Source: Marasmius tenuissimus
Lineage: Eukaryota > Basidiomycota > Agaricomycetes > Agaricales > Marasmiaceae
NCBI GenBank assembly: GCA_029532415.1
Contig: JAQOTA010000047.1
Location: 1,364,001-1,428,000 of the forward strand
Reading direction: 5' to 3'
DNA: 64,000 bases
Shown here: in pieces, positions 1 to 64,000 of the stretch
Layout: every line of letters starts with the position of its first letter
How positions within the stretch are numbered: the stretch's first letter is position 1
Position numbers and translations under genes: made by a program
Notes under the pieces: generated by a model
Databases searched by the model: none
The model's input: only the letters and a program-made list of their open reading frames with translations
What the model was told of the DNA's origin: nothing

Positions 1-1047
1 ATGTTGGGAAAATCGCGGAGAACGGGGAGGTGGTGTAGGAGTGCACGGTCGAGGAGTACAAGGGTTTACGACGGGGAGCCTATCAAACCTCGAAAGGTAA
101 GAAGCCGGGGTGAAATTGGGATGAGGGAGATCTGGACGGAGGTACCAAACCTCATAGGTATGGTCCATCGGGCGCCAGAGGTTCAAGCGTTGAAGACTTT
201 TGATTTCGACAACGTCCCTGTAGTCGATCCTCTCGATAGGTGCTTCCCAGCCTGCTAGTATGATGTCCAGCTCGACGTCGAGCAGCAGTCCAGATTTGAC
301 TGAACTGAGGTCAGCCTCTGGCGACATGTCTATGACTGTGTCCAGCAGCGACCAGTCGATGTGTACGCCTCAGACAGTTCCCGTAACGCCCTTTCGGTGA
401 GAACCAATGACCAAGATAGTGGCCCCGACCCTGGGCCCACGACGACCAGTGTACATGGGTTGCGTTCCGGTCTCTTCTGGACCCAGATCAGGACCCATCA
501 CTTCCTCAATCGGTTCGTCTGTTCGGGGAGTTTGCTTGGTACAGGGTTCGATAGCAGGTCCTGTAGAGGGTTCTGCAGGGGGTTCGATAGTAGTCTCGGT
601 GGAGGGTTCGGTAGAGGTTTCGGGAGTATTTTCGTGAATTCGAGGTGATCTTGATGAGCCTTCAGCGAGAAGACTAGCGGAAACAACGTCGGTGATGACC
701 CTGGCAGCGTCCCAGTTGGTCATTCGGAAGTGATCAGACACTCGTATCTGGTCAATCATGTCCGATTGGAACTCTCTCTTTCGTTTTTCTGCCTGCTCTC
801 GTTCTCGCTCAACTGCCGCTTCATTTTCATCTTCCCATTCGTCGTCATCTCTGCGATACAGTGCCAATCTCGAAGATCCTTCCTCGTCCCGCCAGAGTAA
901 TCTTGGCTGAATCAAAAAGGTTAGTGACATCCAGTGTGTAGTGTCCCCGCACATACCATTTCGATATTGTGGTATAGATAGGTTTGGTATAGATAGAGTT
1001 GAAGAGGTCCGAGATGAGCGGGTGACACCCGGCCTGTAGAAAAACAA
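1..1047 (-). pseudogene. Unknown charged/Pro-Thr-rich protein, split by an in-frame stop, cut by window edge
   Basis: A minus-strand frame is open from about 1047 to a TGA at 370-372, and the same frame stays open from there to base 1. The first part has a strongly charged stretch (acidic residues, then an Arg/Glu/Lys run, roughly residues 65-95) followed by Pro/Thr/Glu repeats. The second part reads like folded protein, with segments such as SLLDTVIDM and EVWYLRPDLPHP. I do not recognise the family. Either the TGA is a disabling mutation or an intron that I cannot place removes it. The gene runs off the left edge, so its C-terminus is not visible. The surroundings (an acyl-CoA synthetase relic and repeats) suggest a decaying region. 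Confidence 0.4.
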
Positions 1048-2097
1048 AACGTCAGCATTGATGCTGCGGTTTTCCGTTTAGAGAGAATGAAAATTTCATT
1101 TAAGAGCCGCAGAGTGTTCAAATCTTTTAATTTTATGTTCTAACTACGCTGTATGTATTGTAGGTATAAGAAAAAAAAGGAATGCTTACCATGTTGAGGG
1201 ACTCAACCACCATCAGCTATTCTACGACGCTGACATACCACATTCCCGGTGAGTTTTCTTTCACGTTTTGTTCATTTTTACTTACTAACATATTCTACAG
1301 CTATAACCGAGGATCTCTCAAGCACTACAGCCGGCAAGGACAGCGTTGGGAATTGTTAAACTCTCGGAGAACCTCAGTTACTCTTGGGAACAATGAGGGT
1401 GGATTCGGTGACGATTGGAGGCAACGAGGTCGAGTACTGTAACAAAGAGTACAAGTGAAAGAAGCTGGCTCAGTCTGGACCTTGCTAGGTGAGTTGGACT
1501 TCAATTTTGCTCTTTTTTCGTTACAAGGGACTCAATATTTTGTTGTAGCCAACGTTCTTCATCGTTGATGAAATCAATGCCATCGCCGAAACCCGTTCCA
1601 TCCATGTCTCTTCCCGCTCTTCCCACTCTACCAGAATGTTAGCTTAGTCTTGATTCCTCTTTCAGCGAAACACTCTCCCTGGAAGAATCAAACTAGCACA
1701 ACTTCCGCTCCCAAATCAACTCGCGCCTCTTTTGCTCCTTCATCTCTCTCCAAACATATCTCATCTGGTGCCAAACCTGCTGCGGTCTCTTCTACCGCCG
1801 TCAATCACACCAATTCCGAATTCCGTTCGCACTTCACTGACTGTTTCCACCCACTACAGACGTGCCAGGCGTACCGATGCTCTCGCGCAGCTTGAGGGCC
1901 CACAACATAAGCCATTCATCTCCAGATATCCCGCTTAGTCCTACCGAGAGAATTTCGGGTTGGCTTACCTCTCCTACTTTGCCTAATTCACAGGCCTTTA
2001 CCTTCCCTCAGCCTGCGGCCTCGCTCGGTCAGGCTCTCGGCTAAAAGAGGATACGCAGCCTCACTGTGTACAACCTTCTGACAAGCTTCATCGACTT
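1048..2097. other. No supportable gene
   Basis: Only short frames that do not join into a recognisable product. Pyrimidine-rich stretches near 1500-1560 and 1640-1800 look like intron or untranslated sequence, possibly the decayed 5' part of the acyl-CoA synthetase relic that follows. Confidence 0.4.
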
Positions 2098-2491
2098 GAA
2101 GAAGGAGGGCGGCGAGAGCCGTTTTCAACATTTTCTCGCAAACAAAGTGCGTTCTCTGGTCCTTTATTACCTTTCATTGTGTTGGTTTCTGACGAAAATG
2201 GTTTAGCGTCAATTGGCAGCTCATGGCCAACACGTCCAGCTCAATATCCACCACAATTGCTACGGCTTACGATACCCTTGGAGAATCTGGTCTGGCAAAT
2301 TCGTTGAACGAGCCAGAGTGTATCGGTCTCTTCACCAACGCAGAGCTACTGGCGCTGTCTACGTCCTTCTAGGACACCATCTCACATACGATGACTCATA
2401 CCTCGCCTACCTCCCTCTCACACACGTGTTGGAATACATCTTCGAGACAATCATGCTCTTCGTCGGTATGCTCATCAGATACCTCCGCTGA
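2098..2491 (+). pseudogene. Relic of a long-chain fatty-acyl-CoA synthetase (FAA type)
   Basis: Three pieces of the fungal long-chain acyl-CoA synthetase family are readable in different frames. Around 2210-2335 the sequence reads WQLMANTSSS, then AYDTLGESGL, then NSLNEPECIGLFTNAELL. From about 2370 to 2480 another frame reads LTYDDSYLAYLPLTHVLEY and ends LFVGM. In the intact enzyme these blocks are separated by roughly 80-100 residues that include the nucleotide-binding loop. Here they are almost adjacent, so an internal deletion has removed that loop. A possible intron (GTGCGT..TAG, 2153-2208) precedes the first block but leaves a frameshift. Nothing downstream restores the C-terminal half. 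The family activates fatty acids with ATP and CoA; this copy cannot. Confidence 0.75.
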
Positions 2492-3067
2492 GGCCGACCT
2501 TGGCACGCTCTGCAGGCCCAGGTTTTCAGCATGGCCAACGCCAGCCTCGAAAGCAGCCAGTCCACATTCGTCGGAGCCCAAGCAGCCGGTCTCTGAAAAT
2601 CTGCTTTCCGCGTATTCGCTGGCTGCACACGCTCCCTCCTCTTCTCGTCGAGATGCAAGCCCTTCAACCTGGTGGAGCGCCAGCACCGGAGCTACATCTC
2701 CCATACCCAACTTTACCACACCTCCACCCTCAGCACCTGTCCCCACCGACTTGAAACAGAACAAACCAAAGACGTCTGCGGGGAAGTCCCCGACGGCACA
2801 TCTTATAGCGTTTATATCGCCACTTACACCCCTGGCAAACGCTCAGCCGGTGCTGTTCAGTCCGCACCTTTCGCCTTTACTTTCGTTCTTAACGTCTTTG
2901 GTGTTGCCGCCTGCGGATCCGGTGTAGCGCCTGCTATTAAAAAGCAGCTTCGGAGCCTTGTTTTTGTGCGATTTTAGCATAAAACAGATAAGAAATGACT
3001 AGGTAATACGAGTACTAGAGCGAGTCCCGAGCGGCTAGTAAAAGGCTCAGATCCTAGCATAAGGAAA
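2492..3067. other. No supportable gene
   Basis: Open but unrecognisable frames downstream of the acyl-CoA synthetase relic. They may be its scrambled 3' part, but no family motif is visible. Confidence 0.35.
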
Positions 3068-3074
3068 GAATAGC

Positions 3075-4892
3075 GCCTCGGAGGCGTCTCTCCTTATCTC
3101 TGAAAACTGTAGGAGTCGTATAACTGACGAAAGTATCGCTTCGGAGGCACGACTAGGACCTGTAGTCATAACAAGGGAATATCTCCAGTGGCTCGGAGGC
3201 ATCGTACTAAGGATTAGAATAAAAGAATCAGACTTAACGAAGACCCGTACTAGAAGGGATAGACAGAGAAGGTCACCGCGGAAGCATGGATGGTCAGAGA
3301 ACGAGACTAAGTCAAGCCTCAGAAGCTTGGTATAAGGTCAAGGCCTCACTTTGTGGGCAGGATTGATTCAAGTATACTAAGTATACTACCGGTTATGCTA
3401 GTCGTTCATATTGGCTAGAGCTACCTCATCCCAACCGAAGTAATTATCTACGTCGGAGTCTTCAGGATAATGAGAATCAATGGAGGTGTCATGATCTAGA
3501 TAATCGGTATAGAACGGATCGCAGAAAATAGGATTATAGAAAGAAAAGGATTGAGAGAGCCAACGACCCATGAGAGGGGAGTACTTGAAGAACGAGAGCT
3601 TGGTATAGTCAAGCTTCGGAGGCGCTGGGCGTTCAGCACAACTGGCGACGGCATCGATCCAAGCGTTGACGGCTCCAGGAGTACGAGCGGTTTTGAAGTC
3701 GAGGAAACCAACTCGAGCAATGGACTCGGCGACCATGTCAATAACAGACCTGGCGTCGTGAGGAATAAAGTGGTCAAAGGTGTCCTCGCAGAGATAGATT
3801 TCGTCCTGGATCATGTCGTAACGAATCACGTAGCCCCAGTAGATGGATCTATGGCGACTGAGGAAGAAATGCTGGAAGATGATTCCGAGGATAGCCTCTC
3901 GTTCTGCGTCGAGTGGAATGGGTAGGATGATGCGGCGCTCCTTGATCTTATTAGAGTAGTCTTCTGGATACCACCAGAGCTTATACAACTCTGAAGAGGG
4001 AGTCAGCAAGCCGCCTCGGAGTTTAGAAAATTGAGAGACTTACTATAGAGCAAGTTGCGGAAGTGATCTTCAATATTGTGCAAGCGTGCCATAGTGCGCT
4101 CGGGGAAAAAGTAAGCAAGGAACTGGGGCGACCTAGTATTTGCTTATACTGACCTCTGGACTTGCCGCAGAAGTGGAAATTTTACTTCGGAAACCAGGAA
4201 ATTAGCGCTTCGGAGGCGTGGATCCGAACCAGGCACTGGGCGCTAAACAATGATCGAGAGGTGATCAAAGGAATTGCCCCATAGCTGTACCTCCACTGTA
4301 CCCGTACATGGAGATATTGACTGTACAAAGGGCATAGTTGGTGCTGGTAGCCATACGCAGCGCTTGACTGCATTGGAAGGCAGGGGACTGAGAAAGAAAG
4401 GAATGGTGTACCGAAGAATCGAGTAGGAGTTCTGGCTGAACCATTGAACTATTACCCGGTATCTAAGGTACCAGGATTGGATATAGTGGGGCGACCATAT
4501 GGATGGTAGGGCGTCAGAGCTATCCGACCTACAGAAAGGACATCGACCTGGCTGCGGATGGCTGGGTAACTCGAGGAATATAGGTACCTACTAGCACTTC
4601 GGAGGCAGTACGTTGCTTCAGATGAAGGGAGTATATGCTTCGGAGGCAGACAGAACAGGATGGCCTATGATGATTGAAGAGTCTGGAACCGGAGCATCAC
4701 TGCTGCGGAGGCAGATAGGGAGAACGGAACCATTGATAGGAGAGACCCGGAAGAAAAGAATGTTAGAGAATGTTCGAGGCTGATGATACTTCCGAAGCAA
4801 ATCATTGGTTTTGACTTTGGGGTTCAAAAGCGTAGATTAAACACAAAACTCTCCAAGTATATTCCAAAGTAGGTAGTTTATGCCTCCGAGGC
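3075..4892. repeat. Dispersed field of a CTTCGGAGGC word
   Basis: The word CTTCGGAGGC, or a one- to two-base variant, recurs at 3075-3085, 3138-3148, 3191-3200, 3613-3623, 4207-4217, 4596-4606, 4637-4647 and 4702-4712, and inverted at about 4882-4892. Weaker relatives (CTTCCGAAGC, CCTCAGAAGC) extend to about 5460. Spacing is irregular, so it is not a tandem array. Several copies lie outside any plausible coding frame. Its function is unknown; it may be an internal repeat of a mobile element or a binding site. Confidence 0.55.
3398..4009 (-). CDS. Hypothetical protein
   Basis: A clean open frame of 203 residues with normal, non-repetitive composition: rich in aromatic residues, with an acidic C-terminus (SHYPEDSDVDNYFGWDEV). 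It begins MLTPSSELYKLWWYPEDYS. An upstream exon is likely, because the minus strand carries a splice-like junction just before the ATG around 4010-4045. No domain is recognised. It lies within the CTTCGGAGGC word field, one copy of which it encodes as Ala-Pro-Pro-Lys-Leu. It may belong to a transposable element or be a lineage-specific gene. Confidence 0.4.
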   Translation of the reverse strand: MLTPSSELYKLWWYPEDYSNKIKERRIILPIPLDAEREAILGIIFQHFFLSRHRSIYWGYVIRYDMIQDEIYLCEDTFDHFIPHDARSVIDMVAESIARVGFLDFKTARTPGAVNAWIDAVASCAERPAPPKLDYTKLSFFKYSPLMGRWLSQSFSFYNPIFCDPFYTDYLDHDTSIDSHYPEDSDVDNYFGWDEVALANMND

Positions 4893-5529
4893 ACGGTTTA
4901 TTCGATATTTGTACAATTTGGTAGAATTAGAGCATCCCAGGGTATATAAGCAGTGGGGTTTTCATCAAGAATCCCCAAGCAATCCGTACGATTAGTATTC
5001 AGAGGATACGAAGCTATTCCACTTGTTGGGTAGTCAGTTGACTCGGGAGCGCTTCTGGAGAGACATTAGAACAGAATAGAACTTTGTTTGCCCAAACCTA
5101 GAAAATCCATTGAACACTTGCTTGACCTTGACTTTGCATTGTTTGTCTGCGACGCCGACTTGACTGGCTGAGCTATTGTTGAACTTCCGAAGCTAATTGG
5201 GCTGAGGATATTGTTCGCCGTTGACAGTTGGTCTTCGGTCATTGACAGACTTGATTGGAGTCTTATTGCCATTGTTTGATTTGATTGTCTTGTTACCCCT
5301 CGCTGTTCGAGTGGTTCTGAAGCTAGTTGAAGCCTAAGAACGCACTTCCGAAGCGCCAAACAAAACTCTACGCTCCCCGAAACAACCTATAAACCTCTCT
5401 TCCGAACCCCACTTTTGACCTCCGAACTGGTTTCAGAGGCGAAGCTACCTTAGTTGGATAGTTTCTTGAGTCAGATTTCCTTCAGCCTACTATTGCAGTC
5501 TGGCTAAGAGCGGAACCTACGATCAACGC
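4010..5529. other. No clear gene; short minus-strand frames and a TATA-like site
   Basis: Minus-strand frames at 5359-5066 (Ser/Gln-rich) and 4827-4618 are open but short and unrecognised. They could be upstream exons of the 3398-4009 gene. A TATATAAG-like box lies on the plus strand near 4942-4950 with no convincing gene after it. The CTTCGGAGGC word field continues through here. Confidence 0.35.
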
Positions 5530-5534
5530 CGATC

Positions 5535-5979
5535 CCCGATTCCCGCACCCTTCAGCTACACTCTTGAGTGTTGGGAGGATTTGACCTACGAGTTAGATTT
5601 TATTATACACCGCGAGTGGCGCTTTACACCGGGGCCTACGCCTACTGTGGGGATGCCGTTTCCGGGGAGAGCGAGGGCGGAGGAGAAGGATCGGGATAGA
5701 GAGTGGTGTGAAGATGAGGGGGAAGGTATCGAGGAAGATGACGAGGTGGAGGAGAGGTCCAAGCTCAGGTTGACGGCGCCCAAGTGGGGTGCTGCTGCCG
5801 CTTCTGCTACGTCAAGACCTGTACCAAAGGTGGCTTCTGCTGCGGCTGTAGGTGCGGGTGTACTGGAGCTCACAGGTTCCCCACTTTCGCAGGTGTTTTC
5901 ACATCGAAGGAATAGTTTGAACAATGGGCAGTCACGGTCCTGTTGCTTACGGCCCACATACGCTCGTGCACCCTCATAG
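5535..5979 (+). CDS. Unrecognised open frame, possibly a gene fragment
   Basis: A frame open from about 5535 reads through segments such as YTLECWEDLTYELDFI and REWRFTPGPTP, then an acidic Glu/Asp stretch, then Ala-rich sequence. The first ATG (5581) is not obviously a start. The aromatic and acidic beginning looks like real protein, but I cannot assign a family. It ends where the tRNA-like element begins, so it may be a truncated exon. Low confidence. Confidence 0.2.
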
Positions 5980-6051
5980 TAAAGTGGTTACGTCATTGGT
6001 TGCAGCTCCCGCTGGTCCGAACGGCTCTCGGTTCGAATCCGAGAGAGGGCC
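5970..6051 (+). tRNA. tRNA-like pol III element, possibly a degenerate intron-containing tRNA-Cys(GCA)
   Basis: An A-box match (TAGTAAAGTGG, 5977-5987) and a perfect B-box (GGTTCGAATCC, 6030-6040) are spaced as in a tRNA gene. The T-arm pairs fully (6027-6031 with 6039-6043). CCCTC near the 5' end pairs with GAGGG at 6045-6049. An anticodon stem can be drawn from 5995-5999 and 6017-6021 with TTGCAG in the loop, giving GCA (Cys) if 6006-6015 is an intron. A T-run terminator follows at about 6070. The D-arm barely pairs and the acceptor has mismatches, so this is either a decayed tRNA or the head of a tRNA-derived SINE. Confidence 0.45.
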
Positions 6052-6599
6052 CTGAGTCCAGTCTTTGCACGTTTTTGTTTCCGTTCCTTTTTCTCTTCAT
6101 AATTTCATGTAGTGTACTATAACTGTTGTATATAGAATTTAATGTCATTGATTTTCCCTTAACTCCATTGCCCGCTCAGAGTGATTTGACTGGCAAGATT
6201 TGGCGCCTAGGTTTGTCCTAGGCGCTTGCGCCAGAATCTTTATTTGGCCTTGCGTACAAACCGCGCCGTTTGGCCTGTGGCAAGTTCGGCGTCTCTTTCA
6301 ACTGGACCCCTACCATCATGGTTGATTGCCCTTCAACGAGGTAAGTTTCTGCTATAAAGTTACTTAGAATATATATTAGAACTATAAGAAATAAGTTTTT
6401 AAAAACATTCTGAGTCTCTAAGAGGGCAAAAAGCCCAATAAAATCCAATTTCGTTGTCTCTAAATCGAAAACCTCAGCCTGCATGCTGATGTCTTGTCTG
6501 TTTTCCACAGACTAGGTATCTTTCGAGACGTGTTCTACGCGACACGTACATCGACGGATGCGATTACTGTGGTGGATCGTCCTCTTCGTCGTTCTCGCC
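6052..6599. other. Left flank of the Plavaka transposase gene
   Basis: No coding signal. At about 6200-6235 a short imperfect palindrome surrounds GGCGCCTAGG/CCTAGGCGC. The left end of the Plavaka element presumably lies in or before this stretch, but I could not match terminal repeats to the right side. Confidence 0.4.
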
Positions 6600-9500
6600 A
6601 TGCCAACATGCCCCACCTGCGGAAAGTTCTACAAGGCCGTCGGAAACCTCACGACGCATCAGAAGAAGGGTTGCGCCCAGGCCTCATCCGTTAATCAGTG
6701 AATAATGGTAAATCACCGAGAAATGAAGAGAAGAGAGGCATTGGGGGAGAATTTGGGTCACAATGAGGTACGTTTTTTGGTTGTTTGTTTTCATTTCCAA
6801 AGTATTAACAACTACTAGGACGTCGAATCAATGATTGCGCCTACAACGGAGGAAATTCAGCAGCCAGAACTCGAACCTGCGCCGGAAGTCCCTATACCCA
6901 AGGTATCTGTTGGGACTTCTCGTGCTGGCCGCCAACGTTTCCAGCCACGATACCTGCAAGATTATGTTCCACATCCTACAGTCAGGCTCCCAAGTGTCCT
7001 TCCTAGGGCTCCCACTCCTCCTCCACCGGAAACAGAGCCAGCAGGTCCACCTCCAGACCCGCCTACCCCAGAACCTAGCCCACCACCAGAGCCAACTCAC
7101 ATCACGACAGAGCCAGATGAATACGGCCTCTATCGTGTCTATTCCAAATACCCAGCCAAGGTTCCAGACGAGGAAGTAGGCGTAGAGGACGTCTGTGAGG
7201 GGGCTGGCTATCAGGAAAAGACAAAGGCCAACCCTCTCTCGATATTTGGTTTGTCAGATCCCGACTCTGAGGGGATTTTTGCGCCCTTTCTCAATGCAAC
7301 CGTTTTTCGACTCATGAGTTGGTTTTATGGGCCGAAGAACACAAAGAGCATTGCGGGTTTGGATTCGCTGGTCAACGAAGTCATCCTGGCGGATGACTTC
7401 AACCGAGACGACCTGGTGGGATTCAGGACACAACGTGAACTGGAGAGGCTGGATGATTATGCCAAACCACGTTCGAACCTTCGTCCCAAGGATGGGTGGG
7501 TCGAGGCAGAGGTTTGCATACGTCTGCCGGCGGAAGATGTCGAACAGAAGGAGGAGGATGCTCCCGAATTCCCTATCCCCAATGTTTTCTACAGGAAGCC
7601 GCTAGAAATCATCAAGTCAGCCTTTCAGTCTGATGCAGCAAAAAAGTTCCACTACGTTCCATTCCAGCAGTTCTGGCAACTGCCACCACCATCACCCAAC
7701 GATCCTCCGCCACCTTCACAGCGTATATACAGCGAGATCTACAATTCGGATGTGTTCATTGAAGAATACGAGAAGATTCAGACCCAGGAATACCATAATC
7801 CTCGGCCTCAATCCAACGATCTGAAAGATCCGCCGATTGAGAATGCCATTGCGGCTATGCTCTGGTGGTCAGATTCGACCCACCTCGCCAGTTTTGGAGA
7901 TGCTTCTCTGTGGCCACTGTACTTGTTCTTCGGAAACCAGTCCAAGTACGATCGAGCGAAGCCTACAACGTTCTCCATGCATCATACAGCCTACATACCT
8001 GATGTGAGTAGCTTTTTTATAACACTGCTATGATAACTGATAGTTCTCCAGCTCCCGGACAACATTCAAGAATGGTACCAGGACTTATTTGGAGTCCCTG
8101 CCAGTGGGGCTACGCTCACTCATCTGAAGCGGGAAATCATGCACGCGATCTGGGCCCTGATACTAGATAATGAGTTCATGCACGCCTATGAACATGGAAT
8201 TCTCATCCAGTGTGCGGATGGCATCGTGCGTCGTATCTTCCCCCGGTTTTTCACTTACTCTGCGGATTATCCCGAAAAGTAAGTTGCCATGTACTGTGTT
8301 CTTCCTCTCGCTCACAATGCTCCAGGGTCTTGCTAGCGACTATACGGAACCTCGGTCGATGTCCCTGCACTCAATGTTGTGTCGAGAAAGACCAGATCCA
8401 CGAACTCGGGATGTTACGTGACCAGCAACGTCGAGAACGCAAGGCTCGCGTTGATACGGAGGACAGGCGAAGCACCATCGAGCGAGTTCGGACTTGGATC
8501 TTTGCAAAAGGCAGAGCGGTTGCAAGCTCTGCAGTTGAGGCAGTGTTACAGGCTAAGTCATGGGTACCGACACGAGTATGTACATCTACTTAACAATGGC
8601 AAACTCCTTACGCTGATGATAATTGCAGAACACCTTCTCGGAGCGCTTTCACAAGTTCAGAATGAACTTTTACAGTATGCTCGTGCTGGATATATTGCAC
8701 GAGTTTGAGCTTGGTGTTTGGAAGGCTACATTCATTCACCTCCTTCGCATTCTGTGCAGCATCGGCGGCGATTCAATACAAAAACTCAACTCCAGGTAAG
8801 ATTTTGCTTATTGCGTTTGAGCATCCTGCTGACTATGCTTTCAAGGTATCGGATGGTCCCTACGTTTGGCCGGGACACCATACACAAATTCTCCGTTAAC
8901 GTGTCAGCCATGAAGCAGCTTGCGGCTAGAGATTTCGAGGACCTCCTTCAGGTTAGTACTTGATTTTTTCCCTTATTTTTTTTACTGACTCGTTTGACAC
9001 GCAGTGCTCCATTCCTGTATTCGACGGCCTTATTCCCGACCACAACAGCATCGTTCTTGACCTTCTTTACGACCTCTGTACTTGGCATACGTATGCCAAG
9101 CTACGGCTGCATTCAGACACCTCTATCGCAGACATGGATTTCGCAACAACCTCCCTCGGCAAGTCTTTGAGGAGGTTCAAGACCACCGTCTGTTCTGCCT
9201 ACATTACCAAAGAATTACCAAAGGAAACCGCAGCCCGAGGTCGTCGAAAAGCAGCCCTAGCAAAGAAGCAGGCAGAGACTGGGAACACCAAACGGAAACG
9301 AACAGGTGGAGCGTCGGGTGCCAAGAAGAAACAGTTCAATATCAACACCTACAAGCTTCACGCCCTTGGGCATTACATTCGCTTCCTTCGTTTGGTTGGC
9401 ACGACAGACAACTATTCAACTCAGATCGTATGTCGCTTTTTCTTGCTCATCACTAAATCACTGACCATTTGCAGGGTGAACTAGAACATCGGCGTGTCAA

Positions 9501-10714
9501 GAGGTTCTACACTCGCACAAACAAAGCCAAGTTTGTCAAGCAGGTGGCCAATCATGAACGGCGAGAGCAGATAATTCGCCGCATTGAGGCTCGAGTGGTG
9601 AAGGGTAAAGAGCCTCAGAAGCCCTCCGACTCTGAGCCCCCGCTGGTCACCTCTCCCAACACGCACCATTTCATCTCGGCGGACTGCAGCAACTGGTTCA
9701 ACGTACGAGAATGGATGAACAAACACAGCAGCGACCCTGCAGTTGAGGTTTGTCATTCTAATTCTTTCTTACCCGCTATCTAACCATCGTTCGCAGGACT
9801 TTCTTTTCAAACTCAAGAACCACCTACTTTCTGTTATCCTAAACCGTCGGGATGACCAGTTCTCCAGCAAAGAATGTGCCAGTGTGAAGATAATCAATGA
9901 CCGTATTTATCGCCACAAGGTCCTCGACGTTCAGTACACGTCGTATGACCTACGCCGGTGCCAGGACTCTATCAACTTGGGAAACCATCCTGACATTATG
10001 GTTCTAGCTGGCGAGAGGGACCCCGACTCTCATCCTTACTGGTATGCACGCACGCTTGGGATATTCCATGCTCATGTTTACTATGAAGGTGATGGATGTT
10101 TGAGGGATATCACGTTCTTATGGGTTCGCTGGTTCACACTTGACACGCGGTACAAGTTTGGGCCTGCGAAGAAACGATTACCAAGGGTTGGATGGGTTGA
10201 CAGCACTGAACCTGGGGCCATCGGTTTTCTCGATCCGCAGCATGTCCTGCATGCAGCTCATCTTGTTCCTGCTTTTGCTCTCGGAAAGCGCTCGGACCTC
10301 ATGGCACCTACAATCGCTCGCCGGGACCAGGATGAAGGGAAAGACTGGAATAGACACTACGTATGCATGTAAGCCGCACGATCATTTACTATATCCTCGT
10401 TACTGATTTCCTGCAGCTTTGTCGACCGTGATATGTTTTCTCGGTATGTGCCAGGTATTGCTGTCGGCCACACAACGCACCTTCCGAAATGCCACGAGGT
10501 ACCTCAAGAGCAGCCGGAAGGTCAACCTATGGACGAATCCGAGCTTGTCGATGAGGAGATGGAGGTATCATCGGGCGAGGAGAATGAGTCTGAGCTCGAT
10601 GACTACGGTTATCGAGACTCTGACGAGGAATGTCAGTCTGAGATTGCTTTTGAGGACGAGTCAGTAGACGACACAACAGACGTTTTACGCGCTGAGGGCT
10701 ATGCTCACCTGTAA
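6600..10714 (+). CDS. Plavaka-type transposase, 10 exons, nearly intact
   Basis: This is a cut-and-paste transposase of the Plavaka group found in agaricomycetes. The 5' exon encodes a Cys2-His-Cys zinc finger (CPTCGKFYKAVGNLTTHQ, then Cys). The main body is assembled from exons at about 6705-6767, 6819-8003, 8052-8278, 8326-8575, 8629-8795, 8846-8951, 9005-9427, 9475-9747, 9797-10368 and 10417-10714. Every junction has GT..AG borders and keeps the frame. Family hallmarks are WWSDSTHLASFGDASLWPLY, then FFGNQSKYDR, a Cys cluster (CPCTQCCVEK), the HEFELGVWK block, and an acidic C-terminal tail. The one oddity is an in-frame TGA at 6699-6701 between the zinc finger and the next exon. Unless an unseen intron removes it, translation would start at the ATG at 6705 and lose the finger. 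Confidence 0.88.
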
Positions 10715-10985
10715 CTTAGATGTTATGTATTGCACACTCATGGACACGTATGTACTCATATAAAATGATGTTCTCCATTGTACAATGATCCCGCCCGATG
10801 ACCGAGAGTGTACACGCCATTCCCAACTTGATATAGGTAATGTACATCTTATGTTCCATCTTTCCTGTGAGTGTACAACTCACTACAACCTTACCGCGCT
10901 TGTACAACCTTGCTAACGATTTTATTCAGGGTACAACTCGTTACATCTTTTCGTAGGGTGTACATATTTGCCAACAACATGGCAA
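10715..10985. repeat. Cluster of TGTACA-type words 3' of the Plavaka gene
   Basis: Within about 240 bases there are many variants of TGTACA/GTGTACAAC, including near 10777, 10811, 10841, 10872, 10898, 10930 and 10960. Subterminal clusters of short words are typical transposase-binding regions, so this is probably the right subterminal part of the Plavaka element. The exact right end was not found. Confidence 0.45.
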
Positions 10986-11219
10986 GCTACTGACCCATGT
11001 CTCCCAACCTGGCCGCCGGTGGCCATTCCTTAAATACTCGGGACCCGTCCGAGGGGTTTTGCCGATGGTAAAAGATCTTGTCCAAAGGTAGTCTGCGCGA
11101 CTCCGAGAACATAAAGAAAATCGAATACAGCTGGAATAACACGCTTCGCCACTCCGTTCAACTTGTACTGAATCAAAAATCTGTGATAATAGGCACACTG
11201 GTCTACATAGAAGCGCGAG

Positions 11220-12991
11220 TCATAAGTCGTCAAAGTCAGATGGTAGTAAATCGGCCCCCCTGCCACGGTGAACAATCTGGAGAGCAGCGATATCATCCTT
11301 CAAGTCGTCCCTCTCGTTTCGACTGACGTGTATCTGTTGTCTGTACTCCTGCTCTGCTAGAACCCACGTCGCTGGATAGCCAAATCCCATCTCCCGATCA
11401 GGCTCTCCAAAATACAGAGACATTTTTTCCAGCTGATTTCCCTGGGAGACGGCTTGCCAAACCCCTGCCGCAAAGTCTCTATCAGGTTTCGTATAGACTT
11501 TGCGGTAGAATTCCCGGTCCGAAGCCTCCGTATCGCGACGCCCCTGGAAGTATCTGGAGTGTATCCCGAGGTCGTAATGTATGATCAAACCGCGGAGGTT
11601 GGGAAATGAGGTTATGATCCCATAAATCTGCGATTCGTTGCTCTCGGGGTCAATAGTCCGATTGAGGTCGATTTCCAGATTCTCTAGGTGAGGCGCGTCG
11701 GAACGAATGAGCTCCATGACATCTCGAGTGAGTGTAGGACGTGAACGTTCCAAGTTTTCAACCTGGTGGAGAGATAGTGAACGCAGAATTTTTCCGCAAT
11801 GGTGAAGGACAAGAGGGAGATCGATGTATCCGTGGTAGTTGACAATTGAGAGGGACTCAAGACAGGGAAGTGAGCTGAGGAAGTTCCCCAGACCCAATTT
11901 GAATCGCTCCTCTGATCCATCATTTGGGGGAAACCAGGCTACCCGGAGTGACAGATGCTTCAAACCACCAAAAATTCCATTGTCCGTGGCATATTCCATC
12001 GCTTCCGGATCGTAGAGGGCTCCCAAGTCCAGGGTCTCAACATTCCGGAGGTCAATAAATCCTTCCCACCTCTGAAGAAGACTGGAAAATAGGGTACCCC
12101 ACTTGATCCTCTTCACGCTGCCCTTCCTCAGTGGTTTTGCCACTCTGAATCTCTCCCTCTCCTTCTCTATCTCTGCCATCTCCTCATTGGTAAAGCCATA
12201 TATCACACAGCCTCCGGCAGCTCGACTGGTCAGACTAAACTTCTCCAGATTCGGTGATAACGCCAAGATTCGGTTGAAGGCTGCGCTGTTGAAATCCCTC
12301 AGGGGTCCCCCATGAACAAAGCGAGCCTCTATGCTCCGCAAGCAAGGCGAACGCGCCAAAGCCTCCTCATATGTATCCCCAGCCCTCGCATCGGAGCGGA
12401 GCCGGGTCCAATTCATAACATAGAGACCACAGGAAGGGTGTTTGTCTTCGAGGAGTTTGAGAAGGACGATGGGTACTCTTTCGGCACAGTCAAACACCAG
12501 TTTCCGCAGGTTGATGACGCGGGATAGGAATTCCATGAAAGATGACCATCTATCCTGGACAGCCTCTTCAGAGGGTGTGAACGGCGGCTCGTTGGAGTTT
12601 CTGCTCCATCTTGCATTCGGACTCTCCCCCGGCCATGTTACGGATCTTGAGCGAACGGTGATCATTCTAACTCCTTTCCAGACTGCGGACTCTGGAGGTA
12701 ACTCCAGAAGCGAGTCAACCTTTTGAAGGGTGCGTGTGGACGATTCCTCCCCTGAGTTAAGGTATCGGCGCTGGTCGAAGTCGAAGAACAGTTCTCTGTA
12801 TACGAAAGGCAAGGCAGCATCGGAAATGTATTTGCTGACCCGCAAGAGCGAGAAGATCGTGTGTCGTGAGGAATCATGTATCTGTAGTAGGAAGTTAGTA
12901 CAGGCTCAGCGAGTGATGAAGACCAGGAGTAGCTCACAGGTTCGAATATCTCTGCGAGGAGTTCGGCACTCAATTTGTCGATGGTCAACAT
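11220..12991 (-). CDS. F-box / leucine-rich-repeat-like protein, type A
   Basis: Two exons: 12991-12938 starts MLTIDKLSAELLAEIFEP, a short F-box-like motif, and exon 2 begins at 12881 after a 56-base GTGAGC..CAG intron. The spliced protein is about 559 residues. After the F-box comes a long region with irregular leucine-rich repeats (for example LESLSIVNYHGYIDLPL and LRSLSLHQVE). Such proteins are presumed substrate receptors of SCF ubiquitin ligases; the substrate is unknown. It is transcribed away from the type B F-box gene, with about 600 bases between them. A truncated copy lies at 31765-32502. The downstream end abuts the Plavaka element. Confidence 0.75.
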
Positions 12992-13590
12992 GAAGGTTAG
13001 ATGGGAAGAGGACCTCGCAGGGATACAGTTTATACTTGTCAGACATCAAGGCGATGCATAGATGATGCACAGCAGCTCCCAGCGTGGTATACTCCGAAAT
13101 TGGGGTAGACAAATACAATCATATCAGCCCGATTCGTTTCTCCCGCCTCCCGACTTATTTGAGTGGAACGGGATGTCAGATGGACAGTCTGCGACGCAAA
13201 AGACCTTCAAGAGTATTGTTCCACTATTGAAAAAGGCTTCGAGCCAGATGATTCGCAAATATAGGCAGATATCAAAAAAGCTGCAAGCCAAGCCTGGGAT
13301 CGACATCGAGGTGCGTGGTTGAAGCAAATGACCTCATTAGCGCCCGGGCCCACTCGCATTGAATCACTTTCTCACCAATACTCATCTTCATTCCAGACTC
13401 TGGGCATTAGCTCACACGTAGGACATACTTACCCGAGGAACTCGCAGATATAAAACAATATAGCACTACTGGGGGCAAAAGGTATATGATCAATCCTTTC
13501 TCAAATAAATTATGGACTTACTGTAGTGCCACGCACTTTTTTACTTGTTTTCCAATAGAGCCGTCCTCTAAGGCTAGAGATCACTTCGTG
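12992..13590. promoter_or_regulatory. Shared intergenic region of the divergent F-box pair
   Basis: About 600 bases between two divergent starts, so it should contain both promoters. No strong TATA box is visible; ATATAAAA occurs near 13448-13455 on the plus side. Short frames here are not convincing genes. Confidence 0.4.
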
Positions 13591-15036
13591 ATGTTCTACA
13601 GATGTCCACGATGTCAGCTTCAGATTGGAGGGGGCGTGAATGAAAACACATCATCTCAGGAATTGATGGCACTTTCCGCCTCGAATTTTCCCCCTTCCTC
13701 AGACGAGGAGCTCCGTGCTCAATCCGAATATAATACATCTTCTATGTCTCTCGACGAACTTGAATTGCAGATTCAGACGTTATCCGCCAGCCTAGCATCA
13801 CTCGAGAAAGCACGAGCACACATGGCCCAGAGGAAACGAAGTCTCTCTTCCATTCTGCACCCCATTCGTCGGCTTCCACCGGAAATCTTTGCAGAGATTT
13901 TTCGGATCCGAACCTTCGATGATGTGGATCTCGAGCGGAGGGACTTCCCTGGAAGCCTCGACACCCGGAAGGCACCATGGGTCCCAAGTCAGGTTTGTTG
14001 TACCTGGAGGCTTGTCGCAGTCTCCACGCTGGAGCTGTGGACACGAATCAACGTATCTTGGATTAGGGGAATGACTCTTTCGCGGTGTACGGCCTCAAGG
14101 CTGGAGTCGCTGTTGTCGCTCCAGTTGGAGCGTTCTCGAGATCAACCTTTATCAATCTCTTTCTTTGGCGGTGAAACCTCAGTAACATCGGACGGTCATA
14201 TCCAAGAGAGGTTCCTCTTGCTACTTTGCTCGCGGACGTCACAGTGGGAGAGCGCCCGTTTAGAAGGCGACCCGGAAGACCTACTACCCCTCTGTCGATT
14301 TCGGGGAGCTTTCGCTTCTTCGAAAAGCCTAGAGCTCGACTTCATGACCTCAGACGACTGGATGCGGGATCCGTTCAGATCATTTTGCGGTTTCGAAGAT
14401 TGCCCCTCCCTCACGCGATTCAGCTTGCGCGGTGATACTGCTATCATTGATGAAGCGAACGATTTGATACCCTGGGGCCAAATTACGCGTTACGAAGCAC
14501 GAAGAACCCAAGATTGGACCGCAGATCTCCACGATTACTTTTTCATTCTCCCGAAACTTCATGGAATGGAAGTGTGCACCTTGGACACTTATTTTCCGGA
14601 ATACAACGACTCGGTATTTTCATTGCATCCAAGCTGCAAACTTTGCTTCCTCCACACCCTCGTCCTCGGCAACGCATTTGGATTTGATTCTGGCTCAGCT
14701 ACCGGACTGGATGCGTTGTTTGACTGGCTAGTCTTACCCGCACTACGTGTCCTGCGCACTCCTTATGCGCCCAATTGTTCAGCGGAGCTGATCGGTTGTC
14801 TCGATCGATCACGATGTTCCCTTGAAGAGTTGGCCATCATTGTCAATAGAGATGTGTCCTACTATCAGGAATTTCCCGATGACTTGACGCATTTCTTAGC
14901 GGAGAGTGCGTTGCACAACGTACACGCCCTCGAAATCTGGGGGGCAGATTGGATTGGTTCGGAGGAGATCGAGAGAAGAATGTGGAACACTGTTTTCGGG
15001 ACGCTGACCCTGGGTGGAAATGAAGGCGGGGCCTAG
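13591..15036 (+). CDS. F-box-like protein, type B, ended early by an in-frame stop
   Basis: The start MFYRCPRCQ is chosen because the fragment at 34.9 kb begins the same way. An acidic Ser-rich N-terminus is followed by a coiled region (residues about 50-80) and an F-box-like segment, LHPIRRLPPEIFAEIFRIRT, then WVPSQVCCTWRLVAVST. Irregular leucine-rich sequence follows. The frame stops at TAG 15034-15036. The same frame then continues to 15327 with sequence that matches the C-terminus of the intact paralogue at 40.1-41.9 kb. This copy therefore lacks about 97 C-terminal residues unless the stop is read through. Presumed role: SCF substrate adaptor. Confidence 0.7.
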   Translation: MFYRCPRCQLQIGGGVNENTSSQELMALSASNFPPSSDEELRAQSEYNTSSMSLDELELQIQTLSASLASLEKARAHMAQRKRSLSSILHPIRRLPPEIFAEIFRIRTFDDVDLERRDFPGSLDTRKAPWVPSQVCCTWRLVAVSTLELWTRINVSWIRGMTLSRCTASRLESLLSLQLERSRDQPLSISFFGGETSVTSDGHIQERFLLLLCSRTSQWESARLEGDPEDLLPLCRFRGAFASSKSLELDFMTSDDWMRDPFRSFCGFEDCPSLTRFSLRGDTAIIDEANDLIPWGQITRYEARRTQDWTADLHDYFFILPKLHGMEVCTLDTYFPEYNDSVFSLHPSCKLCFLHTLVLGNAFGFDSGSATGLDALFDWLVLPALRVLRTPYAPNCSAELIGCLDRSRCSLEELAIIVNRDVSYYQEFPDDLTHFLAESALHNVHALEIWGADWIGSEEIERRMWNTVFGTLTLGGNEGGA

Positions 15037-15327
15037 GTTATGCCCGGGCTGCGACATTTGACAATCAACGGATACTTGGATAGCAAACCTGCACTGACGA
15101 TGCAGGATGTACTTGCCCTTTTGGCAATGGTTTCCTCTAGGGATTTCATCGGGCAGGATGTTTCGCCTCGCGGTGTCGCCCCGTTAGGGACACTCACATT
15201 CTGGAATTTCGGAGAGAACGTATTTCTTGTAGAGAGGAGTGGCATAAAAAAATTGCTGGAATCTTCCTCTGCCGGACTGGTGTGTAATTGGTACTGGGGG
15301 GACTTGGATTGGTACAGTGTCACTTAG
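15037..15327 (+). pseudogene. Detached C-terminus of the type B F-box gene
   Basis: In frame with the gene upstream after one TAG. It begins MPGLRHLTINGYLD and contains LTFWNFGENVF and NWYWGDLDW. The intact paralogue has LTLWNFGEND and NWHWGDLEW at the matching places. Not separately translated as far as can be judged. Confidence 0.65.
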
Positions 15328-15995
15328 GGCAGTCGCGACTAATCGTAGCAGCGGTGCGCCTACATTGATCAACAGGGCAATGGTCCAAGGCCAACCGGTC
15401 GCAGTAAGTTGAGAGCTGAACAACATCGTATTCATTCTAGGAATAGAGACATCGAACAACCATTATATACAGCATACTAGTACTTCAGTCTTATCATAGC
15501 AGCACACTATATCCAGAAAGAAAGCGAAAACTAACCCGAGCTCGTTCTCCGAAAAACTGGTGATCGATGAACAAAGCTAGTAATGGGCGAAAGCAATCTC
15601 GATAGCAAAACAACAATGAGCAAGACGAAGCACGACGGGAGGGAGACGAGAGACCATAGGACACAAAGCGTAACAGAAACAACATCTCAAAAGGAATATG
15701 AGGGAATAAGAAAATGTAAGTAACGGGAAAGAGCCCGCCGAAAATCGTAAGGGAACAAAAAAGACGTCGTGACATGACACAGTGAACAGTCATCATCATC
15801 GTTGTCGTCGTGAGCGTGAGCATCAGCATCAGGTTGCAAGCAACGTAAAGAGGTCGTAGAGAAGTCAGAACGTGAACCGTAACAAAAACACTGGGGGCAT
15901 AGGGCATAGGATGTGGGTAGAAAGGCCGTGCATCAAGCGCAGTCTTCCTGAGGTAGAAGCATAACCATTCGAGGAGGCGTCAAGCCGAAGAAGGT
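15328..15995. other. No gene seen
   Basis: Intergenic space between convergent genes. Open minus-strand frames here (15494-15907) are hydrophobic with no family resemblance, and probably lie in 3' untranslated sequence. Confidence 0.5.
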
Positions 15996-18900
15996 TCAAA
16001 CGCGCACAGTGGCAGGTCGTGCGGGGGTCGGCCTTCCTCGTGGACGAGGGCGACTCAGTCGAAGGGTTTCGCTGGGTCTAAAGAAAAATCAGCAGGTAGT
16101 AAAAGCCTTCATGAGGGCGTACTCACGTCATCATGGTACCAGAATTTTCTTTGAGATCAGAGGACGTCTTGCCAGTACTTCGTTTCGACCAACCCAAAGC
16201 AGTCCGCCTCGCAGCAGAGCCTACGCGAGGTCGCATCTTTGGTGGTCCGAATGCAACGTCAGGATCGATAGCCTCGAAAGACTTGTCGGCATTCTCCTTG
16301 GCAAGTGACTTCTTTGGTTTGAGAACCAGCGGCCGAGCACTTGCTTTGGAGACGTTGGAGTTGACGGCCTTCGGTTGCAGAGGAGAGTTGGCGAACTTGG
16401 TGGCGGCACGAATAGGGACAGGGGGCAACAGTTCTGGAGCGGGGGTAGGTACAATGACACCCTCGGGCGACATGGAGACCTTGATTGCCCTTGTCTGAGG
16501 ATACGGCGAGGCTCGCGATGAGATACGGCGACGACGTGTGCAGTGCTCCGAAGGAAGAGGTCCGTAATTCTGTACAGAGTCGGCGAGGAGCGCTCTCATC
16601 CCAGCAGGGTGGCGAGGCGGGTCGAAAGCTGAAGCAAATTGATTAAAAACAAGAATATGCAGAGCGAGAGTTGACGTACATTGCAGAGCGTAGAGCGAAA
16701 ACGGTGTGTCCGACCAGACTCGCTTGCTCTCAGTGACCGTATACTCAGCCTCATGTCTCAACTCGTTGTAGCGTCGCATAGCACTCAAGCGCGATTCGTC
16801 ATCCCAAAAGGAGGAGTCGACGGAGTGCACGGAGGCGGTATCAGGATCCACAATGTAAACCGGTTGGATAGCCGTGGGACTGCCCTTGGACATCGAGATA
16901 GAGTCTCCAGGTGATGACGAGGGGCTAGAAAATTCCTCCTCAATCGTTTCGTAGACTGAGGACCGAGACGCCCTCGCTTGGGAAATACGTCGACGATGTC
17001 CTTGTCCTCGAGCGCGTGTTCGTGTGCGAGTTCGAAGGGCGGCGGGATGTGATGTGTTGGCCAGGAGTCTGCTGAGCTGATTGAGATCGATGCTGGATTG
17101 AGAACCTTCGGAAGCAGACGATCCATCTGAAGCTGACAGTGGTGGAGTATCAGCACCACTCGAGATTGAAGTGCAAGTGCTCGAGCGAGAGCGAGAGGAG
17201 GGAGCAGGTCGAGAGAAGACCGGCATAGAACCAACTAGATATCTCTTGTAAGGACTAGTAGAACAGAGGATCGACAGTAGGGACTCACATGAGATTGAAA
17301 GGTCCTCTCCTTCAGCCATCAGGACACTCTCTTCCAAACTCTGCCTCTCCAGGATCCCTCTCTTAGCACGAATCATTCGCTCACCCCCAAACACGGAGGA
17401 GGATGTCGAGGCGATTGATGGTTGAGCCTTCACATGAGGAAGTTCTTTCTCGTTGAGCTTTGAAGCAACTGGTTGCTTTCTCTTCCCAACGCGTACACAT
17501 GGAGAGGCCTGGATCACAGAGCCAACTGAACAACGACGTACATGACCACCGCCAAGCATCTAGATCAAAGGAAAAGGTCAGATTACATTGATTGGACAGG
17601 TAGAGGGCACATACGCTGATCATGGTGTCATCCTCTTTCATAGGACTATGGATGCTCTGGAAGCTCATGGACGAGAGTGGACGGTAGTTCATGGGTGGCA
17701 AGAGCTGATTGGAAGTTGAGTCGTCATACCCAAAGACCGATTCAGAAGAAACGCTCGTCCTGTTGCCCGTCTTCTCGAACAACGAGTCCTCAGTGGCGGA
17801 AGCGGATTGTGGGTCGGCGTCCAAGATCGAGTCGTAGTCGTAAGAGGTCCTGTTTGCCATACGGTCCGCCATCGTGCTTTCCGGGGGTGACGCCGAGATA
17901 GATTCGAGAGGAGCACCGTAGTCTGGTCCATCGAACATCTTATCGCCAATACCAGGTCTGCCAAGTTGCATCGCGGAGGAGAAACGACTGTCAATGGAAT
18001 CAGCGGAGGCACCATGGCGATGACGCATCCAAGAGTGGCGAGCGCTGGCACCGTGCATCCCGAACGACGAATTGATACTGGCAGTCGACTCGTTCCTTCT
18101 GTGACCAGCATGGGCAAAGCTTCGGTTGTAGAGGCTGATTGGGGGGGCCTGTGACACCACGGACATGTTGGAATCCTGACGGCGATGACCACGAAGATTT
18201 GATGGGGCAGGGTTGAAGTAGAAGCTCGAGGCATCACTCTCAACACGTCGTCGTCGGTAAGAGTCATGGTGCATGAAGGAGAAGGTATCATCCACGCTCA
18301 TGGAGATGGAGGACAAATCCTCGGATGAGGGTCGCTCCTGCAAGCTGGGCAAACCATAATCGAAGGGATCAGCGACACCGTTGTTGAGAACATGGCCATA
18401 TGACGAGATCGATGCGAAACTGTATGTAGATTCCTGGCGGGAGTGGGCGTGCAACCTCGAGTTGTTGGCACTCGGAGGGTAGAAACCTGGACGGTGATCG
18501 TGGAACTCAAACCCACGCCTGACCTCCTCGAAAGAGTCGAAGCCGGTGAAGCTTATCCCTGACTCGTGACGCGAATGACGGTATTGAATGATGGGCTGGA
18601 CCCTGTTCCTCGTTCTGCGTCTGGTGCTCGAATCAGAGTTCACTCGTGGACGAGGAACAGCCTGACGGAGAGGAACTTCGGTAGCCTTCTCCATGATGGA
18701 CTTGAGTACAGAGTCGTCCACCTCCGAGGATGCAGTCGACAGGGCTCGAGCTCGTGAAGGAGGAGGGATGATATCCGAAAGTGTCAATGGTTCATCCTGT
18801 TCCTGTTCCTTCTCGATGGAGGGTTTGGGTACGACTCCTCCGAACTTGAACGAGCGGTTCAATTCACCGTCCGAAGCACGAGAGCGGGAGCTGGAGGTCG

Positions 18901-21900
18901 ACGTGGAGGTCTTGAGAGGCCTTGGAAGTTCCATACAGATGTCGGTCTCATGGGTGACCTCCTGGCTGGACAAACTATCTGAGCCTGGCAGGAGAGTCGG
19001 CTCCTTGTGATCAAGGAGTTGGGAAAGGGACAGTGACTTCAAATCAACAGAAGGTCCCTGGGTACTCGTGCAAGCTTGGACATCGGTCGACGAAACTGAG
19101 ACCTCCCTCTCTTCGTAACTCGTGGATACATCCTCGGGTACAGACTGCTTGCTGAACATAGAGGGGAGAGGAGGAAGAGGGGGAGCATCTGCATGGAGGA
19201 ATCCATTTCCGAAGTCACATCGGAGGTCGATCTTCGCGGGAGTCTTGAAGGCGTTCTCGAGTTGCTCTACAAAGCTTCGACGGTCCGAAGCACCAGACTC
19301 GTTGAGCTTGTTGAGTTCGCCTGTAAAGTCGAACGACTTCTTGGTGTGATCGGATTCCTCCTCCGAGGTTACGTCGTCGACGAGGTTCTCGTTCTCATCG
19401 AGAACATTGGCGTGGAAGACAGGGATGTCCATTTCTGGCTCACTCGCGGAACCAAGTTCGAGCTCGAAATGAGGAACCTCAGCAGGCGATTCCGCAGGGG
19501 GACTGGGAGGTGCCCTGAAGGAGAGAGTATCATCACGGTCAGATTGACTGGCCAAGATGTTCTGGAGCTCGTCGGGAATATCCGAGTCAGGGTCCGAGAC
19601 GTCGATGTCATCGACAATATAGGCTGAAACGTCGGAACCTCCCATCGTGCCCTTCATACCAAGCATACGTCTAGCGCCAGGAGCAAGCGGTCGGCTCGTT
19701 GTATAGTCTTCCTCGGGAATGCTTCCTTGACTCCCCATCTGCGAGGAGAGGAGAGAGGACCGGTTGCGAGCATGACCACGGGGCTTCAAAACCGTTGCGG
19801 TCGCATCAACGCCGTCCAAGGAGCCTATGGAAGAGTTGCCACCTCTAGACGATGACCTCGACCCAAAGGTGAGCGAAGACGGTGCACGAACCATAGGTGC
19901 GGTCGTGGGCTCGGGGAGGGCAGACGAAGGGGGTGGTCCAAGTGGCTTCATCGTGGCAAGAGCGGGCCTGGATTGGGCGGGGCGGAGCGCTCGCAACGGT
20001 GGCGGCGGGGTGGCCTCGATCATCACATTCGGAGGAGACATCGTGCGCTTGTGAGAAACCCTCTTCGGTTTGAGAGGTGCGACTTCCGGAGGAGCAAGCT
20101 TCGCGGGCGAGTCCTTGGGGAACATGGCATTGAGCGTGGGCCATGGAGCAATTTGTTGACCAAGGAGACCCGATGCTGATATCGTGGACGATTTGGCAGC
20201 AATGTTTGACCGCGTCTGAGCGTAAGGTCGCAATGAGCTGATGGAAGTAACGTCTTTCCTGAGGGTCTTCTTCTTGGTTGGACTGTCCTCGCATGGAAGT
20301 GCAGGAACGGGTTCTTCCTGACGGGGAGGCCGCCAGTGGAAGGACTCGGGCGTTCCGGGTGTGGTCCCAGGGGTGGCCTCCAAATCCAGATGGTTGATCA
20401 ATTGAGCCAACTCGTTGGTGGCGGCACTCAGGATCGACATGACACCTGTTCGAAGAGTTAAATGACGCGGCGAGAAAAGAATAGAAAGGCATACCATCGC
20501 CGTCGTCTTCGTGCATCGCGCGGGGCCTACTCTTCATCAGCAATTGCTCAGAGACTGGCCTAGGACGGACACGCTTGCTCGGCGTCCCAAGCGACCTTTC
20601 ATCATCTGTCCGACCGTGACCGTCAGAGGTGGCCTCCTCCAAGGTCAACAAGGGAAGGCGACCACTCGAAGCTCCACTCGAAACTGAACTTCGTCGTGCT
20701 GGTGATTCGGGAGCCTCATCGTTGCTATAGACCTCCGGGAAAACATCTGAGATAGGAGTACGCTTCCTTTCTTCGGACGCCCTCCGGCTTTCCCTGTCGA
20801 CCTTGCGCTTGGTCTTGTCCTGGAGGCCACGCCTGCTCTCCTTCTCCTTCCTCCGTTGCTCCTTCACGGTCTCCAAGCCTTCTTCGTCCCATTTGACACT
20901 GGCGGCTGAGCTACCTGAAGACTCTCTCGAGTTTGTAGAGGCAGTTGACAGAGGTCGCAGGGATGATCCTGAAGAAAGAATTGAGGTAGCCGTCGAACCG
21001 GAGCGACCTCGGCTCGCCAAAAGAATTGCACTGTCGACGGAAAGGCGGTTGTTGTCGATGGTGCCACTCGGTAGGTGTCCGTTGGCGCTGATAGAGGATG
21101 CCGTAGATCCGGATCGTACATTCGGCAACCTCATAGTCGACGGAAGGCCGAGCCCAAGAATGCTGCGTTTCTTCTTCCCGAGCGACTGCTTGCTCGCGGG
21201 GTTGGGACTGGCAGCCCCAATCTCGAAGCTACTGCCGGAGCTCCTGACAGGCTTGCCCTTCTCCTTCTCCTTGCCCTTCTTCTCCTTCTCACTCTTCTCC
21301 TTCTTCTTCTTCGTGCCCTTCTTCTTGCCATCATCCTTCTCCTTGTCCTGGTTCTCCACCTCCTTGGCATTGACGGTTGCCTCTCCGGGGCCGGAACCGT
21401 TCTTCAACTGGGCCCAGCTGCCAATTCGAGCCAGGGATCTCATAGATCGCATCGCACGCAAAGCAATGGAGTTCTGGTTCTGTCCTGCCGTATGTTCTGA
21501 AGGAACGGCGAGACCACCGTTCATCGTAGGGGGAGCAAGAAGACCTCCCAACGTGGGCGTGCCAGCACGTGAATAGGACTGTTGAGGAGGTAGATTCTCC
21601 GAGTCCATGTTGAGGAGAGGCGTGGAGGTGTTGCGGGAGTTGTAACCTGCAGGGATTGCGGAAGCAGTCGTAAGCAGCATGCCAGAATCGAGCGAGTTGA
21701 ATCGAGCTCGGGATTGAGTCTCCGATGGCGACTTGAAGGGTTCTGGGGCTGCAGGAAAGTTAGTACCCGAGGTTCCGAGACGGAAAGATCAATATCACGT
21801 ACTCTTCGAACGAGGAGGTTCAGGTCGGGATACTGCTTTCTCACGTATTGGAGCCTTCTCTTTCTCCTTCTCTTTTTCCCGTTCCTTCTCTTTCTCCTTC

Positions 21901-22472
21901 TCCTTCGAGTCCTTCCTTCCCCTTCCTATGGTCCACCACTTCTCCTTCCCTTCGTTCTTTACCTTGAGTGTGTTTGTTGTCGTCACCGGCGCTGGGGCCG
22001 ATGGTATATTCGTGACTTCTTCTAGAGCACCGTTTCCCCACCGCATGCCGTCCAAGGCAGCCCTAGACTTTTTCTTCTTCACCATGAGGATTTCGCCCAT
22101 TTCCGGATCATCCGTAGGGTCCACATAGATGTCAAAGCCACGACGAGCGCTGGAGGAGCCCCCAACGCGTCGAATGACATCCGAGAGGTCATCCCCCCGC
22201 TCCTTGCCCTTGTCCTTGTTGGACCCCAAGAGGCCCAACTTTGACTTCTTTGGGACAAGCTTTCGTCGAGGAGGCTCGTTCTCAGAGCGAGGAGAGAGAG
22301 GTGTGGCAATGGTACTAGCAGTCCATGAGGTGTTGACGGATGTATTGGCCTCTGAGGAGAGACCCGAGGCAGACGGGGTAGCAGCAACTAGGCGAATGCT
22401 GGGGACGTTGGCGTTGGCTTGGTAATTGGTGGGTGTTGCTGATGCGGTAGGATAGAGCGTTGTGCGCGTCAT
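15996..22472 (-). CDS. Very large Ser/Pro-rich protein of unknown function
   Basis: Seven exons join without frame breaks: 22472-21803, 21748-20495, 20445-17615, 17559-17289, 17234-16680, 16628-16127 and 16077-15996, about 2,050 residues. Composition is largely disordered: long Ser/Thr/Pro tracts, a Lys/Glu run (exons 1-2; KEKEKEKEREKEKEKEK), and many RRxS and RHxS patterns in exon 3 (HRRNES, RHSRHES) that look like basophilic kinase or 14-3-3 sites. The C-terminus ends in an Arg/Pro-rich tail. No catalytic domain is visible. Its size and intact splicing argue for a real gene under constraint. Proteins of this look often act as scaffolds in polarity or signalling, but that is inference; I assign no function. 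Confidence 0.75.
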
Positions 22473-23296
22473 ATCGTACAGAATTCGTTATAAATCAGAG
22501 CAGAGATAGAGTCGAAAATGTATGGACAGTGTCGTGAGACGTGAAATCGAGTACAATCGTGAACAAAAATGGGGGAAAACTTTTAGAAATTCGAGGAAAT
22601 TGGGTTCTTGACGCTTGTCGTATATCGTTGAGCACCTCGTGAGCGCGTTAATTGGATAGCTGGGTTTTACTTCCTTGGATGGATCCCTGCGAGAACGAGC
22701 CGGCGCGTTGAGATACGGGCCATAGCAAGCAAAATACAGTACGAACCTTGACCACGCGCACCTCCAGCCCCAGCTTCACAGTTCAGCAGGACTCTTGACT
22801 GCTGAAAACCTGAATTCGCTGGCTTTTCTTGAGGACGTCGTTGTGTAGGAGAACAAGGAGCATAGTCAACCGGAGAGGCGGTGTAATCAACAGTCGAACA
22901 TCACGTGATGGCGAACTACACGAGGCGTCATAGGCCAGGTTAGGGTTAGCCACAGGTCGGACTTTGCCGATCTAATTCGGCTCGGCCGCCGCGCGAGCTG
23001 TGGCTCAACGATATTGCTTGCGTCCTTCGTCCATCCTTCTGAATCTTCGCAAACTCTTTCGCATAGGTCGCTCTCATGAGTACAGTGGAGAGTTCCCCAA
23101 CGGCAATGTTTATTCACTCACGCCCTCGAATCAATTGAAACATTCAATCAGTTTTTATGTATACATTCATATGTCGTATTGAATGGAACACGCAACCAAC
23201 GCAACCGGCGTGCCTCAACGAACCTTGAGCCCAATCAAAGCATAAAGCAATCATAAAACTTCATAACTTCACATTAACCCAAACAGTCACGTCCAA
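22473..23296. other. Intergenic, promoter side of the large gene
   Basis: No gene is supported. It contains the upstream region of the minus-strand gene ending at 22472 and the 3' side of the F-box gene at 23297. Confidence 0.5.
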
Positions 23297-24889
23297 TCAA
23301 ACCCTAGCCTCTCCCCTTCCATGGACAACCAGATCCACCCCCGACTTCACCAACAACTCGTGGTCTTCATTAGTCAAAGTATGACTCGATCCTTCGTCCT
23401 CAAACTCGTCTCCCGAGGAATCTATCTCCAGCGTCTGCAACGGCTGAACTCCGGAACCCTCTTGGCACCTAGCCGAAACTATCTCTGACAAAGACTTGTA
23501 GTCTACCCGACGACACACCATGTCAGCTAGTTGTGGACACAGAGGCGTCAAGCTAGTCGAGGCGAAGGACGACCGTCGTCTCTCCCTGCCTTCAATGACG
23601 ACGGGTCCGGGGAGCAAATCATCCCGGTCCCTCTTCCCAGGATGAAGTGCGGACATCAGGTTCCTGTCGGCGTTAGATAGGCATATTTTCTTCAATGATG
23701 CAAAAGCCCGCAGGAATCGGGCAAACGTCTCCTTAGAGGATCTGAGGCCCTCCAGTTCGAGACGTTCGATCTGTCCGAGAGGAATGTGATGGGAGGGACC
23801 CGACGACGAATGACACCGGTGGCTAAGTATCAGCCACTCAATTAGTGGCGTAGAGTCGAGGGGCACATGAACGCTAAGGCTCATACTTGCAGCGAGATCC
23901 TGGAGCTCGAGCGAATTCAACGAAGGCATCGACAAGAGTCTCAGGAACTGGATGGCGTAATTGGCTTCAACGAACCCGTACGAGAAACTCTTCAACGATG
24001 GTAGATGAAGGACTGGCTTGAACTCCTGTGCACGGCCACTCCCAGTTTTCGTTTTGTGTAATCCATCGGAATTGTCCTGCAACACCGGTCCCCATCCAAG
24101 AACCGTCAAACCCTCCAACTTCGGGCACGCAGAAAGCATGCTTTCGAACTCGGGAAGTGATGGCATAACGTCGGCGGAATGGAACTTCAACGAAAGATCA
24201 TGAAGGTTTCTCAAACACGACCGGGTCCAGTCGACATGGACACCCGTGAGAGACACATCACGTAGACGATCCAACTCCGCCGAGTCACCACCAAACAGCG
24301 CAACGGGCTCCTTCAGATCATCTGGTTGAAACGAGGCACCCTTCGTTACGAAATATTCATTACACCGCGAGAGCGCTACGCTCTGCAAGAGGGGCGCTTT
24401 GACCACGCCACCGACGTTGGTATTGATGTGGCAGAGAAACGCGTGTATCGGCTCCCACGTATCTGTCAACATCTCGAACGTCTTCCAGTGACTGAGATGG
24501 CGCAGCAGAATCTCGAGAACTATCTCGAGCCTATCCACTGTGAAGGGGTGATTCTCTTCAGGCTCATCGTGGTCCCACCAGTCTGACACCCGAAAGTCGA
24601 GCAAGATCTCCAGCGGCTGTAGCTTCGAACGTGTGAGCCAGGCCGTCGTACGGTCTATCTGGGCAGAATCCACGGCTGGAAAGAAGAGGACGAGTCGGGT
24701 CCAGAGGATAGACGTCGATATCGAGATTTTTCGCCAGCGAGCGCAAACGTGCGATAGGGTGAGGGGAATGGAGATCGCTGATAATGGGCCATCGCAGAGA
24801 TGAAGTGCGGCAATGAAGATCATGGATAAGATTTCATCAGGGAGCTGGCGCTGTAGGGACCCGCCAGAATATCGTCGAGGCGCTAGCAT
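23297..24889 (-). CDS. F-box protein with leucine-rich region
   Basis: Single open frame of 530 residues. The F-box is near the N-terminus: LPDEILSMIFIAALHL, followed by LTLSHVCARWRKISISTSIL and the Trp-Thr-Arg ending typical of agaricomycete F-box proteins. The rest carries scattered leucine-rich motifs (LRDVSLTGVHVDW, LHLPSLKSFSYGF) and an acidic stretch near the C-terminus. It is a different subfamily from the type A and B genes in this window. Expected role: substrate recognition in an SCF ubiquitin ligase; target unknown. Confidence 0.8.
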   Translation of the reverse strand: MLAPRRYSGGSLQRQLPDEILSMIFIAALHLCDGPLSAISIPLTLSHVCARWRKISISTSILWTRLVLFFPAVDSAQIDRTTAWLTRSKLQPLEILLDFRVSDWWDHDEPEENHPFTVDRLEIVLEILLRHLSHWKTFEMLTDTWEPIHAFLCHINTNVGGVVKAPLLQSVALSRCNEYFVTKGASFQPDDLKEPVALFGGDSAELDRLRDVSLTGVHVDWTRSCLRNLHDLSLKFHSADVMPSLPEFESMLSACPKLEGLTVLGWGPVLQDNSDGLHKTKTGSGRAQEFKPVLHLPSLKSFSYGFVEANYAIQFLRLLSMPSLNSLELQDLAASMSLSVHVPLDSTPLIEWLILSHRCHSSSGPSHHIPLGQIERLELEGLRSSKETFARFLRAFASLKKICLSNADRNLMSALHPGKRDRDDLLPGPVVIEGRERRRSSFASTSLTPLCPQLADMVCRRVDYKSLSEIVSARCQEGSGVQPLQTLEIDSSGDEFEDEGSSHTLTNEDHELLVKSGVDLVVHGRGEARV

Positions 24890-26161
24890 GAGTCGGTACC
24901 GAGGCTGTTGTGGTTACAGGTCGTAAGACTCGGACGATTTAGAAGATGAACGTCGAGAAGAACTCACCGACCCCTGAGAGTCGCTCGTAAGAGTGGAGGA
25001 GGCACGAGATGTCGCCAGAAGGCCTCGTTTCCTCCAGCCTTAGTGTATCATATATATAGCCACGACACGCTGAGGATCTGTGTCAAGATCTCACAGACTA
25101 TCGCCGAGTGCCGCGAGACACTCGACGCCCGTGCGGAGAGCGAAAAATATAAGGACGCACGGCTGAATCAGGAAGTCGAGACCCGGTCATCTATATCAGT
25201 TGTGTCGTTACCCCGCCTCATGTTCTTTATCACGCCCCGAGATTGCTTAGGCACCCAACAAACAAAGTGCCTCGTGTCTTCCGCTTCTGGATGCTGATTT
25301 GTGAGGTTGTGGGTCCCGGTGAGATCGTAAATTAGACTAGGAGGAGGGAACGAGTTATCCAGGTCCTAACGTCCTTCCTCGAGGCAAATGGGCCTTCAAC
25401 TGGTTTGGAGGTTAGGGTCCTCAATTGAAAGAATCATGATGGTGACTATAGGTCCTGTGAACCCGCCGTTGCACGGGAAGTGATGTCAAGAATGCTGAGT
25501 GGAAACATGATTGACACGAGCTACTTACTTCACTGACCGCTGACAACAGGTCCTGTGAGCAGCATGACCGGGCGACGATCCCAATCCTTTTCGGTCTCAG
25601 TCTAGAGACAAAGGATCACATACCAAACGCCACAAATTACTGGACAAAGTAATGTCAGCGCCTGGGCGAGAAAGTTTGAGCGCTTTTGCGGCAGCGCGCA
25701 GGAATTTATCTGGATGAGGATTCATTACAATCAAACAGTTATGCAAGAGGATGGGGAAATAGTGGACGAACGCCAGAATGCATCTGGAATGATTTCCAAA
25801 CCGGGTTGGCTATGTGCCACACTTTAGCGGCAACCTCTGGTAAGCAGCTCTGAGGCTGGATCACAGGAACGGACCAATGTGGACCCACATAAATTGAACT
25901 ATGCCTCATTGCCTATACGATCCGCGATTCGACAGGTTTGGATGGACAGCCATATAGCACGCTCTTTCAGCATCGGCCCACTTCGATAGAGGCAAGGAAG
26001 CTAGGGATGTGGTTATATTGTGCGCTCAACAGCAACGAATACTCTTCCCTCATTCGTCGCGAGTGTACATTCAGTCGTGATGGTGGATGCCTGGGTAAAA
26101 TATGATGCATTCCCGCCTTATACAGAATACAAGATCTCAACAGAAGCATCTTGAACGTAAT
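24890..26161. other. Long intergenic stretch without a supportable gene
   Basis: About 1.3 kb. ATATATA-like sequence occurs near 25050 and the rest has only short frames. The phrase GGTCCTGTGA recurs at about 25451 and 25550, which is too little to call a repeat family. Confidence 0.5.
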
Positions 26162-27028
26162 TCACCCACCCAGGAAACTAAGCATGGGTCGAAAGTTGAT
26201 GGGTGAAGAGCCTTCAAGTAAAGCAAAACGTACCCTAGCCCTGACTAGCAATGCAATTCTATCTCCCGGTTCCAGAAGGCTCAAAAATTCCCTTCCTTTC
26301 CCCACTCGTCCCCTCAACAGGTAGTCATCCGCTATATCATCGTCGTGAATAGACCATGCCGTAGTACGCTGTGTGAAATTTCTGTCTGCTGTTCGATTGG
26401 AATGGATGAACCACCGCTTTGGCGGGGGTCCCACCATAACAGCGTCAGTGATGGTGGAATCTTCGGTTCCCAAATTGTCCAGGGACATTGGTCCCGATTT
26501 TACGCCCTTTATCCATGCGGGAGACTGGGCATGACGAGCTCGGACAATGCTGGCTTCGAACCAAGACCAAGAGCCGTGATACGGACCTGTAAAGAAGCGT
26601 GGTCCATTAGAAATCATCACTTCTAGGCGTTGAGACGTACCATATCTCTCAAGTTCTTCTGGTTCTGGTCCCCCCCATCCTTGATCGTGACTAGTAGTGG
26701 TGAAAATAATCTGTTGTACCCTGACTGGTCGTTTTCGAACGTCATTCTCTGTGTTCTCCGAAAGGGGTATACTTTGGGTCAATAGATAGCAATAACTACA
26801 GTTGAAGTCGTCAGATGTGCCGGCCAGTGCAGTCAATCCAGTGTTACGTTCGCCAATGCAGGCCCGAACCCAGTACTCGGCCTCGTCGATGATGATGTCG
26901 ACCAGTTCTCGTGGTAAAAGTTGAACCAGGAGGAGGCGAACGGTGACCACATCATCTTCTGATGGAAATTGGGGAATGTCGTATTCAGAATCGGTGTCCT
27001 GCTGGAGAAGAGATTGTCCAATGCCCAT
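26162..27028 (-). CDS. Conserved fungal protein of unknown function
   Basis: The start MGIGQSLLQQD (27028) is preferred over an upstream Met because it fits a compact acidic N-terminus. A short LPRELVDIIIDEAEYW motif resembles the helix that opens many fungal proteins of this type. Further on come SHDQGWGG and YHGSWSWFEA, an HSNRTADRNF block and GDRIALLVRARVRF, a recurring arrangement in ascomycete and basidiomycete proteins with no assigned activity. One intron (GTACGT..CAG, near 26588-26638) joins ERYG to PYHGSW. It is transcribed divergently from the dynein gene at 27400. No catalytic residues can be named. Confidence 0.65.
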   Translation of the reverse strand: MGIGQSLLQQDTDSEYDIPQFPSEDDVVTVRLLLVQLLPRELVDIIIDEAEYWVRACIGERNTGLTALAGTSDDFNCSYCYLLTQSIPLSENTENDVRKRPVRVQQIIFTTTSHDQGWGGPEPEELERYGTSQRLEVMISNGPRFFTGPYHGSWSWFEASIVRARHAQSPAWIKGVKSGPMSLDNLGTEDSTITDAVMVGPPPKRWFIHSNRTADRNFTQRTTAWSIHDDDIADDYLLRGRVGKGREFLSLLEPGDRIALLVRARVRFALLEGSSPINFRPMLSFLGG

Positions 27029-27399
27029 GGTGGTGAATGAAGAACTCGATGACCGTGAGCCCGTGCGCGTGAACGTTGACTGGTAATTCTGGTGCGCGCC
27101 AAACACACGCAAACCATTCCCTGTTTGGGGACGTTGCCGACGACGAGGACAGCGACTAGGACCACGACCCCCAACGCCCTCCTCGATTGTTGTATACCCA
27201 ATATCGGCTCTGTTTTGTAAGTTTTCTATTCATTGATTCTCTCAGTAGTTCTCACATAGGAATTCCTTCAGCACGGTCTTGGTCCCTATCGACAACGTTG
27301 AGCTCGACCACGAACTGCTGGATCTGCCATCTGTGAGCCTTTTTGCCGAGGACAAAATCGACCTCGGGTGCTCCTTGACAGCATATAACACGTCGAAAA
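27029..27399. promoter_or_regulatory. Bidirectional promoter region
   Basis: About 370 bases separate two divergent start codons, so both promoters must lie here. No strong TATA box is visible. Confidence 0.4.
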
Positions 27400-30300
27400 G
27401 TGATGATGGAAGCCCCAATCACCCCCGCAGCACTGACGAACGGTCATGAATCTCCTGCAACACCTGAACCACCGACATCCTCTTTCGACCCAGAAATATT
27501 CCGGACATACCTGTCAGCACTCTTGCCAGCACTGATTGGAGCACTACCTGAAGAACTAGAGAGCATTTTCGACCACGATTTTGAGGAGCGTGTAGCGCGT
27601 TTTGCTGCAGAAGGAGGCAATGTGATATATGTTGTAAAGAGCATTAAAACCAAGGATGAAGGCGAAGGTTCGTTTATTTCTTGTCTATCGATTGTTCTGT
27701 GTGCTCAGTCTCTCAATAGACGATTCTGTGACGACCTATACCTACACTTTGACACCCCATCTTGCCTTCAACGCCTCCCATGTCCTCACTCTCGCTCTCA
27801 TTAAACGGAGTCAAACACTGGACCCCCTTACTCCCCTTGTAACTCAACTACACTTCCTGAATCTCTTTGGAGGCGACGATACGCCATACGAAAGTCTCCA
27901 TGCCGTCGTCAGTCAAGGTGTCAAGCCTTGGTTCGACGCCTTTGTTGGATCGAGAGGAGGAGCAAAGGATATCGACCAAAAGCTCGGTATACCAATGACG
28001 AAGAAGAAGTTTGCAGAACTCGAACTCTCGCTGCTACATCTTCAGCAGAACGTCGAAATTCCCGAAACCAGCCTCATAATCCATCCAGTCATCCAACGCG
28101 CTGTGGAACAGGTGAGTAATTACGGTCCAAACCCTCCGATTTCATTCTTATCAGGGGATAGGCCAGAACGAACAGCGCAAGGCCGAACATATCCTTTATA
28201 CCCCCGAAAACTCTCAACGACAGCTCTTTCCTCAACGCGCTTCACGGAAACGTCAACTCGTGGATCAAAGCCATCCAAGCCGTCACCAAGCTCAACCGAG
28301 ACGTCGCTTCCGGGACAGCATCACAAGAAATCAACTTTTGGCTCAGTTTCGAACGCGCAATCGATGGCATCGAAGCTCAGCTCCGCAGCGAAGAAGTCAA
28401 CATGGTCATGGACTGCCTCCGAAACGCTAAACGTTTCCACGCGACGGTCAGTTTCATCACCGACACCGGTCTGAAGGACGCAAAGGATCAGGCGCAAAAG
28501 TACAACTTGCTCATGAGGGAATTCCCTCTGAACGAGTTGCTTTCGGCGACGGATCTCGACAAGATACACGAATCCCTCCATCTCATCTTTGGGCACATCA
28601 ACAAGAAGATGAGGCTTTCTCCCTATCCGACTCGACGTGCGCTTCCCCTCGTCGAGGCCATTTCGAAGGATTTCAACGACCAGCTCCTTCGGATATTGAC
28701 ATCACATCGATTACCCTATACCCCCTACGAGACCTTCGACAGGTTGTTATCGCAAACGACCAACATCTTCCGGACATGGGATGACCTCATCAAAGAGTTC
28801 ACGAACGTCGCTCGAGAGGTGACGAGGAAACGTTCAGAGCGTTTCATCCCTATCAAAGTCAACCCAGCACACGCCAAGCTCCAAGAACGAACACGGTACC
28901 TTCGTGACTGGCGGAAACAGCACGAGCAGTTGGCAGTCATGACGGGGCCCACGAAAGGGTTGGGTGGTGTCGGACTTGAAGGTGGAGGAATGGATATGGA
29001 GGAGGAGGTCAAGGAGGCGTATGAGATCGTGAAGCGCATTGACGTGTTGGATGTTTCGATTGAGGGGACGGAAATCTGGGTCGCTGCTGAGAATGCGTAC
29101 AACGAGAGGGTGTCGAGGGTGGAGAACCAGATTATCGCACGGTTGAGGGATAGGCTGGGGACGGCGAGGAACGCGAATGAGATGTTTAGAGTTTTCTCAA
29201 AGTTTAACGCGCTCTTCGTGCGACCGAAGGTATGTTTTCGTCTTTTCTATCACATCAACATGTTGGCTGACCATTCCTTGTAGATCCGTGGTGCCATTCA
29301 AGAATACCAAACGCAGCTTATCGACTCTGTGAAGGAGGACATAAAGCACCTCCACGACAAGGTGTGTTCTACTCGCACCGTATCATGACTTAGCTCACAT
29401 TCTTGCAGTTTAAAACCCAATACCGATCCTCAGAAGCTTACCACATGTCCCAAATGCGCGATCTCCCACCTATAGCCGGTGCTATCATCTGGGCCCGCCA
29501 GATCGAACGTCAACTCCTCACCTACATGAAGCGCGTCGAAGACGTCCTTGGCAAAGGCTGGGAACTCTACGCCGAAGGTCAAAAACTCCAATCCGAAAGT
29601 AGCGCCTTCCGCAAGAAACTCGACACTCGCATGGTCTACGAAGCCTGGCTTCAAGACATCAACCGGCGGAACATGGGTGTCGACGGTCGGTTGTTCGAGA
29701 TCGTACGACTTCGTGGCGGTGGATTCCAGCTTGCGGTGAACTTTGACCCGCAGATTATCACGCTGTTCAAGGAAGTGAGGAATTTGTTGTGGTTGAATTT
29801 CCAGGTGCCACATTCGATTACGAATATGGCGAAGGATGCGAAGAGGGTGTATCCGCATGCTGTTAGTCTGATGGAGACTGTGAGGACGTATGGGCAGACG
29901 TTGGATCTGGTGGAGAACAACAAGGGGATTGAGTGGTTGGTGGCGGAGTACAGGAACGAGGCTCAGAGGATGATAGCCAAGGGTGAGCTGACTAGTGATT
30001 TCATCACGCGCATTCACTGACGACGTTCTTTATCAGGTATGAACATCAAGTGGGATCACTTCGTCAGCCAGTACGAGTCCGGGCGGTATATACCAGGACC
30101 TGACGGGAGGAACGACCGACACATCCAATTCGTTCGGGAGTTTGCGAGTGTGATATCGATTTTGCAGGACAAGACCAACAATGTCATCGACCTGTACAAG
30201 GACATACTCCGAGCCGTCGAGGATCTTTCTACCTGTTCTTACACCGCCGAAGCCTTCTCTGAACTGCTGACCAAGATCCAGGCCGCTGTACGTTTCCGTC

Positions 30301-31368
30301 TCCTATTGCTGTCTTAGTAGTCCTAACTCTTCGTACAGATCGATCGCTTGAACTTGGAGGGCTACGCCAATCTGGACCACTGGGTCGCTGAGCTGGATAA
30401 GAGGATAGAGGCTGCGCTTCTACAGAGGTTGCGGCAGGTCATCCAGGTGTGGTGTTCCGAGCTTGACAGATCGGCAGACGAGGACGGGAGACGAGAACTA
30501 CCGTTCAGAGATATCACCAACAAACGGAGAGGGGACAAGCGGAAAGAGGAGAAGGTTTGTCTCGTCAAAGCGCCGTACGACCGTGTTCTGATATTGTTCA
30601 CTTCAAGTTCCTGGAGGCGAACATGACCGTCAAGCCAATAGTGCACGAAATCCGGATACAGAACCAAGTCATCTTCTTGGATCCACCGATAGAACACGCT
30701 AGGGCGACGTGGATTCGGCAGCTGCACGACTGGATAGGTTAGTTCGCGTGCATCGTTTTCTACGAGCGGATCTAACGTTTTCGTAGGCGTCGTTTGTCGG
30801 TTACGAAGGATACAAAGCTCGCGGTACGAAATAGGGCTGCAGATGCAAGGAGTTACTGATGTAGAAACCACTTACGTCTCCCTCGTACGTCTCGACCTAC
30901 GTCCTTCCTTCCTATCACTAATACAGGATGTAGCTTACTCAATTCACTGACGATACCCTCGAGCGTCCCTTCTCGCTCATCGAAGCCAAAGTTCAGCATA
31001 TCAAGGACTACGTCAGCAAGTGGCTGCAGTTCCAATCTCTCTGGGACCTGGAGGCGGAATACGTCTTCAACCGACTCGGGGACTCCCTGGCGCATTGGCA
31101 ACAACTGCTCACAGAGATCAAGAAGACTCGATCGACATTCGACACATCCGAGACGCAGAAATCGTTCGGTGTCTGTGTTGTCGATTACGAGCAAGTCCAG
31201 GCGAGGGTGAACGCCAAGTACGACGCCTGGCAGCGAGATATTCTCAGCCGGTTCGGTGTCAAGCTCGGGAATGCTATGAAGGAGATGCACGCTAGTATCT
31301 TGAAGGCGAGGAACGACCTGGAGCATCATTCGATAGAAGGGATTGTTGGCGGGCCAAGGAAGTACTAG
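27400..31368 (+). CDS. Cytoplasmic dynein heavy chain, tail region only
   Basis: About ten exons with consistent GT..AG borders give roughly 1,100 residues matching the N-terminal tail (DHC_N1 region) of cytoplasmic dynein heavy chain. Diagnostic stretches include [80 protein letters not shown] and [19 protein letters not shown]. The tail dimerises and binds intermediate chains. The frame runs to [10 protein letters not shown], then eight novel residues (IVGGPRKY) and a stop at 31366-31368. The linker, the six AAA modules and the stalk, over 3,000 further residues in a normal chain, are absent, and no motor sequence follows. No frameshift or internal stop was found in the exons, so this looks like a truncated duplicate that may still be expressed. 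Confidence 0.82.
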
Positions 31369-31764
31369 GGCGGGGTTTCTTTCGGATTGCCTTTTGATTC
31401 TTCACGTTCGTTCTTTTCCTTTTCCTGTTGTCTTTTTGTTGTTACACGTTCCCTTTCTCATTAGCATTGCATGTACTCATCCTCATCTTACTTACTCTGG
31501 AGCCTATAATGACCGTTAACGATAGATTTTTGTGCTTTACAAAAGGACCCGCGCATGACTATATTGCAGGTCCAGGTAACAGTAGACGCTATATTAGTTC
31601 GGCGAGTGAGAGCGCAGGCGCTTGCCAGCAACAACAACCGCGATTACGATGGTGAGCGACTGCCTTCCGTACACGCGCTTGGTTTATGCTTGCGGGACCA
31701 ACAAGACGTCTCATGTTGCGTAGAGCTAGCGTTCTACCACCAAGATGGATAAACAAACTTTAAC
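31369..31764. other. Intergenic, no gene seen
   Basis: A T/C-rich stretch just after the dynein stop fits a 3' untranslated region. Nothing else is recognised. Confidence 0.45.
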
Positions 31765-32502
31765 ATGACGCTAGAACCAAGTGGGTTGAAGCACCTATCC
31801 TTCGAGATAGCCCAGTTTCTCCCAGACGATGGGTCGCAGGAGCAATTCAAGTCTAGCTTGGGGAACTTTCTCTATTCACTTCTCCCACTCGAGTCCCTCT
31901 CCATTGTCAACCATCACGGATATATAGATCTCCCTCTCATCCTTCGCCATCACGGAAAGCACCTACGTTCGCTTTCCCTTCATCAGTTAGAAAGGCCGCA
32001 AGGTCCACGTCCTACGCTTACTCTGAGCATCATAGAGCTCATTCGTTCCGACGCTCTCCGCCTGGAGCATTTAGAACTCGATCTCAATCGGACGATCGAC
32101 CCGGAAGCCAACGAACATCAGCATTTTAGAGTCATATCCTCGTTTCCCAACCTTCGCAGTCTAATAATAAATTACGATCTTGGGGTATACTCTAGGCACT
32201 GCCAGTGGCTTGGCACTCTGGGGGTTCGCGACAGCTCCGACAGCGAACTCTATCACAAAGTCTATACGAAACCTGATAAAGACTTTGCGGTAGGGATTTG
32301 GCGAGCCGTTGCTCGAGGGAACCGACTCAAAAAGATGTCGTTGTACTTCGGAGAGCCTGATTGGGAGATGGATTCTCTGATTGCAGCGGAGCTAATGTAC
32401 AGAGAAGAGATATACATTAGTCGCAATGAGAGGGATGACTTAAAGGACGATGTCGCTGCTCTCCAGATCGTACAACGGCTGCGGGGCACAGAGGGGGGGT
32501 AA
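31765..32502 (+). pseudogene. 5'-truncated copy of the type A F-box gene
   Basis: 245 residues matching the C-terminal half of the protein encoded at 11220-12991, for example LSIVNHHGYIDLPLILRHH against LSIVNYHGYIDLPLVLHHC, and ISRNERDDLKDDVAALQIV against VSRNERDDLKDDIAALQIV. The F-box half is missing upstream and the copy begins inside a former exon. No promoter or start context supports a functional gene. Divergence is moderate and the frame is still open, so the duplication is not ancient. Confidence 0.75.
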
Positions 32503-33623
32503 CTCATGTGTATTCTATCATATCCATATCTTAATAATACCAATTACGTACGGATTGAAGTTGTGGATGTGGCTCAGTAAACCATAAAAAGTGTATTGTT
32601 TGGATTGTGTTTGTGAAATAATTGACGCGTCCATCACACGTGACCTGCGCGTTTTGCGTGATGTCTCAACTCTCTTCTGAAACGACCACCACACCTTGTC
32701 TCGCAATACCACTCTGACGATTCGCAGCTCCTTCTTTACTCCAAGACGATGGCCATAAGACTCTCGAAAGGCTCTCGACCTCCTCTGTCTTTTGCTAAGT
32801 CGCCCATTCGAAATTCGATGCCAGGTTATACTGGTATAAACTTTACCTTCCGACGCTCACTGGCACTCACGCTAGATGATGCAGAGACACTTCATTTTCT
32901 CACTCAAGATGCCTATCGACATTTTGCTCAACTTTTTTCATTTAGGTACTAGGTCGCTGGAAACAATGGCAAAAGTCTCGTTGAGCTTGCCGTTTATGGA
33001 TGATGTAAAGGGTGTTTGGGAACTTTATCTTGACTTTTTCTCTTTGTGGCTTCTCACCCGCGCATTTTCTGTCAAGCCCCTCAAACGTTGCTTGTTCAAG
33101 GACATCACTCCGACATCACTCGGGCAAACAGTCCATTTATCTCGTAGGAGCTCAAGATACTCATGACATAAGTAACTCGCTCTGTTCTTCATCCAATTCG
33201 GTCCTTTTCACCTCTAACGCGCCCTATCTATCACCAGTGCTCCAACAAGATGCGCAAGCCAGCAAGAGAAATACATTTCGCGAGCAGCAAGGCCGAAGGA
33301 AGTCGAGAACTGGAGTGAGGTGGCCCAAAGACGAGAGGGACAGCGATGGAGAGAAAAAAAGAGAATTGAGATGAACAGAACTTATCGAACTGGCAGAAAA
33401 GCAAGTGCCAGCAAATGATGTGGAGGATCTGAGGCAGAACGGCCTTCGCGATCCATATTAGGCCGCCGTATTGAGAAGGAAGTGCGACAACGGACATGGT
33501 CGACCTGAAACCTTTGGGCACTACACGGGTGCGTATCGCGTTTATCCTTCTTCAATTTGTCTGACTTTCTATCTGCAGTGCCACCCTCCGACACCAACAG
33601 CTGCGATCACCAGAACCAGCACC
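32503..33623. other. No supportable gene
   Basis: Short frames on both strands with no conserved features. Possibly degraded duplicates of neighbouring genes. Confidence 0.4.
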
Positions 33624-34379
33624 ATGCGAGCAATCTGGGAAGGTGATGCAACTGAGGGAGGCAACGCCGATGGCAACGAACCCGCATTGCCGCTAATCGA
33701 CTGCAACGAAAACTTGCAACGGGAGGACGGATTTGAATATTTTGATGTCATTGGGAGGGTGATACCAAAGGTCAACGACGTGAGTGCTCTTCCCACTCTT
33801 CTTGCCCTCACTTCCTTCCGATCTCGGTTTTCGCGTGTCTATCACCTCCGTTATCGAATCCTTGCTGCAGAGTCTTGCACATGGTACAACTAACTCGGCA
33901 AACGAGCTCCAGACCGAAATCGTTGAAAGGCATGGGGGAGGAGAAAGCAGAGATCTAAGGCGGACTAAGGCCAAAACAAGGTCAGGGTCCTGTGGCGTGA
34001 ACGGCGACAAGAGAACAGCCCCGTTTCAACGACTCGACGACATGCCATACTCGAACACTCAAACGCTCGGTGAACCCGAACTGCGCACACGGAACATCAC
34101 CGACGTGAGTATTCTCCTTTTTACTGCCTTCTCGCTTTTCCTTTCCTTAGCTTTGCTCTTTGCCACGTCCATTATTTAGGATTGTGTACTTCCCTTTGAA
34201 TACCTGTACAGCTAGATTCCATTCTTCTTCACGTCTCCGTTACTCTGAACGATGTCGGGCAGCACGTGTAGCCACCTGTGCCTTTCGTTTCCTTTCGCCA
34301 TACAACTTGAATCCTACAGCATTCCATTGCTTCGTTCGATCTTCCTATCTTGCAGTATCTGAACTCTCACTGACTTAGT
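33624..34379 (+). CDS. Possible small spliced gene, hypothetical
   Basis: Starts MRAIWEGDATEGGNADGNEP and reaches a GTGAGT donor at 33780. A second open block from a CAG near 33871 to another GTGAGT at 34104, then a third after a TAG, give a possible three-exon frame. The product would be short, acidic then basic, and of unknown family. Splice signals are the only support, so it may not be a gene. Confidence 0.22.
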
Positions 34380-34639
34380 CATCGATCGGTCCTGTAGTGT
34401 TTTCAACGCTGAGTGATTTTTGAAGCCCCTGACAGTACCCTGCAATCAATAATCTTGCATATCGCCCAGTGTCAGGCTGTCTGTACCTCCTCTCCTTCCA
34501 CTCCGTCGTCGTCATTAGTCGAAGCTCAACTCGGCCCACGTTGTTCGGAGCCGGGACCAAGGGACGGCGTTGTCTCCTTCCAGGCTGGAGACTCAGTACT
34601 CAGTGATTGGACAGGTGGAGCACATCAACACACGGCGGA

Positions 34640-34960
34640 TCTCCAGAATTTTCAACGAACGGAAAGCTCCGCGAAAGCGACGCAAGTGAACAAGGCCGTT
34701 CACATCGCCTTGTAGCCGCGCGCTCCTCCATTGGGAAGCTCATGAACAGAGGAGCGAAAGAAGTGAAGACGGCCGTGCGTTGAGGATGGAGGATGGTTCA
34801 ATGTGGATAGTACCAGTGTCTCCTCAGATAGCGCTTCTTCGTTCGTATCTCCTCCGACTTGTAGCAAACTTGTAGGTAGATCACATCGTGGGCACCTGTA
34901 GAACATTTGGTACGATATTCTTGACTGTAATCTGCGGGTAAGTAGCAGTTTCAATCAGGT
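34640..34960 (-). pseudogene. Internally deleted fragment of a type B F-box gene
   Basis: The 5' part on the minus strand encodes MFYRCPRCDLP, then QVGGDTNEEALSEETLVLS, matching the N-termini of the two type B genes. The part at 34640-34760 matches the middle of the gene at 40114-41865 (shared GAACGGAAAGCTCCGCG and nearby bases). Roughly 600 bases between these two parts, including the F-box, are missing. The upstream region (34961-35080) is also similar to the promoter region of the intact copy at 41885-42040. Confidence 0.7.
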
Positions 34961-37568
34961 ATGGCCCTACTCACAATAATATAAAGTTTCAAATGTCGCA
35001 TAATCCCTTCGTCAGTGCCTTCAGTAACTTTGTGTACGGGAGCGCAATTCAAGCCAACGTGAGTGTTGCTTGGATAGCCGATGCCGGTCGTCGTGTCCAC
35101 GCGGTTTTCTTCTTGACACTCATCATCCACGGGGTCATTGGTCAACGGCGAGTTTTGTACGCTGCCTGTTGCGTGGAATGCTACAAATACAACCTTTTTT
35201 CTTTTGTTTTACCATACACTCGCGTGTTCTGAGTGCCTTTCTTGTTGAGTCTTCAAAATGTCACGTCTACAAAATATAAACTGGATGGATGGCTGCTCTC
35301 AAGCAGGTGCGTATTCCTACCCTTCTGGCTGATTTCTGCGTAGCTGACACAGTTTAATTTCTCTAGTTTCAACTCATGCTCCGTAGTACTTGACCTCTAG
35401 GATCTTCTATCGAACCCAAACTTGCACTGTGTTCGCAGTGAAAAGCTTTTCGAGGTCCACCACGCCGCATTCGATTGATTTAGTCGTATTTGCAAGCACT
35501 GGCATCTCGTTTGTCTTCTTTTAGGACGTGCGTCTACTTCCCTCAAGTTTCCTACACACCATTTGTAAGTTACTTTCGACCTTTCCTCGTAGAACTTGAA
35601 CTGATGCTTACTCTTAAAAGCCACACTCTTGGCACTCACTTTGAACTCGTGTCGCGGCTTTGAGCGGTCAGTCACGTCGCTCAAAGGTGTAACATTGTTA
35701 CTCTCCTGAGACGATATGGTGAGCCCCGGTCTTCTGAGCTGAGTTACCACGTTTGAAAAGTATCCGCGCTCTTGCCCTTACTCTAGGAGAACTTTCGCCA
35801 CTCGCGGGGTTCATTCACCGGAGTGTGCCATGCTCTTGAAGATACTGCCTATTCTTCTTACTATCATTTGTTAGTTTCCTCGCATCGTCTCAATCCCCAT
35901 TCGGACTCGTTCTAATCCCCTGATTTGTTGTCCCCGCTGTTCAGGATAACCACCATCTGAAGATCTTGCACCCCAAGCTCATTGAACCCATCCGTTCCCC
36001 TCACTTTAGCTCCAATACTGCTCCACTGGTCGAGAACTGTATACCTCTTACCTTTCGAGAAGACCTTCCTCGAGCTTGGGGGGCTAAACCTGTTTCTGAA
36101 GGCGCGCGTTCTATCCCCTCCGCCGAGCTCTAAAGTCAACTGATATCTCCTGAAGTAGCATACTACCGCGATATAATGTCGATGCCCACCGCCACCGCCC
36201 GTAGCTGTCATTGTTACTCGAACGATCGTGGCATCGATGACCGCCTAGCTCGTGTGGACTTGGACTCTTCAGGTGGTATCACCGCAATCACTCCTCGAAA
36301 TCACAAATATCCGTGACACACGTTAATATCGGAACGTTCGCGTCCGGGAACCTGCTTTCGTTGCGATTATCCGTCGGGAACAAAACGGGCGTCGTACCGC
36401 AAGGAACTCGCAGAATCACCCCATTGCTGGCCTTCCGGTACTTCGCTTCTCGTTCTTTGAGCGACTCCGTGGGGGCAGGAGGAAGAGTTTCAGTCCAGAT
36501 CATTGGGATTTGTGGGGTCGAAAGACAGCATGTTGAAGGTAGCTAGATGTGACGTGCAAAGTCGCGATACCCTCGAAGTTGCAACGACGGAATCGGACTA
36601 TCGATACCGATCCTTGCTCATGCACATGTGCATGCCGCCAACCCGTGTCACCATGAACTGCAGACTTCAATGTTCTCATCATGTGAAGCGCTAAGTGAGA
36701 GGCGGCTTCTCTCGTATGTCAAAAGCAGTAGTACTTTGACATGACGAACGGTCTTCTGAGTCCTTGTTGTAATTTCCGTGATCTTCTAGGGATCTAGACC
36801 GGCCTTTCAGGGGAGCTGCAGCCCTCGGTGGTACTTACTGTGATACATCCAAAATCGGTGCGCCCCAGTCTTTCCTAGCTCTCCCCTCAGCTCCGATTTT
36901 TGGGGTTCCGCCGCGTGATTTATGCTCATTCAACTGTCTTAGATGTCCATCGAGCCAAGATGTAACGGAAATAGACCATGATGATGGAGTGGAAGGGAAG
37001 GGTTGGCAGTATCATGTGGCTCGGGCCTTGCTACCAGTTACCGTTTATGTGACTCGACAATCAACGCATTAGCTCTGATCTCGATACGGTACGTCGTGGA
37101 TTTGGTGATCAATCAGCTGATGTCAAAGCCCTGCTGAATTTCTCGAGCTTGGTGTTCCAATCGTTCGTTCTAGTGAGTGTCTGAGCAGATTAATCCTTGT
37201 GGGCTCCGGCGATTTTCGGTTGCCGATCGACCCTATCACCCCGTGGGGCAAGAACAAACGGCCCCATCACCCCTCATCACCGCGGCGGAAGCGAAGATCA
37301 CTTTCATGACTGGAAGTTCAGGGTAGTGAATTACACGAGATTACGAGGGACGCTCAACATTCCATCCTTCAATACTTAGACCATTCTCTGACAGGCCCCC
37401 ATTCTCGAAATAGATTTCCACGTCATTTTTCGATTATCGATAGTGGATAATAATCAACCTAGGCTTCTAGCTATCTGTGTCCTGTCAGATTGCCGGGTGG
37501 GTAGCGAGTGGTAGCACTACTTAAACCCAAGGACTGCTGGTAGGCAGACAGCTCAACATCGATCCAAA
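34961..37568. other. Long stretch without a supportable gene
   Basis: The first 120 bases resemble the upstream region of the type B gene at 41.9 kb. The rest contains only short frames on both strands with no family resemblance and no clear repeats. It may hold untranslated or decayed sequence. Confidence 0.45.
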
Positions 37569-39549
37569 ATGTCTACTCAGGGTGGTGCCCCCCAAGAATT
37601 CCTCGACTGGGTTGACAATGAACAAAACATCGAGGGCTTCATCAATCGCCTCGGCGAGGCAGTTCACATCCCATCGTAAGTATGCAGCACACCTCTGGCT
37701 GTTTCTCTCTCCGATACTCATCGATCATTGCTTCCAGTATCAGTAGCGATCCCAACAGACGAGAGGATGTGAAGGCGATGTCCAATTGGATCTTTGACCA
37801 ATTCGGCAAGGTCGGAGTCGATGTCAAGCAGTTCGATCTCGGAACGGAAGAAGAAACACAGTTGGAATATCCGAAAGCTGTACTTGGTCGTCTGGATGTC
37901 GACCCCAGCAAGAAAACTGTGCTCATCTATGGTCATTTTGACGTTCAACCAGTAAGCTGATCGTGTATTCCACAAGTGCTTTCGAGTAGAGATGATTCAC
38001 ACTGGGTATTTTAGGCGGTTGGGCAGTGGGAAACCCCTGACCCTTTCACGTTGGTCGTCAAAGATGACGGCCGAATGATCGCGCGTGGTTCTACGGATGA
38101 TAAGGGACCCGTTATGGGCTGGCTGAATGTACTGCAATACTTCCACGACAAGAACGAGAAGCTCCCGGTCAACCTTCGCTTCTGTTTCGAGGGTATGGAG
38201 GAGTCCGGAGATGGTGGTGCACTCGACAGACTCATTGAAGAACAGGCCAAGCCAGGAGGCATGTTTGAGGGCGTCGATTGTGTTTGCGTCGTAAGTATAA
38301 GTTTCATTGTCTCTTCCTCGCCGATTCTCAACCTGACGCCTTCCAGTCAGATAACTATTGGTTGAATACCAAAACTCCCATCGTCACATATGGTCTCAGA
38401 GGGATTGTGTACTTCAAACTCACAGTTTGGGGTCCCGACAAGAATCTCCACTCTGGTATTTACGGTCGAATGGTAAATGAGCCAATGACCGACATAGTTC
38501 ACCTCATGTCCACCCTGGTTAACGTGGATGCCACGATTCGAGTTACAGGAATCGATCATAGTATTCCTCGTCCAACTGCGCAGGAAGAGTAAGCTTTGTT
38601 GCTCTACTACCGTAGATTGCTTGAATGACCCCCTGTTTTTTCACCAGGCAATTGTACGAGGCTATAGATTACACGGTCAAGGATCTTCAGGACGCGATCG
38701 GCCCTCAAGGAGCGCCTGTGAGCGATGACAAGAATGCACTCTTGATGAATCGCATGAGAGAGTGCAGCTTGTCGATCCATGGTATTCGACCTACTCTTAC
38801 TGACCAGGACCTGGTGACGCCCGTAACCCCGGGTCCAACAATTGGGACCATCATCCCATATAGCGCTACCGGGGAGTTCAGTATTCGGTAGGCGAAAAAC
38901 TATTTACACTCGAGTTTATTGCTAACTTGACTTCCTTATACAAGGATTGTGCCTCCATTGACCCCAAAACAAGTCGAAGGCTTTGTGGCCGCACATATCG
39001 CCGCGGAATGGGATCAACTTCGCACAGGCAATCAATACAAGTTAGATCATACATCGGAGGGCGACGCTTGGCTCGCCGACTACAATCACTGGAACTATGA
39101 GGCTGCCAGGGCTGCTACATATGTACGTTGTCTCACGAAGCGGAGTCTCGGTCACTCATACTTTTTCTCTGGTCGCTAGGCTGTTTATGGACAGGATCCC
39201 AACTTGACGCGAGAAGGTGGCTCAATCCCTGTGGTGTTGACCTTCGCAAATAGCATCAAAGTCAAGGGTAAAGACGGCCAGCCCGAGAATGCTAACGTCG
39301 TCTTGGTACCTATGGGCAGGGGAGACGACGGAGCCCAGTAAGTTTACCCTCTTGAATGCCCGCCCACGTGCTTGACTGACGCCGTTCAAGTTCTACCAAC
39401 GAGAAGCTCGACCGTTCTAACTTCCTCAACGGCGTACGTTCTCTTTAGTCGCCCTCGCGAGCTCTTCCTTAACCAGTTTCTGTTTCCAGACCAAACTCTT
39501 TGGAAACTACTTATACTTGCTTGGTGGCTTGCCGAAGAATGATAGTTGA
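37569..39549 (+). CDS. DUG1: Cys-Gly metallodipeptidase (M20 family, Dug1/CNDP type)
   Basis: Nine exons (37569-37675, 37738-37951, 38015-38290, 38347-38588, 38648-38887, 38945-39122, 39180-39337, 39391-39433 and 39490-39549) give a full-length protein of about 475 residues. Metal ligands of the M20 fold are present: His in IYGHFDVQP, Asp in RGSTDDKGP, the Glu pair in [11 protein letters not shown], and the C-terminal His rebuilt across the seventh intron ([11 protein letters not shown]). The dimerisation-domain His occurs in LHSGIYGRM. Dug1-type enzymes split Cys-Gly in cytosolic glutathione breakdown and can release other dipeptides. Homology to Dug1/CNDP is clear; the exact substrate is inferred. 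Confidence 0.9.
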
Positions 39550-40113
39550 GCGCGAAATTTCATGAAGAGACAAATCGGATGGTCAAAAATGGGTTTCTGT
39601 CTAGCCATTCGTAGGAAATTGCATAAGTCTTCTACTAACAATGTACCTACTATATTTGATAAGCCAATGAAGCCGTGTGTAAATAACATTCCCCTCCTAT
39701 TTTCTTGCCAGACCCATTGCGAGTGGACAGGACGGACTGCCAAAGATCGACCCATTACAGGGAGTTGTCAAACGAGAAGCTTGGGTGCTTCGAGACGAGC
39801 TGCTGGCAACCGTTCAAGGAGTCTGGGTTGTTCAATATGGTCAAAACACGACGCACCGTCGCAGGTGACATTGGGAAAGCCCTCGAACGGCTTGTACTAC
39901 CGGCTAGCCAATTAAAGACTGAAGTCGAGACGAAGGAATGGAGGGAATTGGGATGACAGTGTTCGAGGAATCGTCCCTCGAAGGACTCCTAGTCGAGCGG
40001 ACGGAGAAGAAATTTCGTGGAATAGAGCCATTGTCAGAGCGTGGCTATACGTGACATGTGAAGTAAATACATATTCTTTCTTGATTCTTTCAAGTCGGGT
40101 AGCAGAAATCATA
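39550..40113. other. Intergenic between convergent genes
   Basis: An open plus-strand frame at 39705-39956 shows no family resemblance. Nothing else is supported. Confidence 0.45.
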
Positions 40114-41865
40114 TCAGGCCTTGAATAGCGAACAATATGGTATATCCCTATCAACAATGTCCCATTCCAAGTCCCCCCAATGCCAATTGAACGTTAATCC
40201 CTGAGTCAATGAAATCTCCATCAACCGATCCATGCTGCTCCGCTTCAGTGGAATCGTGTCATTTTCTCCAAAATTCCACAAAGTCAAGTCCTCCAGTCGG
40301 CACAATCCGCGTTCAGCCATAACGGCGGGCTCGATGAAGCACCGAGAGGACACCATCGCGCAAAGTGCTTCTTCGTTTCGTACTGTTGAGGGATAGCTGG
40401 TGATCGTTAAACCGTCGATAGTTAAACGTTGAAGCTGGGGCATGGACAGTTTGTTGCCTTTCGCTCCAAAGGTCAACGTCTCGAAAATGACATCCAACAG
40501 CCTTTGCTGAGTTTCGTTATTGACCCATGATGCTCCTCTAAACTGGAATGTGCGTAGACTGCGTAGCGCACTTGATTCCAGAAGGCGAATCAAGTTGCCA
40601 CCAAAATTCGCATGAGCGAAGGCCATTTCACCGTCCATAGCGATGGTCAACTCTTCAAGGGAACATTGTGATCGATCAAGGAAATTGATCAATTCCACCG
40701 GGCAATCGAATCCACTGGGGAACCGGAGAACCCGGAGAGAAGGTATAACCAACCAGGTCAATAGTATAGGTATACCCGTACCGACTCCCATGGCCCTAGC
40801 ATGGCGCAAGACAAGAGTGTGGAGGAATCGAAAGTTCGGCGTCAGGAGTACGGGGGGACGCGAATCAGAGTAATAGGCGTCCAAAACGCATACCTCGACT
40901 CTATCCAGCTTCGGGAGAACTTCAAGATGTTCTCGGGTATCGGGAATCCATTCCTCGGTCTCTCGTGCTTCGAAGTGAGTTATCTGCCCCCACGGTATCT
41001 GATTCTCTTCCTGGACAAGTATTGCGGCTCCACCACGCAGAACAAATCGCATTAGAGAGGGGCAATCCTCGAACACGCGAAACGGGTAGATCGAGCCTAT
41101 AGACCAGTCGTCATTCCAAAAGTGGATTTCTAGGTTCTCCAACGAACGGAAAGCTCCGCGGAAAGGACACAAGTGGACAAATCCTTCTACATCGCCTTCT
41201 AGCCGCGCAAATCTCCACTGGGATGCTCGTGAGCAGAGGAGAAAGAGAATTTTATCCTGGAGACGACCGTTTGGAGAGTCTGAGAGATGTCCGGAGTAGA
41301 AAGAAATATCCAAAGGCTGTTCCCGAGCACGCTCCAGATGGAGCGACATCAACCACTCGAGCGACGCCGCACGCTCAGGCGAAACTCTCCCCATCCAAGA
41401 TACGTTGACTTTTGCCCATAAATCTGATGTGGACAATGCGACGAGCCTCCAGGTGCGGCAGACCTGACCTGGCACCCACGGGAATTTGCGAGAATTGAGA
41501 CTTCCAGGGAAGTCCCTCCACTGGAGGTCCACGTCGTTGTAAGTTCGGATCCGAAAGATTTCTGCAAGGATTTCTGGGGGAAGTCGACGGATGGGGTGTA
41601 GAATGAACGCATAAAGCCGCTTTTTCTCGGCTTCTCGTGCCTGTTCTTCTAGGAGAGACGTTGGAATGGCCGACATTGACAGCTCTCGAATCCGGGAATC
41701 AAGTTCTTCGAGTGCCTTTGAAGATGTGGTAAACTGGGTACGAAACTCCTCACATGGGGAAGGAGGATCATTCGATGTGGATAATGCCAGTGGTTCTTCA
41801 GACAACTTCTCTTCATTCGCATCTCCTCTGACTGGTAGGTCACGTCCCAGGCAGCTGCTGAGCAT
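40114..41865 (-). CDS. F-box-like protein, type B, intact paralogue
   Basis: Single exon, 583 residues. After an acidic N-terminus (LSEEPLALSTSNDPPSP) and a short coiled segment comes the F-box-like motif FILHPIRRLPPEILAEIFRI, then WVPGQVCRTWRLVALST. Leucine-rich-like sequence runs to the end (LTLWNFGEND, LTFNWHWGDLEWD). It is collinear with the gene at 13591-15327 but lacks the premature stop, so it is probably the functional representative. Its upstream region ends right at the outer transposon at 42057, so the insertion may have altered its promoter. Confidence 0.78.
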   Translation of the reverse strand: MLSSCLGRDLPVRGDANEEKLSEEPLALSTSNDPPSPCEEFRTQFTTSSKALEELDSRIRELSMSAIPTSLLEEQAREAEKKRLYAFILHPIRRLPPEILAEIFRIRTYNDVDLQWRDFPGSLNSRKFPWVPGQVCRTWRLVALSTSDLWAKVNVSWMGRVSPERAASLEWLMSLHLERAREQPLDISFYSGHLSDSPNGRLQDKILFLLCSRASQWRFARLEGDVEGFVHLCPFRGAFRSLENLEIHFWNDDWSIGSIYPFRVFEDCPSLMRFVLRGGAAILVQEENQIPWGQITHFEARETEEWIPDTREHLEVLPKLDRVEVCVLDAYYSDSRPPVLLTPNFRFLHTLVLRHARAMGVGTGIPILLTWLVIPSLRVLRFPSGFDCPVELINFLDRSQCSLEELTIAMDGEMAFAHANFGGNLIRLLESSALRSLRTFQFRGASWVNNETQQRLLDVIFETLTFGAKGNKLSMPQLQRLTIDGLTITSYPSTVRNEEALCAMVSSRCFIEPAVMAERGLCRLEDLTLWNFGENDTIPLKRSSMDRLMEISLTQGLTFNWHWGDLEWDIVDRDIPYCSLFKA

Positions 41866-42048
41866 TTTTCGAGTTCTAGTTTGCTATATATTTGCGGGTG
41901 AGTAATGATTTAGATGACGTATGGCGTACTCACAGTTTGAGGAAGCTCAAGAAATCATAGATATCCTCCGTCAGTGTCTCCAGCAACTATGTGTACGGGG
42001 CCGTGAACTCGAGCGTCAGAGTCAATATGAGTGTTGGTGAGAACGTGA
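41866..42048 (-). promoter_or_regulatory. Upstream region of the type B F-box gene, conserved with the 35-kb copy
   Basis: Shares words such as GCGGGTGAGTA, CTCACA, TGTGTACGG and GAGTGTTG, in order, with 34930-35075. Its distal side is cut by the target duplication of the outer transposon at 42049-42056. Confidence 0.45.
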
Positions 42049-42075
42049 TTGGATGGTAGTGCGCCCGCGATTAGG

Positions 42076-42097
42076 CCCAGTGAAAATTAACATAAAT
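42076..42097 (+). repeat. Left terminal inverted repeat of the 14.6-kb element
   Basis: 22 bases starting CCCAGTGAAAATTAAC, identical to the reverse complement of 56624-56645. Confidence 0.88.
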
Positions 42098-42530
42098 AAT
42101 GGCGCATTCTGGGCAATTGTGGGCAATTGTCAGCAATTCTCAGGCTTCAAGCGAGGGGTCCCGCGGAAATATCTGGCAATTCTCTGACAATGGCCAGCAA
42201 TACGAAAATCGGGACCTTTTTTCGCTTTGTCAGGTATTCGCGGCCATTAACAGGTACACTTTGGGCACATGTCATGGTCCCCACAACAGCTATTTCCCGA
42301 TATTGTAGAAATAGGTATTCTCTGCTATTACAGACCAAGCGATAGTTGCGTGAATCAATCTACTATTGTCAGGTATTGTAAATCAGCCTATTCTCTGGTA
42401 TTATGGATCTGATACGGTTCAGTGTGCCTGGACAATAGGGATATTCTCAGCTCTTATTTTGGATCACACTCCGAGGTATTGCGAGGTATTGCGAGGAATT
42501 GCATCAATTACTTTCTATGGTACGGTACTA
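42098..42530. repeat. Left subterminal repeat region
   Basis: Dense short words of the types GGCAATTGT, CAGCAATTCT and GGTATT, repeated at 42112-42145, 42170-42200, 42235, 42300-42320, 42370-42400 and 42475-42500 (GAGGTATTGC in tandem). The right end has related words (GGCAATATC, GACAATGG) at 56550-56625. This is the usual look of subterminal transposase-binding sites. Confidence 0.6.
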
Positions 42531-43017
42531 GATTTGTCGTAATAGATGGGAATAGTCAGAAAGCACGTCCAAAGACGCCCCACGTGAGGCCAGGAAATTG
42601 GAATCGCATGGATATCCCGATCAAACAAGAAAATGAGCCTAGCTAGTGCGGGTCGAACTAGTGGCTCCTCATCAAAATCAATTCGTGATCTTTCCGAGAT
42701 TGTGAGCTATCTGAACACAAAGATGAAGCAGAGATTCGAGAACATACCTGAGCGTAGGAATCGTCAGAATCGTCAGAATCGTCTCATCATGGCACGTCGT
42801 GGAAAGCCTGTTCCATATTTATCAGAGAGTTATACTATGATGTCAAAAGGGACATCACATACCGCCCAAAGGTCCAGGTCAATCTTCGCGAGCCAAGCCC
42901 AGAACTGACCAACAGTGGCACCGGGAGGGGAATTTGCCAAGTGGTGGGCCTTAGCCGCAGTACTGAAAAAGTGAGAAATTAGTGAATGAACGTGTATGTA
43001 GAGTCAAGGTGTAGTTA
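42531..43017. other. No clear gene; possible short frame
   Basis: A plus-strand frame at 42633-42908 could encode 91 residues, including a tandem Asn-Arg-Gln repeat (NRQNRQNR), but lacks other support. The rest is 3' flank of the accessory gene. Confidence 0.3.
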
Positions 43018-45056
43018 CTAGGGCGACCCAGGCCTTGTTCCTTTCATTGTGAGAAGTTCATCGGGAAGTTTGGTAGACTTGATAGCTTTTGGAATAAGAG
43101 TCCGACCACCGGGAGATGTTTTGGTACCTTTGCGAGACTTTTTAGTGGCCTTGGCAGCTGAGGTGGATGTCGATGATCCAGCAGAGGTGGATGCTCCGGC
43201 GACAGTCGATGTTTGGGCCACTCTCTTGGGCGCTATCTTGATCTTCAAAGCAGTTCCAGAGGGCGTTGAAGTTGGTGGCTGGGCAGTCGATTCGGAGGAA
43301 GTCGGTATCGTCTGCGTCTGCGGGGGTGTGGGTAAAGCAAGCTGGCTGCCGGTGGCTACCTCGTCTTCAGAAGTATTGGCCATGGTAATGTCGTCACCAC
43401 CGCAATCTTCCTGAGTAGACGATTCAGTAGTCCTATCTACAGGCATTGCGTCGTCGTCAAAAGTAAAGGGGAGTGGGAGCTCCAAACTTTTGTCGAATCT
43501 AAAGAGTAAACATAGTGAGTAAGGAACACTTCCGAATGTTGATGAAATTCATACAAAACAACGTTGTGCTAGAGTTGATGTTGGATTCTATTAGACAGTT
43601 ACCAGTTGAGGAATAGAGTAGACATTACCTTTTCTATGGCAGCCTGAGCCAGATCTTCTGACCTTGCTCTCTTTGCAGGCGGAGAAGCCTCTGGATCCCT
43701 ACCAGGGGCGCTAGACGGTGATGGCTGGAATTCGGACCTGGGTTGTTTTGAGCCGCTTGAGCTGGATCCCTGCTTTTCAGCAGTAGCATCTGTTGTAACG
43801 ACGGGAGCAACTGGGGTGTTAGGAACATTGGGAACGTTGGTGGTAGTGTCAGAAATGTTGGTTGTGTTGGTAATGTCGGGAGCGTCGGGAACGTCTGGAA
43901 CCACCAGGACGTCGGGAATGTCGGGAATGTCGGGAACCACTGGAACGTCGGGAACCACTGGAACGTCGGGAACCTCTGGAACTGTGGGAACTGCAGTGGG
44001 AACCGGAACGTTGTCCACATTACCGGCATTAGAACTGGCGGCAGTATCCTTATCAACATCCATAGGCGCTACATCATTGACATCCTTCCCACCCGTGGGG
44101 CCGGCTTCAGTCTTCTCCGTGTCGTTGTCGTCATCTTCCTCATCGTCCACACCATCCTTATGAGTTTGCCACCACCCAGAGTAAGTCTTCTTGCCAACTC
44201 GGTCCGCTTTCCAGTTCCCATAACATAACTGTAATTCGGGAGCCAGAATGCGCATCAGTTTATAGAAAGTGATGCGAACGAGGGGGGAAATTTGGTCCCA
44301 ACCACCAGGACTGATGAGCCCCTTCTTTGCAAAGAATGTGTAGAATGCTCGCACGTCCTGGGTGATTGTAGTGACACGTTCTCCAGGTACAGAGTTGCCT
44401 TGTGGGTCCTCTATAAATTGGTACGCGACATTCTCGTTTTTCGCGCGGCATCCTCGTCCCTTTTTGCCCCGTTCCTCCTGCTCCTGCTCCTCCTCATCAT
44501 TCCCTTTCCCCTTCCCCTTCCCCTTTGCCTTCTTCTTGGACTTGGGCTCCTTGTATTTATATGAATGCCAGTACTTGACCTGGCTATACTGTTTTTCATC
44601 CAGCTCTGTGAAGCCCGTGAAGCCATTAAGGTTGACTAGCCCCTCTGACTTGCCGTCGGACTCTATCAGTCTCGGCACAGGCTGCTTGAGGAGGCCGTCA
44701 CGGACCATTTCCCTATACTTGTGGTTTAGAGCCAACTCAGCAAAGCAACTAGTTCGCATCAATACTTACTTCATTGACTTCAGTTCTGTCATGAGAAGTC
44801 CAAAGGCGCTATCAAGAACGTGACTCCCAGTATAGAAAAGCTCGGGAGAGGAGCTGGCGTTTTCAATATCAAACTGAGTTACGGTGGCGTCGAACTGAGA
44901 GTCATAACTTGGTTCCCTCTGACGTCCGTGATAAACGCTTTTGGCCTTGGTAGTCAACGAAGCAATAGAAGGGTTATTGGACCGCTGGAGACTGTCACCA
45001 GTGGCAGCGGCGTCGTCATTGGGAGAGGAGTTGGGAATTGCTGGCAGTGGTGACAT
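43018..45056 (-). CDS. Element-encoded acidic, low-complexity accessory protein
   Basis: Three exons: 45056 to about 44780, 44722 to about 43632, and 43485-43018, about 600 residues. The first intron (GTAAGT..TAG) joins LKSMK to EMVRDGLLKQP; the last precedes FDKSLELPLPF. Features in order are a Ser/Asn-rich start, a globular-looking part with WHSYKYKE and a Lys/Gly then Glu-rich tract, a segment FYTFFAKKGLI..VRITFYKLMRIL, an acidic DDEEDDDN run, a Val-Pro-Asp repeat block (about 43840-44000) and a basic Ser/Thr tail. Family unknown. Its place beside the transposase cargo suggests a DNA- or protein-binding helper in transposition, which is inference only. Confidence 0.6.
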
Positions 45057-45205
45057 GGCAGTCAGGGAAGAAGATTCAATTAGATTTACGTGTTTCTTGT
45101 ACTTATGCGCGTCTCGTAGCAGTCATGTGACTGTATAAATTCAATTAATAGGAACACGAAAACATAGAACTACACGACGAGCAGACAAGAAATATGAACA
45201 TAGCC

Positions 45206-48200
45206 CTATGTACGACTGGACTTCATGTGAATATTGCGAAGCCAACCATTGTTGTCCTCTATCCACTGTTTCGCAGCATTGTCAGTACTAAAGGCGAAAG
45301 AAACTCTCAGTCCCTTGAAATCAAGATTATAATGGCTATAGCGCTTGGAAGGGAAGATTGTAAAGTCTCCAGACTTGAGTTTGATAACAATTCCTGGTCC
45401 CTCCAATACAAGTTCACCTCCAGTGCAGTCGTGGATGGCCAACACCAAACAAAGATTCAGATCCTTTGGATCTAAGTGAACTATTGTCGCAGCGTTGAGG
45501 TTCACAGCAACACCGCCCCAAGGATGGACTGGAGAGGCGGCATTCAAGGGCAGGCCACTGATGAAGGCCACAAGTTCTCCATTCTCTTTGGGAAATCTGT
45601 CCTTCACCTACGTCACGAACATGTTAGTCCAAGTGTGAGTGAGTACCCTTGAAAACATACCACGCCAGCCAGGTAGGTCAAAAGTGGCTTCATAGCTGTC
45701 AATAGTCTTGTGCCTCGTGTTTCTTGCTCGTAGAATTCCGCTGAGAATCTCGGCGTGAATTGATTGATATCGGGTGGTCGTTTGCCTTCCTTCTCCAACA
45801 TCCAGGGGTCTGCATCATGTGGTACATCGTCACCCTGTGCACAACAAGCGTTAGTTGCGTATATATCCTTCTCATCATCTGAGGACCTACTCTGGTAGCG
45901 TATCGGTTGTAGATGTTGAGGTGGCTACATTTGAACTTCTGGTGCCCGTCTGTTGAGCTATCCGTGTGAGACAACTCGGGGAATAGATTTTGGATGAAGA
46001 CCAATAATCCCGCCATTAGTTCACTTGGTATTGTGCACCCGATCAGAACTATTGTTTCGCCGTGCTTGTCACATATGTCCAGGACCCTGAAACACCCATG
46101 AGTTTCACCCAAGCCTCAAAGAGCTGTACGTACCTGTCACCCAACTGGTCTCTGTCATAGTATAGGTAGGAATCAGAATCAATGCGATACCCTTCCTGCA
46201 CGCTATCCATGACCTAGCGATTTTTGAGTACAATGTTATCCCGCGTCGAGACTAGGACAAAGTGACCTACTTCCTGAATGAACTCCTCAATCGAGGTTGG
46301 TCGGATACAGGCTGCAGGCAGCAGTTCCCTTCTCCCGAGTGTCCAGGCTATTCGACTGTCCATGTCCCTTTTGCAAGGAAATTTATTGTGCTTGTTGGCA
46401 GGATCGAACTGGGTATTTACTCGGGTGACACCGACCGATGCGTCAGTAGACCGTTCTAAGTGAGGGGTTTGATTCACTGGTGCTGTATACAACCGTACGA
46501 CAGAGTGACCGTTTATGAGGACAGTGTTGCGGGGAGTCTCGGACTGAGAGAGCTGGAAAGTCTTCCAAGCATTCTCATCGCGTTCAGGTTGTCCCCATCC
46601 GCTATTCAAGACTCGCAATCAAAAGACGGGCCAAGGTACATGCGAGAGAAATACGCACTTGTGAGAAAGACATGAATGATAGGCTTGAGCTTGTTGAAGG
46701 TTTGTTAAGTCGATGACATCCGAGTTAGGCAGTCCAAGAATATGTCGACTTTCCAGAGGTAGTGCAGATGGAATAGCTATGGCCAGACGTCTCCGAAGTG
46801 AACTTATTGCCGGAATGAATACCATCTTCACAAGCTTCCCGAAATCCGAATCTGTTGAAGGGTCACTGAGACTACGCAGAAATATAGGCAAAAAAAGACC
46901 AACCTCCATCGTCTGGTCTTAAAAATGCTCTGCAAACAACGGGGGTGTCTCGCATCACCAAAGGGCCGAATCGACTTTGGAGTCTGGCCGCTGTGATTAA
47001 GAACAGAAGATAGACAGTGCCTGCTGACACTAGCTCGGCGAATGTTGTTCCTTGACTGACCCATTTGCAAAACGTTCCGTAGGAAACCCTCTTCGCCACA
47101 TTTGTGTTCTCCAAGTGCTTGTTGTAGATGTCCATTAACGACCCGGCTGTCGTCCTTTGAATGCTGAGTGTAAAATCAGTTACTCGCATTCTCCTGTAAT
47201 ACCAGGTCTACGCACCGTTCCACTTGTATCCGGAAATTAATGAGAGAGAGCATGTTCATGAAACCCAGCGCCTGCTCCTTTGCATCGCCCTTACAGACCA
47301 TCTCGGCCGCAGCAGCAAGACTGACGTCTTTTCCTGGAGTAGACACATAGACAGAGGATTCGGTTCCATCCCCGTCGAAGGCCGAAACCATATAGTCCAC
47401 CCAAGAATCTTGTACATCCGCTGTAACGCATTTGTCATACAGCTCAAACACGACGACGGAGGTGACAGAAGATTTCGGATTGAGGTTCATCTTCTTTCCC
47501 TTGTTGATCAACCAATTGTTTGCTAACGAAGGGCTCTCTCGGTCTAGTTGTTGGTCTCTATACTCTGAATCTTCTGGCTGTTCGTCCCACGTCTCGCCAC
47601 TTCCTAATACTCCTCCGGCCGAATCAGCGTTTACAGCTCTATTCACGACAATCACACTAGTTTCCCTGTCCAGTGGCGTCGAGTTTCGCCTGCACTGTTC
47701 AGTCCAGACACCTCCTCTCAAACGCAGCATGTTTAGATGTTGCTGAGACCCCGTAGTGTCTAGCGACGAAAAGGGAAATGGTGGTTGAGGCGGTCGGGGC
47801 GTTTCTGAACGAGAAGGGTTCACCTGAGTGAGCAACCACAGATCCACCACTGGATCATAATCCCATCTATGGGGAGTTCTGTTGACTGCTGCAACACCGT
47901 TAACTTCGCCTTCAGTCGCCGTATCAGACTCTGTATCGGACTCAAAGGGGTCATAACGTCGTATGCTCTTTGGTTCGGGAGTCGAAAGTAGACTTGACGA
48001 CGAGTTCGGAAGCGGGTTGGGAGCGTTAGAGGTTGTTGCTGAAGAACTCATTGCGAATAGCAGTAACGGCAGTGAGGTCGTCGATGACTGTAGGGGTGTT
48101 GGTGATGGCAGAGGCAAAGGCGGGTGAGATTGTGGAGTTGGTGGAGTTTCGGGTGGTGTTGAGAGTGGCGAGAGCGAGAAGAGTGACGAGAAGAGCGAAG

Positions 48201-48667
48201 ATATTGGCGGAGGTGTGGTAGGTGGAGGTATGGTAGGTGGAGGTATGGTAGGCGGCGGTGGGAGTGACATAGGCGGCGTTGGCTGTGTTGGGCTTAATGG
48301 TGGCGACGATGACTGTGGGGGTGATGACGGTGGCAGCGTTGACAGCAACGGTGAAGATGGAAGAGCCGGCGAAGACGAAGCATATGGTGGTGAAGATGAT
48401 TCATGCATGGGAGAACGTGGTCCTGTTGTGTTTAAGTCAATGACATATAACGCTGGTCGAAAGGTTGTCATACTCACGAGCTACCTTTTCCAAAAAAGAT
48501 ACTATCTCGTTCATGGATTCTGATGGGGCCCCCAGGGATTCTGTGTGGAGTCCCAAGCGCTGGAGAAACTCCCGTGCTACAGCGGGGGTGAATGGAATCA
48601 TTATGGATTCATCTTCCGAACAGTCATTGGTGGGGATGGTAATGTCTTCCATCAAAAAATCTTCCAT
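45206..48667 (-). CDS. TET/JBP-like 2OG-Fe(II) dioxygenase carried by a transposon
   Basis: Nine exons (48667-48478, 48422-47216, 47163-46904, 46851-46659, 46601-46271, 46213-46134, 46086-45891, 45834-45661 and 45607-45206) sum to 1,010 codons with no frame error. The N-terminal third is Pro/Ser-rich. The C-terminal exon holds the double-stranded beta-helix: metal ligands in TIVHLDPKD (His about residue 921, Asp about 923), a GGELVLEGPG turn, GDFTIFPS, distal His in YSHYN (about 969) and the 2-oxoglutarate Arg in GLRVSF (about 978). The upstream YNRYATR and LLTYLAGV segments also fit basidiomycete TET/JBP proteins. These oxidise 5-methylpyrimidines in DNA. All catalytic positions are present, so activity is possible. 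Other 2OG oxygenase families cannot be fully excluded by eye. Confidence 0.78.
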
Positions 48668-49015
48668 TGTTGTGGGATAACGTTGACGTCCCCGATCGCC
48701 CTTGATTGATGATTGTCGATGGATCCCGATGGATCCCGGAGAGTGGGATGGGAAAGGTTGTAAGAGGGGATGTGTGGCCCAGCAGTGAAGATGACGATGA
48801 ATGGCGATGAATGGCGATGGCTTGAATGAGTGAAATGAGGCTGGTGGACGGCGGGGGAGGAAGTCGGTAGCAATAAGAGAATATCCGGTGATGAGGATGA
48901 ACGGCGGTGAGGACAAATGAATGATGAACGTTGACAATATATGTTGTCGTCAACTGAAGAGTAGCGAAGACGATAACAAAGTACGTCTTCGTCGTCAATG
49001 CGTTGAGTGAGAGGG
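48668..49015. other. 5' flank of the dioxygenase gene
   Basis: Upstream region inside the element. It contains short tandem words (GATGGATCCCG twice near 48719-48740, GAATGGCGAT twice near 48794-48815) and no gene. Confidence 0.4.
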
Positions 49016-49019
49016 GATG

Positions 49020-49160
49020 TGAGCTGAGTGGTGGTGGTTTTGGTCAACCTGTGGGTTGACCTCATGTTGTTCGTGTTTTTTCAACACGTTGGCGCCAGCG
49101 CTAATAATCACGCATAGGTGAATTTAAGCGCCAGCGAGCACGCCTACCGGGCAATTCCGG
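49020..49160 (+). repeat. Diverged direct repeat, copy 1
   Basis: Shares GACCTCATGTTGT, GGCGC..GCGCTAA, TAGGTGA and GCGAGCACG, in the same order and spacing, with 50870-51010. The two copies bracket the region with host-gene fragments. Confidence 0.55.
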
Positions 49161-49679
49161 CAATAGCTCACAGGTCAGCAGGTCAGCAGCATCGACAACT
49201 GAGAATGATGCACGCAGGCAGCAAGCAACATCGACTGGGAACATTGAACCACGAGGATGGGCGTCAGCAATCCTGATAGACGGGAATGACAGGCGGAAGA
49301 CGACGATATGCGAGCGGCATATACAAGTCTCAACGCTGAACAAATGAGGGCCTCTGAGCTGGAATCCGTAACCATGGATGGACGTTGAGCCGGGCCCATG
49401 TTGATTTTGAACTTGCTAGGTCCCAGATTGACGAGGGAGAATCCGGAGGGTCGAATTTCCTCCCTTTACCCCCTCCCTCGGACTCCAAAGTCACCCAAGC
49501 CGTAGCCGTGGCCAGAGAGGGGAGTGAAACAAACAGAGAGACGACGTCGGTGGCATTGCCATGGGGTTGGCGAGATGGAGTATCCGCCTCGAGTTGGCAG
49601 CGAAACAAGTGATTAGGGTCCCATGTGATCCTTTACTTTCGAGGTCGTGAGCATTCCCGAATGTTCTCGACAAGGTTTG
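49161..49679. other. No supportable gene
   Basis: Cargo region of the element. Frames are short and unassigned. Confidence 0.35.
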
Positions 49680-49870
49680 GATGACTCACCCTCTGGTCAT
49701 TGAGGACACTCGTGAGGTCGTAGTTGTAGTATTCGGCACGGGAGCCCTTGAGAGCGTCGACGCTTGGTGAGGGAAAGTGTTCTTCTTGCTCAAGGACAAG
49801 GTCCACAACAAGTGTGTTCCTCCGACTCCAAATCCAACCAAAATCTCGGAAACTATCTCTTTTCACTTCT
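49680..49870 (-). pseudogene. Unassigned gene fragment
   Basis: A minus-strand block reads like natural protein (RRNTLVVDLVLEQ, then GSRAEYYNYDLTSVLND) and ends at a GTGAGT donor-like site. It is isolated and probably another captured host exon, but I cannot name the source gene. Confidence 0.35.
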
Positions 49871-50319
49871 TGCCACGACCATGGCCGACTTCTAATCCAC
49901 AGATCCCTTGAAATTGGTATATCGGGAGAGCTGCTGTCGTCTCCGAACCTCGACCTCTCTGACTTTTTCGGTGTACACTGGCAGTCGTACTGGAGCTTGG
50001 AATCTTGTGGCGAAAAGCATCAGATTTGAAGCTTGAAGGACGAAGGCACATTTGCATGTTGAGTTATGAGCTGTCGAAGGTTGGTTCTTCTCGGTATGGA
50101 CATGGTTTGAGAGAAAGGCAATGTACCGGGCTAGACCCCCGTCTCCGCAAATCGATCACATCCTCATTTCCTCAAACAAGTGCTGGATACTTGTGATGGC
50201 CCTCGAATCGCCAAGATAGATAGTCTTTACCGCTGATAGCAGTATCATCGACTATCCTATCGTGGTGCGGGGTAGCAGTCACAATTGAGGTTGGGTGTCG
50301 ATGACCACGAGGAAACGAA

Positions 50320-50790
50320 CCTGATCGATAGATATGGGTATGAGAGGGGATCAGTTAACGTTTCCTTCAACTTTGCGAGCTCATTCACGTATCTGAGAGT
50401 CAAGAAAAAAACAATCAAGACGTGTTGATGTTAAAAGTGACCGCTACGCACCTCTCCTTGCTTATAATCTCAAACAGCACTTCCTGTCGAGTTCGCTCCG
50501 GTGAACCCAGGTTGGACACAAGGTCTTCCTCTGTAGCTTCACTCCAGGATGTTGCTGAGATAATCCGGCTACCACTGGTCGTGTTGGACATTTGGGAGTA
50601 TGGCGTACCAGACCGTAACGACTGAGCTGATGCAGCGTCTTGTCGGTGTGAATAGGGTGAAGCTGTGCGTATTGAGGGTGCCTTCTGACCTGAGCCCGTA
50701 GAACCTAGGTTGGTTTTTGATGAAGATGCACCTGCAGAAGATGCAGATCCACGAGGCTCGTAATTGAACTCGTCGGTGGGTAAGTTGTTC
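50320..50790 (-). pseudogene. Captured fragment of a RhoGEF gene (start of the DH domain)
   Basis: On the minus strand a Ser-rich stretch (PRGSASSAGASSSKTN) leads into EEDLVSNLGSPERTRQEVLF, then EIISKER. A proper intron (GTGCGT..CAG, about 50393-50451) joins this to RYVNELAKLKETLTDPLSYP. That is the usual opening of a Dbl-homology domain (RQEVIxEI..TERxYVxxL). The remainder of the DH domain and the PH domain do not follow in any frame. Intron retention shows the piece came from genomic DNA, not from a transcript. It is flanked by the diverged direct repeats and lies in the transposon's cargo region. Confidence 0.6.
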
Positions 50791-50869
50791 TACGTGGATC
50801 CCGTCTACCAGCAATCCATGCTGAAATAAAAGTGGCCCAGTCGTCAAGGTGAGTAGAGAATGGTGGTCT

Positions 50870-51010
50870 GAGGTGGTGGGTTGAGTCAAACCCTGATATG
50901 ACCTCATGTTGTCGAATACACGTCGTCGCTGGCGCTAAAATTCATGTATGGGTGATTTTAGGCGCCGGCGAGCACGGCTTTTAGCAAAATCCGGTAAATC
51001 CACTCATATT
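50870..51010 (+). repeat. Diverged direct repeat, copy 2
   Basis: Partner of the repeat at 49020-49160, about 1.85 kb away in the same orientation. Confidence 0.55.
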
Positions 51011-51518
51011 GGCAACGATGAAAACCAACAACGTTGAGGTCCAACAGCAACTACCTGATGGATAGTAGCGGCGAACAAGTGGTGACAGCCAACGTCAACA
51101 ACTGGGTTTCGCTGCCCGCTATGGAGACAGGCTTTAAGCCTGTCAAAACTGGAGTTGTGGACATGCGGGGTGACCAGAGTGGACCGATTAGGGTCGTAGA
51201 CAAGGGCAGAGATGGATGGGCATGGTTGGTGGAGAAAGGGGATTCCATAGCGAGAAAAAGGATCACCCATGGGTAGGTTTGTGTCTGTGAGGTCCAGTAA
51301 TGTAGTTGATGCAGAACGGTTGGTGATATGTGGAAAGCATGTGTGTAGAAGGGATATGCGTTGTTTCGCATTTGGACTTTGCGTTGTCGGTATCTACCAG
51401 GCAAGCTCGGTGTGCAATCTCTCGACTCTCGGTGACTTGGCAAAGCTAAGTAGAATCTGTTCATGACAGCGAAGGTTTGATAAAACTCTCTATAACCTCT
51501 ATAGAATGGAATACGCAC

Positions 51519-51700
51519 CTCCCTTGGCCCAGTTGTAACCAGCATTGCTCTTCTGAAGAACAAAGTTGTCGGAACGAAAACGCTATCAAACGTTCCAAAT
51601 CGAATAGAGTCCGTGATACCAGGCTCCAGATCAACCAGAACGACGTGGGATTTGGGAACATATATGTCAGTACCGATTTCGTTGTACCGGACACGCTATA
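51519..51700 (-). pseudogene. Captured fragment of a beta-tubulin gene
   Basis: On the minus strand the sequence reads YNEIGTDIYVPK, then VVLVDLEPGITDSIRFG, then, in a shifted frame, DNFVLQKSNAGYNWAKG. These match the conserved beta-tubulin stretch from YNE..KYVPRA through VDLEPGTMDSV to [22 protein letters not shown]. At least one frameshift separates the blocks. A GTGCGT donor-like site follows the final Gly, as if an exon end were captured with its intron. No further tubulin sequence is recognised on either side. A host gene piece was evidently copied into the transposon. Confidence 0.7.
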
Positions 51701-51720
51701 TCCTCGTCAAAATTCAACTC

Positions 51721-52386
51721 TACGTGACAAACCGAGCGAAGGTGGACCCGAACAACGGTAGATACAAACCGCAGCGAATTTGGTAGGTTAAGTGATGTAG
51801 TTGATGCAGAGCCATGCGTGGTCGAAAGGCCCCCGTTCTTGGTTTCCAGCGTATTAGACGGGGATACATTCACAGAACCTCATGGTGAGGTATAGCTATG
51901 AAGCAGCTTTGTTCTGGAAGAAAATGAGGTAGGGATGAGTCTCAATTCTGCCGGTACGAAAATTGTTGTAAGTTCAAGGTTGAAGATAGATTCAAGTGAA
52001 CGTACTGGACATTGCCTCGCCTTCTGTCTCTTCTCTGATTTTTTATCCTGTTCTATTCCAATTCTGAGGCCTCAACTCCGCTGATGATGCTGAATGTTGA
52101 AGTGTTCGTTTTCTCTTGCATATCGGTCCCATAGACTGTGACTTTGTGTTGAGCGCGGAGATGCTCCCTTCAGGCAGGTGGAAGTTCAAGAGAAAATTAT
52201 AAAATGCCTGCCGGTATTCGTTAGAACATCCAGCAACACTTATCCGGCGACAATGACATCTTTGTCGCCGCGGCCAGAGCTTATAAGAGAACTGAAGGAA
52301 CTCTTGTTGAGAGAACTCACAAACTCGTGCTGAGCTGTCAATTGTTTATTCTCCAATATAAATATGTTCTAAGCCTATACTATCTC
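51721..52386. other. No supportable gene
   Basis: Region downstream of the transposase gene. A TATAAATATG-like stretch occurs near 52358. No coding pattern is recognised. Confidence 0.4.
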
Positions 52387-55300
52387 TCAGAGTGACTCGG
52401 GAGTCAAATCTCCTTCGCGATTGGATTGTACATCGTTCTCTGCCTCATTGTATCCTTGAAGCGCCGAAATAGCTAGTCCAGGCTTCTCTACCATAAACCA
52501 ACGATTATCTTCAGTGCCGTCCTGGATCTTGGTTCTGTAGCGGAGATCCGGTGCCATGATAACAACGGAGAGTATGTCTTTCACCTCGACAACGTGAACA
52601 TCGATATCCCGAAAGTGCTGCATTGTGCGGTATGTTTTGCTTGACATCTCGTAGAGCTCGGAATTATGCTCTCCAAATAGCGAAATGGCGGCAAGATGCC
52701 TTTTCTTGCCTTCGATTTCATCTTCAAAATAGAAGTGAACTTCTCCCACGTGCTCAGTGTTTTTGTGTCGCATCTTAACTCGAAACCAAACGGTGAATAT
52801 TCAATCAATTTAGGATCATGAATCCCACATACCTTCACATGACGAGACATACGCACATGCTCGATCCCTTTGGCTTCCTCTTTCCAACGGGCCCGAGTGT
52901 TCTGGCCATTGGGAAGACGGAGCTTTGCCCATCGATAGACCTTGTGTTTATCTGGCAGATCTGATTCAGACACGCCCTGTGATATCCAATACCTCTTCCA
53001 TGCCATGCGCTCCACTTCCGGCAGGGGACGCGCTGTGCGGTCTCGAGCACGTAGGAAGAGAAAACCATTGCCAATATCAAGAGCACCTCTGGGGAGTGTG
53101 TTATCCAGGGGATCGAAATCAGGTACTAGCGTGTTACATCCATGCATCTTACCCTGGTCTATCTCACCTAGTCACGTCACACTTGGCTAGTCACATCACT
53201 TCTGGACCTATTCCAGGTATTTCCGGGCTATTATTCTAGCTCATTCCAACACTATTCCATCCCCGGCACTCAACCTTCACTTCCGTGGTTCAGTCTCTCG
53301 CACCAAGTCCATCCCTGGAACCTCCGCCATTTCTGCCTCCGCTTCCGGGACTACTTCCATTCTTCATTCTGACTTATTCTGACTTACTTATCTCCAACTT
53401 CCGAGATATTCCCACACTCACTCATTCTATTCATATCTTCATTCCATCACGCACATATTCATTTCCAGTTCATTTCCCTTCCGGTACATTCCTCCCCGTA
53501 TTTGACTTCCATATGATACATCAACCTTTCCTGCACTTGACTCACTTATGATTCATTCATTTACTATAACCCTATATAAGCTCTATACTTCTATCCTGTA
53601 TCAGAAGACTCGAAATCAACCAGGTTTCAACCAGAATCAACCAGGTTTCAATCTGGGTCAATCCCCATCATGACTCTAATGTCTTTCCTTCTCTCTCGCA
53701 ACTTGTCCTCTTAGTCTAGTAGAAGGACAGCTCAGTTCATGGTGCTGTTGGCGAAACCTTCAGCTACTGTCTGCTCTAGATCTGTTGCTCCCACACTCCT
53801 TCATCATATCTCTTTCCTATCCATCTATCCGACAGCATATAAAATCCCATATCTTATCTTTATCCCTATCCGATCCGCACGATCCTAACATAGCGCCTTC
53901 AAAGTATTCACTTGACATCGCCGTACGCCCCTCTGCTCCAAGTTCGCATATGGACTACAGTGGTTTTTGATCTCTTCGCCTAGATTCCCAATTGTACGCT
54001 CAATAACCCACTGGGAAAAAATGATGAATGGGCCGATACGAATCGTCTCTGGAGGGATTTGAGAGATACCGTGGATGCAAGGTCGGACGAAATGGATCCG
54101 GGATTCCTTTCGTTGGACATAGATAACTTCAAAATCATCCGAAAAGGAAGTGAAAAGCCTTGAGGCTTCCTGAACTTCCTCTACAGTGATAGATTCCTGC
54201 ATCATGAGACGAAAGCCCCTGACCAGCTGACAGTAATGTTTCCAGATCCTGTCAGGGAGAATCCCATAGAAGAGACAAGGGCCAAGGCCAAAGAAATAGA
54301 TGAGGAATTCCCAGGCCTTATAGCCGCTGTTGATCTTCTCCGCAGGATTTCTCGGTGGACGATCAAAGGATCCAGGAATGTACGGGGTACACAAAGCGAC
54401 TTGCTTCCCATGCTCTTTCCATACATCTCCTGTCAATACTGCCCAGAACCAAGAATCCTTGCTATCATTCTTATCAACGTCGATTGTGCCGCGCCAAAGA
54501 GATATCATTAGATCTGGTATGTTGAGACATGGCAGGTGCATGATATCACCGGGAAAGCATGTTGGAACGGGAAGGGAATGTCGTCTATTCAGGCCACTGA
54601 AGATGGAGGGCTTTGAAATGCCTGTCGCAAGGCATTTCCCCTCATAGTCGGTCCTGTGTTTTGAACCATGCACGATCAACATGTTCGCGTTGAATCTCTG
54701 AACGCATTCTTCCGCCGTGAACCCCCCAAGAAGGTCTGACAATCGCACATCGCCATGATCACAGCCTGAAACAGTATAGTTCAATGGCTTCAGACGAGCG
54801 GGATAGTATATTGATGCGCCAGTCTTGTGTCTGCCTGTCAGTGGGCAGTAATAACGACAATGCACCTTTCCATGATGACCAACACATCCGCTCAGTGTTG
54901 CCATACATGGACCATCAGCGCAAGCGAGGGCAAAGAACAGTTGAATAGTGGTGGAATGAGTAATATACGCGTTCCAGATTTTCAGCCCCTCAGCCTGTAA
55001 AGCAGAGACGTGGTACAATGATGAGAAGATGAAGCTATCGAGGTGCTTTGGTTTGTTGGGGCCACCAATGAAGCCACCTGGAAGGACATGCTTCTTCTTG
55101 TAACGTAGGTCGGGTGAGTAGTCGTAAATGATCCAGATGTAGATCCAGCAGTCAGATGTTTTGTTCCTGTAGAGCTGAGCCCCGTCAATCGAGAGGGTAA
55201 GAACCATGTCTTCTTCCTTGATCCTACCCTGTAAAACTGCATCCAAATAATCCTGCCCATCAAAGAAGTCGCGCAAAGGTGACGACCGCTTCCCCGCTCC

Positions 55301-56406
55301 CTCTCGAAGCTCCTTGATAACCTTTTTTGTATACTCGCGACGATAGTGCAGGTTTTTGGCGTTATGATGATTTCGCCATAAAGCCTGGATCTGGGGTCCT
55401 ATCGGTATCCAGGTGAATTGCCTCCGGGGCTGACCATCATCAGTATATCGTGGCTGCCGACAATAATCACAGCTGGAGCGATCGCGGAATGGCCCAGTAT
55501 AACCCATACATGTGTTAACACACATGTCCCTCTGTATAGCAGTGACGCCGCTAAGCTCCGCGATGAGCTTTTTCACCTCGTAATAGGACAGCATATCACA
55601 CTCTGGAAAGCATTTGCGGATGCTAGCCCAAACCGCGTTGTAAGTCTTCTCTGAGGCATTTGAAACCGCAAGGAACACCTCTAGAGACAACCGCTCGTCA
55701 CGATCATCGACCACAACTGGTTCTTCCGGAGGATTTCGCAGCTGTTTGATGAAATCTGCTGGCAGAGGTTCCATCTCTGCTTCAGGACCATTGATTGTTG
55801 CATTCTGAAGCTCACAAATGAACTGTTCCGATATCTGAATCTCTCTGATGGTCGACTCGACCGTTGGTGGAGGTGTATAATCAGTTTCGACAGTCCCAGG
55901 CCGCCCTGACGGACTTTGCTGAGCTTCATTTTCTTCCAGACTATCTGGATTGGGTGGATCATAGTCTTGCTCTTCTGCAACTGGGCTGTCATCGGGGGAG
56001 TTATTGCTGGGATCAGGCACCGGGTTGTTCACGTGGATGTCGTTATCAGAAGTGTTCTACAAGGGAGATTGGTACAAACACAAGCTAGAAATAAGAGAGT
56101 ACTTACAGGTACAGTAGATTCTATACCACCAGTGGGGCCGTCCGCATTGTCTTCTGCATCGTCATCAGCAGGTGTGAACAGTAGTACCCCAATCATAGGG
56201 ATACTGCTCGTCGATGTAGGGTGTGAGTTTGGGTTTAGTCGAGCATGATGTGCAACGTCTGCAATCTTGTGTCGATATTTGGACGACTTGGAAACCCACA
56301 ACCCAACTCCATCAGGTCCACCACAGTTCTTGTAACAATTACAGATGAAGTAGTTCTTCCCTGGCTTGGGCTGGTCTCCGGGTACAGGCTGATCGCGAGG
56401 AGGCAT
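52387..56406 (-). CDS. Tnp2/CACTA-like transposase, interrupted by a solo LTR
   Basis: Exon 1 (56406-56107) begins MPPRDQPVPG and holds a Cys-rich motif, CNCYKNCGG. The intron is 56106-56057. The long second exon carries a zinc-ribbon-like block (CMGYTGPFRDRSSCDYCRQ, then PRYTDDGQP), IPIGPQIQALWR, a probable catalytic Asp in LTLSIDGAQLYR, a second in ALACADGPC, and a Cys/His block (CVGHHGKVHCRYYC). The C-terminal part (53126 to 52833, then 52773-52387) has RWAKLRLPNGQNTR and a conserved end, VVEVKDILSVVIMAP, then VEKPGLAI. A 759-bp solo LTR plus one 5-bp duplication (53132-53895) sits between Leu and Val of ALVPDFD. As it stands, translation stops 3 bases into the LTR. Without the LTR no other defect is visible. 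Confidence 0.82.
53132..53890. mobile_element. Solo LTR, 759 bp, inside the transposase gene
   Basis: Begins TGTTACATCC and ends CCTAACA, so it has the TG..CA ends and short TGTTA/TAACA inversion of LTR elements. It is flanked by the perfect 5-base duplication TAGCG (53127-53131 and 53891-53895). A TATA box (TATATAAG, 53573-53580) lies two-thirds along, as expected for the U3/R boundary read on the plus strand. No internal retrotransposon sequence is present, so recombination between two LTRs has removed it. Superfamily (Gypsy or Copia) cannot be told from the LTR alone. Confidence 0.88.
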
Positions 56407-56623
56407 AGCTTTCCGCGGCAGGAGGGAATATCTAGCAATATGTCCACAGGACGCTCGAGCTGACGGCAAACACATGCCCAATGGGTTGAGTATCAAGTAG
56501 TACAAATAAATGATGTCATTCCTGGTGGATAATTGTGCCAGAATATGCGAGAATAGCTAGGAATGCTCAAAAATGGCGTCACGTCACATTCTAATACCCG
56601 GCAATATCAGACAATGGCCCTGA

Positions 56624-56645
56624 ATTTATGTTAATTTTCACTGGG
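56624..56645 (-). repeat. Right terminal inverted repeat of the 14.6-kb element
   Basis: Inverted copy of 42076-42097; it ends TTTTCACTGGG and is followed by the GATTAGG duplication. Confidence 0.88.
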
Positions 56646-57121
56646 GATTAGGTCCCACGAGTTCTTAGCAAAGCTAATTAGCAGGAGACCCGCGAAACCT
56701 TTTTAGCTTAGCATATTAGCAGGTTTTTAGCGAAATTTTTAGAGCCATTTTTAGGCCATTTCTGGAGTAAATTCACGGTTTTTCGGTACCCTAGAGACCT
56801 TAAGTCTCTAGTATAAATGAATTCCTTCAGATTAGCATCCTCCTCGACAAGCGTCCGACCATCTTGAATGTTTGGTCGCCCTTCTGAAAATTTAGGCGCT
56901 TGGCAGGGACTGTCATTCCGACTCATTCGTTCTCCCAGATGCGACTACGTCATGAGCGAGTGTCCTGGCCGAAGGCTTTGAGCAGAAAGTACCATCATAG
57001 AACGGTACCTACATGGACTCTACACCCGCGAAAGTACTGTAAAACCTATTTAGCAGTGACTGGCTAATTAGCGTTGCATTTCTGGGGGGTCTGAAGGGCA
57101 CCGCTAATTAGCTGCTAATTA

Positions 57122-57341
57122 CACTGCAGGCAATGTGGGATCGTGTCGCTGTGCCGAGTTCAACTCTGTTTACGCTCGGTTTCCACCCAGTTTACCACGA
57201 ATTTGCTGCATGTCCTACTTCACGTGACTTTTTCCTGCATGAGGCGAAGGCATGGACGACTTGCAGTGAACTTGGTGAAAACCAAGTGTAAACAGAGTTT
57301 ACCTCGGTTCATGGTGACAAGAGCCTACTTTGCCTGCAGTG
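57122..57341. mobile_element. 220-bp CACTA-type MITE
   Basis: Starts CACTGCAGGCAA and ends TTGCCTGCAGTG, with a 12-bp perfect terminal inversion and more partial pairing inside (AACTCTGTTTAC near 57162 against GTAAACAGAGTT near 57288). It is flanked by TTA on both sides (57119-57121 and 57342-57344), the 3-base duplication expected of CACTA elements. There is no coding capacity. It lies in the right arm of the outer hAT-like element. Confidence 0.8.
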
Positions 57342-57404
57342 TTAGCGCTTGCTAATTAGCATTGCTAATAACTTCGACCTAATCGCGGGCGCACTATTGG
57401 ATGG

Positions 57405-58306
<902 letters not shown>

Positions 58307-58751
58307 AGAGGTCGAGAATTTGAATCTACAAGAGGAAACATGCAATGTACTTGTAAAAGCATTTGGATATACTGGACTAAGCCATATCAAAGTGTGAAGA
58401 GGATTGGCGAGCGCAGTGAGTCGCGTTGCTTGGCTTCATTTTTGTTTTGTTTACGCGCCGTCTTATCAGCTGGCTTTACGGTCACCCACCACCGCCACAT
58501 TCTCCGACTGTCGTTCTAACGGTGGCTGCACTAAACCTTGATGGATCTCCATCGAGTCAACTGGTTCTCATGATCATCATATATCCAATGTCCGCTCACA
58601 ACCACAATACGTTAGCTGCATGGCGACAGTCTGAATTGAACCTGTCCGGCGGAAGAGAAGACCGTCGACCTGTGTCATCCGCGACACGCGCATGATTTCA
58701 TTCTTCCGAGCTATAAAAGGGTCTGTTTCAGGTTCAGCTGGAACAACGAAC
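58307..58751 (+). promoter_or_regulatory. Intergenic region with the alpha-amylase promoter
   Basis: A TATA box (TATAAAA, 58712-58718) lies about 35 bases before the amylase start codon. The rest is unremarkable intergenic sequence. Confidence 0.6.
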
Positions 58752-61650
58752 ATGGTGTCTTCGATCTTAACCACTGCACTCGCAGGATTCGCGTCATTCG
58801 CAAGCCTTCAAGGCGTTTTAGGCGTTCCAGTCGTGGACAATGCTACCATCCATGGGCGAGCACCTTCTGGCTCTAAATCTGTCATAATCCAGATGTTCGA
58901 ATGGTCTTGGGATAGGCGAGTTCTCAATCGAGACGTTCCATATTATTATCTCTGACAAAGTTGTTCGATATCAGTATTGCCTCTGAATGCACCAACTTCA
59001 TTGGGCCCGCAGGTTATGGATTCGTCCAAGGCGAGTCGCCGATTCTTTACTTCGTCGGACTTAGTGTCGTGAGCTTCCCGAATCATCCAGTGAGCCCGCC
59101 TCAAGAACATATCCAAGGCTCTCAGTGGTGGACGGACTACCAGCCCGTCTCGTATATCCTCACATCCAAACGCGGCAACCGACAACAATTTCAAAGGTCA
59201 GTCGTCAAGTTGCAACTCGTTTCGCCGCTTCGCGAAATCTCTTTGCCCGTGCCTAATCCTGGGCCTTCCTTCACATGGCGTATAGCATGATATCTACCTG
59301 CCATGCGGCCGGGGTCAAGGTCATCGCAGGTGAGCCAGTACCTTTCATACCATCTGTCCCTCGTCTGAGGCGTTTCTAATAACAGATACACTGTTCAATC
59401 ACATGGCCGGCATCGAGTCTGGCACCGGCACCGCTGGATCGTCGTTCACGCACTACAATTATCCGGGAATCTATCAAAACCAGGTATGCATGCAATGCCT
59501 CGTCTGAGCTCCGGAACTACACTGACCACTCGAAACAATTTCTTGCACGTTCTCTTCAACTTTGCAACCACACTACGTCCGACGACCGTACTTTCAACCT
59601 TTCATCCCGCCAGGACTTCCATCACTGCGGCTTGGAACCCGGTGACGACATCGTGAACTATGGGAACCGCGTTGAAGTGCAAACATGTGAACTCGTCAAC
59701 CTCGCAGAGTAAGTCTAATTTCCACCTGATAATACTCTGATATTCGCACCGCATGGAATTCTCAATTACTGTTCCTTCCAGTCTTGCCACGGACACGGAC
59801 TTTGTTCGGGGTCGACTGGCTGCATACGCAAACGACCTTCTTTCTCTTGGTATCGATGGTCTACGGTTGGATGCCGCTAAACGTGAGAAACTCCGTTTGA
59901 ACGGGGCGGTGAAGTTCTGGTTGCGCGTGCTAACGTTGGCCTGTGACCTCAGATATTGCCACAGGAGACATCGCGAATATTTTGGGACGGCTAAATTCGA
60001 AGCCATACATTACGCAAGAGGTGATTTTCGGAGCGGGCGAACCTATAACCCCTTCCGAGTACGTGAACAATGGTCAGTGAATGCCGGATTATCGACAGGT
60101 TCGGAAGCTAATTTGGTCATTCGCAGGTGATGTTCAAGAGTGGGTGGCTAACTGCGATACATAGGCTCTGGTAAGGCTTACACGATGATAGGTTCAGATA
60201 CACGTCCACGCTGAGGGACGCGTTTTTGGGTGGCGGAATCTCTGGTCTCCAAAATCTCGACAACAGAGGTAAAAAATTTCTTTACTCAGCAACGTTCATA
60301 TCAATAATCGGAATTTTCTTGAGGTTGGGTATCCGGATCGCAAGCAAACGTCTTCGTGGCGAACCATGATACCGAACGCGTAATTTCTTTTTACAACTCG
60401 ACGTAAAATAGATGTTTGAACTCACCGTACACGAATTTAAGGGTGGGAACTCTCTAAACAGCAACTCGCCTTCGAATACCTACGTCACAGCAACGGTATT
60501 CTCGCTCGCTCACCCCTACGGAACGCCCACAGTCTTGTCGAGCTACTCATTCTCCAACAATGACGCCGGTGGTCCAAATGGCGGTGGATAATTTGCTTGT
60601 TACAACCAACTCTCACAGGCCTCTGACTTCCTGGCTGAATTTAGGTACGGGAACCTGCAGCGCTACTGGCGGCTCGAACGGTTGGCTCTGCCAACATCGC
60701 TGGGTCGCATTTTCTGGGATGGTCGGCTTCAGGAACACAGTAGGTTCCGCAGGGATCACGAATTGGACCTCCCCTCAGTCACAGCAAATTGCTTTTGGAC
60801 GAGGTGGGTACTAAGTTCGCCGGCACAAATGTGGCACAGATCATGAGTTCGCATGCTTTACAGGATCTGCTGGCTACGTAGCTATTAACAACGCTGATTC
60901 CGCGTGGAGTGCTACGTTCCGAACCTCGCTAGCAGATGGAAGCTATTGTGATGTTATCAGCGGCAAGAGCTCGTCAGGATCGTGCACCGGTACTGGGTAA
61001 GTCTGTAAAGCTACTTTACGATCCGGGGTTCATCAACGAGATTGACCTATCAGTGTAACGGTGTCCGGAGGGTCTTTCACCGCAACTGTTCCGGCGAGAA
61101 GCGCACTCGCTATCCATACCGGTGCGAAAGGCAGCGGTGGTAGTACTGGCGGGGGAGGCGGGGGATCAGGAAATGTCGCCGTCACTTTTATAGAAACAGC
61201 AACTACAACATTTGGCGAGGTGATCTGATTCTGATTCGACCTTCCACCAAACTCTGTATCGAACTGACATCCCTCCTTCTGGTTTAGAACATCTTTCTCG
61301 CAGGTAGTATCGCACAGCTCGGGACCTGGGCCCCAGCGTCTGCGGTCTGTGTTTATTCATCATACCAATAACCCTTGACCCTGATCTAGTACGCTCAACA
61401 GCTCCCCTTATCCTCCGCGAACTACCCACAATGGTCTGTGACAGTCAACCTTCCCGCCAACACGAAGTTCGAGTACAAGTTCATCAGGAAACAAGCTGAT
61501 GGAAGTGTCAGTATCCTTCTCTCTGCTGCTGTTCTCTAGCTATCCTCTTGCTCAACACTATCAATGCAGGTCTCATGGGAGTCAGACCCAAATCGACAAG
61601 CCACTGTTGCAGCTTCAGGCTCTCAGATACTCAGTTCAACTTGGAAGTAA
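58752..61650 (+). CDS. Secreted GH13 alpha-amylase with C-terminal CBM20
   Basis: Begins with a signal peptide ([16 protein letters not shown], cleavage probably after LGVP or nearby). At least 16 short introns are inferred. The GH13 barrel shows [24 protein letters not shown], the nucleophile Asp in DGLRLDAAK, the acid Glu in [11 protein letters not shown] and the third carboxylate in [10 protein letters not shown] Gly-rich linker ([14 protein letters not shown]) leads to a starch-binding CBM20: [33 protein letters not shown] and VSWESDPNR. The stop is at 61648-61650. It hydrolyses internal alpha-1,4 bonds in starch outside the cell. Two early introns (58916-58974 and 59031-59090) fit the conserved protein only if spliced at GCGAGT, that is as GC-AG introns. 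All catalytic residues are intact. Confidence 0.9.
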
Positions 61651-62669
61651 TGCTAGCTTTGAAGGAAACATGGATTGATCAATGTGTACAAGGTTGTAAG
61701 AAAAGATATCTACTTGTAGCAAAACGACTTCTTTCCTTCAGATTTTCAAGTGAAAATCGTCCCGAAGAAAGAAAATCGAGAGAGATGATGAGGTTGCCAA
61801 AAATTGCTGAAAGCCGAAGCTAACAGACGGATTCGGATGTGTAATTTGCAATCAGCAAAAGACTATGCCTCGGTAAAGACCTCACTGGCGATAGTACGTG
61901 CCCGAGCACAAGAGATGAAGAATCCGAGATGCTCGGTGCTAGCTTATATACTGGAAATTTGCGCGCACGGGCCATTTGTCCCTATTTGGCAAGTGCTGTG
62001 ATCGGGAGTTGCACGTTTGACTCGTTTCTGAGTCAGGCGCCCACACGAGTCAATGTCACGACCACATGTACACCTTCCCCGCATCTCATCCCGATTTGTA
62101 CGATTCGTGTTCACAATTCGTGTGCAATGATCTATTCAAGGCCTACGATTTATCGAATCATCATGTTCGTCGTCCTGGTCAGTGCCACGACGAACACCGG
62201 AATTCAGACATCTCTTGACAGCTCAACTTCGTAGTCCTGGCTCTTGTCAGACGGGCAATAGAAGTCTGCCCTGCTTGGATAGATTCACTGGCGTTATGAT
62301 TGGACATCTTGTCAACACCAATAACTGGCTCCCGTACAAATGGCGGTACCATTCTTAAACAGGCCTGTAATAGCAAAAAGGGTAAAAATCACAGTAACTT
62401 TGCACCGCTATCCAAATTCGGAGTCATGCAGTGACCTGATGACCGTTCTGTAGCTGCTTCTCTCAGAACCATTGTCTACGTATCGAGCGCCCACCATTCC
62501 GCGACAAGACGGCCCTGCTGCTAATACCTGGAACGAGATTGCAGTGTATAATATAGCCGGTTTCCCGCCACCTGAGCAGCTCTATAAAAGGCGCCCTCCA
62601 CGGAATGGACCATGAAATTCCCTTGTTTTCCTTTCGTATCTTATCCACTGCGGATTCCTCGCTTGACTA
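61651..62669. other. Intergenic with a TATA box near the right end
   Basis: No gene is supported. TATAAAA at 62583-62589 lies about 80 bases before the kinase-like gene and is its likely core promoter. The first part is the amylase 3' flank. Confidence 0.5.
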
Positions 62670-63980
62670 ATGGAACATATCCGATTTGATTCTGTGAGTT
62701 CTACTTGTTAGATTCCTCATTCGAGCTCTTTCCTGACTTTCTGACACACAGGCTAATCATGACTACGAAGTAGAACACGTTGAGCTTCTAATATCAGAGC
62801 CATTCACGTCTGTAAACCGGAGGAGTGTTCTCTCTGCCGACCGTTATACAACTACGTATAAAGGCGAGAACATGCGGCACGGACTGGTAACTCTGAGAGT
62901 CTGGCGCGATGAAAGCCCAGACGCAGAATTGAGAGCATTATTTTTAAAGGTGTGTCCATGATCGTCGCTGAATAGTCGGATGGGCTCTTAAAAGGATTTT
63001 CCAGAGGTTCCAGAGAGAACTCCTCGTTTGGAAAGGACTGGATCATCCAAACATTGCACCTTTGCATGGACTCGCGTTTGCTTATGGGCAATGGGCCTCG
63101 AGCGTAGCACCTTACTATCAGAACGGAACAATCAGTAAGTATCTGAAATCCCATCCACAAGTGGATCCCTTAGTTTTGGTAAGTCGCGGTCTTCTCTCGA
63201 TTCGCTTGGTTTCTTATCCCGTCAATAGCTTCACGGCGTGGCGAAAGCCCTCGCATACCTTCACTCCTTGAGCCCTCCTTTATGTCACGGCGATGTGAGA
63301 GGTGTAGGTCTCGTCCAGCTGTTTCACCTGTTCGACAGCACTGATAATATGGTTCTCTTTCTCTACTCTCAGCGCCACATATTCGTGAACGACGAAGGAA
63401 TTCCAGTCCTAACCAATGTTGGGATCAATCAACTACCTGTTCCTCCCCATTGGACATTCCCTTTGGAAGACGGGATTCGCTGGACAGCTCCCGAGATTAT
63501 CCTTGCGGACCCGAAAACGTCTTGCCACAAGGAAGACATACGCATGGAGACTACGCCACAGAGCGATGTCTATGGTTTTGGTATGACTATGTTCGAAGTA
63601 CGTTTTGTCTCTCCTCAAACTAACGCTCGACGAGGCTCATTTATCCTCTTTGGTAGGTCTTCACTGGAGGATCTCCATATCGCCACCGTAAGCACTACCC
63701 TGGCGTGATTCAGGATGTGATCACTGGCGTTCGGCCACCACGTCCAAGCAGTGACGAGTGCCCTAAGCTGACCAACGACATCTGGAATCTGGTAGAATGG
63801 TGTTGGAATCAGGATCCGACCGAACGACGTGAGTATTCTCTATGTTTAGTTTCTGTATGTTGCTCAATGTTATCTATAGCATCAGCGACAGAGGTCGAGA
63901 GAACTCTCGCCCAGATCCTCTCAGCACGAGAGACGCGGCGTCTACCGCCTGCACCACTCATAAGGAGACCATGCCTGTAA
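62670..63980 (+). CDS. Kinase-like protein, probable pseudokinase
   Basis: Seven exons from MEHIRFDS (62670) to a stop at 63978-63980, about 310 residues, the size of the short agaricomycete kinase domains. N-lobe: YTTTYKGENMRHGLVTLRVWR, where the usual beta-3 Lys position is Arg. Then FQRELLVWKGLDHPNIAPLHG. The catalytic loop reads LCHGDVRGRHIFVND: HRD has become HGD and the metal-binding Asn is His. DFG has become NVG (VLTNVGI). APE is kept in IRWTAPEIIL, as are QSDVYGFGMTMFE and GVRPPRPSS. Loss of the DFG Asp, the loop Asn and the Lys predicts little or no phosphotransfer, so a scaffold or decoy role is more likely. Similar genes occur in large families in mushrooms. Confidence 0.78.
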
Positions 63981-64000
63981 CCCGGCGGTTCCCTCTAATC
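63981..64000. other. Right edge of the window
   Basis: Twenty bases after the kinase-like stop; nothing can be said. Confidence 0.3.

Follow-up and report, generated by a model that had tools for sequence, protein, structure and literature searches.

A Tnp2-type DNA transposon with a predicted TET/JBP-like dioxygenase gene in Marasmius tenuissimus

Here, we describe a DNA transposon with exact ends at positions 42076-56645 of the window, the stretch of 64,000 nucleotides of Marasmius tenuissimus DNA that was analysed. On balance, we favour the reading that this element, with its Tnp2 transposase, a predicted TET/JBP-like dioxygenase and a third gene, encodes an enzyme that likely oxidises 5mC on the DNA of its own family, blunting silencing.

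The element and its family

The transposon is confirmed by its ends, its target site duplication (TSD) and its copies, and comprises the following features:

42076..56645, minus strand: whole transposon, 14,570 bp, based on terminal inverted repeats (TIRs), TSD and a colinear 98% copy on C5
42076..42097, plus strand: TIR, third-gene end, 22 bp
56624..56645, minus strand: TIR, transposase end, 22 bp
42069..42075, no strand: TSD GATTAGG, left copy, 7 bp
56646..56652, no strand: TSD GATTAGG, right copy, 7 bp
42057..42075, no strand: left edge of an older repeat invaded by the element, resuming at 56646

Both TIRs are perfect (CCCAGTGAAAATTAACATAAAT), set the boundaries exactly, and give termini that read CCCAGTG..CACTGGG, neither CACTA nor CAC..GTG. 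Other copies of the repeat that received the element serve as paralogous empty sites, and three of them (C33, C10, C23) hold a single GATTAGG at the junction. The transposase would cut and paste the element at its CCC ends.

With as many as 3 mismatches allowed, the terminal 21-mer matches the 71-Mb genome at 34 places and its reversed control at 1. Perfect 7-bp duplications flank 14 of 17 left-right end pairs (chance about 6e-5 per pair), with the target consensus nnTnAnn, which bears out the CCCAGTG ends and 7-bp TSD claimed in an earlier, sequence-only reading of this DNA. A search for other elements with the same ends, which that reading had proposed, yielded 13 more with perfect 7-bp duplications, six with TET (TET+) and seven without. 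Elements bounded by TSDs and holding the same transposase and third gene account for seven of the ten TET matches; an eighth (C69) adjoins a remote Tnp2 gene, and the ends of that element were sought and none obtained. In the window the order on the minus strand is transposase, TET-like gene, third gene, and since the same three genes stand in identical order in seven TSD-bounded TET+ elements (this one and the other six), we rejected the idea of chance neighbours.

Two copies at different sites are identical across the compared stretches, which points to recent mobility. In the close copies C10:5249 and C7:882 no TET match turned up in the pieces compared, which leave about 920 and 440 bp uncovered; the C12 element, which is complete, is without TET. 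TET was therefore not essential for past transposition.

The transposase and the class of the carrier

The transposase gene reads as follows:

56107..56406, minus strand: transposase exon 1 (exon model)
53896..56056, minus strand: transposase exon 2, catalytic core (Transposase_21), in the open frame 53885-56056
53132..53890, no strand: solo-LTR-like insertion in the transposase gene, 759 bp, TSD CGCTA at 53127-53131 and 53891-53895
52387..53131, minus strand: remainder of the transposase gene past the insertion

A correction concerns the transposase gene at 52387-56406, which is not intact: the 759-bp insertion (termini TGTTAG...GTAACA, 5-bp duplication) splits it. This stretch is not an intron, being exactly absent from the 98%-identical C5 copy and having its own duplication. 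Because its transposase gene is interrupted, the window copy is likely a damaged member of the family, to which other members could supply transposase in trans.

The window transposase scores 28.6 bits against PF02992 (Transposase_21), whose cut-off is 28.6, and 15 of 16 transposase rows match this family. Its 901 homologues among 7,996 scored include several named Tnp2. Neither the KDZ domain (PF18758) nor the Plavaka domain (PF18759) was found in it by Pfam, and with an E-value limit of 0.01 none of the 16 rows matches either. There are 165 KDZ matches in all, none of which, among the matches listed, overlaps the transposases of the family, and the same holds for the 126 Plavaka matches. The profile search against KDZ, Tnp2 and Plavaka thus returned Tnp2, and the earlier view of a Tnp2-like transposase without KDZ signature, on a carrier distinct from KDZ, stands. 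The TET+ Kyakuja (KDZ) elements of Agaricomycetes do share a TET/JBP-like HxD dioxygenase and the 7-bp TSD, the latter given for published families in the portions of Kojima 2025 (PMC12730594) on Kyakuja, but they have a KDZ transposase and CA..TG ends reported without TIRs, against Tnp2 and 22-bp perfect TIRs here; together with the profile results, this makes it barely credible that the transposase is really KDZ (Kyakuja) or Plavaka and its Tnp2 resemblance misleading. Canonical CACTA/EnSpm elements have Tnp2/Transposase_21 in common with the window element and differ from it in their ends and 2-5-bp TSD.

The first report of transposons with TET genes is said, also through Kojima's citations, to be that of Iyer in 2014. 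Contrary to what had been supposed, capture by a non-KDZ class is not new in principle, since the sections of Kojima 2025 on TET+ elements (PMC12730594) already report EnSpm, ESTA, Plavaka, hAT, Harbinger, IS3EU and Helitron. The TET+ EnSpm and Plavaka elements of fungi are likewise CACTA-related (CMCT) DNA transposons with a TET/JBP dioxygenase; however, those sections give a TSD of 2-5 bp for the CMCT group, CAC..GTG ends and 3-bp TSDs for the EnSpm of rusts, and CATCA..TGATG ends and 2-3-bp TSDs for Plavaka B, where the window element has CCCAGTG and 7 bp. For Agaricomycetes, the enzymes of EnSpm and Plavaka are given there as PE-type (HxE), whereas the enzyme here is HxD. TRC elements (SmTRC1 and its insect and fungal relatives; CACTA superfamily, PMC1636069) have Transposase_21 in common with the window element, and their inverted ends also begin with CCC (Aedes CCCAGTCAAC). 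The claim of ends unlike canonical CACTA survives for CCCAGTG and the 7-bp TSD, although such ends are less odd than had been thought. The TRC TSD is 2 bp, and the passages of that paper on TRC mention no TET gene, whereas the window element carries one.

A lineage combining CCC ends, a 7-bp TSD and TET was not found in the open-licence PMC literature, and a Tnp2 lineage with CCC ends and 7-bp duplications appears to be undescribed so far. The name Marasmius is absent from the main text of Kojima 2025 (PMC12730594), and relatives may stand in its Table S1.

The dioxygenase gene

The second gene of the element is modelled as:

45206..48667, minus strand: TET/JBP-like dioxygenase gene, 9 exons, 1,010 aa, GT-AG introns, no stop
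Exons: 48478-48667, 47216-48422, 46904-47163, 46659-46851, 46271-46601, 46134-46213, 45891-46086, 45661-45834, 45206-45607
45305..45478, minus strand: predicted catalytic residues H921, D923, H969 (Fe) and R978 (2-oxoglutarate)

The Marasmius proteins P0121 and P0122, which were annotated independently, agree with all 8 exon junctions. The iron and 2-oxoglutarate ligands had been called intact, and as predicted residues they are: HxD...H...R is kept, the equivalents of all four are invariant in 7/7 rows of one alignment, and H, D and H are invariant in 7/7 rows of a second. The HxD motif reads VHLDP, which rejects a PE-type TET (HxE).

The companion enzyme is best described as a divergent TET/JBP-like dioxygenase, a placement that is supported by profile matches and not settled, because the window protein lies under the Pfam cut-off and there is no usable structure model. 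Its 636-aa C-terminal part scores 18.3 bits against PF12851 (Tet_JBP), below the cut-off of 34.9; 7/7 relatives match at E up to 0.01, and of four relatives scored one by one, P0126 exceeds the cut-off. Tet_JBP is the best and commonest Pfam match of the dioxygenase rows, and in some rows the catalytic exon picks up general 2OG-Fe(II) oxygenase families as well. For AG-type TETs (Kyakuja/Zisupton), comparison was with one TET-like exon in this genome that is linked to KDZ; it is distantly related (31-32% identity), and hhalign assigns it a probability of 96 (E 4.4e-9). In the PDB, the exon profile matches PKHD-type hydroxylases best (E 0.0053), with CMD1 at E 1.1, and further PDB sequence searches with the dioxygenase gave nothing better than the former. 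Two structure predictions had mean pLDDT of 31.4 and 33.6, too low to use in judging the double-stranded beta-helix fold of TET/JBP enzymes. A first protein search returned 7 TET relatives, all from Marasmius; 5 of them came up again in a second, among the best 7,994 candidates by shared words, and neither search found relatives outside Marasmius.

In the catalytic exon, dN is 0.018 and dS 0.608 (dN/dS about 0.03), a sign of strong purifying selection, on which ground a pseudogene was rejected; no stop occurs in any of the seven catalytic exons that are at least 88% identical.

Methylation and the role of the enzyme

Between the window element and its C5 copy, 136 of 194 substitutions are CpG<->TpG/CpA, and CpG sites change at 18.7 times the per-site rate elsewhere. 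Such strong decay implies that the element is methylated, and that its TET gives no visible lasting protection. The host genome has 5 DNA_methylase matches above cut-off, and in Marasmius oreades repeats are about 75% CpG-methylated, according to the part of that study on repeats (PMC9674265). Relative CpG decay is 18-21 in the TET+ pair, 13.5 and 14.1 in a second TET+ pair with few changes, 10.4-24.4 in a short TET-less trio and, for four more pairs of pieces from the left end, 12.5-21.4, in some cases near saturation. As TET+ and TET-less copies decay about equally, no protection in cis is visible; a TET made from another locus could act on every copy.

In light of this decay, what might the role of the enzyme be? 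The dioxygenase would oxidise 5mC, and on family DNA this would blunt silencing by host CpG methylation, aiding expression or transposition and not shielding the DNA for good. The most serious alternative, possible and in our view distinctly less likely, is that it acts genome-wide and untargeted, with a benefit common to all transposons and host genes, while the element merely spreads the gene. Consistent with this are the similar decay of the TET+ pair and the TET-less derivatives, the 58 TET-like matches in the genome, and the suggestion, in the discussion of AG-type TETs in Agaricomycetes by Kojima 2025 (PMC12730594), that these are not target-specific. Against it, the window family's own TET (that family alone was examined) is under purifying selection despite many other TET-like genes, and a gene serving its own family explains this more easily. 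It is rather unlikely that the enzyme has a different substrate base or product (6mA, thymine or a stable hypermodified cytosine) and so marks the element instead of demethylating it. Its distance from solved enzymes fits such an activity, as do remarks in Kojima 2025 (PMC12730594) that related TETs can use 6mA and that the CMD1 product differs, but the Tet_JBP matches and the 5mC mark to which CpG decay points do not. That TET is a passenger without present function, kept only through recent capture, is improbable: some copies do lack TET, and two of these seem to nest within the TET+ clade, yet the catalytic exon is intact in its close relatives and constrained at a dS of 0.6.

The remaining gene and the adjoining terminus read as follows:

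43018..45055 (about), minus strand: third gene (ORF3), several exons, provisional exon model
42116..42500, plus strand: subterminal repeats [AT]ATT[GC]TC[AT]G at the third-gene end

Two exons of ORF3 are without a Pfam match even with the E limit at 1, and its product is possibly a TnpA-like accessory protein. The repeat motif, whose strict form was chosen after the repeats had been seen, occurs 7 times in the last 560 bp of the third-gene end and 0 times in the inner 13,750 bp; the strict form is found at one end only, and a relaxed form also 3 times at the other. Subterminal repeats are a hallmark of the CACTA/EnSpm superfamily. The repeat-bearing end also has the least CpG decay (4/72 CpGs changed vs 132/696 elsewhere, p = 0.003 in a post hoc comparison). 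One might speculate, though we think it unlikely, that the Tnp2 lineage captured TET as a targeted anti-silencing device, in which the third protein would attach to the subterminal repeats and bring the dioxygenase to that end, which would thereby stay unmethylated. The maize En/Spm TnpA is likewise a CACTA-type element's own protein linked to loss of DNA methylation, and the account of it in PMC10398659 does not describe it as DNA-oxidising, whereas the window element encodes a dioxygenase; a targeted device, if true, would be the enzyme-based equivalent of that protein.

Three things are new here: a lineage of Tnp2 elements that duplicates 7 bp of its target, an enzyme of the HxD and not the HxE kind, and CpG decay that is strong. 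Transposons with TET/JBP genes gain one more carrier (Tnp2, CCC ends, 7-bp TSD), and the TSDs of CACTA-related elements now span a wider range. Close relatives with and without TET share one genome with short derivatives, and CpG decay keeps a record of methylation in the past. The family thus offers a natural experiment on protection, in which one long-read methylation map could show whether TET shields the DNA of the transposon that carries it.

Boundaries and family of the element

The element is real and well bounded. The sequence-only reading took window 42076-56645 as one unit, and the interval indeed proves to be a complete DNA transposon, with a perfect 22-bp inverted repeat at both ends (CCCAGTGAAAATTAACATAAAT) and GATTAGG immediately outside either end as a 7-bp target duplication. 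The insertion lies within an older repeat, 19 bp inside that repeat's edge, and a single GATTAGG is read across the junction in copies of the repeat on contigs C33, C10 and elsewhere on C23 (the contig of the window), so these unoccupied copies serve as an empty-site test of the duplication. In a fourth copy, on C30, the match begins only at GATTAGG, and the left flank past the repeat's edge gave no other match in the sequence search.

Features of the window (gene order transposase, dioxygenase, third gene; minus strand)
42076-56645: the transposon, 14,570 bp, carrying the predicted TET/JBP-like dioxygenase gene (TET+)
42057-42075 and 56646 to ~57396: the older repeat at the insertion site, bounded by inverted ends and present also on C33, C10, C23 and, in part, C30
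~43018-45055, minus strand: conserved third gene
49030-49145 and 50872-50979: two short, partly palindromic copies (~72% alike) in the interval separating dioxygenase and transposase genes; the C5 copy has related pieces
53132-53890: 759-bp solo-LTR-like insertion (TGTTAG...GTAACA, target duplication CGCTA) splitting the transposase gene
7578-8297 (C23:1371578-1372297): two-part match to the Plavaka profile (33.7 and 30.7 bits), with a stop in one part

In the host assembly (G000; 71 Mb, 70 contigs), the terminal 21-mer has 34 matches at up to 3 mismatches, against 1 for the reversed control. The retrieved sequence allowed 17 left-right pairings, 14 of which are flanked by a perfect 7-bp duplication; the other three (C1, C30 and C7:5716) have 4, 2 and 1 matching bases, respectively. 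The perfect duplications carry T at position 3 (14/14) and A at position 5 (13/14).

Elements with a perfect 7-bp duplication
TET+ (7; 13.0-22.9 kb): window; C5:2493; C5:221 (with additional sequence inside that has a Plavaka match); C7:1867; C7:1589; C10:3586; C28:1862
TET-less (1; 7.4 kb): C12:526112-533548, with transposase and third gene
Short derivatives (6): 1.4-1.7 kb

No TET match was found at the loci of the C12 element and the six derivatives (0/7). The C5:2493 copy is 98% identical to the window copy and colinear with it. C7:1867 and C5:221 show zero differences over stretches of 3,399, 4,116 and 3,000 columns (with overlap between the first and second) yet sit at sites with different duplications, which points to recent movement.

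Transposase and placement

Against Pfam-A, the window transposase matched a single family, Transposase_21/Tnp2 (PF02992), with a score exactly at its cut-off. Among 16 sequences (the window and 15 homologues chosen from 120 listed), 15 matched PF02992 and none matched KDZ or Plavaka, as the sequence-only reading had anticipated for KDZ. The assembly holds 165 KDZ and 126 Plavaka profile matches, none of those listed overlapping the family's transposases, which a PF02992 search of the assembly does recover. The invariant motifs (S-x-D, ADGP, CRxxC, DxMH and the E within an ER motif) are presumably those expected of a DDE enzyme of Tnp2 type. Diverged pairs of transposases have dN/dS values of 0.06-0.13; the ratio is 0.5 for the window against C5:2493 and 0.29 for C7:1868 against C5:231, both pairs having few changes.

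In a quick transposase tree of 57 sequences (17 from this genome, leaving aside the N-terminal part on C28 and the C30:268 fragments, and 40 homologues from the 120 listed), ten own-genome copies and two Marasmius proteins form one clade (SH-aLRT 100). C10:5249 and C7:882, which have no TET match outside small unread gaps, fall within it, and the TET-less C12 copy falls outside. The simplest reading of these sequences is that TET would have been gained after the lineage with 7-bp duplications and CCC ends arose, and later lost from single copies.

In the portions consulted, Kojima 2025 (PMC12730594) describes TET+ elements in 11 lineages, a PE-type (HxE) enzyme in Agaricomycetes EnSpm and Plavaka, and duplications of 3 bp for rust EnSpm, 2-3 bp for Plavaka B, 2-5 bp for a CACTA-related clade and 7 bp for Kyakuja; CACTA-related TRC elements have ends starting CCC and 2-bp duplications, according to an extract of DeMarco 2006 (PMC1636069). 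Our element shares group and cargo with the CACTA-related TET+ transposons; its ends or duplication lie outside the criteria in these extracts, there and for every other named lineage tested. We therefore classify it as a new lineage of Tnp2 elements close to TRC, set apart by the published descriptions from canonical EnSpm, Plavaka and Kyakuja. TET capture by a non-KDZ class, proposed earlier as a novelty, is already in print as a concept (Kojima 2025, in part); the lineage and the combination of traits seem new.

The dioxygenase and a second TET population

The dioxygenase gene model has nine exons encoding 1,010 aa with no stops, and every exon junction is consistent with P0121 and P0122, two of the seven relatives, all from Marasmius, returned by a protein database search. 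All seven match Tet_JBP (PF12851) at E <=0.01; of the four scored individually, P0126 exceeds the curated threshold and P0121, P0125 and P0127 fall short of it, as does the C-terminal region of the window protein (18.3; cut-off 34.9). The predicted iron and 2-oxoglutarate ligands, taken as intact in the sequence-only reading, are conserved: H921, D923, H969 and R978 are invariant across the relatives, and both His and the Asp are likewise kept in a KDZ-linked homologue elsewhere in this genome (32% identity; hhalign probability 96). For the catalytic exon, comparison of the window with C5:240 gives dN 0.018 and dS 0.608; dS was saturated and undefined in several other pairs.

A KDZ-linked TET-like exon on C12 matched 58 places in the assembly, and 7 of the 11 matches with E <=1e-30 lie no more than 10 kb from a listed KDZ match. 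Window-type TETs (at least 88% identity, n=7) have a listed KDZ match nearby in 0/7 and the family's Tnp2 gene alongside in 7/7. Thus, two TET populations ride on two transposon classes in one genome. The C12 exon itself matches no Pfam family, and its tentative assignment to the AG-type TETs is based on the neighbouring KDZ gene, its match to the window family and a general resemblance. A KDZ transposase and a TET-like gene recur ~3 kb apart in opposite orientation (e.g. C12:43640-47374, C17:35487-39398 and C27:2158830-2162566). A second TET-bearing Tnp2 lineage may exist at C69:645095-653104, where a TET-like catalytic exon sharing 62% identity with that of the window is separated by ~6 kb from a distantly related Tnp2 gene (26% identity); a search for the ends of this element found none.

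CpG decay as a record of methylation

The window and C5:2493 copies differ by 194 substitutions over 13,780 aligned bases, of which 178 are transitions and 136 of these CpG against TpG or CpA. Changes fall at 136/768 CpG sites and 58/12,239 others, a per-site ratio of 18.7. Assuming that CpG is ancestral, the window copy accounts for 98 of the 136 losses and the C5 copy for 38 (p 2.7e-7); CpG observed/expected is 0.81 in the element against 0.96-0.99 in its flanks. This pattern is what deamination of 5mC leaves. As hypermutation was not detected in Agaricomycotina (Kojima 2025, PMC12730594, in the section consulted), ordinary deamination is the modest reading. A post hoc observation is that the third-gene end (window 42076-43646, 1.57 kb) has only 4/72 CpG changes, against 132/696 elsewhere in the element; the transposase end has no such reduction (10/45 in its first kb).

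The CpG/other ratios are 10.4-24.4 in a short TET-less trio, 12.5-21.4 in other left-end pieces, and 13.5 and 14.1 in the second TET+ pair, which has few changes. Since they are similar with and without TET, its carriage confers no visible lasting shelter. The nearest functional parallel is Spm TnpA, whose activation is accompanied by methylation loss (PMC10398659). The element is likely an anti-silencing transposon.
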